Positions 1 to 64,000 of a stretch of DNA of 64,000 nt are shown piece by piece. The notes under the pieces were generated by a model that worked only from the letters and a program-made list of their open reading frames with translations, had not been told where the DNA came from and did not search any database. The position numbers were made by a program, and so were the translations under genes. Numbering within the stretch: position 1 is the stretch's first letter; each line of letters starts with the position of its first letter. The DNA is from Terriglobales bacterium (GTDB lineage Bacteria > Acidobacteriota > Terriglobia > Terriglobales > Acidobacteriaceae): assembly GCA_035624455.1 (NCBI GenBank), contig DASPRM010000025.1, forward strand, positions 62,001 to 126,000. The letters are read 5' to 3'.

Positions 1-318
1 CGGCCCGCTGGGATATTTGTGCCAGAGCTGTACCGGCAAGAGAGACCTGGTGAAGATTTCCCGGCCGTGATTGAGATAGAAGTCGCGCAGCTCTTTCGCA
101 GACAGGCCGAGAGCCAGCCCGGCAGCGAGGATGGCGCCGGTGCTGGTGCCGCCGATCAGATCGAAGCGATCGCAAAGCGGCTGCGGACTTTCCGTCAGGT
201 CGTCGAGCTGCTTCTCGATGAGGATGAGGGACTCAGCCGGGATCAGGCCTGCCAGGCCTCCGCCATCAATGGACAGCAGCCGCTTGCGGGTTTTTGTGGG
301 AGGAGTTTGTGTGTCCAA
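1..318 (-). CDS. Patatin-like phospholipase, N-terminal part (cut by window edge)
   Basis: This is the first 106 codons of a patatin-family lipid acyl hydrolase; the rest lies beyond the left edge. The glycine-rich oxyanion motif (SIDGGGLAGL) is followed by the nucleophile elbow GGTSTGAI, which fits GxSxG. Patatins use a Ser-Asp dyad; the Asp would be in the missing part. No signal peptide is visible, so a cytoplasmic or peripheral membrane enzyme is likely. The start is a TTG at 316-318 preceded by GGAGG with a 6-nt spacer; no ATG exists in this frame nearby. The family is confident, the substrate unknown. Confidence 0.85.
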   Translation of the reverse strand, partial: MDTQTPPTKTRKRLLSIDGGGLAGLIPAESLILIEKQLDDLTESPQPLCDRFDLIGGTSTGAILAAGLALGLSAKELRDFYLNHGREIFTRSLLPVQLWHKYPSGP

Positions 319-477
319 TGGAGTCCTCCAGCCGGAGACACATTTGGCACGAAGCCCATCGTGTTGGCAAGAAGGGATTCAAATGGAGGTGGTGATCCGC
401 GCAGCGTAGCGATTGAGCGCTCGCGAAGAAAATACCCCACTGAAGTTCCTGGCGGCGATGAGGAAAAAGCAGGTCCC

Positions 478-1275
478 TCATTTCTCCGCCGGTCCGGGCT
501 GCAGAATCAACTGCTCCGCGGGCGAAAAAGCGTGGGCGCGGATCAGCGTCGTGCTGATCAGCGAAGTCAGTCCAGAAGCTGCCAGGATCATGGCGAGCAC
601 CACGAACTGATAGACCGCTGCGTAGAGCGGATGGGCGCCGGAGAGCACCATGCCGGCCATCAGTCCGGGTACCCAAACGATGCCCAGCGAGCGCATGTTG
701 TCGATGGCTGGAATCAGGCTGGCCTGATAGGACGCCTGCGCATAGGGCAGCGAGACTTCCTGTGGACCTGCGCCGAGCGCCAGCCCGGTTTCGATCTCGC
801 CTACGTGCGAGAGCACTTCCGCGCGGAAGCGATTCAGGGCCAGGCCATTCGTGTTCATCGCATTAGCGATCAGCATGCTGCCGACCGGGATCAGGGATGT
901 GATCGCGGTGTCGATAGCGCCGGCCCAGGTCATCAAGGCGATCACTGACCCCGCCCCGCAGGCGATGGCATAGGTCGAGACCTGAAATGCGCCGGGGATG
1001 TTCTTGGCGCGACCGGCGGAAGTTGCACCGGCGGCGGCAATCATTGCGGCCAGCAGGAAGATGCTGGTCCAGCGTGGACCACGCATCAGCAGCACCAGGA
1101 TGGAGCCCACCGCCATGATCTGTATGAGCCCGCGCAAGAGCGCCAGCGCGGTATGGCCCTGCATCCGGATTTGCCGCCTGCGCGCTATCAGCATTACGAA
1201 CATCACGAGCGCTGCGGATACTGCAGCCTGTGCCAGGCCCAGAGCCAGTTGACTGTGGAAGACACTCTTAAGCAC
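478..1275 (-). CDS. fetB: FetB-type ABC transporter permease (UPF0014 family)
   Basis: Integral membrane permease of the UPF0014/FetB family; in E. coli FetAB is reported to export iron and relieve peroxide stress. The protein is almost wholly hydrophobic with about seven membrane segments. It contains the family's central conserved stretch around NAMNTNGLALNRFRAEV, with an acidic cytoplasmic loop (SHVGEIETGLALGAGPQE). The start is GTG at 1275: it has AGGAGGT five nt upstream and overlaps the stop of the ATPase gene by 8 bp, so the two are translationally coupled. An in-frame start 24 nt upstream would give a longer overlap and lacks that ribosome-binding site. The substrate is inferred from the family only. 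Confidence 0.88.
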   Translation of the reverse strand: MLKSVFHSQLALGLAQAAVSAALVMFVMLIARRRQIRMQGHTALALLRGLIQIMAVGSILVLLMRGPRWTSIFLLAAMIAAAGATSAGRAKNIPGAFQVSTYAIACGAGSVIALMTWAGAIDTAITSLIPVGSMLIANAMNTNGLALNRFRAEVLSHVGEIETGLALGAGPQEVSLPYAQASYQASLIPAIDNMRSLGIVWVPGLMAGMVLSGAHPLYAAVYQFVVLAMILAASGLTSLISTTLIRAHAFSPAEQLILQPGPAEK

Positions 1276-1951
1276 TGAGTACCTCCTGTGGGGTCCCAAT
1301 CTTTACCAGCCGTCCTTTTTCGATCACTCCGATCCTGCTGCCCAGCCTTGCGGCTTGCGCCTGGTCGTGGGTAACCAGGATCGCGGCCAGACCGTTCTGC
1401 CGGACCACATCCCGGAACAGCGTCTCGACTTCTTGCTTGGCTTTCTCGTCCAGAGCCGAAGTGGGCTCATCCAGCAATAGCACGCAGGGGCGGTTGGCAA
1501 GCGCGCGAGCGAGCGAGACGCGCTGCATCTCGCCTCCGGACAAGTGTGTGACGTCGCGTTGTGCGTATCCGGGGAGGCCAACTTTTTCCAGCAGCATTGT
1601 GACCTCAGCCGCCGGAAGTTCCTCGCCCTTTTGCTCGGGCCCGTACTGCACGTTGTCAGTGACAGTGCCGGGAAAGAGAAATGCGCGCTGCGTCACCATC
1701 CCGACTTGGCGGCGCAATTCGCGCGGCGGGATCTCCCGATAGTCTTTGGCCTCGACAAAAACGGTCCCTGACGTGGGTTCATCGAGGCGATTAATCAGGC
1801 GCAGCAGCGAAGTTTTACCGGAACCACTGGGTCCCACTACTGCCAGAACTTCACTGCGCCGGAGTTCCAGGCTGACATCATTGACGATAACGAGTTCGCC
1901 AACGCGCCGGGTCAAATGTTCGGCGCGAAGGATGGGATCCGCGGCTTGCAT
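1268..1951 (-). CDS. fetA: FetA-type ABC transporter ATP-binding protein
   Basis: Nucleotide-binding subunit that pairs with the adjoining FetB-type permease. In order it shows Walker A (GPSGSGKT, residues 40-47), a Q-loop (GMVTQRAFLFPG), the ABC signature LSGGEMQR, Walker B with catalytic Glu (LLLDEPTSALD) and the H-loop (ILVTHDQ). At 227 residues it has the usual single-domain length. The gene is first of a two-gene operon with fetB. Probable role is metal (iron) export at the inner membrane; this is a family-level inference, and phosphate-type importer ATPases look similar in isolation. Confidence 0.88.
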   Translation of the reverse strand: MQAADPILRAEHLTRRVGELVIVNDVSLELRRSEVLAVVGPSGSGKTSLLRLINRLDEPTSGTVFVEAKDYREIPPRELRRQVGMVTQRAFLFPGTVTDNVQYGPEQKGEELPAAEVTMLLEKVGLPGYAQRDVTHLSGGEMQRVSLARALANRPCVLLLDEPTSALDEKAKQEVETLFRDVVRQNGLAAILVTHDQAQAARLGSRIGVIEKGRLVKIGTPQEVLSA

Positions 1952-2028
1952 AGGGATGCTTCCAGGTTTTTGCGGATCAGCTTATCAGGAGGTCTTGTAG
2001 TTTGGGATGGGTTACTCTATTCGTCGCC

Positions 2029-3447
2029 ATGAAAGCCTTGCTTGCGTCGTTAGTCCTCACCCTGCCGCTCTTTGCTCAAACCAGCCTCTCACCGGAAGTG
2101 CGCGCCTTTGTTTCGCTCGACGCGTCCGTTATTGTTTTCACCGGCGTCCGTGTTGTGGATGGCACGGGCGCTGCTGCACGCGAGGATCAGACGGTGATTC
2201 TCAGCGGCGGAAAGATTCAGACCGTCGGACCAACGAAGAGTACCGACATTCCGGATGGCGCGCGCGTCGTCGATCGCAGCGGTTACACCGTCATGCCCGG
2301 CCTCGTCGGCATGCATGACCACCTGTTCTATCCCGCGGGACGCCGCATGCCCACCTACAATCCCCAGTTGTTCAGCTTTCCGAGGCTGTATCTGGCGGGC
2401 GGAGTTACGACCATACGCACCACTGGGTCCGTGTCTGGCGTGTCCGATCTCTCTCTCAAGCAGCAGATTGATGCCGGCAAGGTTCCCGGTCCCAAAATGT
2501 ACGTCACCGCTCCATACCTCGAAGGAGCCGGCGCTTACACGGTGAACATGGGGGAGCTCAAGGATGCCGACGACGCGCGCCGCACAGTCGCTTTCTGGGC
2601 GGAAAAAGGCGCGACTTCTTTCAAAGCCTACATGCACATCACGCATGACGAATTGGCTGCGGCCATCGAAGAGGCGCACAAGCGCGGTCTGAAGATTACT
2701 GGTCACCTGTGCTCGGTTGGTTTTCGCGAAGCTGCGGCCTTGGGGATCGACGATCTCGAGCATGGGCTGGCAGTCGATACGGAATTCACTCCCGGCAAGC
2801 AGCGTGATGTGTGTCCCGACCAGAAGCCGGTCCGCGAAACTCTGGCGAAACTGGATGTGAGCGGGCCGGAAATCCAGCAGACCATTCGTGAACTGGTGGC
2901 ACACAAGGTTGCGGTCACCTCGACGCTATCCATCTTCGAGACGTTTGTTCCGAATCGTCCGCCGCTGGATCAGCGTGTGCTTGACGCGCTGTGCCCGGAT
3001 GCGCGGGTGGACTATCTGGCGCGGCGTGCAATCATCGGGCAGAGCAAAGATTCACCCTGGCCGGTGCTCTTCCCGAAGGAAATGCAATTCGAACGCGAAT
3101 TCGCGAAGGCTGGGGGGCTGCTGCTTTCCGGCGAGGATCCAACGGGCTACGGTGGGGTAATTGCCGGCTTTGGAGACCAGCGGCAGTTGGAGCTGCTGGT
3201 GGAAGCGGGATTTACTCCGTTGGAGGCGATCAAGATCGCAACGTATAACGGCGCGCAGTTTCTCGGGGCGTCAGACCAAATCGGTAGCATTGCCCCGGGT
3301 AAGCAGGCGGATCTTCTGCTGATCAAGGGCGACCCTTCGCGTGATATTCACGATATCGAGCATATCGAGATGGTGTTCAAAGATGGAATCGGATACGACC
3401 CGGGAAAACTCATCGAGTCTGTGCGCGGGTCGGTGGGGATGCAGTGA
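2029..3447 (+). CDS. Secreted amidohydrolase (imidazolonepropionase-like metal-dependent hydrolase)
   Basis: Member of the amidohydrolase superfamily. From this start the protein opens with a clean signal peptide (MKALLASLVLTLPLFAQ), so it acts in the periplasm or outside. The metal site begins with HDH in GLVGMHDHLFYP. A conserved Lys precedes KAYMHITHDE, followed by ITGHLCS, a DLEHG motif and the late Asp in SGEDPTGYGG. The C-terminal ADLLLIKGDP is the usual small beta-sandwich ending. A TTG at 2002 has a better ribosome-binding site (AGGAGGT) and would add nine residues before the same hydrophobic stretch; the start is therefore open. Substrate unknown; relatives act on dipeptides or cyclic amides. 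Confidence 0.85.
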   Translation: MKALLASLVLTLPLFAQTSLSPEVRAFVSLDASVIVFTGVRVVDGTGAAAREDQTVILSGGKIQTVGPTKSTDIPDGARVVDRSGYTVMPGLVGMHDHLFYPAGRRMPTYNPQLFSFPRLYLAGGVTTIRTTGSVSGVSDLSLKQQIDAGKVPGPKMYVTAPYLEGAGAYTVNMGELKDADDARRTVAFWAEKGATSFKAYMHITHDELAAAIEEAHKRGLKITGHLCSVGFREAAALGIDDLEHGLAVDTEFTPGKQRDVCPDQKPVRETLAKLDVSGPEIQQTIRELVAHKVAVTSTLSIFETFVPNRPPLDQRVLDALCPDARVDYLARRAIIGQSKDSPWPVLFPKEMQFEREFAKAGGLLLSGEDPTGYGGVIAGFGDQRQLELLVEAGFTPLEAIKIATYNGAQFLGASDQIGSIAPGKQADLLLIKGDPSRDIHDIEHIEMVFKDGIGYDPGKLIESVRGSVGMQ

Positions 3448-3575
3448 GGGAAAGTAAGCTCGGGAGATCGGGTGAAGTGAGAAGGGAGTCGAGGCCAGGC
3501 CGCGACCTTTCGAAACATTCGACATGGCGGAGACCTGGCTGCGGAATGAGTAGGACGCTTATCGCTACCAACCGC

Positions 3576-3660
3576 AAGGTCCTTCGACCCGCGCCTCCAG
3601 CCACCCCGGCAAACCAAAAACGGCTGGGGACCCGGAGTCGGCCCGCCCTCAGGATGACAC
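3576..3660 (-). repeat. Dispersed intergenic repeat, copy 1
   Basis: Read on the minus strand this 85-bp stretch begins GTGTCATCCTGAG and ends GTCGAAGGACCTT, with an interior containing GGTTTGCCGGGGTGG. The copy at 62501-62593 has the same ends and a similar interior. It lies between a plus-strand amidohydrolase and a minus-strand permease, that is, between convergent gene ends. Confidence 0.7.
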
Positions 3661-3696
3661 TCATTAAGATTTCTCGATTCCAGGCGGAGACTCGCG

Positions 3697-5289
3697 CTAG
3701 TTTTTGCTGAACTCGCTATGTCGTCGGCTATAGAGGAAGTACACCAACAATCCCAGACCGAGCCAGACGAAGAAGCGCACCCAGGTGATGACGGTCAGGC
3801 CAGTCATCAGTCCTCCGCAGAGGACGACTGAAATCAGAGGGAACAGCGGGACCAGCGGCACACGAAATCCCCGCGGGCGGTCGGGCTGCGTCCGGCGGAG
3901 GAAGATCACTCCCATAGAGACCAGCACGAAGGCAAACAAAGTGCCGATGTTCGAGAGATCGGCGGCGTCGCCTATATCGACGAATGCCGCCGGCAGGCCG
4001 ACGGCGAATCCAGCGATCCAGGTAGACCAGTGCGGGGTTTTGAAACGCGCGTGCACCGTGGAGAAGATGCCAGGCAACAGACCATCGCGAGACATGGCGA
4101 ACCAGATGCGGGTTTGGCCGTACTGAAAGCAGAGCAGCGAAGACAACATGCCCATGAGGGCACCGATGATGATAGCGGTTTGAAAAATCGGACGTGCACC
4201 AAGCTGCTTCAGGGCATAAGCCACCGGGGCTTCAGCGGCGGCGCCCTCGGCGAACGTGGTGTACTTCATCATTCCAAGTAAGACCACGGCCACGCCCACA
4301 TAAAGAATAGTGCAGACCACAAGCGAGGCGATGATGCCGAAGGGGATGTCTTTTTGCGGGTTGCGCGCTTCTTCAGCGGCAGTGGAAACGGAATCGAAGC
4401 CAATGTAAGTGAAAAAAATGATGGCGCCGCCGGTGACGATACCGGCAAAACCGGAAGGCGCGAAGGGATGCCAGTTGGCGGGGCGGACCAGCATTCCACC
4501 GATGATCAAAAATACAAAGATGGCCAGGATTTTGATGGTGACCATCACGTTGTTGGTCTCGGCGGATTCGCGCACCCCGCGGATTAACAGCACGGTGAGG
4601 ATCATTACAATGAGGAACGCAGGAAGATTGAAGTAAGCGCCGGTCCAATGGCCCGATGCCCAGACCGCGCTGGACCACTTGTCGGGCAGCACCCAACCGA
4701 AAGCGGCGAGTTGCGCCTTGAGATATCCGCTGAAGCCGACTGCGACAGCAACGTTGCTTACTGCATATTCGAGAATCAGGTCCCAGCCGATGATCCAGGC
4801 AAAGATCTCGCCCAGCGTGGCGTACGAATACGTGTAGGCGCTGCCCGCGATGGGGATCATCGAGGCCAGTTCGGCGTAGCAGAGACCGGCGAAGCTGCAG
4901 GCAATCGCCACCAGCACGAAGGAGAGAGCGATCGCGGGACCAGCAGGCGGGCGGCCGTGCATCAACACGCCGGCAGAGCTGCCGTGCTGGAACAGATTGA
5001 CGATGAGATCGAGAACCTGTGCGTGGAGAATGGAGGGGATCTCGAAGTGCTCGCCGGCGGCCGCAGTTCCCGTCAGGACAAAGATGCCGGAACCGATAAT
5101 GGCGCCGATCCCGAGTGCGGTCAGGCTCCAGGGGCCGAGGCTCTTCTTAAGCCGATGTCCCTCCTGCTGTGATTCGGCAATCAGCTTGTCGATGGATTTG
5201 CGGGCCAGGAGCTGGGAGCCAGTTCGTGGGAGGTTGTTAATTGCAGTTCCGCGTGCCAAAAGTGATTCCTTAACTTGAGACAGCTTCAT
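3697..5289 (-). CDS. APC-family amino acid permease
   Basis: Inner-membrane amino acid/polyamine/organocation transporter. The first helix carries the substrate-binding glycine motif (GIGAIIGSGIFVLTG) after a basic cytoplasmic N-terminus of about 50 residues. Further family features are PIAGSAYTYSYATLGE and FFTYIGFDSVSTAAEE. It resembles the cationic amino acid transporter (CAT/YfnA) group with 12 or more membrane segments. Between helices 1 and 2 is a loop of about 35 residues (around HAQVLDLIVNLFQHGSSAG) that seems long for the family. ATG start, weak ribosome-binding site. Substrate not decided by sequence. Confidence 0.88.
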   Translation of the reverse strand: MKLSQVKESLLARGTAINNLPRTGSQLLARKSIDKLIAESQQEGHRLKKSLGPWSLTALGIGAIIGSGIFVLTGTAAAGEHFEIPSILHAQVLDLIVNLFQHGSSAGVLMHGRPPAGPAIALSFVLVAIACSFAGLCYAELASMIPIAGSAYTYSYATLGEIFAWIIGWDLILEYAVSNVAVAVGFSGYLKAQLAAFGWVLPDKWSSAVWASGHWTGAYFNLPAFLIVMILTVLLIRGVRESAETNNVMVTIKILAIFVFLIIGGMLVRPANWHPFAPSGFAGIVTGGAIIFFTYIGFDSVSTAAEEARNPQKDIPFGIIASLVVCTILYVGVAVVLLGMMKYTTFAEGAAAEAPVAYALKQLGARPIFQTAIIIGALMGMLSSLLCFQYGQTRIWFAMSRDGLLPGIFSTVHARFKTPHWSTWIAGFAVGLPAAFVDIGDAADLSNIGTLFAFVLVSMGVIFLRRTQPDRPRGFRVPLVPLFPLISVVLCGGLMTGLTVITWVRFFVWLGLGLLVYFLYSRRHSEFSKN

Positions 5290-5344
5290 TGCTGCGGCCA
5301 GGATACTGACCGAGCTGAATAGTAAGCCTGGCTACTAAATACTT

Positions 5345-5370
5345 AGATGCTTCGCTTCGCTCAGCATGAC
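5345..5370 (-). repeat. Short fragment of the dispersed repeat
   Basis: On the minus strand it reads GTCATGCTGAGCGAAGCGAAG, close to the left end of the repeat family but without the second half. It lies in the 222-bp gap upstream of the amino acid permease, where I see no other feature. Confidence 0.4.
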
Positions 5371-5511
5371 CCCAGCGTACATGCCATCTGAAGGCACCTT
5401 AGACCTGGCCCATTCCATTGGACGAATTGCATTTCAGCATGACAAAAGAAAGACTCAGCCGCCAGCGAAAACTGACGGCTGAGTGCTGAATCAGTGAAGA
5501 CCAGGCCTCGG

Positions 5512-5673
5512 CTAACGTTTCGACTGCCCTCGCACCATCTTCTTCATCTTGCGTTTCATCGAGCCCCGAGGAGCAGTGCGCTTGCCCAGTGGCTTTTTAG
5601 CTTGCGCCTTCTTGCGCGCTGTGCGCTTGGCTTTCTTGCGTTCGAGGCGATTAGTGATGGTCTTGGTATTCAT
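5512..5673 (-). CDS. Small very basic protein of unknown function
   Basis: A 53-residue product beginning MNTKTITNRLERKKAKR and made largely of Lys, Arg, Ala and Gly (RTARKKAQAKKPLGKR; MKRKMKKMVRG). It has no hydrophobic segment or recognisable domain. The composition is like small ribosome- or nucleic-acid-binding proteins, but no family is assigned. An in-frame start at 5751 would add 26 unlike residues; the ATG at 5673 is preferred because the basic domain starts there. It sits alone on the minus strand between pcrA and the permease. It could be a chance open frame, although the biased composition argues for a real gene. Confidence 0.5.
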   Translation of the reverse strand: MNTKTITNRLERKKAKRTARKKAQAKKPLGKRTAPRGSMKRKMKKMVRGQSKR

Positions 5674-5794
5674 GAGTTCGATCAGTATCCTCTCCGGCGA
5701 GGCATCGCCTCGACCTCCCACCCTAGCTAAAAGACGGCCAGGATGGGACACCCTCTAAAATCACAGGATTTCACATAACCCGATTACAGTTTCC

Positions 5795-8254
5795 TCAGCA
5801 GCTTTCCAACTGAGCGTATTTTTCTACCAGCTTTTTCACGCCGAAGCGTGGAAATTGTACCGTAATCTTGGCGTCGTCCCCATCGCCCTCGCGTTTGAAA
5901 ACGGTGCCCTCACCGTATTTGGGGTGGCGGACGCGCTGCCCGGGACGAAAGCCCTTCTTTCCCTTCGTGGGTTCGACCTCCATTTTCGGGCGTGAGAATT
6001 TTTTGCCTCGCGACGCAAAGAACTCAGCGATGTTCTCGATGGAGTTATACGTCGGGCCGGCGTATGAAGACCGGCGCGCCGGTTGCGCTCGTGAGCGGGA
6101 AATTCGGCTTTGGTCCTCATCTTCGTAGGCATAGTGAGGAGTGCCGAAATCGTGATCGTCACCCGGACTGTAGCGTTCCTCGCGATCCGGCAGCGCTGCA
6201 ATGTGACGCTTTCCGGGGGAACCCAGGTCTTCGAGAAGCGTCGCGGGAACTTCTTCGAGGAAACGAGAAGGCACGCTGGCTTCCGGCATGTCTGTGCCGT
6301 AACGGCGGCGATAGCGCGCCCAACTGAGAACCAGGTGATCCATTGCCCGCGTCATTCCTACATAGGCGAGGCGGCGCTCTTCTTCAATGTCATCGGGATG
6401 GAGGAATGTGCGCGAATGCGGGAAGAGGCCCTCCTCCAGGCCTGCCAGAACGACCAGCGGAAATTCCAGGCCCTTGGCGGCGTGCAGGGTCATGAGCGTG
6501 ATCTGGGCACGCGCATCGTACTGATCGGCGTCGCTGACAAGAGCAGCGTGGTCGAGGAATTCCTGGATGTTTTCGCCGCGGTCGCGAGAATCCATGGCGG
6601 CGTTTACAAGTTCTCGAAGATTCTCGATTCGCGCCAGCGACTCGGGCGTGTCTTCCTCTTCGAGTGATTTGATGTAGCCGGTGCGGTCGAGGAGATATTT
6701 CAAAAGCTCAGCCGTGGTTGCCGGACGAGGCTGCTGCTCGGGTTCGGAACGATCAGCGGCATCGGAGTCGCTTCTGTCTTCGGCGAACCCGAGCCACTGC
6801 GGGTAAGTACCTTCCAGCATGGCGCGGCCGCCCTCGATGATGTCGCGAAATGTCTTGAGCGCAGCGACAGCACGCGCCGGGACCAGCATGTTGGCAATTG
6901 CCTGGCCGGTAGCGCGCCATAGGGAAGACCCGGTTTCGATGGCCAGCTTATCGAGGACATCCGTCGTGCCTTTGCCGATGCCGCGCGCGGGAGTATTTAC
7001 GACGCGCAGAAAGGCGATGGAGTCATCTGGATTCTGGATGAGCTTGAGGTAGGCGATCATGTCCTTGATCTCGGCGCGCTCGTAAAATGAAAAACCGCCC
7101 ACGACGTGATACTTGAGCTGGTAGCGCCGCATCGCCTCTTCAAACAGCCGCGACTGCGCGTTGGTGCGGTAGAGCACGGCGGCGCGCGGGCTCTCTAGCC
7201 CTTTTTGGCGGGCCTGCTGAATGTAGCGGTTCACGTAGTCGGCAGCGAACAGCGCTTCATTCTCGCCGTCGGGAGCCTCGTAGTAACCGATATGTGAGCC
7301 GCCCTCGCGCGATGTCCAGAGATTCTTGCCCTTGCGGTGAATGTTGTTGGCGACGACCGATGAGGCAGCCTGCAGGATCGGGTGCGTGGAGCGGTAGTTC
7401 TGCTCCAGGCGTACGATGCGGGCGTTGGGGAAGTCGCGCTCGAATTCGAGGATATTGCGAATGTCGGCTCCGCGCCAGGAGTAGATGGACTGGTCTTCAT
7501 CGCCGACGGCGCAGACGTTGTGATGCTCGCCGGCGAGCAACCGCATAAGCTCGTATTGCGGGCGGTTCGTGTCCTGGTATTCGTCGATGAGGACATACTG
7601 GAAGCGGCGGGTGTAGTAGTGGCGGACCTCTTCGGAAGACTTCAGCAGGCGGACGGTTTCCAGCAGCAGGTCGTCGAAATCGAGCGCGTTGGCCTTGCGC
7701 AATTCCTGGCGGTAGATCTCGTAGACATGGGCGATCTGCTCGGTCTTGGGATCGCCGGAGTGCAGGTACACCTCCTGCGGATCGAGCATGTGATTTTTGG
7801 CCCAGGAAATACGCGCCTGCGCGGAACGCGGCGTGAGCTGCTTGTCGTCGAGCCCGAGACGACGGATGGCGGCCTTCACCACCGAGAGCTGGTCGGTTTC
7901 GTCGTAAATGGCAAAGTCTTTGCGGTAGCCCACCTCACCGACGCGCAGCGCTTCGATGTCGCGCCGCAGAATTCGAACACACAGCGAGTGAAACGTTGAG
8001 ACCAGCGGGCGGGTAACGCTGAAGCCGCCAACCAGCTTCTCGACTCGCTCGGCCATCTCCTGCGCGGCTTTGTTGGTGAATGTGACTGCGAGAACCGATT
8101 CCGGCCGCACTCCTTTCTCCTCCAGCAGGTAGGCGATCCGATAGGTGATGACGCGAGTCTTGCCGCTTCCGGCTCCAGCCAGGATCAGCAGCGGGCCTTC
8201 GGTCGTGACCACAGCTTCGCGTTGCTGGGGATTGAGTTGATCGAGGAGATGCAA
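5795..8254 (-). CDS. pcrA: ATP-dependent DNA helicase PcrA/UvrD (SF1A)
   Basis: Superfamily 1A 3'-5' helicase for repair and for clearing protein-DNA conflicts. Visible motifs in order: Q-motif (LNPQQREAV), Walker A (GAGSGKT), Ia (TFTNKAA), II (LIDEYQDTN), III (VGDEDQSIYSWRGAD), IV (YRSTHPIL), V (LMTLHAAKGLEFP) and VI (RLAYVGMTRA). The C-terminus ends in the small Tudor-like domain typical of PcrA (RHPKYGEGTVFKREG), which contacts RNA polymerase in relatives. I placed the start at TTG 8254, which gives MHLLDQLNPQQREAV as in most PcrA proteins; an in-frame TTG at 8347 would add 31 residues unlike the family. Confidence 0.93.
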   Translation of the reverse strand: MHLLDQLNPQQREAVVTTEGPLLILAGAGSGKTRVITYRIAYLLEEKGVRPESVLAVTFTNKAAQEMAERVEKLVGGFSVTRPLVSTFHSLCVRILRRDIEALRVGEVGYRKDFAIYDETDQLSVVKAAIRRLGLDDKQLTPRSAQARISWAKNHMLDPQEVYLHSGDPKTEQIAHVYEIYRQELRKANALDFDDLLLETVRLLKSSEEVRHYYTRRFQYVLIDEYQDTNRPQYELMRLLAGEHHNVCAVGDEDQSIYSWRGADIRNILEFERDFPNARIVRLEQNYRSTHPILQAASSVVANNIHRKGKNLWTSREGGSHIGYYEAPDGENEALFAADYVNRYIQQARQKGLESPRAAVLYRTNAQSRLFEEAMRRYQLKYHVVGGFSFYERAEIKDMIAYLKLIQNPDDSIAFLRVVNTPARGIGKGTTDVLDKLAIETGSSLWRATGQAIANMLVPARAVAALKTFRDIIEGGRAMLEGTYPQWLGFAEDRSDSDAADRSEPEQQPRPATTAELLKYLLDRTGYIKSLEEEDTPESLARIENLRELVNAAMDSRDRGENIQEFLDHAALVSDADQYDARAQITLMTLHAAKGLEFPLVVLAGLEEGLFPHSRTFLHPDDIEEERRLAYVGMTRAMDHLVLSWARYRRRYGTDMPEASVPSRFLEEVPATLLEDLGSPGKRHIAALPDREERYSPGDDHDFGTPHYAYEDEDQSRISRSRAQPARRSSYAGPTYNSIENIAEFFASRGKKFSRPKMEVEPTKGKKGFRPGQRVRHPKYGEGTVFKREGDGDDAKITVQFPRFGVKKLVEKYAQLESC

Positions 8255-8363
8255 TGGATGCCCTGGTAACAATATAAATGAAGGAGCAGTGCGTGAGACC
8301 GATATTGCCTGCGTCGTTCGCAGGTGTGCTGGTGAGAGAGTGTTCAATGTGGGTGCAAACGCC

Positions 8364-8442
8364 AGATCCTTCGACTCCCGGCCGGCGACTCGGAGGGAAC
8401 GCGGGTCGATAAGACAAAAACAGGCGCGTCGCTCAGGAGGAC
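8364..8442 (-). repeat. Dispersed intergenic repeat, copy 2
   Basis: On the minus strand it starts GTCCTCCTGAGCG and ends GGGAGTCGAAGGATCT, matching the ends of the copies at 3576-3660 and 62501-62593. The interior differs. It lies just upstream of pcrA and after the end of the M49-like peptidase gene. Confidence 0.6.
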
Positions 8443-8478
8443 ACCTTCTCGGATCCTGAAAGCATTCCGCCGTTGGAT

Positions 8479-10263
8479 CTATCCGTGTACGGCGCGTTGC
8501 TTTCCCGCCTTGCGCTTGGGAGGTGGAGCAGGCGCGGACGGGGCTGGGGCATTCGGATCGGGAGCGATCTCGTTTGCCGTCACGAACTGCGGCTCGATAT
8601 CGACAGGCACGCCCTGCAGCTTATCGAGCACGGCCTTCACCGCGGGACGAAGCACGGCGAGGTTGTCCAGCATCTGCTTCGCGCCATCGTGATCGCCGGT
8701 GGCTTCCAGTGTCAGCAGCTCGTGCGTCAGGTCGCGGACCGCGGGTTTGATTTTCTGGAAATCGACGCCGAAAGTTCCGTCGGGGCGGGCGACGAATGCG
8801 CCTCTGGCCATCAGGTAGTTGAACTGCAGCGCCATGCCCTTGCCGTGGGCTTCGTTCAAGCCAAACCGCAGACTGCGGAAAGCCGAAGCAAGAAACGTGG
8901 TGTAGAGCTGGCGTTCGGCGGCTTCATCAGCGGGGAGGATGCCGGTGAGGTCCATCTCCTTCGCGTGATCCATCATGTACTGCAGCGCAAAAAGGCCGGT
9001 GACGTCGGCTTTGGCTTCTTCAATGGCGCTGTAGACCTCTTTCAATTCCAGGCGCGGATTGGTTTCGCGGCCGGCGATGATGATCTGGTGGGGTCCCAGG
9101 CCATGCATCAGTTCGTGAGCGAGGATATGGGTGAAGAACGGTTCGAAGCTGACGTCGGCCTGCTGCTGTGGCGCCAGTGCGCGGCGCGCGATGGGAATCA
9201 GCACGCTGCGGAATTTGGCTTCCTGAATATTCCTCAGCATGACGCGCTTGCTGCCCTTGAGCTGCACCACGCGGTCATCATTGGGCAGGTTATAGGCGGC
9301 TGATTGCACTCCCTTTTCGCCATCGCCGGAGCTGAAGACCTCATTTACCACACGAATGGGAGCGGCGGCGCCGAGCTTGGGAGTGCGGTATTGGGGATCC
9401 TCGGGCAGATTGTCCTCGATCTCCTGCAAATGTTTTGCGAAAGCCGCAAGCTTGTTGGTTTCGGCGTCGTCGCGCAGATTGACGTAGGCCTCAAAAGCCG
9501 CTTTGTAGCCGAAGAGTTCGTCGTTGTAGGTCTCGTAGGGGCCGATGGTGATGTCGATGGGGGCGTCCAGATCCATCCAGTCGATGTCGCTCTGGTAATA
9601 ATCGTTGGACAGGAAGGCGGCAGCGCGCGAATTGAGAAATTTCTTGAGCGATGCATTTGGAGTAAGCGCTGCAGCCTCTCTCAGCAGCGCGGCGGCCTTC
9701 TCCAGATCCGCCTGATATTCCTGGTTGTAGGGGACAACTCGCAGCTTGCCAGCGGTATCGCGGCGAATCACGGTAAAAAAGCCGGTGGCCAGATCTTGCT
9801 CGTCCTTAGAGAGGGTCTTGAGCCAGTCTTCGAATTCAGACTTGGTCATGTTTTCGGGATAGAAGTTCGCGCCGGGAAGCTTTTGGGGAGGAACCCCGGG
9901 GAGGAAGGCTCTGTGTTCATCCAGCTCCGACCAGGGATTTTTGTTGATCCAGTAGTAGTGTGCGCGAGCTTCGCCCAGAGGCGTTCGGTCCAACTTCACC
10001 TTATCGTAGGTTGCGAGATTCTGGCTCCAGAGCTGGCGCATGAACAGTGGATTCAGAATGCGCGCGGCCTGAATCAGCTTGGCCAGCGCCTGCTGGTCAC
10101 CATTAATCAGGTGGCTGGTGTCCACCCGGATCTGCGTGGGAGCGAAGCGCGCGATCATGATATTGAGCTGGCCGAGGTTGGGAGGAGCGCTTTCGGGCTT
10201 GCTTTGAGCACTGGCCAGCACGAAAGCAAACAGAACGAATATTGCGAGGAGAATCTTCAGCAT
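8479..10263 (-). CDS. Exported M49-like zinc peptidase (dipeptidyl-peptidase III-related)
   Basis: The protein opens with a signal peptide (MLKILLAIFVLFAFVLASAQ). A zinc motif HELMHGLGPH lies near residue 383 and is followed about 28 residues later by EEAKADVTGL, which matches the EExxAD/E third-ligand motif of the DPP III (M49) family. Classical M49 enzymes have a six-residue HExxxH; here the spacing is HExxH, so this is a divergent branch. The C-terminus is a Pro/Ala-rich tail ending in basic residues. A GTG three codons upstream (10272) is an alternative start. Probable role is peptide degradation in the periplasm. The zinc-peptidase assignment is firm, the substrate unknown. Confidence 0.8.
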   Translation of the reverse strand: MLKILLAIFVLFAFVLASAQSKPESAPPNLGQLNIMIARFAPTQIRVDTSHLINGDQQALAKLIQAARILNPLFMRQLWSQNLATYDKVKLDRTPLGEARAHYYWINKNPWSELDEHRAFLPGVPPQKLPGANFYPENMTKSEFEDWLKTLSKDEQDLATGFFTVIRRDTAGKLRVVPYNQEYQADLEKAAALLREAAALTPNASLKKFLNSRAAAFLSNDYYQSDIDWMDLDAPIDITIGPYETYNDELFGYKAAFEAYVNLRDDAETNKLAAFAKHLQEIEDNLPEDPQYRTPKLGAAAPIRVVNEVFSSGDGEKGVQSAAYNLPNDDRVVQLKGSKRVMLRNIQEAKFRSVLIPIARRALAPQQQADVSFEPFFTHILAHELMHGLGPHQIIIAGRETNPRLELKEVYSAIEEAKADVTGLFALQYMMDHAKEMDLTGILPADEAAERQLYTTFLASAFRSLRFGLNEAHGKGMALQFNYLMARGAFVARPDGTFGVDFQKIKPAVRDLTHELLTLEATGDHDGAKQMLDNLAVLRPAVKAVLDKLQGVPVDIEPQFVTANEIAPDPNAPAPSAPAPPPKRKAGKQRAVHG

Positions 10264-10287
10264 AAGCTTCACAGGTAATTCCGAAAG

Positions 10288-12258
10288 CTACTTTGGCCTC
10301 ACCGCAACCAGGTCGGGAGTAAACGATACCGAGATCTGTTGCGCATCGGTACCGGCGCTGGTGTCGATGCGATGGACGGTGTTGTCGCTCCCGCCGACGT
10401 AAACCGCGGATCCATCGAGCTTGACCCCGCCGCTGAACGCCACTGCGCCGTTAGCCAGAGGTATGGTCGAGGTCGTCCCCGCCGACGTGTTGTAGACGAT
10501 CAGATTGGATTGATCGGTGACGATGTAAGCCTTGGAACTGTCAGGCAGAAAGATGATCTGCCGCGGGGTGAACGAGCCCTGGCCAGTATCGAAGGAACTC
10601 AGCACGTCGGAAAGCGTAGGAGGACAACCGGCTCCATCGGTGGTAGCCGCGACTACTTCCAGCTTGGGTGGATCGAGAGCCAGGACGGCGGTGCCATTCG
10701 GTAAGGCGCCGATCAGGGATGGAGTGGCAGCGGTAGCAATGGCATCCGCTTGGGAGCCGTCGCAGCTGGCCCGAGCGGTGATGGACGACGTTACGCCCCC
10801 AGCGAGATAGAAGAAGGAACCCTGAGTGAGCGCCGCGACCGAATTGGCGGCAGCGCCGAGAGTAATGGTCTGGAGCGCAGTGGAGGGAGAGAAAACATCC
10901 AGAGCAGTTCCCGAGACAATAAAGGCTTTGGAGCTATCGAGAAGATAGTCGGCGACGGGATTGCCAGAGATGACGATGGTGTTAGGGATGGTGTTGCTGC
11001 CTACGTCATATACAAAGACAGCGCCACTGCTGGAATTGGAATAGAGGACCTTATTGCCGTCGGGAGAAACTCCGATCACTGTTCCGGGTGTGCTGATCAG
11101 AGTGGTGACGGTGTTCGTGGAAGTATCAAATGACATCAGGCCATTGGCGCTTCCGAGGTAAGCCTTGGTGCCAGATTTGTTAAAGACAAAGGAATTCGGA
11201 GTGTTGGGCAGGGTGATCGCGGTGCCCGCAGTGTTCGCAGTGGCGTCAATAGGAACCAGGGAGGTGGTGCTGGTGCCGGTTGCGTAAACTGTGGTGCTAG
11301 TGGTTCCGCTGACAGTGCCGATGGCGAGATTACTGAAAATCGCCTTAAACCCGGAATTACACGATGGGGGCGAGCACGAAGCGCCAATTCCGGTGACGCC
11401 AGCCCCGACTGCGCTCACGGTTCCACCCGACACCGTCGCTACCGCCGGCTGGGTAGAATTCCAGGTGGGGATCACTCCGGTCACAGTCACGCCTTTGCTG
11501 TCCACCATGTCTGCGGTCAAGGAGACAGTAGTGCCAGAGCTGAGGCTGAAGGTGGTATCGGCGGCGTTTGAGACGTGAACGTGAATGCTTTGAACGGCGC
11601 AGGTGACAAAACCCGCGCCCGCGCTGGTGATGTTACCCACGCTGGCGAAAACCTGAGTCTTGCCAGGATTTTTCGCGGTAGTTACGCCGTTGGTATCGAT
11701 GGAAGCGACATTTGCGTCGCCTACCTGCCAAGTAATCGAGCCCACCAGTGAGGTCACATCGGTTCCGCCGCTCAGAGCCTGAACAGTGAACTGGGTGGTG
11801 CTGCCGTTGGACACGCAATCCACCGAGGTGGGAGTGATCTTCACCGTGTCCACTTTGGGGTGAACGAAAATAGTGACGGTAGCGGTGATCGAGCTGGTGG
11901 AAGCAGTGATAGTTGCCGATCCGCTCTGGCCTGTTTGGCAATCGACGAAGGCGGAGTCCCAGATTCCGCCGCAGGCGTTAACCAGGGTTTGCGTCGTGTT
12001 GGGACTGGTAGGGGAGGACAACGTGACCACGCCCGGATTGCTGGAAGAGAAGGTTACTGTTTGTCCGCTGATGGTATTGCCAGATTGGTCAGACACCGTT
12101 GCCAGCAAGCTGACAACCTGTCCTGAGTTTAAAGATGCGCCGATGGGGGTGATCGAGATTTGAGATGGGACCGGGGCTTTGGAGCCGCCACAATTGGTGA
12201 GTGCAGGAATAAGGAGAAGGAGCGCCGGGAGCCCAATCAGAGAACGAAACCGCCGCAT
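10288..12258 (-). CDS. Lipoprotein with bacterial Ig-like domains and a beta-propeller
   Basis: A 656-residue exported protein with a lipobox (ALTNCGG, Cys at residue 23), so it should be lipid-anchored. Residues of about 30-330 form repeats of the Big-type immunoglobulin-like fold, seen as recurring stretches such as ITPIGASLNSGQVVSLLATV and VKITPTSVDC. The rest has repeated short beta strands like a YVTN/surface-layer propeller (SFVFNKSGTKAYLGSANG; FLPDSSKAYIVTD; DGSAVYVGGSD). It is rich in Ser, Thr and Val and poor in charge. The ribosome-binding site GGGGAGG lies 5 nt before the ATG. Likely a surface binding or structural protein; ligand unknown. Confidence 0.8.
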   Translation of the reverse strand: MRRFRSLIGLPALLLLIPALTNCGGSKAPVPSQISITPIGASLNSGQVVSLLATVSDQSGNTISGQTVTFSSSNPGVVTLSSPTSPNTTQTLVNACGGIWDSAFVDCQTGQSGSATITASTSSITATVTIFVHPKVDTVKITPTSVDCVSNGSTTQFTVQALSGGTDVTSLVGSITWQVGDANVASIDTNGVTTAKNPGKTQVFASVGNITSAGAGFVTCAVQSIHVHVSNAADTTFSLSSGTTVSLTADMVDSKGVTVTGVIPTWNSTQPAVATVSGGTVSAVGAGVTGIGASCSPPSCNSGFKAIFSNLAIGTVSGTTSTTVYATGTSTTSLVPIDATANTAGTAITLPNTPNSFVFNKSGTKAYLGSANGLMSFDTSTNTVTTLISTPGTVIGVSPDGNKVLYSNSSSGAVFVYDVGSNTIPNTIVISGNPVADYLLDSSKAFIVSGTALDVFSPSTALQTITLGAAANSVAALTQGSFFYLAGGVTSSITARASCDGSQADAIATAATPSLIGALPNGTAVLALDPPKLEVVAATTDGAGCPPTLSDVLSSFDTGQGSFTPRQIIFLPDSSKAYIVTDQSNLIVYNTSAGTTSTIPLANGAVAFSGGVKLDGSAVYVGGSDNTVHRIDTSAGTDAQQISVSFTPDLVAVRPK

Positions 12259-12535
12259 TTAACCTCCCCGCCCGATAAGTGCTTCGGGCGGAAGCAATTA
12301 AGTCACACCTCAAAATTCCTCAGTGTAGAGGCTGGTAGGTTTTTCGGCAAGACGAGTCGCGGGTAGGCGCGAGTCCAGCCAGTCCGAACGGATGCGGATG
12401 CGAACTTAGATGCCAGCGGCAGGTGATTTTGTGAGGTGGCCGCGAAGAATTTTGCAGTAATTGCGGTTTGCGTGCTGTATATGAGGGCATAACAGCTTGC
12501 GGGTGAGCGGCAGTCGCGGCAGGAGAGTGTTTTTA

Positions 12536-12564
12536 TTGACGGTTCTGGAAGCGGTTGCTATATT
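12536..12564 (+). promoter_or_regulatory. Near-consensus sigma70 promoter of the str/rif block
   Basis: TTGACG at 12536-12541, a spacer of exactly 17 nt, then TATATT at 12559-12564. An AT-rich stretch follows, and the motif points toward rpsL. It is the best promoter match I found in the window and stands where a ribosomal-protein operon promoter is expected. Transcription would start near 12571. Confidence 0.75.
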
Positions 12565-12570
12565 AAAAAG

Positions 12571-12963
12571 GTTCCGCGAGTTGGTTTAGTCTGCGTAGTA
12601 GCGACTGAGCTGTTGTAGGGTATGCGTCTGTTGAGGGAGTGTTGGCAGACGCTCTCGCTGAAAACCTGCGCTGCCTCCGACATTTAAGGATCAGGCGTGA
12701 CTGAGATTGAGCGTCTGGTCTGGAGGGTATGCAGGGTCCGGAAAGCGAAACGGAACGCCCCCGACATCAGGGGAATGATGTGGACCGGGCGTCACCGTCG
12801 TAATCCAATCTCGAAAACCTAAAGAGCCTCCCGATCAGTAATGAGCTGGGAGAGTATGGCCGAGAGAACAGCGGCCAGCCCGGCACGGGTCACGGTGAGT
12901 CGACGACCTCCGATTCGGCTGCGAAGCCGACGGGGGATTTGCGCGTGAAGGAGCGGCAAACGA
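12571..12963 (+). other. Long untranslated leader of the rpsL operon
   Basis: About 390 nt separate the predicted transcription start from the GTG of rpsL. I find no convincing coding frame here. Several short inverted stretches are present, for example around 12890-12935 (TCCGATTCGGCTGCGAAGCC). The length suggests a structured leader for feedback control, but no known riboswitch or ribosomal-protein site is recognised. The rest of the gap, 12259-12535, holds the upstream region of the minus-strand lipoprotein and nothing else I can name. Confidence 0.4.
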
Positions 12964-13829
<866 letters not shown>

Positions 13830-13989
13830 AGCCCAGCCGGCCGCAGAGCTGGCGGGAATGGGAAGAACGGGTTAGCGAGGCGGAGTTGAACGTTGTATCC
13901 GATCGCTGCAAGAAGCTGGGGATTTCCCCCTGAGGTTTTCGCGTCGCCCTCGCTTTAAGACGACGCGGGTTGAAGAAAAGGAAAAGGCA

Positions 13990-16080
13990 TTGGCCAGACA
14001 AGTTCCATTAGCGCGTTGCAGGAATATCGGCATCATGGCGCACATCGATGCCGGCAAGACCACCACCACGGAGCGGATCCTGTTCTATACCGGTCGCACG
14101 CACCGCCTGGGTGAGGTCCATGAAGGCACCGCCACGATGGACTGGATGGAGCAGGAGCAGGAGCGTGGCATCACCATCACCAGCGCCGCCACCACCTGCA
14201 ACTGGCGCGACGTGCGCATCAACATCATCGATACGCCCGGCCACGTGGATTTCACCGCCGAAGTGGAGCGCTCGCTGCGCGTGCTCGACGGCGCGGTGGC
14301 AGTATTCGACGCGGTGCATGGCGTCGAGCCGCAATCCGAGACAGTGTGGCGCCAGGCGGACAAGTATGGTGTTCCGCGAATTTGTTTCATCAACAAGATG
14401 GACAAGACAGGCGCGGATTTCGAACACGCCATGGACACGATTCGCAAGCGGCTGAATGCGCGTCCGGTGGCGATTCAGCTGCCGGTTGGGCAGGAAGCCA
14501 ACTTCAAGGGCGCGATTGATCTTTTCGAGATGAAGGCCGTGGTCTACAAGGACGAGACCATGGGCGCGGAGTATGAAGTCGAAGAGATTCCGGAAGAACT
14601 GAAGAAGAAAGCCAATGCTTTCCATAATCAGATGGTCGAGACGATTGTCGAAAATGATGACGACCTGCTGCACAAGTACATGGAAGGGGAGGCGATTTCT
14701 CCGGATGAGCTGAAAGCATCGCTGCGCAAGAGCACAGTCGCGCTCAAGGTTTTCCCGGTGATCTGCGGAAGTGCTTTCAAGAACAAAGGCGTGCAGCCGC
14801 TGCTGGATGCGGTGGTCGATTTTCTGCCTTCGCCAAACGACATTCCACCGGTGAAAGGGATCGATCCCGAAACCGACAAGGAAGTGGAACGCAAGGCGGA
14901 CGACAAGGAGCCGTTCGCGGCGCTGGCGTTCAAGATCATGAGCGATCCATTCGTCGGGCAGCTGGTGTTCATTCGTGTGTATTCCGGGCAGCTGAAGACC
15001 GGCGACAGCGTGTACATCACAGGCAAGCGCAAGACCGAGCGCATCGGGCGGCTCTTAAAGATGCACGCCAACAAGCGCGAGGAGATCAGCGAGATTTACG
15101 CCGGCGACATCTGCGCGTGCGTGGGGTTGAGGAACGTCACCACCGGCGACACCATCTGCGATGAGGACAAACCGATTCTGCTGGAGTCGATCGAGTTTCC
15201 GGCACCGGTGATTGCAGTTGCTGTGGAACCGAAGACGAAGGGCGATCAGGAGAAGATGGGGCTGGCGCTGTCACGGCTGGCGCAGGAAGACCCCACGTTC
15301 CGGGTTTCTACAGATCCGGACAGCGGGCAGACGATTATCGCGGGCATGGGTGAGCTGCACCTCGAGATCATCGTTGACCGCATGATGCGCGAGTACAAGG
15401 TGGAGGCTAACGTCGGCAAGCCGCAGGTCGCGTACCGCGAGACCATTCGCAAGCCGTCGGAGGCAGAAGGCAAGTTTATCCGCCAGACGGGAGGCCGCGG
15501 GCAGTATGGTCACGTCAAGATCCGTCTGGAGCCGAATGCAGGCAAGGGCTTCGAGTTCGAGAACGAAATCGTGGGCGGCGTGGTACCGAAGGAGTACATC
15601 AAGCCGGTCGAATCAGGCATTCGCGAAGCGCTAGAAGGTGGCGTGCTTGCCGGATACGAGATGGTGGATGTAAAGGCCACTCTCTATGACGGCAGCTACC
15701 ACGAAGTTGATTCCAGCGAAATGGCTTTCAAGATCGCGGGCTCGATGGCGTTTAAAGAAGCCGCGCGGAGAGCCAGCCCGGTGCTTCTTGAGCCGGTGAT
15801 GTCAGTCGAGGTGGTGGTGCCGGAGGATTTCATGAGCGCCATCATTGGCGATCTGAACTCGCGGCGCGGCCGCATTGAAGGCATGGAGCACCGCGCGGGT
15901 TCGCAGGTGATCCGCTCATTTGTGCCGCTGTCGGAGATGTTCGGATATGCCACCCAGATGCGGTCGGCTACTCAGGGGCGCGCGACATTCTCCATGCACT
16001 TCGCGCGGTATGAAGAGGCTCCGCGATCGGTGGCGGAGGAGATCATCGCACGCGTGCAAGGAAAGACGGTGAGCAAGTGA
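13990..16080 (+). CDS. fusA: Elongation factor G
   Basis: Ribosomal translocase GTPase. G1 is [10 protein letters not shown]2 [11 protein letters not shown]3 DTPGHVDF, and G4 NKMD ([14 protein letters not shown]); the later domains run through [18 protein letters not shown] to the C-terminal [19 protein letters not shown]. At 696 residues it is the standard bacterial size. The start is TTG at 13990, preceded by AAGGAAAAGG; no ATG is available before the conserved N-terminus. Its stop overlaps the start of the following unknown gene by 4 bp (GTGA). Confidence 0.98.
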
Positions 16081-16487
16081 GCAGCACTGGCGGGCAGGAT
16101 TTTGTCGTAGCAGTTAAGGGAGCAGTTGGCTCCGAACAGGAGTGGAAACAGGCACTCGCGGCCGAGGCTTCTGGCAAGGCTACTGATCCTGGAACCCAGG
16201 CGGAAGAGAGGCTGCGCGCAAGGGGCCGAACTCTAGGGGAGAAGGTACAGGAGATTCTCTTGGGGCTCGGGGATCAGTACCGGCTTTTGGCTGTGATCTG
16301 GGAAGGCTTCAGGGCGCGTTGGTTGGTAAGGATCCAGAGTCCACGAGGGGTCTCCGAGATCCCAATTCCTGCGGAGGTCGCTGACGGCGTTGTCGAATCC
16401 GAGGGAATGGATGACACGGAACGGTTGAAGAATCTGGTGTTATTCGGAGCCGGCAGGCAAGACTTGATTTTCAAGCGGAACGCGTGA
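16077..16487 (+). CDS. Unknown protein between fusA and tuf, first gene
   Basis: A 136-residue predicted soluble protein that I do not recognise. It starts at a GTG inside the fusA stop (GTGA overlap), which implies translational coupling to EF-G. The middle is charged ([20 protein letters not shown]), followed by a hydrophobic beta-like stretch ([19 protein letters not shown]) and an acidic segment. No signal peptide or membrane helix is seen. Its own stop overlaps the next small gene. The paired overlaps and the place inside a highly expressed operon support a real gene. A role connected with translation is a guess from position only. Confidence 0.65.
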
Positions 16488-16768
16488 TGCTGGCTGGCAA
16501 GAGGGTTCGCTTCTGGCTTTCCGTGGCAGGCAGGGCGGAATTGCCTGAACCACTCAATACCGGCAATGCAACCGACAATTCAGTGGAAGCTTTGGTCGTT
16601 GACGAAGGTCGATTGGGAGTTTGGGTTTCGGTGGAAACGGAGGATATGCAACTGTGGCACGGTTTGCCTGCAGTGATGCTCTTGAAATGGGAGCACTTCT
16701 GTACGGCGCTCACCACGTACGAAACACGCCAATCCGCCGAGCGACCACAGCCCGGATTTCGACCGTAA
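16487..16768 (+). CDS. Unknown protein between fusA and tuf, second gene
   Basis: A 93-residue product beginning [20 protein letters not shown] and containing DEGRLGVWVSVETEDMQLWHG and LLKWEHFCTALTTYE. The pattern of short beta strands with Trp/Val and the VRFWLSV opening suggest a small beta-barrel-like fold, but no family is recognised. The ATG shares one base with the upstream stop (TGATG); a GTG at 16484 is an alternative with a 4-bp overlap. It is followed after 36 nt by tuf, which has its own GAGGAG site. With its upstream neighbour it forms a coupled pair inserted in the str operon. Confidence 0.6.
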   Translation: MLAGKRVRFWLSVAGRAELPEPLNTGNATDNSVEALVVDEGRLGVWVSVETEDMQLWHGLPAVMLLKWEHFCTALTTYETRQSAERPQPGFRP

Positions 16769-16804
16769 GCTGACTAGTCAGAATATTGAGGAGCACACGC
16801 ACTC

Positions 16805-17992
<1,188 letters not shown>

Positions 17993-18002
17993 GGAGTGAG
18001 CA

Positions 18003-18155
18003 ATGCCGCGAGAAATTGTGACCTTGCAATGCAGTGACTGCAAGGAAAAGAACTATTCGACGACAAAGAACCGGAAGACGACGACCGAGCGGCTGGAGTT
18101 CAAAAAATTCTGCCGCCGTTGCCGCAAGCACACGCCGCACAAGGAAGTGAAGTGA
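18003..18155 (+). CDS. rpmG: 50S ribosomal protein L33
   Basis: A 50-residue protein, [20 protein letters not shown] onward, ending [16 protein letters not shown]. Two Cys pairs (CSDC and CRRC) make it the zinc-binding C+ form of L33. It starts 10 nt after the tuf stop and precedes tRNA-Trp and secE, the classical place for rpmG. The 190 nt between it and the tRNA contain repeats. Confidence 0.95.
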
Positions 18156-18186
18156 CGCCGTTTGGCAGGCGTCTGAGCCTGCAGGC

Positions 18187-18210
18187 GTCATCCTGAGCGC
18201 AGCGAAGGAT
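18187..18210 (+). repeat. Dispersed repeat end fragment
   Basis: GTCATCCTGAGCGCAGCGAAGGAT, the left-end consensus of the dispersed intergenic family, directly before the duplicated tRNA fragment. Confidence 0.6.
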
Positions 18211-18213
18211 GGC

Positions 18214-18245
18214 GGAAAAACAGGGGCGTAAGCTCAACGGTTAAA
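18214..18245 (+). pseudogene. Duplicated 5' end of tRNA-Trp (tRNA fragment)
   Basis: These 32 nt are identical to 18338-18369, which cover eight bases upstream of tRNA-Trp and its first 24 bases (acceptor 5' strand and most of the D arm). After this point the two copies diverge completely, and no matching acceptor 3' strand follows within tRNA distance. It is therefore a truncated tRNA copy and not a second gene. The two copies are 124 bp apart. Confidence 0.8.
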
Positions 18246-18284
18246 TGACCGCGATTTCCGCGGCGTTTGAGCCGCGGGCGGTCA
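18246..18284 (+). other. Strong two-part hairpin beside the tRNA fragment
   Basis: TGACCGC (18246-18252) pairs with GCGGTCA (18278-18284), and inside it CCGCGGC (18258-18264) pairs with GCCGCGG (18271-18277) around a GTTTGA loop, leaving a 5-nt bulge on one side. It joins directly to the duplicated tRNA 5' end. No U-run follows, so it is not a standard terminator; it may be an RNA processing signal or part of the mobile repeat. Confidence 0.6.
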
Positions 18285-18320
18285 CCCTGAGCGGAGCGAA
18301 ACGCAGTCGAAGGGCCTCAG
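18281..18320 (+). repeat. Dispersed repeat fragment, copy next to tRNA-Trp
   Basis: GTCACCCTGAGCGGAGCGAA followed by CGCAGTCGAAGGGCCTCAG. Both end motifs of the dispersed family are present but with almost no interior, so this is a short version of the element. Confidence 0.6.
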
Positions 18321-18345
18321 TCGTGAGCGGCTCTTCAGGAAAAAC

Positions 18346-18421
18346 AGGGGCGTAAGCTCAACGGTTAAACTGCCGGTCTCCAAAACCGGACTTGGGGGTT
18401 CGAATCCCTCCGCCCCTGCCA
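18346..18421 (+). tRNA. trnW: tRNA-Trp (anticodon CCA)
   Basis: Acceptor stem AGGGGCG (18346-18352) pairs with CGCCCCT (18411-18417); discriminator G at 18418; CCA is encoded at 18419-18421. The anticodon stem CCGGT/ACCGG encloses the loop CTCCAAA with anticodon CCA at 18380-18382. The T arm is GGGGG-TTCGAAT-CCCTC. The D stem AGCT/AACT has one C-A mismatch. The tuf-rpmG-tRNA-Trp-secE order is common in bacteria, which supports the assignment. Confidence 0.97.
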
Positions 18422-18520
18422 GTTCCAGCGGGTGTTGCGGCGGGACGTTAGGCGGAAAGACGTGGGACAGTGAACTGAGAGTTTGTGGAAGTAAAGGCTC
18501 CGAAGTTAAAGAAGGGTAGC

Positions 18521-18781
18521 ATGGCGAAAGCAGCAACAGTCCCAGCAATCCGGGAAGGCGGTTTTAACGCAATCAAGGCGTGGCCGCAGCGGATCAAGTC
18601 GTTCTACAACGACGTCCGCACGGAGATGAAGAAGGTCACCACACCCACTCGCAAAGAGGTACAGGCGACGACCACAGTCGTGATCATCGCCGTGTTTCTC
18701 TTCGGACTTTATTTCTGGATCGTGGATACCGCCATCGGCAAAACCATGGATCAATTGCTCCGGTATCTCGTAGCGCGTTAG
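18521..18781 (+). CDS. secE: Preprotein translocase subunit SecE
   Basis: Small essential subunit of the SecYEG channel. The 86-residue protein has the single-TM bacterial layout: an amphipathic helix with the conserved [20 protein letters not shown], then one membrane segment ([20 protein letters not shown]). The start is ATG at 18521 with AGAAGGG 5 nt upstream; a GTG at 18485 would add 12 residues without such a site. nusG follows after 11 nt, the usual pair. Confidence 0.95.
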
Positions 18782-18792
18782 CGATTCGACGG

Positions 18793-19437
18793 ATGAAAAC
18801 AGTAATGCAGGAAGAAGCGAACAAGAACGCGGCGGCGGAAGGCGGAGCAGAAAATGTAGCTCCTCCGGCAGAAGCCCAGCCCTCGGTAACGCAATCTGAG
18901 AACCCGCGGATGAAGTGGTACATCATCCACAGCTACTCGGGTTTTGAGCGCAAGGTGAAGGAATCGCTCGAGTCCCGGGTGCAGGCTTTTGGCCTGCAGG
19001 ACAAAATCGGGCGCGTGCTCATCCCCACCGAGCCGGTGACGGAAGTCCGCGGCGGTAAGAAATATACCGTCGAACGGATGTTTTATCCCGGCTACGTCCT
19101 CGTGGAAATGGATATGGATGACCACGTCTGGCACGTGGTCAAGTCCACTCCGCGGGTGACCGGATTCGTCGGCACCGGACAGCAGCCCACGCCCTTGTCG
19201 GCGGAAGAGGTGAACCAGATTGTGTATCGCGTGGCCGAGGGTAGGGAGAAACCGCGGCTGCGGGTGAAATTCGAGAAGAATGAATCGGTGCGGATCACCG
19301 AGGGACCGTTCTCCAGCTTTACTGGCGTGGTGGACGAAGTCAACGAAGACCGCGAGACCCTGAAAGTCATGGTGACGATTTTCGGGCGTTCGACGCCGGT
19401 TGAGCTCGGTTTCGCGCAGGTTGAAAAAGTAGCGTAG
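18793..19437 (+). CDS. nusG: Transcription termination/antitermination factor NusG
   Basis: Binds RNA polymerase and couples it with Rho or the ribosome. The NGN domain begins at residue 40 ([19 protein letters not shown]) and includes [12 protein letters not shown]-like [16 protein letters not shown]. The KOW domain follows ([19 protein letters not shown], then [20 protein letters not shown]). Ahead of NGN is a 39-residue Ala/Glu-rich, probably disordered extension. A start at the Met of MKWYII would remove this tail, but the ATG at 18793 lies in the right place after secE. Confidence 0.95.
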
Positions 19438-19451
19438 CAAGATTTTTGAGT

Positions 19452-19483
19452 GCTGACGGCCACCTGAGAAAAAGGCTGTCAGC
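19452..19483 (+). promoter_or_regulatory. Hairpin in the rplK leader (possible L1 feedback site)
   Basis: GCTGACGGCC (19452-19461) pairs with GGCTGTCAGC (19474-19483), ten pairs with one G-U, around a 12-nt A-rich loop. It ends 12 nt before the rplK ATG. In E. coli L1 represses rplKA by binding a leader structure that mimics its 23S rRNA site. This hairpin is in the right place, but I cannot show L1 recognition from sequence alone. It could also be a weak attenuator after nusG. Confidence 0.45.
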
Positions 19484-19495
19484 CGAAGGCGAGAA

Positions 19496-19924
19496 ATGGC
19501 AAAGAAGGCAACAGGATTTGTAAAGCTGCAGATTCCCGCGGGCAAGGCGACGCCGGCGCCCCCGGTAGGTCCGGCGCTCGGACAGGCGCAGATCAACATC
19601 ATGGAATTCTGCAAACAGTTCAATGCACGCACCAGCCAGAAGGAACTGGATGGATTGATCATCCCCGTGGTGATCACGGTCTACAACGATCGCTCTTTTA
19701 CGTTTGTGACCAAGACGCCCCCGGCTTCAGTGTTGCTGAAGCGCGCCGCTGGCATCGCCAAGGGCTCAGGCGCACCCAACAAAGATAAGGTCGGCAAAGT
19801 CACCGAAAAGCAGGTGGAAGAGATCGCCAAACAGAAGATGCCGGATCTGAATGCGGCATCGCTGGACGCGGCCATTAAAAGCGTGAAGGGTACGGCGCGC
19901 TCAATGGGAATCGAAATAAGTTAG
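19496..19924 (+). CDS. rplK: 50S ribosomal protein L11
   Basis: L11 forms the GTPase-associated centre with 23S rRNA and is needed for RelA activation and thiopeptide sensitivity in relatives. The 142-residue product begins [20 protein letters not shown] and has the family proline-rich turn [20 protein letters not shown] and the C-terminal RNA-binding domain ([20 protein letters not shown]). Length is standard. rplA follows after 110 nt. Confidence 0.97.
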
Positions 19925-20034
19925 ATCGGCGAAGTTAGCGCGTTGAGAACTTTAGAACCAGGCAGCGTGGACGCTGCAGGTCGGTAACACCACAGCTTCC
20001 GGAACAAGGAACGCCGTGGGAGACAAGGAGTGAA

Positions 20035-20745
20035 ATGAGTCACAAAGAAGGAAAGAACATCACCAAAGCCAAGGCTGCGGTGGAGAACCGGCGGTACACG
20101 CTGCAGGAAGCGGTGCCCTTGCTGCAGAAGGTCAAATACGCCAAGTTTGATGAGACGGTGGACCTGACGATGCGCTTGGGAGTCGATCCCAAGCACGCTG
20201 ACCAGATGGTTCGGGGCACGGTAGTGTTGCCGCATGGGCTGGGCAAATCAAAGAAGGTTCTGGTGATCGCCAGCGGCGAGAAAGTGCGGGAAGCCGAGCA
20301 GGCGGGCGCCGATTTCGTTGGCGGTGAGGATATGGTTGAGAAGATCCAGAAAGAAAACTGGATCGACTATGACGCCGTGGTCGCTACTCCCGACATGATG
20401 AAGTCCGTGGGCCGGCTGGGCAAGGTACTGGGACCGCGCGGGCTCATGCCGAATCCCAAGACCGGCACGGTAACGTTCGATGTTGCCAAGGCGGTGCAGG
20501 AAGTGAAGGCAGGCAAGGTGGAATTCCGCACCGACAAGACCGCATTGGTGCACGTCCCGGTGGGCAAGATTTCATTTACGCCTGAGAAGCTGGTGGAGAA
20601 CGCCACCGTCGTCATCACCAGCGTCATCAAGGCCAAGCCGTCTGCCGCTAAAGGCAAATATCTGAAGGGTGTGACGCTGAGCTCAACCATGGGTCCGGGG
20701 ATCCCGATCGACGCGGCCCCGGTGGAAGCAGCAGCTAAAGCGTAA
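20035..20745 (+). CDS. rplA: 50S ribosomal protein L1
   Basis: L1 stalk protein involved in E-site tRNA release, and translational repressor of its own operon in E. coli. The 236-residue product has the family blocks [39 protein letters not shown] and [22 protein letters not shown] start 3 nt after GGAGTGA. rplJ begins only 23 nt downstream, so the long L10-type leader that most bacteria have before rplJ is absent here. Confidence 0.97.
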
Positions 20746-20768
20746 GTTCTCAAGAAAAAGGATTAGAG

Positions 20769-21368
20769 ATGGCTGTCACGAAAGCAAAGAAGATCGAGCA
20801 GGTTGAAGAGCTCAGCAAAGAGCTGAACGGCGTCAGCAGCGTGATCGTAGGGACCTTCAGCAAGCTGACCGTGGCGCAGGATTTCGAACTGCGGAAAGCC
20901 GTACGCGGCGCCGGCGCCAGGTATCAGGTGGTGAAGAATACGCTGGCGGAGCGCGCCGGCAAAGGCACCAAGGTGGAAGAGGTCCTGAAGAATCTGGAAG
21001 GTGTGACCTCGATCGCTTACACCCGGACGGACCCAATAGCGCTGGCCAAGGCTCTCTCCAAGTACGCCAAAGATGTGCCGGAGTTCAGCTTCAAGGCGGG
21101 ATTGGTCGAAGGCCGCGTTATCTCGCTGAAGGAGATCGAGGCGCTGGCCACCATGCCGGCCAAGGAAGAGATCATGGCGAAACTTCTCTTCCTGATCAAC
21201 GCTCCTGCGCAGCGCCTGGTTACCGCGATGAATGCGGTCGGCCGGAACCTGGCCGTCGTAGTGAACCAGGGAGTTCAGGAAAAGAAGTTCAAGGGGGAGC
21301 CTGCCGCAGCGAGCGAGCCGGCACCCAGTGAACCGGCGGCGGCGGAAACAGCTGCCAGCGGCGCATAA
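20769..21368 (+). CDS. rplJ: 50S ribosomal protein L10
   Basis: Base of the L7/L12 stalk. It begins MAVTKAKKIEQVEELSKELN and contains the rRNA-binding block RKAVRGAGARYQVVKNTLAE. The C-terminal helix that binds L7/L12 dimers follows, then an extra tail of about 25 residues rich in Ala, Glu and Pro (EPAAASEPAPSEPAAAETAA) that makes the protein longer than the usual 165-175 residues. rplL follows after 170 nt. Confidence 0.96.
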   Translation: MAVTKAKKIEQVEELSKELNGVSSVIVGTFSKLTVAQDFELRKAVRGAGARYQVVKNTLAERAGKGTKVEEVLKNLEGVTSIAYTRTDPIALAKALSKYAKDVPEFSFKAGLVEGRVISLKEIEALATMPAKEEIMAKLLFLINAPAQRLVTAMNAVGRNLAVVVNQGVQEKKFKGEPAAASEPAPSEPAAAETAASGA

Positions 21369-21538
21369 GAGTTTTGGGCTGGCGGAAGCCAGTCCAGGAA
21401 GTTCGTTATCAGTGGTCAGGTGTTGCGTTGGGCGATAGCGCACGCGTTGTCTGGCGCGTGGTCCGGTCGGCTGGGCGCACTGGAAACCTTGGCGACAGAT
21501 AACAGATCACCAAAACTGATAACTAAACGGAGATTGAT

Positions 21539-21928
21539 ATGGCGGATCTGCAAACTTTAGAAGAACAGATAGTTGGCCTGTCGCTGCTGGAAGCGGCCGA
21601 ACTGGTCAAGAAACTGGAAACCCGTTTGGGTGTTTCCGCGGCAGCAGCCGCCCCGGTGGTGGTGGCTGGTGGAGCTGGTGCTGGAGCGGCTGCAGGCGCG
21701 GCTCCGGCTGAGGAAAAGACCGAATTCACGGTGGTTTTGAAGGAGGTCGGTGCGAATAAGATCAATGTAATCAAAGCGGTGCGCGAAGTCACCAACCTGG
21801 GCCTGAAGGAAGCGAAGGACCTGGTCGACGGCGCCCCCAAACCGGTTAAGGAGGGCGTCTCCAAGGAAGAGGCCGAGAACATCAAGAAGAAGTTTGTCGA
21901 CGCAGGAGCCACTGTCGAGGTCAAGTAA
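21539..21928 (+). CDS. rplL: 50S ribosomal protein L7/L12
   Basis: Flexible stalk protein that recruits translation GTPases. Residues 1-35 are the dimerisation domain ([20 protein letters not shown]), about 36-60 an Ala/Gly hinge ([20 protein letters not shown]), and the rest the factor-binding domain ([40 protein letters not shown]). At 129 residues it is typical. SD GGAGAT lies before the ATG. Confidence 0.97.
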
Positions 21929-22402
21929 CAGGACCTCGAATGGGCGCCTGGACCGCCCGCCCGTCTCTGGAAAGAGGCTGCTGGCGGCGTGATATCTCGG
22001 CAACGCATTTTTTCGGTGCGAAGCCTGGCTTTGAATCGTGCGGGGTTGGATCGGCATCAAAGTTATTGCCGATCTACTCCCGCAAAAGAATTGAAATGGC
22101 GGCTCCTCCCGCGCGCTAAGCGCGGGCGGCGAGCAGAGATCAGACCTGGAAACTGGCGGCGGAAATCACAATTCAGACAGTGCGCGCGCTGAATTCGGCG
22201 CCCACGGGGAATCTCGTCCTCGCGGGCGCAATCGCTATTGGCAGCAGGCGCGCTAGGACAAAGCAACGGCATTCCGGCGTGCGCTGCTTTTATTCACGCC
22301 TGCCCGCAGCGTGACGCTTGCGCGTTGCTAGAACCCGGCGAAGCATCCCGGGAAAGCCGATTGTAGGTGCGGCGGCTGGCAAGTCAAGATCAGGAGTCTT
22401 TG
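21929..22402 (+). other. Gene-free rplL-rpoB spacer with hairpins
   Basis: 474 nt with no convincing coding frame. A strong hairpin CCCGCGC-GCTAA-GCGCGGG lies at 22108-22126 without a U-run. In E. coli the same interval contains a transcription attenuator and an RNase III site, so a partial-termination or processing role is plausible here. I see no clear promoter in it. The ribosome-binding site of rpoB (AGGAG at 22392-22396) closes the region. Confidence 0.45.
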
Positions 22403-26875
<4,473 letters not shown>

Positions 26876-27035
26876 CGAAGCTTGGATGGGGTGAGCGCTC
26901 GCAATCGCTCGCCGCAGGTTGATTCGCAGAGAAGGTTCTAAAGAAGCAAGACCCGCAGGTACTGCTCCCGAGCCTGGGCAGGGTCGAATAACTGGTCCTT
27001 TGGCCACTTTTTCGAGAGCGAACTCGGAGGCAACT

Positions 27036-31232
<4,197 letters not shown>

Positions 31233-31279
31233 ATCTTTCCGCTGGAGTTTGTCAGTGGAAGACAATGACTAATAAAGGC

Positions 31280-31312
31280 AAGGGGCGATGCCGTCGTCGC
31301 CCCTTTTGTTTT
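31280..31312 (+). terminator. Intrinsic terminator after rpoC
   Basis: AAGGGGCGA (31280-31288) pairs with TCGCCCCTT (31297-31305) around an 8-nt loop, followed by TTGTTTT. It ends the transcript of the str/rif block. Confidence 0.88.
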
Positions 31313-31392
31313 GCGAGGTCTGCGGGAAACTTCCGCGAGGCTCGGGGAATCTATGAGATGAGCCTCGTCGAGGACATTTCCGGTAATCATCT

Positions 31393-32295
31393 ATGCGAGT
31401 AGCTGACCGCTTTTTCCATTTGTTCCGGCTCGCTTTCTGGCGGGCCTTCGAACACGACGCCTTTGGCGTCGCCAAGGGCGCAGCCTACTCCGCCATTCTG
31501 ACGATGTTTCCCGCTCTGATGCTGGCCGCCGCCATTCTCGCCTCCTTTTCTCAGACCAACACTATCCAGGAGATCGCTGCCCTGGTGGCCAAAATACTCC
31601 CTCCCGGCTCATCCGCGACGACAACGTCGTATTTCAAATCTGCAACCGATCAGCCGGTGCAAGTCTTGGTCGCAGCTTCCCTCATTACTCTGTGGACGGC
31701 TTCCGGAGTAATGATTTCTTGGATGGAGGGCTTCCGTAATGCCTATCGCTTCCCCAAAGCTTGGGGAGTAGTGAAAGAGCGAATGATTGCATTCGGACTC
31801 GTAATTCTGGCTGGTGTTCCGCTGACTTTTGCTACCGTGCTGGTGGCATTTGGTACCCAAATAGAAACTCGCATGGCTGGACGCATTACCCAGGAGTTGG
31901 GACACGAGATCGAGCCTTATATCCTGATCCTCTGGACAGTGATCCGCTGGCTGATCGCCGGTCTGACCGGCGTGGCTGTGATGTCGTTGATCTACCACCA
32001 TGCCGTTCCGCGTACGCAGCGCTGGCATAGCGTTCTGCCCGGTTCAGCCCTTGCGACTGCGTTGTGGTTTCCCGCTACTGCCGTGTTCGGGGCCTACGTA
32101 AGGCATTTCGCCCAGTACAGCCTCTTTTACGGATCTCTGGCAACCGCAATCGTGCTGCTGGTGTGGATGTATATCATCTCAGTGATTGTTCTCGTCGGGG
32201 CCGAATTCAATGCTCTTCTCTTTCCGAGAGCGGGAATTGGCACCGGCAAGCAGGTTCCCGCAGCCAATCAGCCCGTGGGGACGCTAGGGCCGTAG
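31393..32295 (+). CDS. YihY/virulence factor BrkB family membrane protein
   Basis: Integral inner-membrane protein of the YihY/BrkB family (once misnamed ribonuclease BN). Its 300 residues contain about six hydrophobic segments, with the family blocks AYSAILTMFPALMLAAAIL, LWTASGVMISWMEGFRNAY and LFYGSLATAIVLLVWMYI. Function in the family is unsettled. It starts 80 nt after the rpoC terminator, so it should have its own promoter, and ends before a palindrome and pyk. Confidence 0.85.
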   Translation: MRVADRFFHLFRLAFWRAFEHDAFGVAKGAAYSAILTMFPALMLAAAILASFSQTNTIQEIAALVAKILPPGSSATTTSYFKSATDQPVQVLVAASLITLWTASGVMISWMEGFRNAYRFPKAWGVVKERMIAFGLVILAGVPLTFATVLVAFGTQIETRMAGRITQELGHEIEPYILILWTVIRWLIAGLTGVAVMSLIYHHAVPRTQRWHSVLPGSALATALWFPATAVFGAYVRHFAQYSLFYGSLATAIVLLVWMYIISVIVLVGAEFNALLFPRAGIGTGKQVPAANQPVGTLGP

Positions 32296-32307
32296 CCAGT
32301 TTGTCTA

Positions 32308-32329
32308 GGACAGGCGATCTCGCCTGTCC
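32308..32329 (+). terminator. Perfect palindrome between the YihY gene and pyk
   Basis: GGACAGGCGA directly faces TCGCCTGTCC with only TC between them, so a 9-bp stem with a 4-nt loop is likely. No T-run follows, which makes it a weak terminator at best; it may be an intergenic palindromic repeat. Confidence 0.4.
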
Positions 32330-32369
32330 AATCCCCTTCATTTGTTAGAATCGCTCAACACCACACTGC

Positions 32370-33929
32370 ATGCCGGCACTCGAGCTGAAATCCGTTGCGA
32401 AGCGCCGCAGCGATCTGCGAGAACTGCCGCCCCTCGCTGCACGACGCGCCAGGATCGTTTGCACGCTTGGTCCGGCAAGCAATTCTGAGCCGGTTGTGCG
32501 CGACCTGGTGCGCGCAGGGATGGATGTCGCACGGCTCAATTTCTCCCACGGAACCCATGAAGATCATAAGCGGCTGATTGGGCTTCTTCGCAAAGTGGCC
32601 GCCAGCGAGGGCCGAAGCATCTGCATTTTGCAGGATCTGCAAGGACCAAAATTACGAACCAATGAACTGGCCGGCCACACTCCGGTCCTGCTCAAGGCAG
32701 GTTCGCTGGTGACCATCACCTCGCGGAAGGTACCGGGGACCGCGACTCTGATTTCCACCGAGTTTCCCATTGCTCGCGAGGTTAAAGTGGGCTCGCGCAT
32801 CCTGCTGTCCGACGGCCTTATTGAATTGCGGGTGCGCTCCAAACAGGCAGAAGACGTGCTCTGCTCAGTGGTCAACGGGGGGTTACTCGGAGAGCATAAG
32901 GGCATCAATCTTCCGGGAACGCACGTCAGCCTGCCGTCGCTCACCGAAAAGGATCGTAGGGACCTGCATTTTGGATTACAGCACGGGGTAGATGTGGTAG
33001 CGCTCTCCTTTGTGCGCACTGCGAAAGATGTGCAGCAAGCCAAGGACATCATTCGCCAGCAAGGTGGTTCGGTGCCGCTCATCGCCAAGCTGGAAAAGCC
33101 GCAGGCAATCGACAATTTGGAGGCCATTCTGGAGGCGGCCGAGGGCGTGATGGTGGCGCGAGGGGATCTCGGGGTAGAAGTCGCGCCGGAGCAGGTACCG
33201 GTCATCCAGAAACATGTGATTCGTCGGGCGGCGGCATGGCGGAAGCCGGTGATCACGGCTACGCAAATGCTGGAGTCTATGATCGAGAATCCTCGCCCTA
33301 CGCGCGCCGAGGCCAGCGACGTGGCCAACGCGATCTTCGACGGCAGCGACGCGGTCATGCTGTCAGGGGAGACCGCCACCGGCCGCTATCCCCGCGAGGC
33401 GGTCAACATGATGGCGAGAATCGTGGTCGAGGCAGAAGCGCATATGGAAGACGCCTGGCCTTATCGCCGGCGCGCTGAACATTCCCTCTCGATCTCGGAA
33501 ACCATTTGCGAATCGGTGGCGCATGCCGCACAAGTTCTGGACATGAAAGCGATTGCCGTCTTCACCCAGACTGGGACAACCGCTCGTCTCGTATCCAAGT
33601 ATCGCCCGGTCTGCCCGGTGTTTGCTTTCGCCCATGATGAACACGTAGCCAACCGGCTCAACTTGCTGTGGGGAGTCCATCCTTTCACCATTGACTACGA
33701 GCCTTCCGCCGAGGCCATGGTGCGCGCCGGGGAAGCACGATTGTGTGAACTGGGCGTCGTCAAGTCCGGCGACATCGTGGGGGTGATCTCCGGAAAGATC
33801 GGCGCTTCGGGTTCCACCAACTTGATGCGCTTGCATGTGGTGGGAAGTGATCGTCCTGCTGCGCAAGTCGGCTCAGACGTTCGCCGCAAATCTCGAGTCG
33901 CAGCGTCGCGAAACGGACGCCGTAAGTAG
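32370..33929 (+). CDS. pyk: Pyruvate kinase
   Basis: Transfers phosphate from phosphoenolpyruvate to ADP, the last step of glycolysis. Seen in order: RARIVCTLGPASNS, MDVARLNFSHGTHEDH, LQDLQGPKLRT, the catalytic Lys stretch IAKLEKPQAIDN, the metal-binding VARGDLGVEV and the signature ATQMLESMIENPRPTRAEAS. The C-terminal regulatory domain is present but ends early; a basic tail (RKSRVAASRNGRRK) closes the 519 residues. There is an extra N-terminal stretch of about 24 residues before the conserved start. A small unknown gene follows after 16 nt. Confidence 0.95.
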   Translation: MPALELKSVAKRRSDLRELPPLAARRARIVCTLGPASNSEPVVRDLVRAGMDVARLNFSHGTHEDHKRLIGLLRKVAASEGRSICILQDLQGPKLRTNELAGHTPVLLKAGSLVTITSRKVPGTATLISTEFPIAREVKVGSRILLSDGLIELRVRSKQAEDVLCSVVNGGLLGEHKGINLPGTHVSLPSLTEKDRRDLHFGLQHGVDVVALSFVRTAKDVQQAKDIIRQQGGSVPLIAKLEKPQAIDNLEAILEAAEGVMVARGDLGVEVAPEQVPVIQKHVIRRAAAWRKPVITATQMLESMIENPRPTRAEASDVANAIFDGSDAVMLSGETATGRYPREAVNMMARIVVEAEAHMEDAWPYRRRAEHSLSISETICESVAHAAQVLDMKAIAVFTQTGTTARLVSKYRPVCPVFAFAHDEHVANRLNLLWGVHPFTIDYEPSAEAMVRAGEARLCELGVVKSGDIVGVISGKIGASGSTNLMRLHVVGSDRPAAQVGSDVRRKSRVAASRNGRRK

Positions 33930-33945
33930 GTTCCTGGGAGATTAG

Positions 33946-34245
33946 ATGGAACACGAGATCCTGGCCATTGCCATCGTGCGACCCAACGAGGGAATGGAGC
34001 AGCAGACCCTCCAGGTTCTGCATGAGCTCTACCAGGTGATGAAGCGTAAGGGCTATAGCCGTGATCTCCTGTACCAGGACACTACTGAGCCGGGCTGCTA
34101 CTTCAATCTGCGCTACTGGAGCTCAGAAAGCAGCCGCCGCGAGGCACAGGAAGATCCCGATGTTCACAAGTGCTGGAGCCAGCTGGGAAATCTGTGCGTG
34201 GTGGAAAAAGTGTACGAGATGGTGGCGGTGGGGCGGGGCGAGTAA
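33946..34245 (+). CDS. Small ABM-like dimeric alpha/beta-barrel protein
   Basis: A 99-residue soluble protein. Its pattern (EILAIAIVRPNEGMEQQTLQ; ELYQVMKRKGYSRDLLYQD; YFNLRYWSSESSRREAQEDP) resembles the antibiotic-biosynthesis-monooxygenase/dimeric ferredoxin-like barrel superfamily, in which a strand, a long helix and an 'F/YxxxxxW' strand repeat. It starts 16 nt after pyk with GGAG upstream and may be co-transcribed. Catalytic residues are not identifiable. Function unknown. Confidence 0.6.
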   Translation: MEHEILAIAIVRPNEGMEQQTLQVLHELYQVMKRKGYSRDLLYQDTTEPGCYFNLRYWSSESSRREAQEDPDVHKCWSQLGNLCVVEKVYEMVAVGRGE

Positions 34246-34290
34246 AGATTCATCTTCGACGATTATCTGTGAAATCAGTGGCTGATCTTT

Positions 34291-35136
34291 CTAGTTCACC
34301 CAGGGTGGCTGGCTCTCACCATTGCCTTTCTTTTTCGGATCTTCCGGTTCCAGGTAGTGTCCCTGATCGTCGAAGCTGACCGTGCGATCGTGTTTCCGCA
34401 TGTAGACCTCAAATTTCCGTGCGGCACGCCGCCGCTTCCAGCGGTAATAAGAATTTCGAAGATTGAAATAGCTCTCGCCGACTCCCCGAGTCACGCCGCG
34501 GCGGCCAAATTTCACGTAAAGATACCCAAAGAGCAGTCCTCCGAGATGGGCAAGGTAGTTGGTACCGCCGCGCTCATCAAGCGAGAAGAATACGGTGATC
34601 ACAATCAAAATAGCGACGAAGTATTTTGCCTTAATACGAAAAGGGAACGGGATCAGCATGATCTCGTTCTCGGCAAAGACGATGCCGAAGGCCATCAAGA
34701 TTGCATAAACGCCGCCTGAAGCCCCAATCGTGACCGATTGCGGTGAGCCCAGCACTCCTGTGTACGCCAGCGCTATGCTGAACAGAGCCCCCCCAAGCAC
34801 TCCCGCGAAATACAACTCCAGAAACCGCCGCGTTCCCCAGGAGCTTTCGAACGACGAACCGAACATCCAGAGGCCCAACATATTTCCGAACCAGTGCATG
34901 AAGGCAAGGTGGAGGAAGGAGTAAGTTACTACCTGCCAGACAAGGCCGTGGACCACCGAGGCCGGCGACAGCCCGAACCAGCGGATCACTTCGATCACCG
35001 TATCCGGAATCACTCGCGACAGCAACGCCAGCAACAGAAATATTCCCGTATTGATGCCCAGCAGCCACACCACTGCGCGGGTAAAGGGCGGAAGACTGAG
35101 TGTCATCTCCCGGCCAGTAAACATGCGTCGATTCAT
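34291..35136 (-). CDS. Rhomboid family intramembrane serine protease
   Basis: Multi-pass membrane protease. The catalytic Ser is in GASGGVYA (Ser140) and the catalytic His in NYLAHLGGLLFG (His197). The conserved HxxxN of helix 2 that forms the oxyanion hole is His81/Asn85 in LAFMHWFGNMLGLW. Six hydrophobic segments are followed by a cytoplasmic basic tail of about 70 residues. It lies 21 nt downstream of the M28 peptidase on the same strand, so the two may share a transcript. Substrates unknown. Confidence 0.92.
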   Translation of the reverse strand: MNRRMFTGREMTLSLPPFTRAVVWLLGINTGIFLLLALLSRVIPDTVIEVIRWFGLSPASVVHGLVWQVVTYSFLHLAFMHWFGNMLGLWMFGSSFESSWGTRRFLELYFAGVLGGALFSIALAYTGVLGSPQSVTIGASGGVYAILMAFGIVFAENEIMLIPFPFRIKAKYFVAILIVITVFFSLDERGGTNYLAHLGGLLFGYLYVKFGRRGVTRGVGESYFNLRNSYYRWKRRRAARKFEVYMRKHDRTVSFDDQGHYLEPEDPKKKGNGESQPPWVN

Positions 35137-35157
35137 AGGTTCGTACTCAGTTCCTGT

Positions 35158-36630
35158 TTAGCGTTCTGGTTTCGGCAGCGCCGGCAGGCTGCGATGTCCC
35201 TTTCCGTCGACCGCCCGGACGGCGAACACCACGTTGTCCTTCGAGCGATCGATCGTCGCTTGCGGTCCCTTCCCGGCCGCCTGAACATTCTCCCACTCTG
35301 CAGCCGTCGTGGGCCGCCACAGGACTTCATAGACTACAGCCGAACCCTCGGGCAGCGGATCCCAGATCAGCGTGGAATCATTCTCCAGTTTACGCGTTTC
35401 CAGGCGAAGGTTCGAGGGGAGTGGAGGCGCCGAGGCCAAAGATGCCAGCGTAGCCGCGTTGAGTCGAGCCACGTTAGCGACGTATTCGTAGTCCACGAAC
35501 TTCGGCAAGTCGCCATATTCGATGCCGTTTTCGGTGCGAACGTCCTGATGCTGGTGATTGAAGTTCTCGCGATATTCGGTCATGCGAACGGCAGCAAAAC
35601 CCTCCTCATTGAAGGAGGTGTGGTCGCCTCCGCGCAGATAGCGGTCCGGCCGAAAGATCAGCTTTGCACTAAATGTAGCGGGCAGATAGGTACGTCCGGT
35701 TTCGCGGATATAGCGCGCCAGTTCCCGGGAGGGCGAATCGCTTTCGCCTCCAAGGCCACGAATGGTCTTGACCTCAGTTTCCGTAGCATTGGCGGGAATT
35801 CCTTCCGAAAAGACCCTGACGACGCTTGCGTCCTGACCGCTACTGCGGTCTCCTCCGACGATATCGTTGTTCAGCACCGCTTCCAGGTTCCAGCCTTGCT
35901 CGCGGGCCATTTTGGCGAAGTGGCGGCTGCCGTAGAGTCCCTGCTCCTCGCCGGCCACGGTGAGAAAAATGATCGTAGCCGGAAAGCGATGCTTGCTGAG
36001 CACCCGCGCGCACTCTAGCGAGACAGCGGTGCCGCTGCCGTCATCATTCGCGCCAGGAGCTAAGGCAGTGGTGTCCTGATCATTGGAGGGGCGGGAATCG
36101 TAATGACCCGTCACCAGGAAAATACGTTTGGCGGCCACGGGATCGGTTCCCCGCAAGACGGCGTACACATTCACGATTTCCGTAGGTTTTGGGACGCGGC
36201 GCGCAGGCTCCTGCATGAAGGTGTCGGTCTTTACCTCAAGGCAGCCACCGCAATCCTGCGAATAGCGCTCAAATTCCGCTTTGATCCATTCGCGGGCGGC
36301 GCCGATGCCACGGCCGGAAGCCACTGCTTGCGGATCCGAGGACGAGATGGTGAGACGCGTGCCGAAGCTCACCAGTCTCTCGATACTGGCTCGGATACGG
36401 GCGGCAGAAACCTCTCGCAGCGCGGCCGCGATCGCCGGGTCCGGCAACACCTTGGGACGCGATGGCGATGGACGTGGGCTCTGGGGCAAAAACAGTGGAT
36501 CATGAGTCCGCGCCGGCGCCTCTTCCGGACCATGGGAGGGCCTTGCAGTTTGTGCAACCATCAGGGATGGGGTCAACATCAATAAGAAACTGGTCACATA
36601 GATTCGGATTCGCGATCTTGTCTTGGACAT
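35158..36630 (-). CDS. Secreted M28 family zinc aminopeptidase
   Basis: Begins with a signal peptide (MSKTRSRIRIYVTSFLLMLT, cleavage near AQTA). The two-zinc catalytic core is complete: His176/Asp178 in VTGHYDSRP, bridging Asp in GANDDGSG (196-197), general base Glu228-Glu229 in AGEEQGLYGS, Asp256 in NNDIVGGD and His in GGDHTSFNEEG. The last 90 residues look like a fibronectin type III domain (LRLETRKLENDSTLIWDPLP). A longer in-frame region upstream lacks a signal peptide and was excluded. Likely trims peptides outside the cytoplasm. Confidence 0.9.
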   Translation of the reverse strand: MSKTRSRIRIYVTSFLLMLTPSLMVAQTARPSHGPEEAPARTHDPLFLPQSPRPSPSRPKVLPDPAIAAALREVSAARIRASIERLVSFGTRLTISSSDPQAVASGRGIGAAREWIKAEFERYSQDCGGCLEVKTDTFMQEPARRVPKPTEIVNVYAVLRGTDPVAAKRIFLVTGHYDSRPSNDQDTTALAPGANDDGSGTAVSLECARVLSKHRFPATIIFLTVAGEEQGLYGSRHFAKMAREQGWNLEAVLNNDIVGGDRSSGQDASVVRVFSEGIPANATETEVKTIRGLGGESDSPSRELARYIRETGRTYLPATFSAKLIFRPDRYLRGGDHTSFNEEGFAAVRMTEYRENFNHQHQDVRTENGIEYGDLPKFVDYEYVANVARLNAATLASLASAPPLPSNLRLETRKLENDSTLIWDPLPEGSAVVYEVLWRPTTAAEWENVQAAGKGPQATIDRSKDNVVFAVRAVDGKGHRSLPALPKPER

Positions 36631-36739
36631 TGCTGGCCGAGTATAAGATTTTCTTTGACGCTGTGCGCCAGAGACTCTAAATATATCAGCGGCAACCCGG
36701 CAGTTAATGTCAGGACCACCGCGATAGGAGGCCGCAATC

Positions 36740-36937
36740 ATGGTCGTTTGTCCCGAGTGTGAGAGCGATATCGATCTGGCAGAAGACGAGGTCGAAGAGG
36801 GTGAAGTCGTCTCCTGCCCTGAGTGTGGAACCGATTTCGAGGTGATTACCGTCGAGCCATTGGAATTGAGCAAGATCGAAGAGGAAGAAGAGGAGGAAGA
36901 AGACGAAGAAGAGAGCGAAGACGGAGACTACTCCTAA
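36740..36937 (+). CDS. LysW-like amino-group carrier protein with a modified acidic tail
   Basis: A 65-residue protein whose first half matches LysW: MVVCPECESDIDLAEDEVEE with GEVVSCPECGTDFEVITVEP, a zinc site of Cys4, Cys7, Cys26 and Cys29. LysW carries lysine/arginine biosynthesis intermediates on the C-terminal Glu of an EDWGE motif. Here the tail is a long Glu/Asp run ending in EDGDYS, with no EDWGE. No lysX, argX or other partner gene is nearby. It may be a carrier with another use or only a structural relative. Strong AGGAGG ribosome-binding site 7 nt upstream. Confidence 0.7.
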   Translation: MVVCPECESDIDLAEDEVEEGEVVSCPECGTDFEVITVEPLELSKIEEEEEEEEDEEESEDGDYS

Positions 36938-36941
36938 TCCC

Positions 36942-37364
36942 ATGGCCACCTCTCTCTTATCCGCCTGCCTCGGTCTGCGCCAACACTTAAATTCGATTGG
37001 CAGTGTGTTAGTGTGTGCGCTTCTGTTGGCTGGATCAGGCTCGCTTCTGACCCCGGCACCACTCTTGGCCGATAGCAAGAAAGATCCACGCAAGGATTAC
37101 GCACTCATTATTGGAACCGTATTTGATTCCAGCGGTCACCTGGTTCCGGGTGTTCCGGTGAAGATTCGGCGGGCTGATCAGAAGAAGGCGAAATGGGAGC
37201 TGATATCAAACTCGATGGGCGAGTTTGCCCAGCGACTCCCCACAGGACAGGCCGATTACATAGTCTGGGCGGACATAAAGCTTCCAAAGGGCGAACCCAG
37301 ACCGGAGACCAAAGTACACATCGAGAGTAATGAGCGAGTGGACATCAGCCTGCATCTAAAGTGA
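36942..37364 (+). CDS. Secreted carboxypeptidase-regulatory-like protein 1
   Basis: 140 residues with an N-terminal export signal (hydrophobic GSVLVCALLLAGSGSLLT, cleavage near LLADSKK). The mature part is one beta-sandwich of the CarboxypepD_reg type (ALIIGTVFDSSGHLVPGVPV, then SNSMGEFAQRLPTG). Such domains occur widely in exported acidobacterial proteins. It begins 4 nt after the LysW-like gene and so is probably co-transcribed with it. Function unknown. Confidence 0.7.
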   Translation: MATSLLSACLGLRQHLNSIGSVLVCALLLAGSGSLLTPAPLLADSKKDPRKDYALIIGTVFDSSGHLVPGVPVKIRRADQKKAKWELISNSMGEFAQRLPTGQADYIVWADIKLPKGEPRPETKVHIESNERVDISLHLK

Positions 37365-37440
37365 CAGATTTCAGATACACTACCCGCAAGCAGTACTCGC
37401 AAACAGCGGGCGCGCTGACAGTCGTAATGACGGGGTCGCC

Positions 37441-37815
37441 ATGAAGAGAAACGTACTAGGTACAGCGATCTTGCTGACGGCTGTCGCGGCTTGCGTATGG
37501 GCTTTCGCGACGGTTGCCAAAGATAAGCCCGAGGACAAACTGTCAACCACGCGCACTCTGCAAGGGCAGGTGCTGGACGCCGCTGACGCCGGCATTCCGG
37601 ATGCTGTGGTTTACCTGAAGAATACCAAGACCCTGGGAGTGCGAACCTTCATCGCCGATAAAGATGGTAACTACCGCTTTACGGCTCTTTCTCTCAATAT
37701 CGACTACCAGGTTTACGCTGAACACCACGGCAGTAAGAGCGAAATCAAGACGGTGAGCTCTTTTGACACGCGCAAGACCGTAGTGCTGAATTTGAAGATC
37801 GACGTGAAGCGTTAG
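37441..37815 (+). CDS. Secreted carboxypeptidase-regulatory-like protein 2
   Basis: 124 residues, signal peptide MKRNVLGTAILLTAVAACVW, then one CarboxypepD_reg domain (LQGQVLDAADAGIPDAVVYL; TFIADKDGNYRFTALSLN). It is similar in plan to the preceding gene, 76 nt away, and the pair may be an old duplication. A rho-independent terminator follows 28 nt after the stop. Function unknown. Confidence 0.75.
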   Translation: MKRNVLGTAILLTAVAACVWAFATVAKDKPEDKLSTTRTLQGQVLDAADAGIPDAVVYLKNTKTLGVRTFIADKDGNYRFTALSLNIDYQVYAEHHGSKSEIKTVSSFDTRKTVVLNLKIDVKR

Positions 37816-37843
37816 CCAAGAGTAAAGTTTTGCCAGGGCTCAG

Positions 37844-37869
37844 GGCCGCCGCAACCAGGCGGCCTTTTT
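37844..37869 (+). terminator. Intrinsic terminator after the secreted pair
   Basis: GGCCGCC (37844-37850) pairs with GGCGGCC (37858-37864) around GCAACCA, followed by TTTTT. Confidence 0.9.
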
Positions 37870-37896
37870 CACATCTATGTGAACGGGGAGGTTAAG

Positions 37897-38250
37897 ATGC
37901 GACTCCTGATCAACTGGCTACTGAGCGCAATCAGCCTGCTGCTGGTGGCCTACATCGTGCCCGGATTTCAGATCAGTGGCATTGGTGCCGCGCTGCTGGC
38001 AGCGGTTGTGATTGGCCTGATCAATGCCACCTTGGGACTGGTTTTGAAGGTGGTGACATTTCCGCTAACCGTCCTCACGCTGGGAATCTTCTGGATTGTC
38101 ATCAATGCGCTGATGCTGAAACTAGCCTCTGCGCTCGTGCCCGGGTTTCACATCAACACCTTCCTGGCGGCATTTCTTGGCGCCATTGTGTTGAGTGTGA
38201 TTAACCTGATCCTGCGCTCCCTGGTGCCCAAGCCGGAGCGGCGGTATTAG
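37897..38250 (+). CDS. Four-TM membrane protein of the phage-holin-like superfamily IV (DUF360/YvlD type)
   Basis: 117 residues, almost all hydrophobic, with four membrane segments (LINWLLSAISLLLVAYIVPG; LLAAVVIGLINATLGLVLKV; FPLTVLTLGIFWIVINALML; FLAAFLGAIVLSVINLILRS). The repeated PGF(Q/H)I motif is typical of this YvlD-like family, annotated as phage holin family although chromosomal members are not linked to phages. The start is ATG at 37897 with GGGGAGG 6 nt upstream; a GTG at 37879 contains that site and was excluded. Role unknown. Confidence 0.85.
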   Translation: MRLLINWLLSAISLLLVAYIVPGFQISGIGAALLAAVVIGLINATLGLVLKVVTFPLTVLTLGIFWIVINALMLKLASALVPGFHINTFLAAFLGAIVLSVINLILRSLVPKPERRY

Positions 38251-38268
38251 CAATGGGACGAGAGAGTC

Positions 38269-38643
38269 ATGGATAACGCGGCCATCGGTCAGTTTGGTAA
38301 TCAAAAGTACCTTTCCCTGGAAAGCTATCGCAAAAACGGTACGGGGGTGCGCACCCCGGTTTGGTTTGCCACAGATCCATCAGGTACGTTCTATGTGTAC
38401 ACAACCGACGATGCGTGGAAAGTCAAGCGCATCCGCAACAATCCTCACGTCAAGATTGTGCCCTGTGACATGCGTGGCCGGCCAAAGGGCTCCTGGGTAG
38501 ATGCCCAGGCAAAATTGGTGGAGGGCAACGAAGCCGAAAAGGGTCAGCAGCTGTTGAATCACAAGTATTTTTGGAAGCGTATTGGAGATGTCTTCAGCCG
38601 TTTGCTGGGACATAAGCAGGTAATGATCACCATACGCATCTGA
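38269..38643 (+). CDS. PPOX-class flavin/F420-dependent oxidoreductase
   Basis: A 124-residue split-barrel protein of the pyridoxamine-phosphate-oxidase-like superfamily. Seen: YLSLESYRKNGTGVRTPVWF, FYVYTTDDAWKVKRIRNNPH and VKIVPCDMRGRPKGSWVDAQ, which match the short PPOX-class F420-dependent group. Cofactor choice (FMN or F420) cannot be decided, and no F420 synthesis genes are in the window. It starts 18 nt after the 4-TM gene. Confidence 0.8.
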   Translation: MDNAAIGQFGNQKYLSLESYRKNGTGVRTPVWFATDPSGTFYVYTTDDAWKVKRIRNNPHVKIVPCDMRGRPKGSWVDAQAKLVEGNEAEKGQQLLNHKYFWKRIGDVFSRLLGHKQVMITIRI

Positions 38644-38699
38644 ATCGGCGCAGGGATTTACAATTGCTTTTTCAACTTTCTGTCCGCAGGAGAACTTCG

Positions 38700-39239
38700 G
38701 TGAGCCAGGCCGCGATCGACCGCCCTCAAGCCAATGAATATAACGAATACTACAGCCGCTACATTTCGCTGGTTCCGCAGCAAGACATACTGCTGACGCT
38801 GGAGCGACAGCTGCCGGAAACTGTGAAATTGCTGCGCAATGTCGGAGAGGATCGGGGAGGATACCGCTATGCCCCTGACAAATGGAGTATCAAGCAGGTG
38901 ATAGGACATCTAGCGGATACAGAACGTGTTTTCGCGTACCGCGCGCTGCGCATCTCGCGCAACGATTCCACTCCCATCGAAGGATTCGAGCAGGACGATT
39001 ACGTGCTCTACGGTCCCTTCCAACAGTGCCGTCTTGCTGACCTGGTATCTGAATTCGAACATATCCGTCACTCCACCCTGGACCTGTTCCGTAACCTGGA
39101 TCCCCAGGCCTGGACGCGGAGAGGTGTGGCCAACAAGAACGAGGTGAGCGTACGCGCCATCGCCTACATTCTTGCCGGTCACGAACTGCACCACCGCAAA
39201 ATTCTGCAAGAGAAATATCTTGCCGCCTCGGCGGCCTGA
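38700..39239 (+). CDS. DinB family protein (putative metal-dependent hydrolase)
   Basis: 179-residue four-helix-bundle protein of the DinB/YfiT superfamily. Conserved histidines are in KQVIGHLADTERVFAYRAL and AGHELHHRKILQEKY, consistent with the three-His metal site. The start is GTG at 38700 with AGGAGA 6 nt upstream; a TTG at 38664 would add 12 residues without a site. In other bacteria the family includes thiol-dependent transferases, for example bacillithiol S-transferase. Exact reaction unknown. Confidence 0.85.
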   Translation: MSQAAIDRPQANEYNEYYSRYISLVPQQDILLTLERQLPETVKLLRNVGEDRGGYRYAPDKWSIKQVIGHLADTERVFAYRALRISRNDSTPIEGFEQDDYVLYGPFQQCRLADLVSEFEHIRHSTLDLFRNLDPQAWTRRGVANKNEVSVRAIAYILAGHELHHRKILQEKYLAASAA

Positions 39240-39443
39240 GATAAGAGCCCAACGGTGTGGCTTTCGAATCGCGGGACATGCACCTGCGCGCCGAAGAGCA
39301 GGCGCGAATGCTGGAAGCTGAGGCTGCTTCCAGACGCGCGACATTCTTTTTTGCACTCCTTCCACTCCCCACCCGCGATGCGTACATTCCCTGTGTTACC
39401 TTAATGCGTTTTGTCCCGCGGCGGGGTCCGCTAACCCCAGCTT

Positions 39444-39821
39444 ATGATTGTGGGCACCGGCATTGATATCGTCGAAGTTCCGCGCATGGCTGCAGCCATT
39501 GAGCGCTTTGGGGAGCGTTTCCTGAGGCGCGTTTTCACTGCCGCGGAAATTCGCTATTGCGACTCCAAGGCCAACCGCATGGAACGATATGCAGCGCGTT
39601 TTGCCGCGAAAGAGGCAGCCCTGAAAGCCATCGGCACAGGTTGGAAGCGGGGCGTGGCCTGGACCGATGTGGAGGTGTGTCGCGAACCCGGTGGCCGGCC
39701 TTCCATCGTTTTTGCGGGCATGGCCGCAGAATTTGCATCCAAGCTGGGAGTAAAGCGGGTCTCGCTATCGATGTCTCACACCGAGGAGCATGCGGTGGCG
39801 CAAGTAATTCTCGAAAACTGA
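39444..39821 (+). CDS. acpS: Holo-[acyl-carrier-protein] synthase
   Basis: Transfers 4'-phosphopantetheine from CoA to acyl carrier protein. The 125 residues have both AcpS motifs: the magnesium-binding Asp in [14 protein letters not shown] and the WxxKEA-type helix [19 protein letters not shown], followed by [16 protein letters not shown]. Length is standard. The 200 nt upstream contain no convincing gene. A fused spermidine-synthase-like gene follows after 27 nt. Confidence 0.95.
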
Positions 39822-39848
39822 ATCCCAGGGAGATTTTGAAGAGAGCGC

Positions 39849-42266
39849 ATGTCAGAGACACTCCTGGCGCCAGGAATTGCCCGCGAGTCAGCGGAAGAGA
39901 TAAGCGGCACAAGGCTCCTGATCGGCGTCATTCTGACCAGTTTTGCCAGCATGCTGCTGGAACTCGCCCTCACTCGCCTGTTTTCCGTAATCCTCTTCTA
40001 TCACTTCGCCTTCCTGGCGATCTCTGTTGCCCTGCTGGGACTGGGTGCAGGAGGAGTATTTGCCTATTTGGCCAAGGCACGACTCATGCGCTGGCCGATC
40101 GAAGCCATCGGATGTATCGCTTGCGCCATTAACGCCGGATTGATGCTCCTTGTGCTCGAGATCGATCTGCACGTGCCGGTGTTCCTGAACCTCAGTTGGG
40201 GAAATTTTCTGCGCCTCTCCACGATCTACTTGATCTCCGCACTGCCGTTCTTTTTCACCGGGCTGTTTTTCTCCGTACTTTTTGCCAGGCGAACCCACCA
40301 TGTCGCGCAGCTCTACGCCGCCGATCTGGTGGGCGGCGCGCTGGCCTGCTTGGGGGTTGTTGGCTTACTTAACCTCGTCGGTGGCCCGAACACGGTGTTG
40401 TTCGCCGGGGGGACGATGGCGGCAGCAGCCTGGGTGTTAGCTCTCGAACCGCGCTACAAGAGCGTCGGCATCGGATTGACGGTCGTCTTTGCCTGCCTCA
40501 TCGTTCTCAATTATTCGGGCAGGCTGATTGACATTGTGTACGCCAAAGGCATGCGCCGCGATCGGCCATGGGTGGAATTCGCCAAATGGAACGCAATTTC
40601 GCGCGTGGAAGTGGACAGGCAGGCTGATGCCAAGGTGATCGTGATCGATGCCGACGCCTCTACCTACATCATGGCGCGGGATCCGAAGCAGAAATGGCAG
40701 GGCAGCGACTACCAGCGCAATCTGATGTCGGCTGCGCCCTCTATAGCCAACATTCTCCGTCCCAACGGCAAGCTTGCAATTATCGGCCCGGGAGGAGGGG
40801 TGGACGTGCTGCGCGCCTTGGCAAACGGCAGCCCCAGCGTGACCGGAATCGAGATCAACCCCATCATCGCCAACGATGTCATGCGTGGGCGCTATGCTGA
40901 ATGGTCGTATCAGCTTTACCGGCAGCCGGAAGTGCGAATCGAGGTGAACGACGGACGTTCATGGCTGCGCAACAGTCGCGACAGATTCGATGTGCTGCAG
41001 ATGACCCTGGTTGACACTTGGGCCTCCACCGCTGCCGGCGCTTTCGCCCTCAGCGAAAACAACCTCTACACCGTCGAAGCTTTTCGTGAGTACTTCGATC
41101 ATTTGCGACCTGACGGTTTTCTCGCGATTACGCGCTGGGAATTCCACCACCCGCGTGAGGCGTTGCGCGTAGTCTCGCAGGCGATCGAAGCTCTGGGTGG
41201 AACCGATTTGCGGCGCAACTTCATCGTGATCTCCGACGGGGAGTTGAACGAAGATGGCCGACCCGTAACCGTTCTGGCCAAAAAGACGCCCTTCACCTCA
41301 GAAGAAGAAACGGCAGTGCGGAAGCATGTGGCGGATCATGCAAATCTTGTGCCCTTGTATCTGCCCTCCAATATCGACGGGTCAGGACCAGCCACTCTCG
41401 ATTCGCGCTTTGGCCCTGGCGCATTTCGTGATCTGATCCTTAGCGGGAAGCCCGCCGAGTTCGCCCAGGCTTATCCCTACAACGTCGCGCCGGTCTACGA
41501 CGGTGCTCCCTTTTTTTTCTTTACCCTGAAGCCGACTCAACTCCTGGTTCAGTCCGGAACCCAGACCGCCATCGACTGGAAGGTGAATATGGGCGCGGTT
41601 GTGCTGCTGATGCTGCTCCTGATCTCCATGCTGGCAGTCGCAGCCTTTCTGCTCCTGCCACTGATGCTAAGGCTCGAGAACGGCGAGAAACCGCAACCGC
41701 GGCGCGCTCTTGCTCTGATGTATTTCGTCGCCATCGGGCTCGGCTACATCGTGGTGGAGGTGACCATGATCCAGCGCCTGGTCCTGTTTCTCGGGCATCC
41801 CATATACGCCATGACCGTGGTGGTTTTCCTTATGCTGCTGTCTAGCGGCGCAGGCAGTGTGTTTTCCAGGCAGTGGCTGGCCGATCCAAAGCGGGTGTGG
41901 GTTGCACTGGTCCTCGTGGCCATAGTCCTGATGCTGTATTTATGGCTGCTGCCGATCGTGCTGCGAACCATGGTTGGATTGCCTTTTCTGTCGAAGCTAT
42001 TGATAAGCGCCGTCCTGCTGGTACCTCTCGGGTTCGCTATGGGGATGCCATTCCCCACGGGACTGCGGATGCTTGAGAAGGGACCAGGGTCGCCGAGCAT
42101 CGTCGAATGGGCCTGGGCGATGAACGCCGCCTCCAGCGTTTTGGGTTCCGTATTGGCTATGGCTGTAGCCATCGAATTCGGATTCGGCGTCACACTGTTA
42201 TGTGGGGCGATGGCGTACTTGATCGCTGCCAGCCTCTGTCGCCGATTTCAGCCATCTGGCGCTTAG
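39849..42266 (+). CDS. Membrane-fused spermidine-synthase-like protein
   Basis: 805 residues. An N-terminal membrane part of about five to six helices (residues 25-220, e.g. LIGVILTSFASMLLELALTR) is followed by a soluble Rossmann domain with a SAM-type loop (AIIGPGGGVDVLRALANG) and acidic strand end (VTGIEINPI), as in spermidine synthase (SpeE). After that come about six further helices. Fused multi-pass SpeE-like proteins are common in databases as 'fused MFS/spermidine synthase', with substrates mostly unknown. The polyamine-binding Asp is not clearly identifiable. It is 27 nt after acpS and may be co-transcribed. Confidence 0.8.
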   Translation: MSETLLAPGIARESAEEISGTRLLIGVILTSFASMLLELALTRLFSVILFYHFAFLAISVALLGLGAGGVFAYLAKARLMRWPIEAIGCIACAINAGLMLLVLEIDLHVPVFLNLSWGNFLRLSTIYLISALPFFFTGLFFSVLFARRTHHVAQLYAADLVGGALACLGVVGLLNLVGGPNTVLFAGGTMAAAAWVLALEPRYKSVGIGLTVVFACLIVLNYSGRLIDIVYAKGMRRDRPWVEFAKWNAISRVEVDRQADAKVIVIDADASTYIMARDPKQKWQGSDYQRNLMSAAPSIANILRPNGKLAIIGPGGGVDVLRALANGSPSVTGIEINPIIANDVMRGRYAEWSYQLYRQPEVRIEVNDGRSWLRNSRDRFDVLQMTLVDTWASTAAGAFALSENNLYTVEAFREYFDHLRPDGFLAITRWEFHHPREALRVVSQAIEALGGTDLRRNFIVISDGELNEDGRPVTVLAKKTPFTSEEETAVRKHVADHANLVPLYLPSNIDGSGPATLDSRFGPGAFRDLILSGKPAEFAQAYPYNVAPVYDGAPFFFFTLKPTQLLVQSGTQTAIDWKVNMGAVVLLMLLLISMLAVAAFLLLPLMLRLENGEKPQPRRALALMYFVAIGLGYIVVEVTMIQRLVLFLGHPIYAMTVVVFLMLLSSGAGSVFSRQWLADPKRVWVALVLVAIVLMLYLWLLPIVLRTMVGLPFLSKLLISAVLLVPLGFAMGMPFPTGLRMLEKGPGSPSIVEWAWAMNAASSVLGSVLAMAVAIEFGFGVTLLCGAMAYLIAASLCRRFQPSGA

Positions 42267-42419
42267 CCCGCCTGCTTCTGCCAACCCCGGCATCTACTCG
42301 TGCCTTTCACTGCACATAGCAAAATCTGCCCTTTGCTGACTCTTGCTGGCGCTTTTGTTATCATGCCACTTCTTGTTTAACTGCTATTCTGTTGACTTCA
42401 CGCCTGGGGCGGGGGAGAT

Positions 42420-43493
42420 TTGCCGAGTCAACGTCAGGTCAAGTGGGCGCAACTGCGGGTGGGTGTGACAGTTTTGTTTGCGGCTGTCACCCTCGCTGTG
42501 CTCATCTTCCTGATGAGCGGAACGGGTGGATTTCTCGCGCGCAAAATCATACTTAAATCCTACTTCGACAATGCTGGGGGGCTACGCATAGGCGCCCCGG
42601 TCCGTCTGCAAGGAGTCGACATTGGCAATGTGAAGGCGATCCAGGTGGTTCCCAGCCACGGTTTGACTCCCGTGGAAGTGGTGATGAAGATCAACAAAGG
42701 ATTTCAGCCGGACTTGCACATTGACTCCCTGGCTTCCATGAGCACGGTCGGGGTATTAGGCGAATCTTTCGTGGATATCGACAGCACACAGGCAAAAGGA
42801 CGCCAAGTGCACGACGGCGACGTGCTGCCCATCCGCGATCATCCTGACCTGCAGGATATGATCCGCGCCAGTCAGACCAGTCTGCAGAACATCGATGTAC
42901 TGGTTCGCCGCATTGACCGCATCGTAGGTTTCATCGAGAGCGGCCAGGGCTCTATCGGCAAGCTGATTTACGATCAGGAACTCTACAATCGCCTGAATAC
43001 CGCTCTGACGCAAGTGCAGAGCATGGTCACCGAAATCAGCTCCGGCAAGGGAAGCATCGGAAAGTTGATTGCCACAGATGAGCTCTACGACAAGGCCAAC
43101 CTGGCTGTGGATCACCTTAACCAGATCATCGATGAGGTCAATCAGGGCCAGGGCACGGTAGGCAAGCTGCTGAAGGATCCCAGTCTCTACAACAATGCCA
43201 ACTCGACTATCGACAAGGTCAACAAAGTAATGGCGGACGTGAACGAAGGCAAAGGTGCTCTCGGCAAATTTACCCGTGACCAGGCTTTTGCCAACAAGCT
43301 GGATAATACCGTCACCAAGCTATCTACCATCATGGACCGCCTGGAAGCAGGAGAAGGAACCGCCGGCAAGCTGCTGAGAGATCCCTCGCTGTTCGTAAAT
43401 GCCGATCAAATGCTGATCGAGACAAGGGGCCTGGTGCAGGCCATCCGTGAAAACCCCAAGAAGTACCTGACCATTCACTTCAAAGTCTTTTAG
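42420..43493 (+). CDS. MlaD/MCE family protein with five 34-residue repeats
   Basis: Substrate-binding subunit type of Mla lipid transporters. One N-terminal anchor helix (VGVTVLFAAVTLAVLIFLMS) leads into an MCE domain (YFDNAGGLRIGAPVRLQGVD; STVGVLGESFVDID). From residue 175 there are five repeats with the pattern GxGxxGKLxxDxxLY; the first Gly recurs at 175, 209, 243, 277 and 311, an exact 34-residue period. MCE tails form helical tubes in relatives, so the repeat may build a needle across the periplasm. The start is TTG with GGGGGAG just upstream. No mlaE or mlaF is adjacent. Confidence 0.88.
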   Translation: MPSQRQVKWAQLRVGVTVLFAAVTLAVLIFLMSGTGGFLARKIILKSYFDNAGGLRIGAPVRLQGVDIGNVKAIQVVPSHGLTPVEVVMKINKGFQPDLHIDSLASMSTVGVLGESFVDIDSTQAKGRQVHDGDVLPIRDHPDLQDMIRASQTSLQNIDVLVRRIDRIVGFIESGQGSIGKLIYDQELYNRLNTALTQVQSMVTEISSGKGSIGKLIATDELYDKANLAVDHLNQIIDEVNQGQGTVGKLLKDPSLYNNANSTIDKVNKVMADVNEGKGALGKFTRDQAFANKLDNTVTKLSTIMDRLEAGEGTAGKLLRDPSLFVNADQMLIETRGLVQAIRENPKKYLTIHFKVF

Positions 43494-43649
43494 AAACCTG
43501 TCAAAGCCGGCTGCGCCAAGACTCCCTTCTCGCGAATGTTTGTGAGCGGGCCCGTCTATCCCTGCTGACCCACTACTGGTCACGATCCCAAGCGGCGGCT
43601 GAAGTGCACCTATGCGTCAACGCTCTCTCCTTGGTTTAGACTATGAGCT

Positions 43650-43675
43650 TTTGTTGAACGAATTTGTTGAACGAA
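43650..43675 (+). repeat. 13-bp tandem duplication
   Basis: TTTGTTGAACGAA occurs twice head to tail, ending 10 nt before the ATG of the M13 peptidase and just before its ribosome-binding site (AGGAGGG). Confidence 0.8.
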
Positions 43676-43685
43676 AAGGAGGGTT

Positions 43686-45725
43686 ATGCGCTGGCAGGGG
43701 TTGGGATGGCTGATTCTGGTCTGCAATCTGAGCAATCTGGTTTGGTCGCAAGCCGCCGGCAACCTCGCCCCGGCCGGCACGCCTCGCGCGCTTGAACTCA
43801 GCGACATGGATCCGAGCGTCGATCCCTGCGTGGATTTTTACCGGTACGCCTGCGGCGGTTGGATGTCACGCAATCCCATTCCTCCCGATCAGTCGCGATG
43901 GGGCCGGTTTAATGAACTGCAGGAGAACAACTTCAAAGCGCTGCGGGGAATTCTGGAGCAGGCCTCGGCTCCCGACCCTGCACGCAGCGAGACCACGCAG
44001 AAGCTGGGCGACTACTACGCCTCCTGCATGGATGAAGCTCGTATCGAAAGCCAGGGCACCAAGCCGATCGAGCCTCTGCTGAAGGCGGTGGACAAGATCA
44101 GCAACAAAAAAGATCTGCTGCGCACGGTGGCGCTGCTCCACACCAATGGTGTCGCAGCCCTGTTCGTTTTCGCTCAGGCACCTGATTTGCACGATGCTAC
44201 CCGCAGCGTTGCCAACCTCGATCAGGGTGGTCTGGGGCTTCCCGACCGCGACTACTACCGAAATAACGACGCCAAGTCCGTCGAAACCAGACAACGCTAC
44301 CTGGAGCACATGCAAAAGATGTTTGAGCTCCTCGGAGAGACACCGCAAGCTGCTTCGGCCAATTCCAAGACGGTGATGGAAATTGAAACCAGCCTGGCCA
44401 ACGCTTCCATGGACCGTGCTGAGCGGCGCGACCCGGAAAAGCGCGATCACTGGATGAAAGTGGAGGAGATCAGCTCGGCAGCGCCCAATTTTGAGTTGCT
44501 CACTTACTTTCAGGACACCGCTGCCCCGGAGTTTTCCTCTCTCAATGTCGTTAATCCGGATTTTTTCCGAACCATAAGTCCCCTCATCGACTCCGTCCCG
44601 CTCGAGCAGTGGAAAGCCTACCTTCGCTGGCATGTGGCACGAACAGCCGCACCGCTGCTGTCCAAGCGCTTTGTGGAAGAGGATTTTCGCTTTGAACGCC
44701 AGTATCTCCAGGGACAGAAAGAAATGCAGCTGCGATGGAAACAATGCGTGGAGCGCACCGACCGCCAGGTTGGTCAGCTGCTCGGCCGCCCTTACGTAGA
44801 TGAGTATTTCGGCCCGCAAAACAAAGAGCGCACGCTGCAGATGGTCCAGATGATTGAGACCGCGCTGGCTGGGGATATTAAGAGCCTGTCCTGGATGAGC
44901 GATACCACGAAGAAGCAAGCGCAGATCAAGCTGGATGCAATTCGCAACAACATCGGATATCCGGACAAATGGCGCGACTACAGCAACCTGAAGATTGTCC
45001 GCGGTGAGTTTGCGGAAGACACATTACGCGCCAATCACTTCGAGTTTAACCGGCAACTGGACAAGATCGGCAGAGCGGTTGACCGCACGGACTGGAACAT
45101 GTCGCCACCGACGGTGAACGCATACTATCGGTCGGCGTTCAACGACATCACCTTTCCCGCCGGGATCCTGCAACCCCCCTTCTACGATGCGAAACTCGAT
45201 GACGCGATGAACTACGGCGGCATTGGGGCGGTAATCGGTCACGAGTTGACCCATGGTTTCGACGACCAGGGGAGTCAATTCGATGCGCAGGGTAATTTCA
45301 AATCCTGGTGGACGCCCGAGGATCGCAAGGAGTTCGAGAACCGCACTGACTGTATCGTAAAAGAATATGAAGGATTTACGGTCGGCGATCTGCACCTGCG
45401 GGGCAAACTCACCCTGGGCGAGAACACCGCCGATAACGGCGGGCTTCGTATTGCTTATCTCGCACTCGAAGATCAGCTCAAAGACAAAGATGTGCCAAAG
45501 ATGGACGGATTCACGCCGCAGCAACGATTCTTCCTGGGGTACGCTCGGATCTGGTGCCAGAACATCACGCCCGAAGCGGCCCGCGTGCGTGTCTACACCG
45601 ATCCCCATTCGCCGGGCCAGTACCGCGTGAACGGCGTGATCTCGAATATGCCGGAATTCCAAAAGGCATTCGGCTGCAAAGTGGGACAACCTATGGTCCG
45701 CCAAAACGCCTGCCGCGTGTGGTAG
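43686..45725 (+). CDS. Secreted M13 family zinc endopeptidase (neprilysin-like)
   Basis: 679 residues with a signal peptide (MRWQGLGWLILVCNLSNLVW, cleavage near SQA). The N-terminal family block is MDPSVDPCVDFYRYACGGWM. The catalytic zinc site is VIGHELTHGFDDQG (His519, Glu520, His523) and GENTADNGGLR (third ligand Glu579, Asp583). The substrate-positioning NAYYRS motif and the C-terminal CRVW are kept. Two Cys pairs suggest disulfides as in neprilysin. AGGAGGG lies before the ATG. Probable role: breakdown of small peptides outside the cytoplasm. Confidence 0.93.
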   Translation: MRWQGLGWLILVCNLSNLVWSQAAGNLAPAGTPRALELSDMDPSVDPCVDFYRYACGGWMSRNPIPPDQSRWGRFNELQENNFKALRGILEQASAPDPARSETTQKLGDYYASCMDEARIESQGTKPIEPLLKAVDKISNKKDLLRTVALLHTNGVAALFVFAQAPDLHDATRSVANLDQGGLGLPDRDYYRNNDAKSVETRQRYLEHMQKMFELLGETPQAASANSKTVMEIETSLANASMDRAERRDPEKRDHWMKVEEISSAAPNFELLTYFQDTAAPEFSSLNVVNPDFFRTISPLIDSVPLEQWKAYLRWHVARTAAPLLSKRFVEEDFRFERQYLQGQKEMQLRWKQCVERTDRQVGQLLGRPYVDEYFGPQNKERTLQMVQMIETALAGDIKSLSWMSDTTKKQAQIKLDAIRNNIGYPDKWRDYSNLKIVRGEFAEDTLRANHFEFNRQLDKIGRAVDRTDWNMSPPTVNAYYRSAFNDITFPAGILQPPFYDAKLDDAMNYGGIGAVIGHELTHGFDDQGSQFDAQGNFKSWWTPEDRKEFENRTDCIVKEYEGFTVGDLHLRGKLTLGENTADNGGLRIAYLALEDQLKDKDVPKMDGFTPQQRFFLGYARIWCQNITPEAARVRVYTDPHSPGQYRVNGVISNMPEFQKAFGCKVGQPMVRQNACRVW

Positions 45726-45804
45726 ATCACAGCGGTCGAGAAGCAAATTACCGCACACTCGACGCCGGAACCCGCTTGCTGCGGGTCTTCACTGCGGAGA
45801 GTCA

Positions 45805-47334
45805 ATGCCGGCCATCGCCGCGGAATCGCTAGCCCGAACCATCCAGGAATTCGTTGCCGCATCGCGCGGTGCAGTTGTGGTGGAAGAAGGTTCGGTGATC
45901 TTCGACTTGAGCGAAGCCAGGTACTCGCTCGCCACCGAGCACGATAAGTGCGTGCTGCATTTCTGGTCTCCGGAACGCAATGCCGTGCGCCGCGTTCTCG
46001 ATGCGGAGGTCCGCAAAGATATTCTTGCGCTTTCGGTACAGCGCTTCGGAAAATCCAGGCCAACCCAGCTCGAGATCTGCCGGGAGCGCGATCAGCGGAC
46101 TCCCTCGGCCAAACGGGCGCAACGATCCAGCTACCTTCATCGCCTGCGGCGGGCTTTCGAGCATCGATCTCCCGACTTCATGATGGAGGCGCTGAGTTCG
46201 ACCATCGACCTGGAGCGCTCTTTCAGTCCTATCTACGCCCGCGGTTGGATGCGCAAAGGGAATACCGCCTTTGCGGTCCTGGGGGTGAACTCTGAAGAGA
46301 TGCAGGCGTCGATCGACGCTTCCCTCACCTTCGGCATTCTATGGCTGGATCACCTGCGCGAACGGGAGGCGGGCCGTCTGCTCGTCGCCGGGCTACGGTT
46401 AGTGGTGCCTCAGGGCAAGTCGGCGATTGTGAGGGAAAGAGTGGCTTGTCTCAACCGCGAGGCAGCGGCCTTTACGGTTCTTGAGCTGGATGAGCGCACC
46501 CTGGAGTTGGAGCAGCAGGATGCCAGCGATCGCGGCAACATCGCCACCCGCCTGATCTTTTGTCCCAATTTGGAGGAGGCCCAGAGGCGATTCGAGCCTT
46601 CGATTGCCAGGATTCGAAAATTCATCAAAGAATTTCACAACAGCGTATTTTCCGCTGCGGAAATTTCTTTTCGCATGCACGGGCTTGAATTTGCGCGAGC
46701 CCGCCTGTCGGCGGAACCGGCATCCTTGCGCCACGGTCAGGAGATCGTGTTCGGCCTCGGCCCCTCAGAGACGGTTCTGAGCGATCAGACCGAGCCATTG
46801 TTTGCGGAAATCGTCCAGCGCCTGGTGGATGCCCGTCAACCGAAACGGCCGCCCGGTGATGAAGTACTTTGGCGACTGGCTCCAGAGCGCTGGCTGGAGT
46901 CCCTGGTGGTGTGCGATGTTCGGGCCGTCGACCACCGGCTGGACCGTCAATTTGTCTATTCCCAGGTGCCGGCATTCTCGGCCGCGGATCGGGCCATGAT
47001 CGATGTTCTTACGGTTACACGAGAGCACCGTCTGGCCGTGTTGGAATTGAAAGCCGATGAGGATATACACCTGCCGCTCCAGGGGCTCGATTACTGGGCC
47101 CGCGTGTGCTGGCATCAGGAACGAGACGAGTTTCAGAAATTCGGATACTTTCCCGGGATCGAATTACAGCGGGAATCACCCCTGCTCCTGCTGATTGCAC
47201 CCGCCCTGCGCATCCACCCGGCAACCGACATCCTGCTGCGGTACGTGTCCCCGGAAATCAGCTGGGAGTTGGTTGCGATTGATGAACGCTGGAGAGAAGG
47301 GCTGAAGGTGGTATTTCGTAAACGCAGGCGCTAG
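45805..47334 (+). CDS. Unknown protein with a C-terminal PD-(D/E)XK-like motif
   Basis: A 509-residue soluble protein I do not recognise as a named family. Near the C-terminus it reads AMIDVLTVTREHRLAVLELK, giving Asp400, Glu414 and Lys416 at the spacing of a PD-(D/E)XK nuclease core (D, then E-x-K on the next strand), followed by a helix with Gln426 (HLPLQGLDYWARV), as in many such nucleases. The rest is charged alpha/beta without visible domains. It begins 79 nt after the M13 gene and has no restriction-modification or toxin neighbours. Nuclease activity is an inference from motif order only. Confidence 0.7.
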   Translation: MPAIAAESLARTIQEFVAASRGAVVVEEGSVIFDLSEARYSLATEHDKCVLHFWSPERNAVRRVLDAEVRKDILALSVQRFGKSRPTQLEICRERDQRTPSAKRAQRSSYLHRLRRAFEHRSPDFMMEALSSTIDLERSFSPIYARGWMRKGNTAFAVLGVNSEEMQASIDASLTFGILWLDHLREREAGRLLVAGLRLVVPQGKSAIVRERVACLNREAAAFTVLELDERTLELEQQDASDRGNIATRLIFCPNLEEAQRRFEPSIARIRKFIKEFHNSVFSAAEISFRMHGLEFARARLSAEPASLRHGQEIVFGLGPSETVLSDQTEPLFAEIVQRLVDARQPKRPPGDEVLWRLAPERWLESLVVCDVRAVDHRLDRQFVYSQVPAFSAADRAMIDVLTVTREHRLAVLELKADEDIHLPLQGLDYWARVCWHQERDEFQKFGYFPGIELQRESPLLLLIAPALRIHPATDILLRYVSPEISWELVAIDERWREGLKVVFRKRRR

Positions 47335-47506
47335 TTCTGTTCCGGGGATATCCCCACTAAACCGGGAGCCTCCGCATTTACCCCTAAAGCCCTCGGCCGC
47401 GGAAGGTCCTTTCGAGGAACGCCATCCCGTGATTGCCACAACAAACCCTTCTCTGGATGGCTGCATCCACGTTGAAGCAGATAGGGCGCTGAAATGGCAA
47501 AGAAAA

Positions 47507-48031
47507 ATGGACTCGCAGACCACCCGCCTCAAACCCTTTGATTCGGGCAATAAGGGCTTGCTCCGGGTGGTGATCGAAACGCCGAAGGGAAGCCGCAACA
47601 AGTTCGCGTTCAATCCCAAGATGGAGGTCTTCGAACTCAAGAAGGTTTTGCCCGCGGGAATGGAATTTCCTTACGATTTCGGATTTGTGCCATCCACGGA
47701 AGCCGATGATGGCGATCCGATAGATGTTCTGGTGCTGATGGATGAGCCTGCGTTTCCCGGATGTGTACTTATGTGCCGGCCCATTGGGGTGATCGAAGGC
47801 GAAGAAGGGGATAAGAAGAACAAAGAACGTAATGATCGCATTGTGGCCGTACAAAAGGATGCCCACAGTTGGGCGGACATAAGAACGGTCGAGGATTTAG
47901 GCAAGAAATTTACGGAGGAACTGGAAGAATTCTTTGTGAATTATCACAAGCTCTCAGGTAAGCAATATCGAGTGCTCGGCCTGAAAGGTCCGGATCGGGT
48001 GCGCAAGTTGGTGAAATCCGGAAGGCAATAA
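47507..48031 (+). CDS. ppa: Inorganic pyrophosphatase (soluble family I)
   Basis: Hydrolyses pyrophosphate released by biosynthesis. The metal-binding signature is intact (DDGDPIDVLVLMDEP), preceded by the Lys/Glu stretch RNKFAFNPKMEVFELKKVLP and GMEFPYDFGFVPST. From ATG 47507 the product has 174 residues, the normal bacterial size. A GTG at 47429 in frame would add 26 residues without family similarity. It is followed by a convergent UvrC-like gene. Confidence 0.92.
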   Translation: MDSQTTRLKPFDSGNKGLLRVVIETPKGSRNKFAFNPKMEVFELKKVLPAGMEFPYDFGFVPSTEADDGDPIDVLVLMDEPAFPGCVLMCRPIGVIEGEEGDKKNKERNDRIVAVQKDAHSWADIRTVEDLGKKFTEELEEFFVNYHKLSGKQYRVLGLKGPDRVRKLVKSGRQ

Positions 48032-48065
48032 TTTCGCTGCCGCCGCCAGCCTGTTGTGGGGTTTC

Positions 48066-49259
48066 TTATGGCTCTGCTCGATCAGCCTCGCGCCCTCGAT
48101 TGATCCAGTAATCTCGTGCGGATTCACTCAGGTCAGGTGCGGGCTTCTCCCCACGAAATACTCGTGACACAGCGCGCACGATTCGGCGCCAGGGAAACTC
48201 CCCACGATCGTCGGCGAAAAAGATCTCTCCGGTCTTGTTTGTACGGTAGTACCAACGTCGGAGAATCGCCAGCTGTTCCATGATCTCTAGCGCGGTGGCC
48301 GCTGGAGGCGAGGATACCCCGCTGAGGATCTGCTGAAGGCGTCCTTCCATAGAATGTGGTTGCCCGCTCTCCTGTCTCAGGCCGAATGGAATGGGCGCGG
48401 AAAATCTGCCGGCATCGATGCGAAACAGGGTGACCGACTCTGGCTCCGCCGAGGGCTGGATCATCAACGCCGACAGTTGATCGATGCGGTGGACAATTTC
48501 CGGCAGTTGCCCCAGCACAGGAGTGAGCTTTTCCATGCGGGCGTGAATGGCGGCCGCGTTCTCAAAGTCCAGCTCGGCTGAGGCGCGGTCGCGCGCGGCG
48601 CCCAGCTGCCGCAGCAAAGACTGGCCTCTGCTATCGAAGTAGGCTCGCACTTCAGCCACCTCCGCGGCGTATTCCTCGTCCCTGCAGCCTTTGAAGCAGG
48701 GTGCCAGGCACATCTTCATTTCCGAGTAAATACAGCCGGGGAAGGCGGGATCGGGATTGAGATCATCAACGCAGCGCCGCATCTTGAAGAAGTCCAGCGA
48801 ATCATTGGCAAACTTCTCAGCCGCCACCCGCGAGGGAAACGGGCCGTAGTACACCGCGTCCCCTTTCAATCGGCTGATACGCACGGTGACCGAAGCCCGA
48901 GGGTAGGGATTGTCGAGGTGCAGCCGCACCAACGGAGCAAACCGGAGCTTCAGACGGTCGAGATAATTCTTGGGGAAGCTGGCGCGCAGGACCTGATACA
49001 GCAGCAGAGTGGATTCGAAGTCAGAACCTGTGAGCCCGTATTCGACGGTTCGCACCTGGCTACGCAGGTTAAGACGCCGGGTGTGCTGCTCCGGCTCGCT
49101 CAGTAACCGGGTCAGGCGTCGGCGCAGGTTGCTGGTTTTCGACACATAAGGCTGGCTGCCGGTATCTCCCTGAAGCAAAAATACCGCCGGCTTCGCCGGA
49201 ATGGCAGCGAAAAATTCCGAGTCGTGATCAGCACAGAACTCGAGGCGATGCGGAAGCAC
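48066..49259 (-). CDS. Reduced UvrC-like protein (GIY-YIG and UVR domains, no C-terminal nuclease)
   Basis: 397 residues, against about 600 for UvrC. The N-terminus is a degraded GIY-YIG domain: GVY is AVF (25-27), YIG is YVS (38-40), while Lys41, Arg46-48 and Glu82 are kept. A Cys cluster follows (RRCVDDLNPDPAFPGC, MKMCLAPCFKGC), then a UVR helix for UvrB contact (ELDFENAAAIHARMEKL). The RNase-H-like 5' nuclease and the HhH domains are missing, as in Cho-type proteins. It may bind UvrB or act as an accessory incision enzyme; activity is doubtful because the first Tyr is lost. GTG start. Confidence 0.8.
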   Translation of the reverse strand: MLPHRLEFCADHDSEFFAAIPAKPAVFLLQGDTGSQPYVSKTSNLRRRLTRLLSEPEQHTRRLNLRSQVRTVEYGLTGSDFESTLLLYQVLRASFPKNYLDRLKLRFAPLVRLHLDNPYPRASVTVRISRLKGDAVYYGPFPSRVAAEKFANDSLDFFKMRRCVDDLNPDPAFPGCIYSEMKMCLAPCFKGCRDEEYAAEVAEVRAYFDSRGQSLLRQLGAARDRASAELDFENAAAIHARMEKLTPVLGQLPEIVHRIDQLSALMIQPSAEPESVTLFRIDAGRFSAPIPFGLRQESGQPHSMEGRLQQILSGVSSPPAATALEIMEQLAILRRWYYRTNKTGEIFFADDRGEFPWRRIVRAVSRVFRGEKPAPDLSESARDYWINRGREADRAEP

Positions 49260-49381
49260 TTGACCATTGTATCCGCGAAAAGCAGATCCCTCGGCCGCCT
49301 GCGGCGGCCTCGTGATGCAACAGTAAAGGTCTTCACTGATTGATGATGTTCACGGCGGCGATGAAAGCTAAGCCCTTCTGA

Positions 49382-50218
49382 TCAGCGCCCCCGCGGTCTT
49401 TCCCGATAGTCTCCCGCCTGGATTTCGATCCTCCGGCACATTTCATGCAAGCGGGCTCGCATCTGGTCGCCGATGCGTTCACCCAGAGTCCGTTCGCGGA
49501 GCGCGGCCCGCGCTTCATCAAGCGTACGGCCGCTCCTGGAAAAGGGGGTTGGCGAATCGGAGGTTTCGCCGATGGGGCTTGGCTTGTCCGAAAGATAGGT
49601 AGTCACGATAGTCGTGCGCTCATCGCTATAGCGCTTGTTGAAAATGTAGGAGATAGTATCGCGTTCCCACGCTGTCGTGGTGAATGCCCCCAGGTCGTCC
49701 AGGAGCAGAACCGGAATTTCAAACACCGGGCTCAGGACATCGAACTCCGTGGTTTGAGTGGAAGGGTCGTAGGAATGGCGAATCTCGCGCAGCAGTTCGC
49801 GGAAATCCACGAAGAGGCAGGGCACCCCTTTGCTACGCATGAGTTCATGAACAATGCCCACAGCGAGATGGGTCTTGCCGGTCCCGTTGCCGCCCAGGAA
49901 AATCAGTCCCCGGCAGCCGGGAGTGTACTCCTCCACGAACCGGCCGGCGAGAAAGCGCGCCTTGACCAGCGAGGTGTCATGCTGGTCGCCAGCAGGAAGA
50001 TCGGGAAACTCGGTGATGAAATTGGATAGCTCGCAACTTTCATAGCGCTTGGGTATGCGTGCGCTTTCCAGCAGACTGCCGCTGCGAGCCTGCAGACGGC
50101 AATCACAGCGGGTGACGCGCCGTTCGCGGCCGTTGCCCAGCGGCTTCCAGCCAGTATCCCCGCATAGCAGACAGCTCGTCACATCGGAAGCAATTTTGAC
50201 CACGGGCCCTTCACCCAC
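49382..50218 (-). CDS. DnaC/DnaI-like AAA+ ATPase (helicase-loader type)
   Basis: 278 residues. Cys16, Cys19, Cys38 and Cys40 form an N-terminal zinc-binding patch (SCLLCGDTGW; TRCDCRL). The AAA+ core has Walker A (GGNGTGKTHLAVG, 109-116), Walker B (VLLLDDLGAF) and sensor 1 (TTIVTTYLSD), as in DnaC, DnaI and IstB. The C-terminus is rich in Arg. With no transposase nearby, a replication helicase loader is more likely than an IstB protein. GTG start; another GTG five codons later is possible. It precedes the UvrC-like gene by 122 nt on the same strand. Confidence 0.82.
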   Translation of the reverse strand: MGEGPVVKIASDVTSCLLCGDTGWKPLGNGRERRVTRCDCRLQARSGSLLESARIPKRYESCELSNFITEFPDLPAGDQHDTSLVKARFLAGRFVEEYTPGCRGLIFLGGNGTGKTHLAVGIVHELMRSKGVPCLFVDFRELLREIRHSYDPSTQTTEFDVLSPVFEIPVLLLDDLGAFTTTAWERDTISYIFNKRYSDERTTIVTTYLSDKPSPIGETSDSPTPFSRSGRTLDEARAALRERTLGERIGDQMRARLHEMCRRIEIQAGDYRERPRGR

Positions 50219-50601
50219 TCACTCTGGTTCCAAGTTGCACTATCTCGAGCGGGTGCGCAAGCCCGAGGTGATCTCAGAAGTCACTGCCACTGTGAACTTC
50301 GCTATTTCTTTGTGGAGAGCAGAGGAAAAATGGCTGCAGGAGACTCTAGCCTCGGCATAAAAAAAACCGAATACCACAAATGGCGCGAGGTTCACTAAGC
50401 AACAGAAAGACTAACGGACAACAAACGTAAAAGAAAAAACCTGCCATCGCCGGAGGCGCAAGGCTGGCAACCCTCGCAGTGGTCAGAAAACCCAGCCTGG
50501 CGGCGGGTTTGCCCCTGTTCGGCCGCCGTATAACTTGACAAGCCAAGTCGACAGGAGCTAAATGTCCCGGCCAGAATCCGTCACCTCTCCGGGAGGCGAA
50601 A
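50219..50601. other. Intergenic region between the divergent DnaC-like and HU genes
   Basis: 383 nt without a convincing gene. It should hold both divergent promoters. An A-rich run (50359-50368) and the candidate HU promoter are the only marks I can point to. Confidence 0.5.
50535..50563 (+). promoter_or_regulatory. Candidate promoter of the HU gene
   Basis: A perfect -35 box TTGACA (50535-50540) is followed after 17 nt by CTAAAT, a poor -10 match. It lies 40 nt before the HU ATG and is the only strong -35 in the gap. Confidence 0.4.
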
Positions 50602-50883
50602 ATGAACAAGGGGCATCTTGTCGAAAGACTCGCATCGGCTGCCACGATCAGCAAGACGCAGGCTGCCACGACGGTAGAGACGTTCATCGACTCCGTGACC
50701 GGGGCTCTTAAGAAGGGTGACCGAGTAACGCTCTCAGGATTCGGAACCTTCTCTACCTATCAGCGCAAGGCCCGCAGCGGGAGAAATCCGCAGACCGGCT
50801 CGGTCATCAAAATCGCATCACGCCGGGTTGCGAAATTCACCCCAGGCGTCGATCTCAAGAAGGCGGTGAACAAGAGCAAGTGA
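50602..50883 (+). CDS. HU family DNA-binding protein
   Basis: A 93-residue nucleoid protein, MNKGHLVERLASAATISKTQ, with the family signature GFGTFSTYQRKARSGRNPQTG and the DNA-intercalating arm proline region (RNPQTGSVIKI). It is of HU length and has no IHF-specific marks that I can see. GGGAGG lies 5 nt before the ATG. A hairpin follows the gene, so it is probably monocistronic. Confidence 0.95.
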   Translation: MNKGHLVERLASAATISKTQAATTVETFIDSVTGALKKGDRVTLSGFGTFSTYQRKARSGRNPQTGSVIKIASRRVAKFTPGVDLKKAVNKSK

Positions 50884-50905
50884 ACTCCCCGTACATCTTC
50901 TTGCC

Positions 50906-50932
50906 GGGGCGTGCGAACGTGTTTCACGCCCC
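50906..50932 (+). terminator. Terminator-like hairpin after HU
   Basis: GGGGCGTG (50906-50913) pairs perfectly with CACGCCCC (50925-50932) around an 11-nt loop; the T-run after it (TGATTTGTTG) is weak. Confidence 0.7.
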
Positions 50933-51456
50933 TGATTTGTTGAATTTCCGACCAATTTCTGACCTCCCTGAAAGCACCGATTTATGTGCACTGGGAGCAG
51001 GAACTGGAACCCCCTCCAATCCCTGAAAATGTGAAAATCCCTTTGAAACTGGGGCTGTAACCGGACTGTAAGGAAGGAGGACGGCCTCGGTCAGATGCGC
51101 TACGTAAATCTTTTGCCCAGCTAACGTTGCAGGAACTACAACTGAGTGGCCAATACTGGGACTAATGCGAATTCCGCGCGCTTGCGTGGCAGGCCATCAC
51201 TATAATCCACAGATTTTTCCACAAGAATGATCGGCCTTCGGGACGTGTCCGCGTGGTCACTGCCCAGGGCTGAGTTCTTCTTGGTTCCTGATAGAGCCCC
51301 GCAGGGTCGGCACAGCATGGCTCGGGGAGGTCAGGTGCCCCCAGCACGCCCGGCTTTGGCTTGCGCTCTGGTGCTCGTCAGCCCGGGAAAAAGTGAAACG
51401 GGATCGTAAGTGCCGTCAGGCAGGACACAATTCGTTCCAGAGACTGCAAGAGCCCG
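50933..51456. other. Gene-free stretch
   Basis: About 520 nt between the HU terminator and the end of the PpiC lipoprotein gene. Open frames here are short with no family resemblance, and I see no RNA gene, promoter or repeat that I can defend. Confidence 0.5.
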
Positions 51457-52530
51457 CTACTTGCTTCCCGTCTCCTTCAAAATCTGCTCAGCGAAGTAAT
51501 TCTCCACTTTAGCCTGGTCTCGGATGACGTCGTAGTAAGCCGCCTTGAGCAACTGTTCGCGTCGTTCGCGCAGTTGATCGCGCACCGCTTGCTGAACCCT
51601 GGGATCGGACAGTTCACGTTGCCCCGCGGGTTCTTTTGCAATTAGCTTGACGATGCGGTAGCCGAACAGTTGCTTGGTTTGCGGATTGATCACTGCGATG
51701 ATGCCGCTGTACTGCCCTGGCTTGAGCTTGGCTACAATGTCGCGCGTTCCAGCATCGGTGCGCTGCAACCCCGATTGCGGAGTGAAACCCAGGTCCCCAC
51801 CGTTACCCGCCGAATCCGGATCCTCAGAGTAATTCATGGCGACGGTGGCAAAATCCTCGCCGCTGTCCAGCCGGTTCAGAATCTCCTGAATCTTCTTTCG
51901 CGCGTCTGGATCGTTCTGCGCTTTGTCGTTTTTCAGGTTGCGAACCTGCGGATTAGGTTGGGGACTGACAAAAATTTGCGCCAGGTGGTACTGCGGCTCG
52001 ATCAGGTTGAACTCAGACCGGTGGGCGTTGTAATAGGCTTGTACGTCAGCATCAGTCACGTTGATCTTGGAAGTAAGTTCCTTGTTCAGGACCTTCTCCA
52101 CAGTGATGCTGCGGCGAAGATCGCGTTTGAAATCATCCAGGGTGATTTTTCGCTCCAGCAGGCGTTTGTTGAAGTCTTCCGGGGTATAGGGAGCCTTAAT
52201 CTCGTTCAGTTTGCTTTCTACTTCTTCATCGGTGGCCAGGAGACCCAGTTTCTCCGCCCGTTGCATGAGAATCTCGTTATCGATAAGTTCCTTGAGGATG
52301 CTGAGGCGCAGGCTTTTCGCCTGTTCGCCGGCGGGCGGCTGGGGAGAACCGGCCGTCTGATTGCGAAAGTATTTTTCAACTTCCGAGCCCAGAATCTTGC
52401 GGCCATTGACCTTCGCCATGACGTCTCCACTGGCCTGGGTGCGGTTGCACCCTATCGTCCAGCAGAGGATGAGCGCCATGATTGCAGGCGCGAAAACGGC
52501 CGGAGAAGGCCGGAGTTTGGTGAAGTTCAA
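51457..52530 (-). CDS. SurA/PpiC-type peptidyl-prolyl isomerase lipoprotein
   Basis: Periplasmic chaperone-isomerase. From a TTG at 52530, preceded by GGGAGG with a 5-nt spacer, the product opens with MNFTKLRPSPAVFAPAIMAL and a lipobox-like WTIGCN. The N-terminal SurA-type helical region runs to about residue 170, then one parvulin domain (QYHLAQIFVSPQP; GEDFATVAMNYSEDPDSAGN; GGDLGFTP). An in-frame ATG at 52593 overlapping the upstream stop is the alternative start. It lies directly downstream of the DsbA-like gene; both help fold outer-membrane and periplasmic proteins. Confidence 0.88.
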   Translation of the reverse strand: MNFTKLRPSPAVFAPAIMALILCWTIGCNRTQASGDVMAKVNGRKILGSEVEKYFRNQTAGSPQPPAGEQAKSLRLSILKELIDNEILMQRAEKLGLLATDEEVESKLNEIKAPYTPEDFNKRLLERKITLDDFKRDLRRSITVEKVLNKELTSKINVTDADVQAYYNAHRSEFNLIEPQYHLAQIFVSPQPNPQVRNLKNDKAQNDPDARKKIQEILNRLDSGEDFATVAMNYSEDPDSAGNGGDLGFTPQSGLQRTDAGTRDIVAKLKPGQYSGIIAVINPQTKQLFGYRIVKLIAKEPAGQRELSDPRVQQAVRDQLRERREQLLKAAYYDVIRDQAKVENYFAEQILKETGSK

Positions 52531-52592
52531 TTTTTCCTCCCGGATATCTCGTAACGAACGCGAGCCCCGGATCAAGTTGGAGATCTGCTGCA

Positions 52593-53543
52593 TCAGTGCG
52601 CGGCCGCCGCGGATTTGGAATTCAGATCGGCTCCGCCAACCAGCCCCACGTTCTGGCCGGCATCGTGAAGCGCCTGATCAATAATGGCGTGCAACTCGGC
52701 CGACGGCAGTATGCCGTCCACCTTAAAGCCGTTCACAAATAGCGTGGGGGTAGCGTCAACGCCAAGCGACGAAGCTTCCAATACCGAAGCGCGCAGCGCC
52801 TTGCCCGATTGTTCCTTGATGCAGGCCTCCAGAGGCGCAGACTGCAGATTGAATTTCTTCCCCTGTTCCAGCGTAATTCGATCCAGAAGCTGACGCTGCA
52901 CTTCAAGGGATCGAGGTTCCGTGATTGTCTTTTGATTGGCGTGCACGAAGTCGGCAAAGCCCCAATAGGCATCGTTGCTCTGCGCCGCCAGACAGTTCGC
53001 GTCATTGGCAGCATGCTCAGCCCACTGGTGGATTTCCGATAGCGGAAAATCCTTATAGACAATCTTCACGCGATCGCCATAGGTCTTCAGGATGTCATTG
53101 GTCAGGGTTTCGTGCATGCGGGCGCAATAGGGGCACTGAAAATCGTCGTAGTTGACGATGGTGACCGACGCAGCCTTGTTGCCGCGAACCGGCCGTCCCG
53201 ACACGTCAATCTTCTCCATATTCTTGGCGTACGGATCTTTGCTCAAATCGAATGTCGTCATCCGTATCAGTGTCCGGCCATCCTTGGAAAGCAGGAATTC
53301 ACGGTCCTGCTTGTGTTGCCCCGCGTCGAAGGTGACCACGACGATATCGTAATTGGGAAACTCGCTTGGCTTGCGTGGACCTACACTCAGCTTGATGTCC
53401 ATGGGAACGTTGTAGTAGGCACGCACTTGACGCTCAATACGGCGATTCACATCGGCAGGCGTAGACTGGGCCGCACAGCCGAGACAGAGAAACAATAGAA
53501 GCGCAAAAAAGCGCTTGGTCAGTTGCAGTATGGAATTGTGCAT
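52593..53543 (-). CDS. DsbA-family thioredoxin-fold disulfide oxidoreductase
   Basis: Exported protein with signal MHNSILQLTKRFFALLLFLC (Cys-Leu-Gly-Cys near the end could be a lipobox, LCLGC). A unique N-terminal domain of about 110 residues precedes a DsbA-like thioredoxin domain with active site FQCPYCARMH, a helical insertion, and the cis-Pro stretch VDATPTLFVNG. The CPYC dipeptide is close to that of DsbG-like and BdbD-like oxidoreductases. An ATG at 53564 would add seven residues. It is followed immediately by the PpiC lipoprotein gene, probably in one operon. Confidence 0.87.
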   Translation of the reverse strand: MHNSILQLTKRFFALLLFLCLGCAAQSTPADVNRRIERQVRAYYNVPMDIKLSVGPRKPSEFPNYDIVVVTFDAGQHKQDREFLLSKDGRTLIRMTTFDLSKDPYAKNMEKIDVSGRPVRGNKAASVTIVNYDDFQCPYCARMHETLTNDILKTYGDRVKIVYKDFPLSEIHQWAEHAANDANCLAAQSNDAYWGFADFVHANQKTITEPRSLEVQRQLLDRITLEQGKKFNLQSAPLEACIKEQSGKALRASVLEASSLGVDATPTLFVNGFKVDGILPSAELHAIIDQALHDAGQNVGLVGGADLNSKSAAAAH

Positions 53544-53614
53544 AGGAAGCTGCAAACGACCCATTATCGCACGCTAGTCGAATCGCGCATAACGCCGCGG
53601 AAGTCCGATTCCTT

Positions 53615-53652
53615 GTGACCTGTGCAGGTCGCGGGCGCGGAGTCGAAGGATC
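53615..53652 (+). repeat. Partial dispersed repeat (right end)
   Basis: GTGACCTGTGCAGGTCGCGG followed by GAGTCGAAGGATCT. Only the right-end motif of the dispersed family is clear. It lies between larE and the DsbA-like gene. Confidence 0.45.
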
Positions 53653-53665
53653 TTTGCGTTTTCCA

Positions 53666-54496
53666 TCAGGACCGCTGATTCAGCTTGGATATCGGCAGCA
53701 CGGCATTCATCGATCCTGAGCGGAAGCCTTCCAGGTCCAGCGTGACGTAGGCAAATCCCAGTGCTTTGAAAATGCGGACGAACTCGCGGTTCATTTCTGG
53801 AGTCAGCGCGCGCGCCATCTCCTCCGGCGAAATTTCGATGCGCACGATCTGGCCATGATGGCGCACGCGGAACTGCCGAAATCCCAGAACCCGAAGAGCC
53901 TCTTCGCCCTGCTCCACGGAGGACAGCGCTTCGCGCGTAACCGGCCGGCCATATTCGATACGGGAGGAAAGGCAGGCGGATGCCGGCTTGTCCCAGATTC
54001 GCAGGCCAGCCTCACGGGCCAGATCCCGAATTTCCTGCTTACTGAGCCCGGCTTCTAGCAGCGGCGCGGCGACGCCGTGCTGCCGCGCAGCTGCCTGGCC
54101 CGGCCGGAAGTCACCCTGGTCATCAACGTTTACGCCGTAGCCAATGACGTCGAAACCGCGGTCCACACGGAAGCGTTCCATCAGCGTGAACAATTCATCC
54201 TTGCAATAGAAACATCGTTCGGAATCATTGCGGACGTACTCCTCGCGCTCCATCTCGGACGTCGAAATGACCTGCAGAGGGATCTGCTGCTCGTGGGCGA
54301 AATCAACCGCGTCTTGTAGCTGGGAACGGGCGAGAGAGGGAGAGTCGGCAATCACCGCGAGCATATTGCTGCCCAGGGCAAGATGAGCCTCCCAGGCGAG
54401 GTAAGCGGAGTCGACGCCGCCGGAATACGCGATCAGAACTCTTCCCAGACGGTCCAGGCCTGAGCGCAACCGTGCCTGTTTAGCGTGCAAGTCCAC
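53666..54496 (-). CDS. larE: Sacrificial sulfur transferase LarE
   Basis: LarE builds the nickel-pincer cofactor of lactate racemase and related enzymes by donating sulfur from its own Cys. The PP-loop ATP site is SGGVDS (25-30). The family block NDSERCFYCKDELF is present, as is the sacrificial-Cys motif KPASACLSSRIEYGRPVT, with Cys in the normal place. At 276 residues it is full length. larB, larC and a racemase are not in the window, so the pathway must be completed elsewhere or the protein has another use. Confidence 0.9.
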   Translation of the reverse strand: MDLHAKQARLRSGLDRLGRVLIAYSGGVDSAYLAWEAHLALGSNMLAVIADSPSLARSQLQDAVDFAHEQQIPLQVISTSEMEREEYVRNDSERCFYCKDELFTLMERFRVDRGFDVIGYGVNVDDQGDFRPGQAAARQHGVAAPLLEAGLSKQEIRDLAREAGLRIWDKPASACLSSRIEYGRPVTREALSSVEQGEEALRVLGFRQFRVRHHGQIVRIEISPEEMARALTPEMNREFVRIFKALGFAYVTLDLEGFRSGSMNAVLPISKLNQRS

Positions 54497-54559
54497 AAAA
54501 TTATCTTAGCGGAAAAGGCGAGCCCTTGCGCGAACGCCGTCGACGCGGCGCCTCGACCT

Positions 54560-54582
54560 GGAAGGACGGGGGCGTCCCTTCC
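54560..54582 (-). terminator. Hairpin between lptD and larE
   Basis: GGAAGGAC faces GTCCCTTCC with one bulged C and a GC loop. It lies in the short gap after the lptD stop on the same strand. No T-run follows, so termination would be partial. Confidence 0.35.
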
Positions 54583-54597
54583 CACCTGGTCCATGGT

Positions 54598-57057
54598 TCA
54601 GAACAGGCGCTGTTGACGACGCAAGGTGCCGAAGGTGCCGATATTGGTCAAAGTCAATGCGAACAGGTATTGATTTTCGTTGCGCACCTGCCCCAGCGCC
54701 AGGCGTCGGTATTCAAAATTTAGTCCGCAGCAGTCCCAGTTATAGCTGGCTTGAACTGCCGAATACTGGAGGAAATCGGTGTTCACATCGAAACCAATAT
54801 TAACGGCGGCGTTAATTCCTCTCTTGTTGGGGTTGCCATATCCCACCAACCAGCGGAACTGGTTGAAGTCGGTTGGCGCGGGCGCCGAGGTTGAGACCGA
54901 AACCTCGCCGGGTGTGAGGAAGTAGGAATGGCTTCCGGCGATGTAATAGTCTCCAATCCGGTAGCTGACGATAGCGGTGCTGGAATTGATGCGCCCTTTC
55001 TTGGTGTCGTAATCGAGTTCCCACTGCACGTCGGTCTTGGATGTGGTCTTGACGCGCAAGCGGGAGACGATGGGCGAAAAGTTGCGAGGATCGGTGAGGA
55101 AAGCGATGCCGGCGAATTCGGCGGTAGTGGTGAAGACGTTGCGCTGGCCGGTGACCAGCGCGCCTCCGAACGTGGGATCAAAAAAGTATTTTTGCTTGAT
55201 TTCCCAGGTGATGATCTCGCGGGCGCTTGCCACCTGGCAGGGTGTGGTCCGTCCGGCAGCGCGGATTTGTTGCTCGGCGGAAGTACCGGGCAAGGAGGGT
55301 GGCTGGGGAGCTTCACTCGGGCGCTGCGCAGGAACTTCGCAGTTGGCCTGCTTGCCGCCCTTCACGTAAATGCGGTTAATGACCCCGTACTCGATTTCAT
55401 TGGTATTGCTGAGAATGTCCTGGGCATCGAAACGGATGATGTTGGCGAAGTTGTCCACCCCAGTCACATAGCGATAGGTCACACGCGGCTCAATGATGTG
55501 CTTGATGCTGTAATCGCGGATCTTGCGCCGAAAAATGCGTGAGACAGAGGGTGGCCGGATTTCAAAAGCAGTCTCCAGGGCACGGCGATTCACTGTTCCC
55601 GTTCCGGGGGTGCCGATCCCGGGACCTGGAATTCGATCTTGCGTGTAGTAGGTGTCCCGCAGTGCAAGTTCGGGCCGAAAATCCCAGCCTTGCCAGTGCA
55701 AGGGGACGGCGACGTGGGGATGCACGTCAATCCGGCCGACAAGGTTATCGGTGACAAAATCGGGCTCGCGCCGTGAGACACCCTGGGCGCTGAAGTCATA
55801 AGACCATTCCACCGGAGTGGGGCCGAGCCGATGCTCTACGCTGCCCAGGTCCACGCTCGGCGCGTGAATGATGGTGATCAGGTCTCCTGGATCTGTACTC
55901 TGGTAGTTTTGATACCGGGACGCCATGCCATTGAAGAAGTAGCCGTTGTAGCTCTTAGAGAGGAACGCCACGGACTTGACTTCAGAATTGACAGCCTGAG
56001 TAAATGATTCTGCAAACGCCAGGCGGAAAACAAACGAGCTCAGATAATTCAGATCGGCCACCGCACGGATGTCATGTGCCAGCTTGGCTTCGCCGTTGAC
56101 GCTAACTTCCTCTCCCCCCTGATTGCAGCTGCCGCTCGCGCTGATGCTCACGCACCCACTGGGTGTCCCTGGAACCGCCTGGGCTTGACCGAACCCGCGA
56201 TCGAGCACGCCAAAGTAGTGAACGTTGAGATACGACGTTTCACTTGGCTTGACGCGAAATTCACCGTGCTGCGCCCAACCTCGATGGGAGAAATATTCCG
56301 CGCCAATGGTGGCATCCATGCTGCGATTGATGGCCCAGTACACGGATTCGCCAATGATGGTGCCCTTACGCGAAGACTGGCCCAGTACGGGGATCAAAAA
56401 TCCTGATTGGCGTCCGATCTTCTCTACCGGCAATCGGGCATAAGGAAAGTAAATCAGGGGAACATGGAAGAAACGAAAATTGCTGTGGTACAGCTTGGCG
56501 TCCTGCCCAACCTCGACCACCACTTTTTCGGAATTGAACGTCCATTTCCGGCTGGTGACCTGGCATGAGGTCACATAACCATGCTCCACAACGAAATGGT
56601 CGGGACCCGTCTTTTTGACAATCTGTCCCGCAAATGTGAAGGGGTTGGAGGAGGTGAGCAGTACATTGGCGCCGCGAACCCGTGCACCGGTGCTGCCCAC
56701 TACGTCATAGAATGTGCCGCTGTCGGTGTGCACGTTATATGTGCCGTGAGTGGCCTCAATGTGCTCGTCGTGCGGACCGCCATCAAAGACGAAATGCCCT
56801 TCAGCGGTGACCTCGCCGGTGTCGGAGTTGTAAGTAACTCTGTCGGCACGAATAACGAAAGTGCGAAAATCGACTTCCACGCTTCCCATGAGGCGGTAAA
56901 CGTCACCCACTTTTTCCTGCTGATCGGCTTTGATCGTTACTTCTTCCACTTGGGGCGGGACCGCCAGTCGTGGCAACTGGCTGGTAACTAGCCGAGGCGA
57001 GCCAAGCTGATGACAAAGGAAGATAGCCGTGATAAGGATTCGTATGCGGGAAGTCAT
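54598..57057 (-). CDS. lptD: LPS-assembly protein LptD
   Basis: Outer-membrane beta-barrel that inserts lipopolysaccharide. The 819-residue form starting at 57057 has a signal-like N-terminus (TSRIRILITAIFLCHQLG). An OstA/LptA-type beta-jellyroll follows at about residues 35-140 (TIKADQQEKVGDVYRLMGSV; ADRVTYNSDTGEVTAEGHFV). The LptD barrel domain comes next, with paired aromatic strands (FFHVPLIYFPYARLPVE; GRQSGFLIPVLGQSSRKGT). A longer in-frame region upstream is not protein-like and was excluded. It indicates that this organism has an LPS outer membrane. It is divergent from the RDD gene. Confidence 0.9.
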   Translation of the reverse strand: MTSRIRILITAIFLCHQLGSPRLVTSQLPRLAVPPQVEEVTIKADQQEKVGDVYRLMGSVEVDFRTFVIRADRVTYNSDTGEVTAEGHFVFDGGPHDEHIEATHGTYNVHTDSGTFYDVVGSTGARVRGANVLLTSSNPFTFAGQIVKKTGPDHFVVEHGYVTSCQVTSRKWTFNSEKVVVEVGQDAKLYHSNFRFFHVPLIYFPYARLPVEKIGRQSGFLIPVLGQSSRKGTIIGESVYWAINRSMDATIGAEYFSHRGWAQHGEFRVKPSETSYLNVHYFGVLDRGFGQAQAVPGTPSGCVSISASGSCNQGGEEVSVNGEAKLAHDIRAVADLNYLSSFVFRLAFAESFTQAVNSEVKSVAFLSKSYNGYFFNGMASRYQNYQSTDPGDLITIIHAPSVDLGSVEHRLGPTPVEWSYDFSAQGVSRREPDFVTDNLVGRIDVHPHVAVPLHWQGWDFRPELALRDTYYTQDRIPGPGIGTPGTGTVNRRALETAFEIRPPSVSRIFRRKIRDYSIKHIIEPRVTYRYVTGVDNFANIIRFDAQDILSNTNEIEYGVINRIYVKGGKQANCEVPAQRPSEAPQPPSLPGTSAEQQIRAAGRTTPCQVASAREIITWEIKQKYFFDPTFGGALVTGQRNVFTTTAEFAGIAFLTDPRNFSPIVSRLRVKTTSKTDVQWELDYDTKKGRINSSTAIVSYRIGDYYIAGSHSYFLTPGEVSVSTSAPAPTDFNQFRWLVGYGNPNKRGINAAVNIGFDVNTDFLQYSAVQASYNWDCCGLNFEYRRLALGQVRNENQYLFALTLTNIGTFGTLRRQQRLF

Positions 57058-57238
57058 CGCATGCGCGTGAGCTTTCCCAGCGGCGCACGGCCACCTTTGC
57101 CGACAAGCCAGGATGACAGGCGCGCAGGGGACACTCCGGGCAAGGTAACACGTTCGCCAGGGAAAGAGAATCCGCAGGCGTGAACCGCCCGTAAGATTGC
57201 GATGATGTGATCGCGGCTCAGCGATTTCTCTACTTGCG

Positions 57239-58498
57239 ATGGCCTGCCCTACCTGTGGCGAATTCTGCCGCTGCACACCGGGGAACTCAGCTGGATCACG
57301 CAGCATCGTTCTAGTGGATCCGGAAGGGTTTGATCCCAGCGAGCAGCAGTTTGCCTCAAGCCTCGAGCCGGACGAATCTCCTCCGCCAGAGAGCGGGAGT
57401 GAGACTCAGCAGCTAGCCGGCTCGAGCCTGGCAACGGCTGCAGGACGTGCGAGCAGCGATCCTGGTGCAGGCGTCGAGAGCACTTCGGATTCGCTTGTGA
57501 TCGCCCCTGCCGAGCCTTCCAATCACGAGCCTGCGACGGACTCTGTGGATGATAGCGAATTGTGGAAAGATGCCGTTGCTTCCCGCATCCGCAGCTACAA
57601 AGCCAGGCGATACCGGAAGCTCGGCCAGGGATCGCTGCACTTCAACTTCGAGTCTACGACCGGCAATCACGTTTTCCTTAAGCCCGAGTTTCCATTTGAC
57701 GTCGCGCCTGCGAACTTTACCGAGCCGGAAAAACGGATCGAGGCAGGGAATGCCATTGTCACTTCCAGCCCTTCGAATCTGGCCTCAGCGCTTGCGCAAG
57801 CCCCTGAACACGAACTGGTAACTGAAGAAGAATCAGAACAAGAAAGGCCTGAGCCGCGGTCGCGACCGGCACGAGGCCCGGTTCCGGAACAAGGCAAACT
57901 GATCGAGTTTCCGCGACCCTCCTATATGACGCACACGGTCAGCGAGTTGGCTGAACCGGTGCTTACGTCGCCGCGGATTCTGGATGTACCGGAGAGTGTT
58001 CCGGTTGACCCGCCGCCGCTCGATGGTCTATGCCTGGAAACGCCAGCCGAAACCAATGAACAACCACTCGAGGTACCCCTGCGGGTGGCCCCGGTGTCGC
58101 GCAGGTTGTCAGCGGCCTTGCTGGACGGACTCATCGTGCTGCTTGCGACCGCAGTCTTCGCGGTCGTGGCGCTGAAAGTGGGGCCTGGACAACTGCTTCA
58201 GGACAGGCGATCCACCCTTGCAATGGCCATGTCTATCCCTGCAATGCTGTGGATCATCTATCAATACGTGTTTCTCGCCTACGCCGGCATCACTCCGGGC
58301 ATGCGCCTTATGCGATTGCACATTCTGCACTTCGAAGGGGAGGGTGTCCGCAGACACTTGCGGCAATACCGCGCGCTGATGCTGCTAGTCTCGTGCTGTC
58401 CCGCTGGACTCGGCTTCCTATGGGCTTTTTACGATCCCGACACACTCTGCTGGCACGACCGCATTACGCGCACCTATGTAGCATCCCGGCCCCACTGA
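57239..58498 (+). CDS. RDD family membrane protein with an N-terminal Cys patch
   Basis: 419 residues. The N-terminus MACPTCGEFCRCTPG has Cys3, Cys6, Cys10 and Cys12, a possible zinc or metal site. About 260 acidic, Pro/Ser/Glu-rich and probably disordered residues follow. The last 140 residues are an RDD domain: SRRLSAALLDGLIVLLATAV, two further helices and the typical AGITPGMRLMRLHIL. RDD proteins are poorly understood; some are linked to ion exchange. The long disordered linker is unusual in this family. Weak ribosome-binding site before the ATG. Confidence 0.75.
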   Translation: MACPTCGEFCRCTPGNSAGSRSIVLVDPEGFDPSEQQFASSLEPDESPPPESGSETQQLAGSSLATAAGRASSDPGAGVESTSDSLVIAPAEPSNHEPATDSVDDSELWKDAVASRIRSYKARRYRKLGQGSLHFNFESTTGNHVFLKPEFPFDVAPANFTEPEKRIEAGNAIVTSSPSNLASALAQAPEHELVTEEESEQERPEPRSRPARGPVPEQGKLIEFPRPSYMTHTVSELAEPVLTSPRILDVPESVPVDPPPLDGLCLETPAETNEQPLEVPLRVAPVSRRLSAALLDGLIVLLATAVFAVVALKVGPGQLLQDRRSTLAMAMSIPAMLWIIYQYVFLAYAGITPGMRLMRLHILHFEGEGVRRHLRQYRALMLLVSCCPAGLGFLWAFYDPDTLCWHDRITRTYVASRPH

Positions 58499-58670
58499 AT
58501 GCCTGGCGCGCTCTCGCAGCGTAATTCCTCTCCTCCCGCCTGCAGATTCAGCCGTACCGCTCAAAAAAGGCCAGCATCTGGCGTATATTAGTGAATCCTA
58601 TTGCGAGGATTGGCCGAGGTAGAGTTTTACTCCGAATACCCACGATCTGCCACGAAATGACCCGTTTCTT

Positions 58671-60929
58671 ATGTCCACCTCGATTAAGGATCTGAAGCGT
58701 CCAGCCGTACCGGTATTCATCGCCACCACGGTGATGCTGAGCTTCATCTCCTTCTGGCGGGTGGCGGCGGTGGTGCTTGCCGACCTGGCTTCGTCCGCTT
58801 ATTACGCGGGCGGTGACGCCGAGAAGGTGATCGGCAAAAGCGCCCCTTGGTTCATCCTGGCGGTGATGCTGTTTAGCTACGCCGTGCGCGCGGTGTACAT
58901 CGAGTCGAGCAGCATGTTCGTGCGCGGCGGAGTGTACCGGGTAGTCAAAGAGGCCATGGGCGGTAGCCTGGCCAAGTTTTCCGTATCCGCTTTGCTATTT
59001 GACTATGTCCTCACAGGCCCGATCAGCGGCGTCTCCGCTGGCCAATATCTCGGCGGCTTTATCATCGATGTCTCCAGATATGTGCATCACCCGCTTTCCT
59101 GGAACGACGATGACATCAACCATTTTGCAGCAGCGTTTGCCGTAGCTGTATCCCTCTACTTCTGGTGGAAGAACACCCAAGGCATCCACGAGTCGTCTGA
59201 CAAAGCCATGAAGATCATGAAGATCACCACCGTCATGGTGGTGATGCTGATCGTATGGTGCGTGATTACCATCCTGAAGTCCACGAGCGCGCACCTGCCG
59301 CCGCTGCCGAATCTGGCAAACATGCATCACAGCCGAGAGGCGTGGGGATGGCTGACCGGGACACGGCTTAGTGAAATCACATTGATCGCTCTTCTGGTAG
59401 GGTTTGGGCACTCGGTGCTGGCGATGAGCGGCGAAGAGACGCTCGCGCAGGTCAATCGCGAGATCGAAAGCCCCAAGCTTAAGAACCTGGAGCGAGCCGG
59501 GCTGGTGATCTTTCTCTATAGCCTGCTGTTCACGTCGCTTGTGTCATTCTTCGCAGTCATGATCATTCCCGACCAGATTCGGCCCGATTACTTCAGCAAC
59601 CTGATCGGTGGGATTGCGATCTATCTGGCGGGGCCGGAAGTTCTGCGGCTGGTCTTTCATGCCTTCGTAGTGTTGGTTGGAATCCTGATTCTTTCGGGCG
59701 CGCTGAATACGTCTATTGTTGGCGCCAATGGCGTGTTGAACCGCCTGAGCGAAGACGGAGTTCTGACCTCGTGGTTTCAGCGGCCGCAGAAGCGCTACGG
59801 CACTAGCTACCGCATCATCAACCTGATTGTGGGGCTCCAAGTCTTGACCATCATCGTCAGCCGGGGGAATGTCTACCTGCTGGCGGCGCTGTATGCCTTC
59901 GGTGTGATCTGGAGCTTCGCGTTCAAGGCCCTGGCCGTCTTCGTGCTGCGCTTTACCGAGCCTGAGAACCGGCAGTGGAAGGTGCCCGGGAATCTGCAGA
60001 TCGGTGGCAGGGAGGTCCCGCTTGGGCTGGCGGTGATCACGGTGATTCTGTTTATGACTGCCATTGTGAATCTATTCACCAAGACAGAGGCCACGATTGC
60101 CGGCGTAACCTTCAGCGCCATTTTCTTCGGAATCCTGGTTGCTTCGGAGCGTTACAACGCGCGCCGGCACGGGCACCACGAAAACGTGGAGCAGTTCCGG
60201 GTTTTCGGAAATCCCGAGCTGGACTACACCGCATTGCGCGTCCGGCCGGGCAACGTGCTGGTTTCAGTGCGCGATCCGCGCAATCTTTACTACCTGCGCG
60301 ATGTGCTGCAGCGTACAGACACCACCAAGCAGGATGTGGTGGTGATGACCGCCCGCCTTTCTCCTCGCGAGCACTCTTTCAGCGGCAACACCATGTACGA
60401 GGCCAAGGACGTCTTCGACACCTATGAGCAGGAGCTGTTTTCGCGCGTGGTGGCGGTAGCGGAAAAAGAAGGCAAGCCCGTCTACCTGCTGGTGGTGCCT
60501 GGCACGAATGTTTTTGACACCATCATGATGACGGCGCAGCGGCTGGATTCAACGCGTGTAGTCTGTGGGCTCTCCTCCCACCTGAGTTCCGAAGAACAGG
60601 GCAAGTTGACCGGAGACGCATGGGAGCGCTTGCCCGAGCCCCGGCCTCGCGTCACCCTGGAGGTGGTGGAACCAGACGCCACGCACAGGGAGTATCTGCT
60701 GGGACCGCATGCTCCGCGCATGCGCGAGGAGGATGTGCAGCTCATGCATAAGCTGTGGCTGAATATCACTTCCGATCCGAAGTATTCCGGCCTGCATCAT
60801 TACCACGTGGTAGCTCTGGCCCTGCAGGAACTCGAGAAGGAGTTAGACGGCAACAGACGAGAAGAGCTATTGCGAGAATTGCAAGCGCAACTCAACAATA
60901 GGCAAGAGCCTCCCACGCCCCCAAGCTAG
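58671..60929 (+). CDS. APC-family permease with a C-terminal cytosolic USP-like domain
   Basis: 752 residues. About 12 membrane segments occupy residues 15-490 ([60 protein letters not shown]). The last 250 residues are soluble and include an alpha/beta region ([50 protein letters not shown]) resembling universal-stress-type nucleotide-binding domains. Relatives are annotated only as APC permeases. The cytosolic part may sense nucleotides and control transport; this is inference. gltX follows after 28 nt. Confidence 0.85.
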
Positions 60930-60957
60930 CCTGTTGTCCTCTGATAACATCAATCTG

Positions 60958-62481
60958 GTGAGTACGCAGGAAATCGTCCGGGTGCGATTCGCGCCCTCTC
61001 CAACCGGTCAACTGCACGTGGGGAATGCCCGCACGGCGCTGGTGAACTGGCTGTTCGCGCGTCAACATAAAGGCACGATGGTGCTGCGCATCGAAGATAC
61101 CGATGTCGAGCGCAGCGAAGCGCGCTTCGAACAGCAATTGTTGGACGATCTGAAGTGGCTGGGCATTGATTGGGACGAGGGCCCCGATGTGGGTGGCCCA
61201 TATCAGCCGTACCGGCAGTCGGACCGACTCGATCTCTACCGCCAGCATGCTGAACAACTGCTCGCGGACGCTAAAGCGTATCTCTGTTTCTGCAAGGAAG
61301 AGGATTTACAGGCTGAGCGCGACCGCGCCATCTCGGAGGGATTGCAGCAAACCTACTCCGGAAAATGCCGCGCGCTCGATCCGCAAGAAGCCAGGCGCAA
61401 GCGTGCGGAGGGCGAGCCCGCCGCCATTCGCCTGAAGATTCCTGAGCATCCCATACGCTTCCGCGATATCGTGCGTGGCGACGTCGAGTTTCCCAACGAA
61501 GTGGTAAGCGATCCCATCATTCTCCGTTCTTCGGGAATGCCGGTTTACAACTACGTGGTGGTGATCGACGACGGGCTGATGAAGATTACCCATGTGATCC
61601 GCGGCGACGATCACCTTTCCAATACTCCGAAGCAGGTGGCGCTCTACGAGGCGTTAGGCTGGAAGACGCCGGAGTTTGCGCATCTGTCCACGATTCTCGG
61701 AGCCGACCGCACCCGGCTTTCTAAACGGCACGGCGCAACTTCGATCGCTAATTTCCGCGAATCGGGAGTGTTGCCAGAAGCGTTAATGAATTATCTTGCC
61801 CTGCTTGGCTGGGGTGCGCCGGGAGGCATGCGCGAGATTTTCAATCACGAGGAGTTGATCAAGCATTTCGATCTGAAGCGCGTCACCCCATCGGCCGCGG
61901 TTTTCGATGTGGAGAAACTCTACTGGCTCAACCGGCACTACATCAAGCAAAGCGTGCCATCGAGGATCGTTGATTTGGCGTTGCCCTTCTTCCAGCAGGA
62001 GGGCTTGTTGCCGGACAAGCTCGATGAGCCGACGAGTGGCTGGTTCGCGAAGGTCGTGGGATTGCTCGCTCCGGCGGTTGATCGCCTGGAACAATTGCCG
62101 CATCGAGCTCAACTCATTTTTCGCTACGACCCGGAGCATGCTCTGGTGCACGATGAGAACCCTCAAGTGCTCGCGGCGGCCACGTCAGAGACTGTGGTTG
62201 AGTCGTTTGCACGCGCCGTTTGCTCGAACGGAGCGGACGAACTCACGCCGGAACGCTTCAAGGCGATCATGAACCAGGTGAAGGAGAAGTCCGGCGCAAA
62301 GGGCAAAGACTTGTTTCATCCGGTGCGCATCATTCTGACCGGGTCGCATTCCGGACCCGACTTCGACAAGCTGATCCCCATTCTCGAAGAGGGCAGCCGC
62401 TTGCCGCTTCCGCAGCACGTGAAGAGTGTGTGCGAGCGGGTGGAGGGGTTCATGAGCGCATGGAAGAAGCAGAGCGACTGA
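60958..62481 (+). CDS. gltX: Glutamyl-tRNA synthetase
   Basis: Class I synthetase, 507 residues from GTG 60958. The HIGH-type motif is HVGN in [20 protein letters not shown], the KMSKS-type motif is RLSKRHGA, and the anticodon-binding helical domain follows. The Glu-binding residues in [10 protein letters not shown] are present. There is no N-terminal Zn-Cys cluster of the E. coli kind. A TTG at 60934 is an alternative start; neither has a clear ribosome-binding site. The gene may be discriminating or non-discriminating; sequence alone does not settle this. Confidence 0.95.
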
Positions 62482-62500
62482 TGCCGCAACAACTTTCGAT

Positions 62501-62593
62501 GTCATCCTGAGCGAGGACGCGGCAAAACCCGGGGCCCCGGCAAACCCGCTGTTGGTTTGTTGGGGTGGAAGCCGCGTCCGAGTCGAAGGACCT
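62501..62593 (+). repeat. Dispersed intergenic repeat, complete copy
   Basis: Begins GTCATCCTGAGCG and ends GTCGAAGGACCT. Inside, GGACGCGGC (62515-62523) pairs with GCCGCGTCC (62571-62579), making a long-stem element with a GGGGCCCC core in the loop. It lies just after the gltX stop and could act as a 3' end hairpin. This is the most complete copy in the window. Confidence 0.75.
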
Positions 62594-62668
62594 CGCGGTT
62601 GTTCAATACTAGTCATCCTCTGCTTCTGATTCGTGAGAATTTCTGAAAAATCCGCGACCGAAACCAAC

Positions 62669-63559
62669 CTAGTCTGCCAGCGCCGCCTTCAGTGCCCCGC
62701 TCAATTCCGGATATCGGAACTGGTATCCCACGGTCGTGAGTTTGGCGGGCATGGCGCGCTGGCTGGCGAGCAGAATCTCCTCGCCCATTTCACCAAAGGC
62801 AAGCTTCACCGCGAATTCCGGCATGGGGAACATGGTCGGCCTGTGTAGGGCTTGTCCGAGCGTCTTGGTGAATTCAGCATTGGTTGCCGGATTGGGCCCC
62901 GTGACATTCACCGGGCCTGAGACGCGAGCGTCGGTGAGCGCATGCTGGATCGCGCCGATGACGTCGGCGAGCTCGATCCAGCTCATCCATTGGCGCCCGC
63001 CGCCTACGCGTCCCCCAACGCCGAGCCGGAAGGGGGTGAGCATCTTGGCAAGTCCTCCGCCGATGCGGCTCAGGACGAATCCCGTTCGCAGGTGCACGGT
63101 GCGTACGCCGGCCGCTGCCGCAGGCTGGGCGGCCGCTTCCCACTGACGACAGACTTCCGCCAGAAATCCGGTCCCGGGAGGGCTGTTCTCGGTCAGGATC
63201 TCGTCGCCGCGCTCCCCGTAGTAGCCGACCGCCGAAGCACAAATTAATACCGCGGGCCGTTTTGATGCGCGCGCAATGCCGGAGGAGATGGTCTGCGTTC
63301 CCTGCGCCCGGCTGTTCTGAATGCGGCTCTTGATGGTTTCAGTCCACCGGGTCGCGATGCTCTCACCTGCAAGATGAACGACGGCATCGGAGCTTTCGAA
63401 CAATGAAGGGTCGATAGCGCCGTAGGGATCCCAGCCGACTTCATTGGGAGCGCTGGAATTGCGGCGAACAAGTCGCGTGACCTGGTGACCGCTTTTCTCC
63501 AGGGCTGTGACGAGTGCTGAGCCTATAAGCCCGCTGGCGCCGCTGACGATGATTCTCAT
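62669..63559 (-). CDS. TIGR01777 family SDR protein (epimerase-like)
   Basis: 296 residues. Rossmann start with MRIIVSGASGLIGSALVTAL, then family motifs VVHLAGESIATRWTETIKSR and ASAVGYYGERGDEIL; the Tyr in GYYG replaces the usual YxxxK catalytic set. Such proteins (SDR39U1/YfcH) bind nucleotide cofactors, with unknown substrates. ATG at 63559 has AGGAG 8 nt upstream; a longer in-frame start would add 17 residues. Divergent from the truncated secreted-protein gene. Confidence 0.88.
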   Translation of the reverse strand: MRIIVSGASGLIGSALVTALEKSGHQVTRLVRRNSSAPNEVGWDPYGAIDPSLFESSDAVVHLAGESIATRWTETIKSRIQNSRAQGTQTISSGIARASKRPAVLICASAVGYYGERGDEILTENSPPGTGFLAEVCRQWEAAAQPAAAAGVRTVHLRTGFVLSRIGGGLAKMLTPFRLGVGGRVGGGRQWMSWIELADVIGAIQHALTDARVSGPVNVTGPNPATNAEFTKTLGQALHRPTMFPMPEFAVKLAFGEMGEEILLASQRAMPAKLTTVGYQFRYPELSGALKAALAD

Positions 63560-63679
63560 TTCGGAATCTCCTGGCGGAAATGCACACAGAGACTGCGCTG
63601 GCCGTCCCAAAGTTACGATAGAGTTGGCATTAGAGGTTCAACAGCTTGCCATAGCTGCTGCACAGGATAGAGTAACCGT

Positions 63680-64000
63680 ATGCGATTTGTTCCGCACTGG
63701 CTGGTTGCGATTTTTGCTGGGCTCTCAATCTGTTCGTTGGCGGCAGCCCAGGCCGCGCCTGCCGCGCAATCGGCAGCGCCCGCGCCGGCTGCTTCGGCGA
63801 CCAGTCCGGAGCAGGCCGCCAGGTCGGAAGCGATTCAGCAGTTCATCGAAAAGAATTTTGGCCCGGATCTCAAATACGATCCTGCATTCGCCCCGTTTGT
63901 GGGCGACTTCGATGGGGACGGCGAAGAAGATGTAATCCTCATCGCACGCGGCAAGAATGTGATGGGGGCTGAAGGCCAGTTTCAGTATCGTGTCCAGGAT
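63680..64000 (+). CDS. Secreted protein of unknown function (3' part cut by window edge)
   Basis: 107 codons without a stop. An N-terminal signal peptide (MRFVPHWLVAIFAGLSICSL, cleavage near AAAQA) leads into an Ala/Pro-rich linker. Then comes a region with VGDFDGDGEEDVILIARG, a calcium-binding-like DxDxDG motif typical of FG-GAP/VCBS repeats. AGGATAG lies before the ATG. The domain type is only suggested by this one motif. Confidence 0.7.
   Translation, partial: MRFVPHWLVAIFAGLSICSLAAAQAAPAAQSAAPAPAASATSPEQAARSEAIQQFIEKNFGPDLKYDPAFAPFVGDFDGDGEEDVILIARGKNVMGAEGQFQYRVQD

Follow-up and report, generated by a model that had tools for sequence, protein, structure and literature searches.

Between rpmG and secE of the window, by which we mean the whole stretch of 64,000 nucleotides analysed here, a short bulged hairpin element (18246-18314) lies between two copies of the 5' part of tRNA-Trp. 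We consider it on balance probable that this element is a copy of a mobile, non-coding family of hairpins whose units bring with them a patch of gene end. The locus is arranged as follows.

16805-17992: tuf, in the gene order tuf, rpmG, tRNA-Trp, secE, nusG of the window
18003-18155, + strand: rpmG (ribosomal protein L33), from its open reading frame and translation
18153-18210, + strand: element copy 1, a hairpin TGACGCC..GGCGTCA (18153-18190) and then the tail TCCTGAGCGCAGCGAAGGAT, from pattern matches and a fold of -12.3 kcal/mol
18214-18245, + strand: left copy of the 32-bp repeat, made of the leader GGAAAAAC and tRNA-Trp nucleotides 1-24, truncated in the D-loop (TTAAA|)
18246-18284, + strand: bulged hairpin of element copy 2, from its fold; the architecture covaries in 142 canonical copies
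18285-18314, + strand: tail of element copy 2, CCCTGAGCGGAGCGAAACGCAGTCGAAGGG, in agreement with the family consensus
18315-18337, + strand: spacer between element copy 2 and the right repeat copy, belonging to the inserted 92 bp
18338-18369, + strand: right-hand repeat copy (32 bp), running on into the intact tRNA
18346-18421, + strand: intact tRNA-Trp (CCA), from ARAGORN and Rfam RF00005 (39.4 bits)
18521-18781: secE, followed by nusG

The repeated sequence, GGAAAAACAGGGGCGTAAGCTCAACGGTTAAA (32 bp), was found at 18214-18245 and 18338-18369 with no mismatch and a spacing of 124. It consists of an 8-nt leader and tRNA nucleotides 1-24, and it is the sole exact repeat of at least 20 nt within 1 kb in the whole 64-kb window. 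These data bear out a preliminary description of the locus, which had reported 32 bp including 24 nt of tRNA-Trp occurring twice 124 bp apart, with a bulged hairpin directly after the truncated copy. This hairpin (18246-18284) has a 7-bp outer stem, a 5-nt bulge on the 5' side, a 7-bp inner stem and the loop GTTTGA, and its DNA fold has an energy of -16.6 kcal/mol (z -4.9). The same description had placed ends of a dispersed repeat on both sides of the half-tRNA. Such pieces are indeed present (18189-18209 and 18283-18314), but the left one is not the far end of a single insertion: it is found there because a second, separate and complete hairpin of the same family (18153-18210, at the end of rpmG) ends at this point, the piece being its second half. 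The element proper is thus restricted to 18246-18314, between the two tRNA copies. The final bases of rpmG form the junction with element copy 1 (AAG|TGA), and no gene-end duplication was found for this copy.

Comparison of the tuf-secE interval in relatives revealed neither the duplication nor the element in 28 of the 29 family members inspected, the best chance match to tRNA nucleotides 1-24 upstream of their tRNA-Trp being 15/24. Among 398 genomes of the family, the tRNA-Trp junction was detected in four (G000, the genome to which the window itself belongs, and G003, G377 and G413), which belong to three genera, and always directly before tRNA-Trp. G003, G377 and G413 all have the hairpin too, and none of the relatives found with the duplication lacks the repeat. 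G003, a member of another genus, has at least three half-tRNA and hairpin units in tandem, joined at TTAAA|TGACCGC as in the window. Over 52 nt, the G000 and G003 elements show 94% identity, as compared with 64% for their secE genes. Short tandem duplications are common and the assembly of G003 is fragmented, with a contig ending within the array, so that a chance or slippage duplication or an assembly error, free of any mobile element, had to be envisaged. Four genomes from three genera share the junction, and about 60 analogous sites exist at many genes, which makes this explanation scarcely credible; it is refuted by recurrence, and the independent occurrences exclude an assembly error at the site itself.

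Two minor features were noticed at this locus. In many relatives (L012, L015, L018-L024, L026, L028, L029, L031, L033 and L035), the gap between rpmG and tRNA-Trp holds other palindromic repeats, which belong to several unrelated families and are accompanied by no tRNA duplication. The tRNA-Trp of G413 contains an 18-bp internal tandem duplication (L121:1316-1352), which caused ARAGORN to miss it. Either this tRNA is broken or the assembly is at fault here, the bin having 9% contamination.

Further copies of the element were found via the hairpin core GGCGTYTGAGCC, and the family was counted with the pattern TTGAGGCGNNTNNNNGGCGTYTGAGCC, allowing up to 2 mismatches. It is present in 107 of the 398 genomes and in 42 of the 79 genera of the same bacterial family, whereas the reversed control pattern gave almost no matches. 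The nearest named relatives by tuf sequence indicate that these soil bacteria belong to Acidobacteriota/Terriglobia. Its consensus is approximately TTGAG(G/C)CGNTTNNNNGGCGTCTGAGCCNNNNG(C/G)CGAAATCC(C/T)GAGCGNAGCGA(G/A)GGA. In 92-95% of 142 canonical copies, the stem columns given as N form pairs, via G-C, C-G, A-T and T-A, with covariation at five stem columns; when the partners were shifted by one or two columns, pairing fell to 18-55%. Since pairing is kept through switches between these four pairs, it is the structure that is conserved and not the letters. On its left side the element has a sharp junction (AAG|TTGAG or AAC|TTGAG, and TTAAA| for the window copy): position -3 is A in 97% of the canonical copies and position -1 is G or C in 90%. 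This sharpness is common to copies with and without a gene-end duplication, and the element is also found at non-gene sites. Tandem arrays are common and occur at tRNA-Trp, tRNA-Ser and infA. The insert length is mostly 57-105 bp, and is 92 bp in the window.

The sequence of the left flank was then sought to the right of the element, within about 330 bp, in 146 distinct copies. With a score of at least 13, 61 of them have the gene end duplicated beside the hairpin. With a score of at least 14, the duplication is found in 60/146 copies, as against 2/431 with mismatched flanks and 11/430 when the left anchor was moved upstream in the same loci. No near duplication is seen in 85/146 copies, more than half, and just two more distant ones came to light in 35 stretches that reached up to 20 kb. 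The duplicated stretch measures 14-76 nt in the non-tandem cases, its right copy runs straight on into the intact gene or, in a tandem array, into the next unit, and it often stops at a gene border (ATG, tRNA 3' end). Among the targets recognised by their sequence are tRNA 3' ends lying antisense to the element (T-arm junction GAAC|TTGAG), tRNA-Gly, tRNA-Trp and a tRNA-Ser-like 5' part, and 5S rRNA. In protein genes, the first codons are affected; the examples are tuf, infA, dnaJ, mnmG, a gene resembling atpA whose product starts with MAQIKADEITK, and a permease of ABC-transporter-like type (MRFELFVASRYLRAKRRQ). Except for dnaJ and the permease, whose orthologues were collected by search, the genes were named from reading their translations. 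Beside the 5S rRNA gene, an insertion point (..GGTAAGATCACCGACAAC|TTGAG) recurs in several genera (L171, L210, L250, L265, L298 and L313). The footprint of a repeat-associated duplication, as the tRNA-Trp locus had been interpreted, is therefore correct as one case of a family-wide phenomenon.

In the protein-coding targets, the two versions of a gene end are frequently not identical. The mismatches at codon positions 1, 2 and 3 number 10, 3 and 51 (51/64 at the third position), and 48 of the changed codons are synonymous and 7 non-synonymous. In G003, the two dnaJ ends differ at 14/57 nt, as much as the dnaJ genes of separate genera do (8-18), and none of the 29 other dnaJ loci fetched contains the element. 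In G141, three serial ends of the permease gene are 8-10/54 nt apart in pairwise comparison and encode an identical protein; the two intervening element copies resemble each other more closely than the ends do. Just three matches to this gene exist in the G141 genome, all in the one locus, and the element is absent from the 29 other permease loci examined. As the ends have diverged synonymously and nearly all relatives are devoid of the insertion, the copies are older than the insertion, and one of the gene ends is then probably foreign. The simplest account of these sequences would be that one end arrived with the unit from another lineage. Neither the 29 orthologues of dnaJ nor the 29 of the permease pointed clearly to a donor of the foreign ends, and the nearest relatives did not separate the native end from the incoming one.

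These results bear on the possibility of an ordinary transposition event whose target-site duplication would be exceptionally long, staggered cuts 20-75 bp apart being repaired in place. Such an event would restore an essential gene in one step, and it agrees with the 32/32 identity of the window copies, leader included, which a local duplication fits equally well, and with several tRNA and coding-sequence copies identical over 24-49 nt. It does not agree with coding copies that differ synonymously (10/3/51) as much as genes of different genera do, nor with the absence of the dnaJ and permease insertions from the other loci examined, and the neutral decay of a copy made in place would not be expected to stop at a gene border such as the ATG or the tRNA 3' end. 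We therefore hold this explanation to be improbable, and the word 'duplication', used in the preliminary description of the tRNA locus, misfits the family if taken to mean a local copy: the ends of protein genes had accumulated their coding-sequence differences before being brought together. In the window copy a foreign patch could not be recognized in either case, because nucleotides 1-24 of tRNA-Trp are nearly invariant in the relatives read.

The truncated end and its hairpin could also be a selected regulatory device, duplicated locally and acting as a tRNA-half decoy, a processing competitor or an upstream mini-ORF. In the minimum-energy RNA fold of 18214-18421, the left AGGGGCG pairs with the 3' acceptor strand of the tRNA, and divergence of the coding fragments by synonymous changes only could reflect selection on the fragment. 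From this one predicted RNA fold among many, it is conceivable that the half-tRNA would interfere with tRNA-Trp maturation. Fragments kept locally for a long time are nevertheless contradicted by their old divergence combined with a sporadic presence (4/398 genomes for the tRNA-Trp unit), and the fragments come from unrelated genes and in both orientations, the tRNA 3' ends being antisense to the element. A device of this kind is accordingly very improbable.

At least one insertion, and probably a second, carries a cargo. In G026 (L399, G026:C12), the 3' end of tRNA-Pro is repeated (24/24 nt) about 1.8 kb apart, and within the insert of about 1.7 kb lie copies of the hairpin together with a gene that matches Phosphoesterase of Pfam (4.6e-82). 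In G023 (L407, G023:C74), a weaker duplication (17/20) at tRNA-Ala is associated with an insert of about 1.4 kb with a Lactonase-match gene. No integrase gene was detected in these two inserts, and no cargo between distant duplications was seen in 20 further stretches devoid of a near duplication. Since the T-loop and the anticodon loop of tRNAs are classical integrase sites, the elements might be remnants of integrase-driven islands or prophages, the repeats being attL and attR, the cargo having been deleted and the hairpin representing a conserved end. Insertions at such tRNA sites, the cargo cases at tRNA-Pro and probably tRNA-Ala, serial foreign ends resembling island accretion, and the presence of the element on two IMG/VR contigs are compatible with this origin. 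We regard it as unlikely all the same: an integrase usually has one attB whereas one hairpin is found here at many unrelated genes (tRNA, 5S, CDS starts), the narrow insert length (mostly 57-105 bp) is not the scatter of decayed islands, the two cargo inserts were read and contain no integrase, and the element also occurs at non-gene sites. No more than these two viral-classed contigs (L397:6333 and L398:5933) were found with the element and neither bears a tRNA gene, and a phage origin was rejected on these grounds; one of the two copies stands directly after a stop codon at the contig end. A search for a plasmid origin of the element gave no match.

In the preferred reading, that of a mobile hairpin bringing a gene-end patch, the element would move among related genomes and enter at AAG|- or AAC|-like sites (TTAAA| in the window), very frequently within the end region of a conserved gene. 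Its insertion would supply the hairpin and a second complete version of the target gene end, so that the gene would stay whole and the old end would persist in truncated form on the opposite side of the insert. The moving unit would be composed of the hairpin, sometimes a cargo, and the gene end, joined at gene-end|TTGAG, with an intermediate that is probably a small circle or single-stranded. Units may originate in related strains and be mobilised in trans; the one in the window would have entered tRNA-Trp at nucleotide 24/25. In essential genes, a unit would survive solely where its patch matches the gene, and if only cognate units leave survivors, patch and target would match without any sequence-guided homing.

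Either a recombinase or an HUH-like transposase acting on single strands would be a suitable mover. The analysis found no mobilising enzyme, which counts against the patch reading, as do the many copies lacking a near duplication. Genes of RAYT type (Y1_Tnp) were seen in 30/30 genomes rich in the element. They also occur in 23/29 element-free genomes, and no element lies within about 1.5 kb of Y1_Tnp at the 20 loci inspected; a RAYT/Y1 transposase was rejected as the driver for these two reasons.

Prophages, ICEs, genomic islands and other integrative elements target tRNA genes or gene ends, the gene being reconstituted with sequence from attP. The hairpin family resembles them by the gene-end direct repeats flanking the insert, the restored gene and the tandem accretion, and differs by inserts of mostly 57-105 bp and by a single hairpin serving many genes; no integrase was seen in the two cargo inserts. 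Bacterial MITEs (RUP, NEMIS, ERIC, Nezha) are likewise small, non-autonomous and dispersed. They are bounded by terminal inverted repeats and duplicate a short target of fixed length, whereas the hairpin family has a single hairpin, placed at the left end, shows no further inverted end in its consensus and has gene-end copies of 14-76 nt. Integron attC core sites (R'' RYYYAAC, R' GTTRRRY) were not seen at the hairpin foot when the consensus was inspected by eye.

REP and REPIN sequences are mobilised by RAYT (TnpA-REP) transposases and form families of GTAG- or CGTC-tagged palindromes (PMC3733652, PMC3116915, PMC8266576). Like them, the present family is made of short non-coding, imperfect and bulged hairpins that are dispersed, mostly extragenic, sometimes tandem and conserved in structure, and Y1 transposase genes occur in the same genomes. 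It differs in that it starts with TTGAG (or TGA) with no GTAG or CGTC foot, CGTC being found at the loop only (142-copy consensus), and in that the inspected RAYT genes are not flanked by it. To our knowledge, REPs neither restore gene ends nor carry gene-end copies or cargo. In Torulaspora and Lachancea yeasts, each integration of a WHO element replaces the 3' end of FBA1, and repeated events build clusters (PMC7282813). Together with the integration of islands and phages, these elements are the closest in mode of working, by their conserved-gene target, the different (divergent) end supplied and the serial integration; they are however yeast genes that encode an endonuclease and have one target, whereas the hairpin family is non-coding, bacterial and directed to many tRNA and protein genes. 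Its inserts encode no intein- or HO-like endonuclease, as 57-105 bp are too short. Fungal mitochondrial introns are reported to swap part of the host gene for a carried fragment (PMC7315562). Introns differ in being spliced and in usually encoding a homing endonuclease.

A full-text literature search, covering few subscription papers, found no description of this hairpin family, which we take for a new small non-autonomous mobile DNA with a fair chance of being a class of its own. More specifically, we put forward as a tentative proposal that protein-free hairpin cassettes with an essential-gene end patch, and sometimes a cargo, recombine across species borders, swap core-gene ends and record serial replacements, a class with no known counterpart. 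Essential genes do not normally admit insertions; in the present family, tRNAs, 5S rRNA, tuf, infA and dnaJ are entered by a very small element that encodes nothing, and they stay intact because it brings a replacement end. If true, this would be a previously unnoticed route for the exchange of core-gene pieces between species, would explain unexpected mosaicism at core-gene ends and would point to a recombination enzyme acting on hairpins. The arrays of former gene ends left behind can be compared and ordered. A clustering of the elements by target gene across genera (p 0.05-0.07) is only suggestive.

The G000 genome showed two further features. At loci L131-L151, a second and larger dispersed repeat, CTGTGGGTGCCCCATCCTGAGCGCAGCGAAGGGTGGG, is present with the core CCTGAGCGnAGCGAAGG in common and no TTGAG hairpin. 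At L003/L173 (G000:C111:34594) and L134 (G000:C61:5958), more copies of the hairpin lie beside tRNA-Ser-like 3' ends, accompanied by degenerate gene-end fragments.
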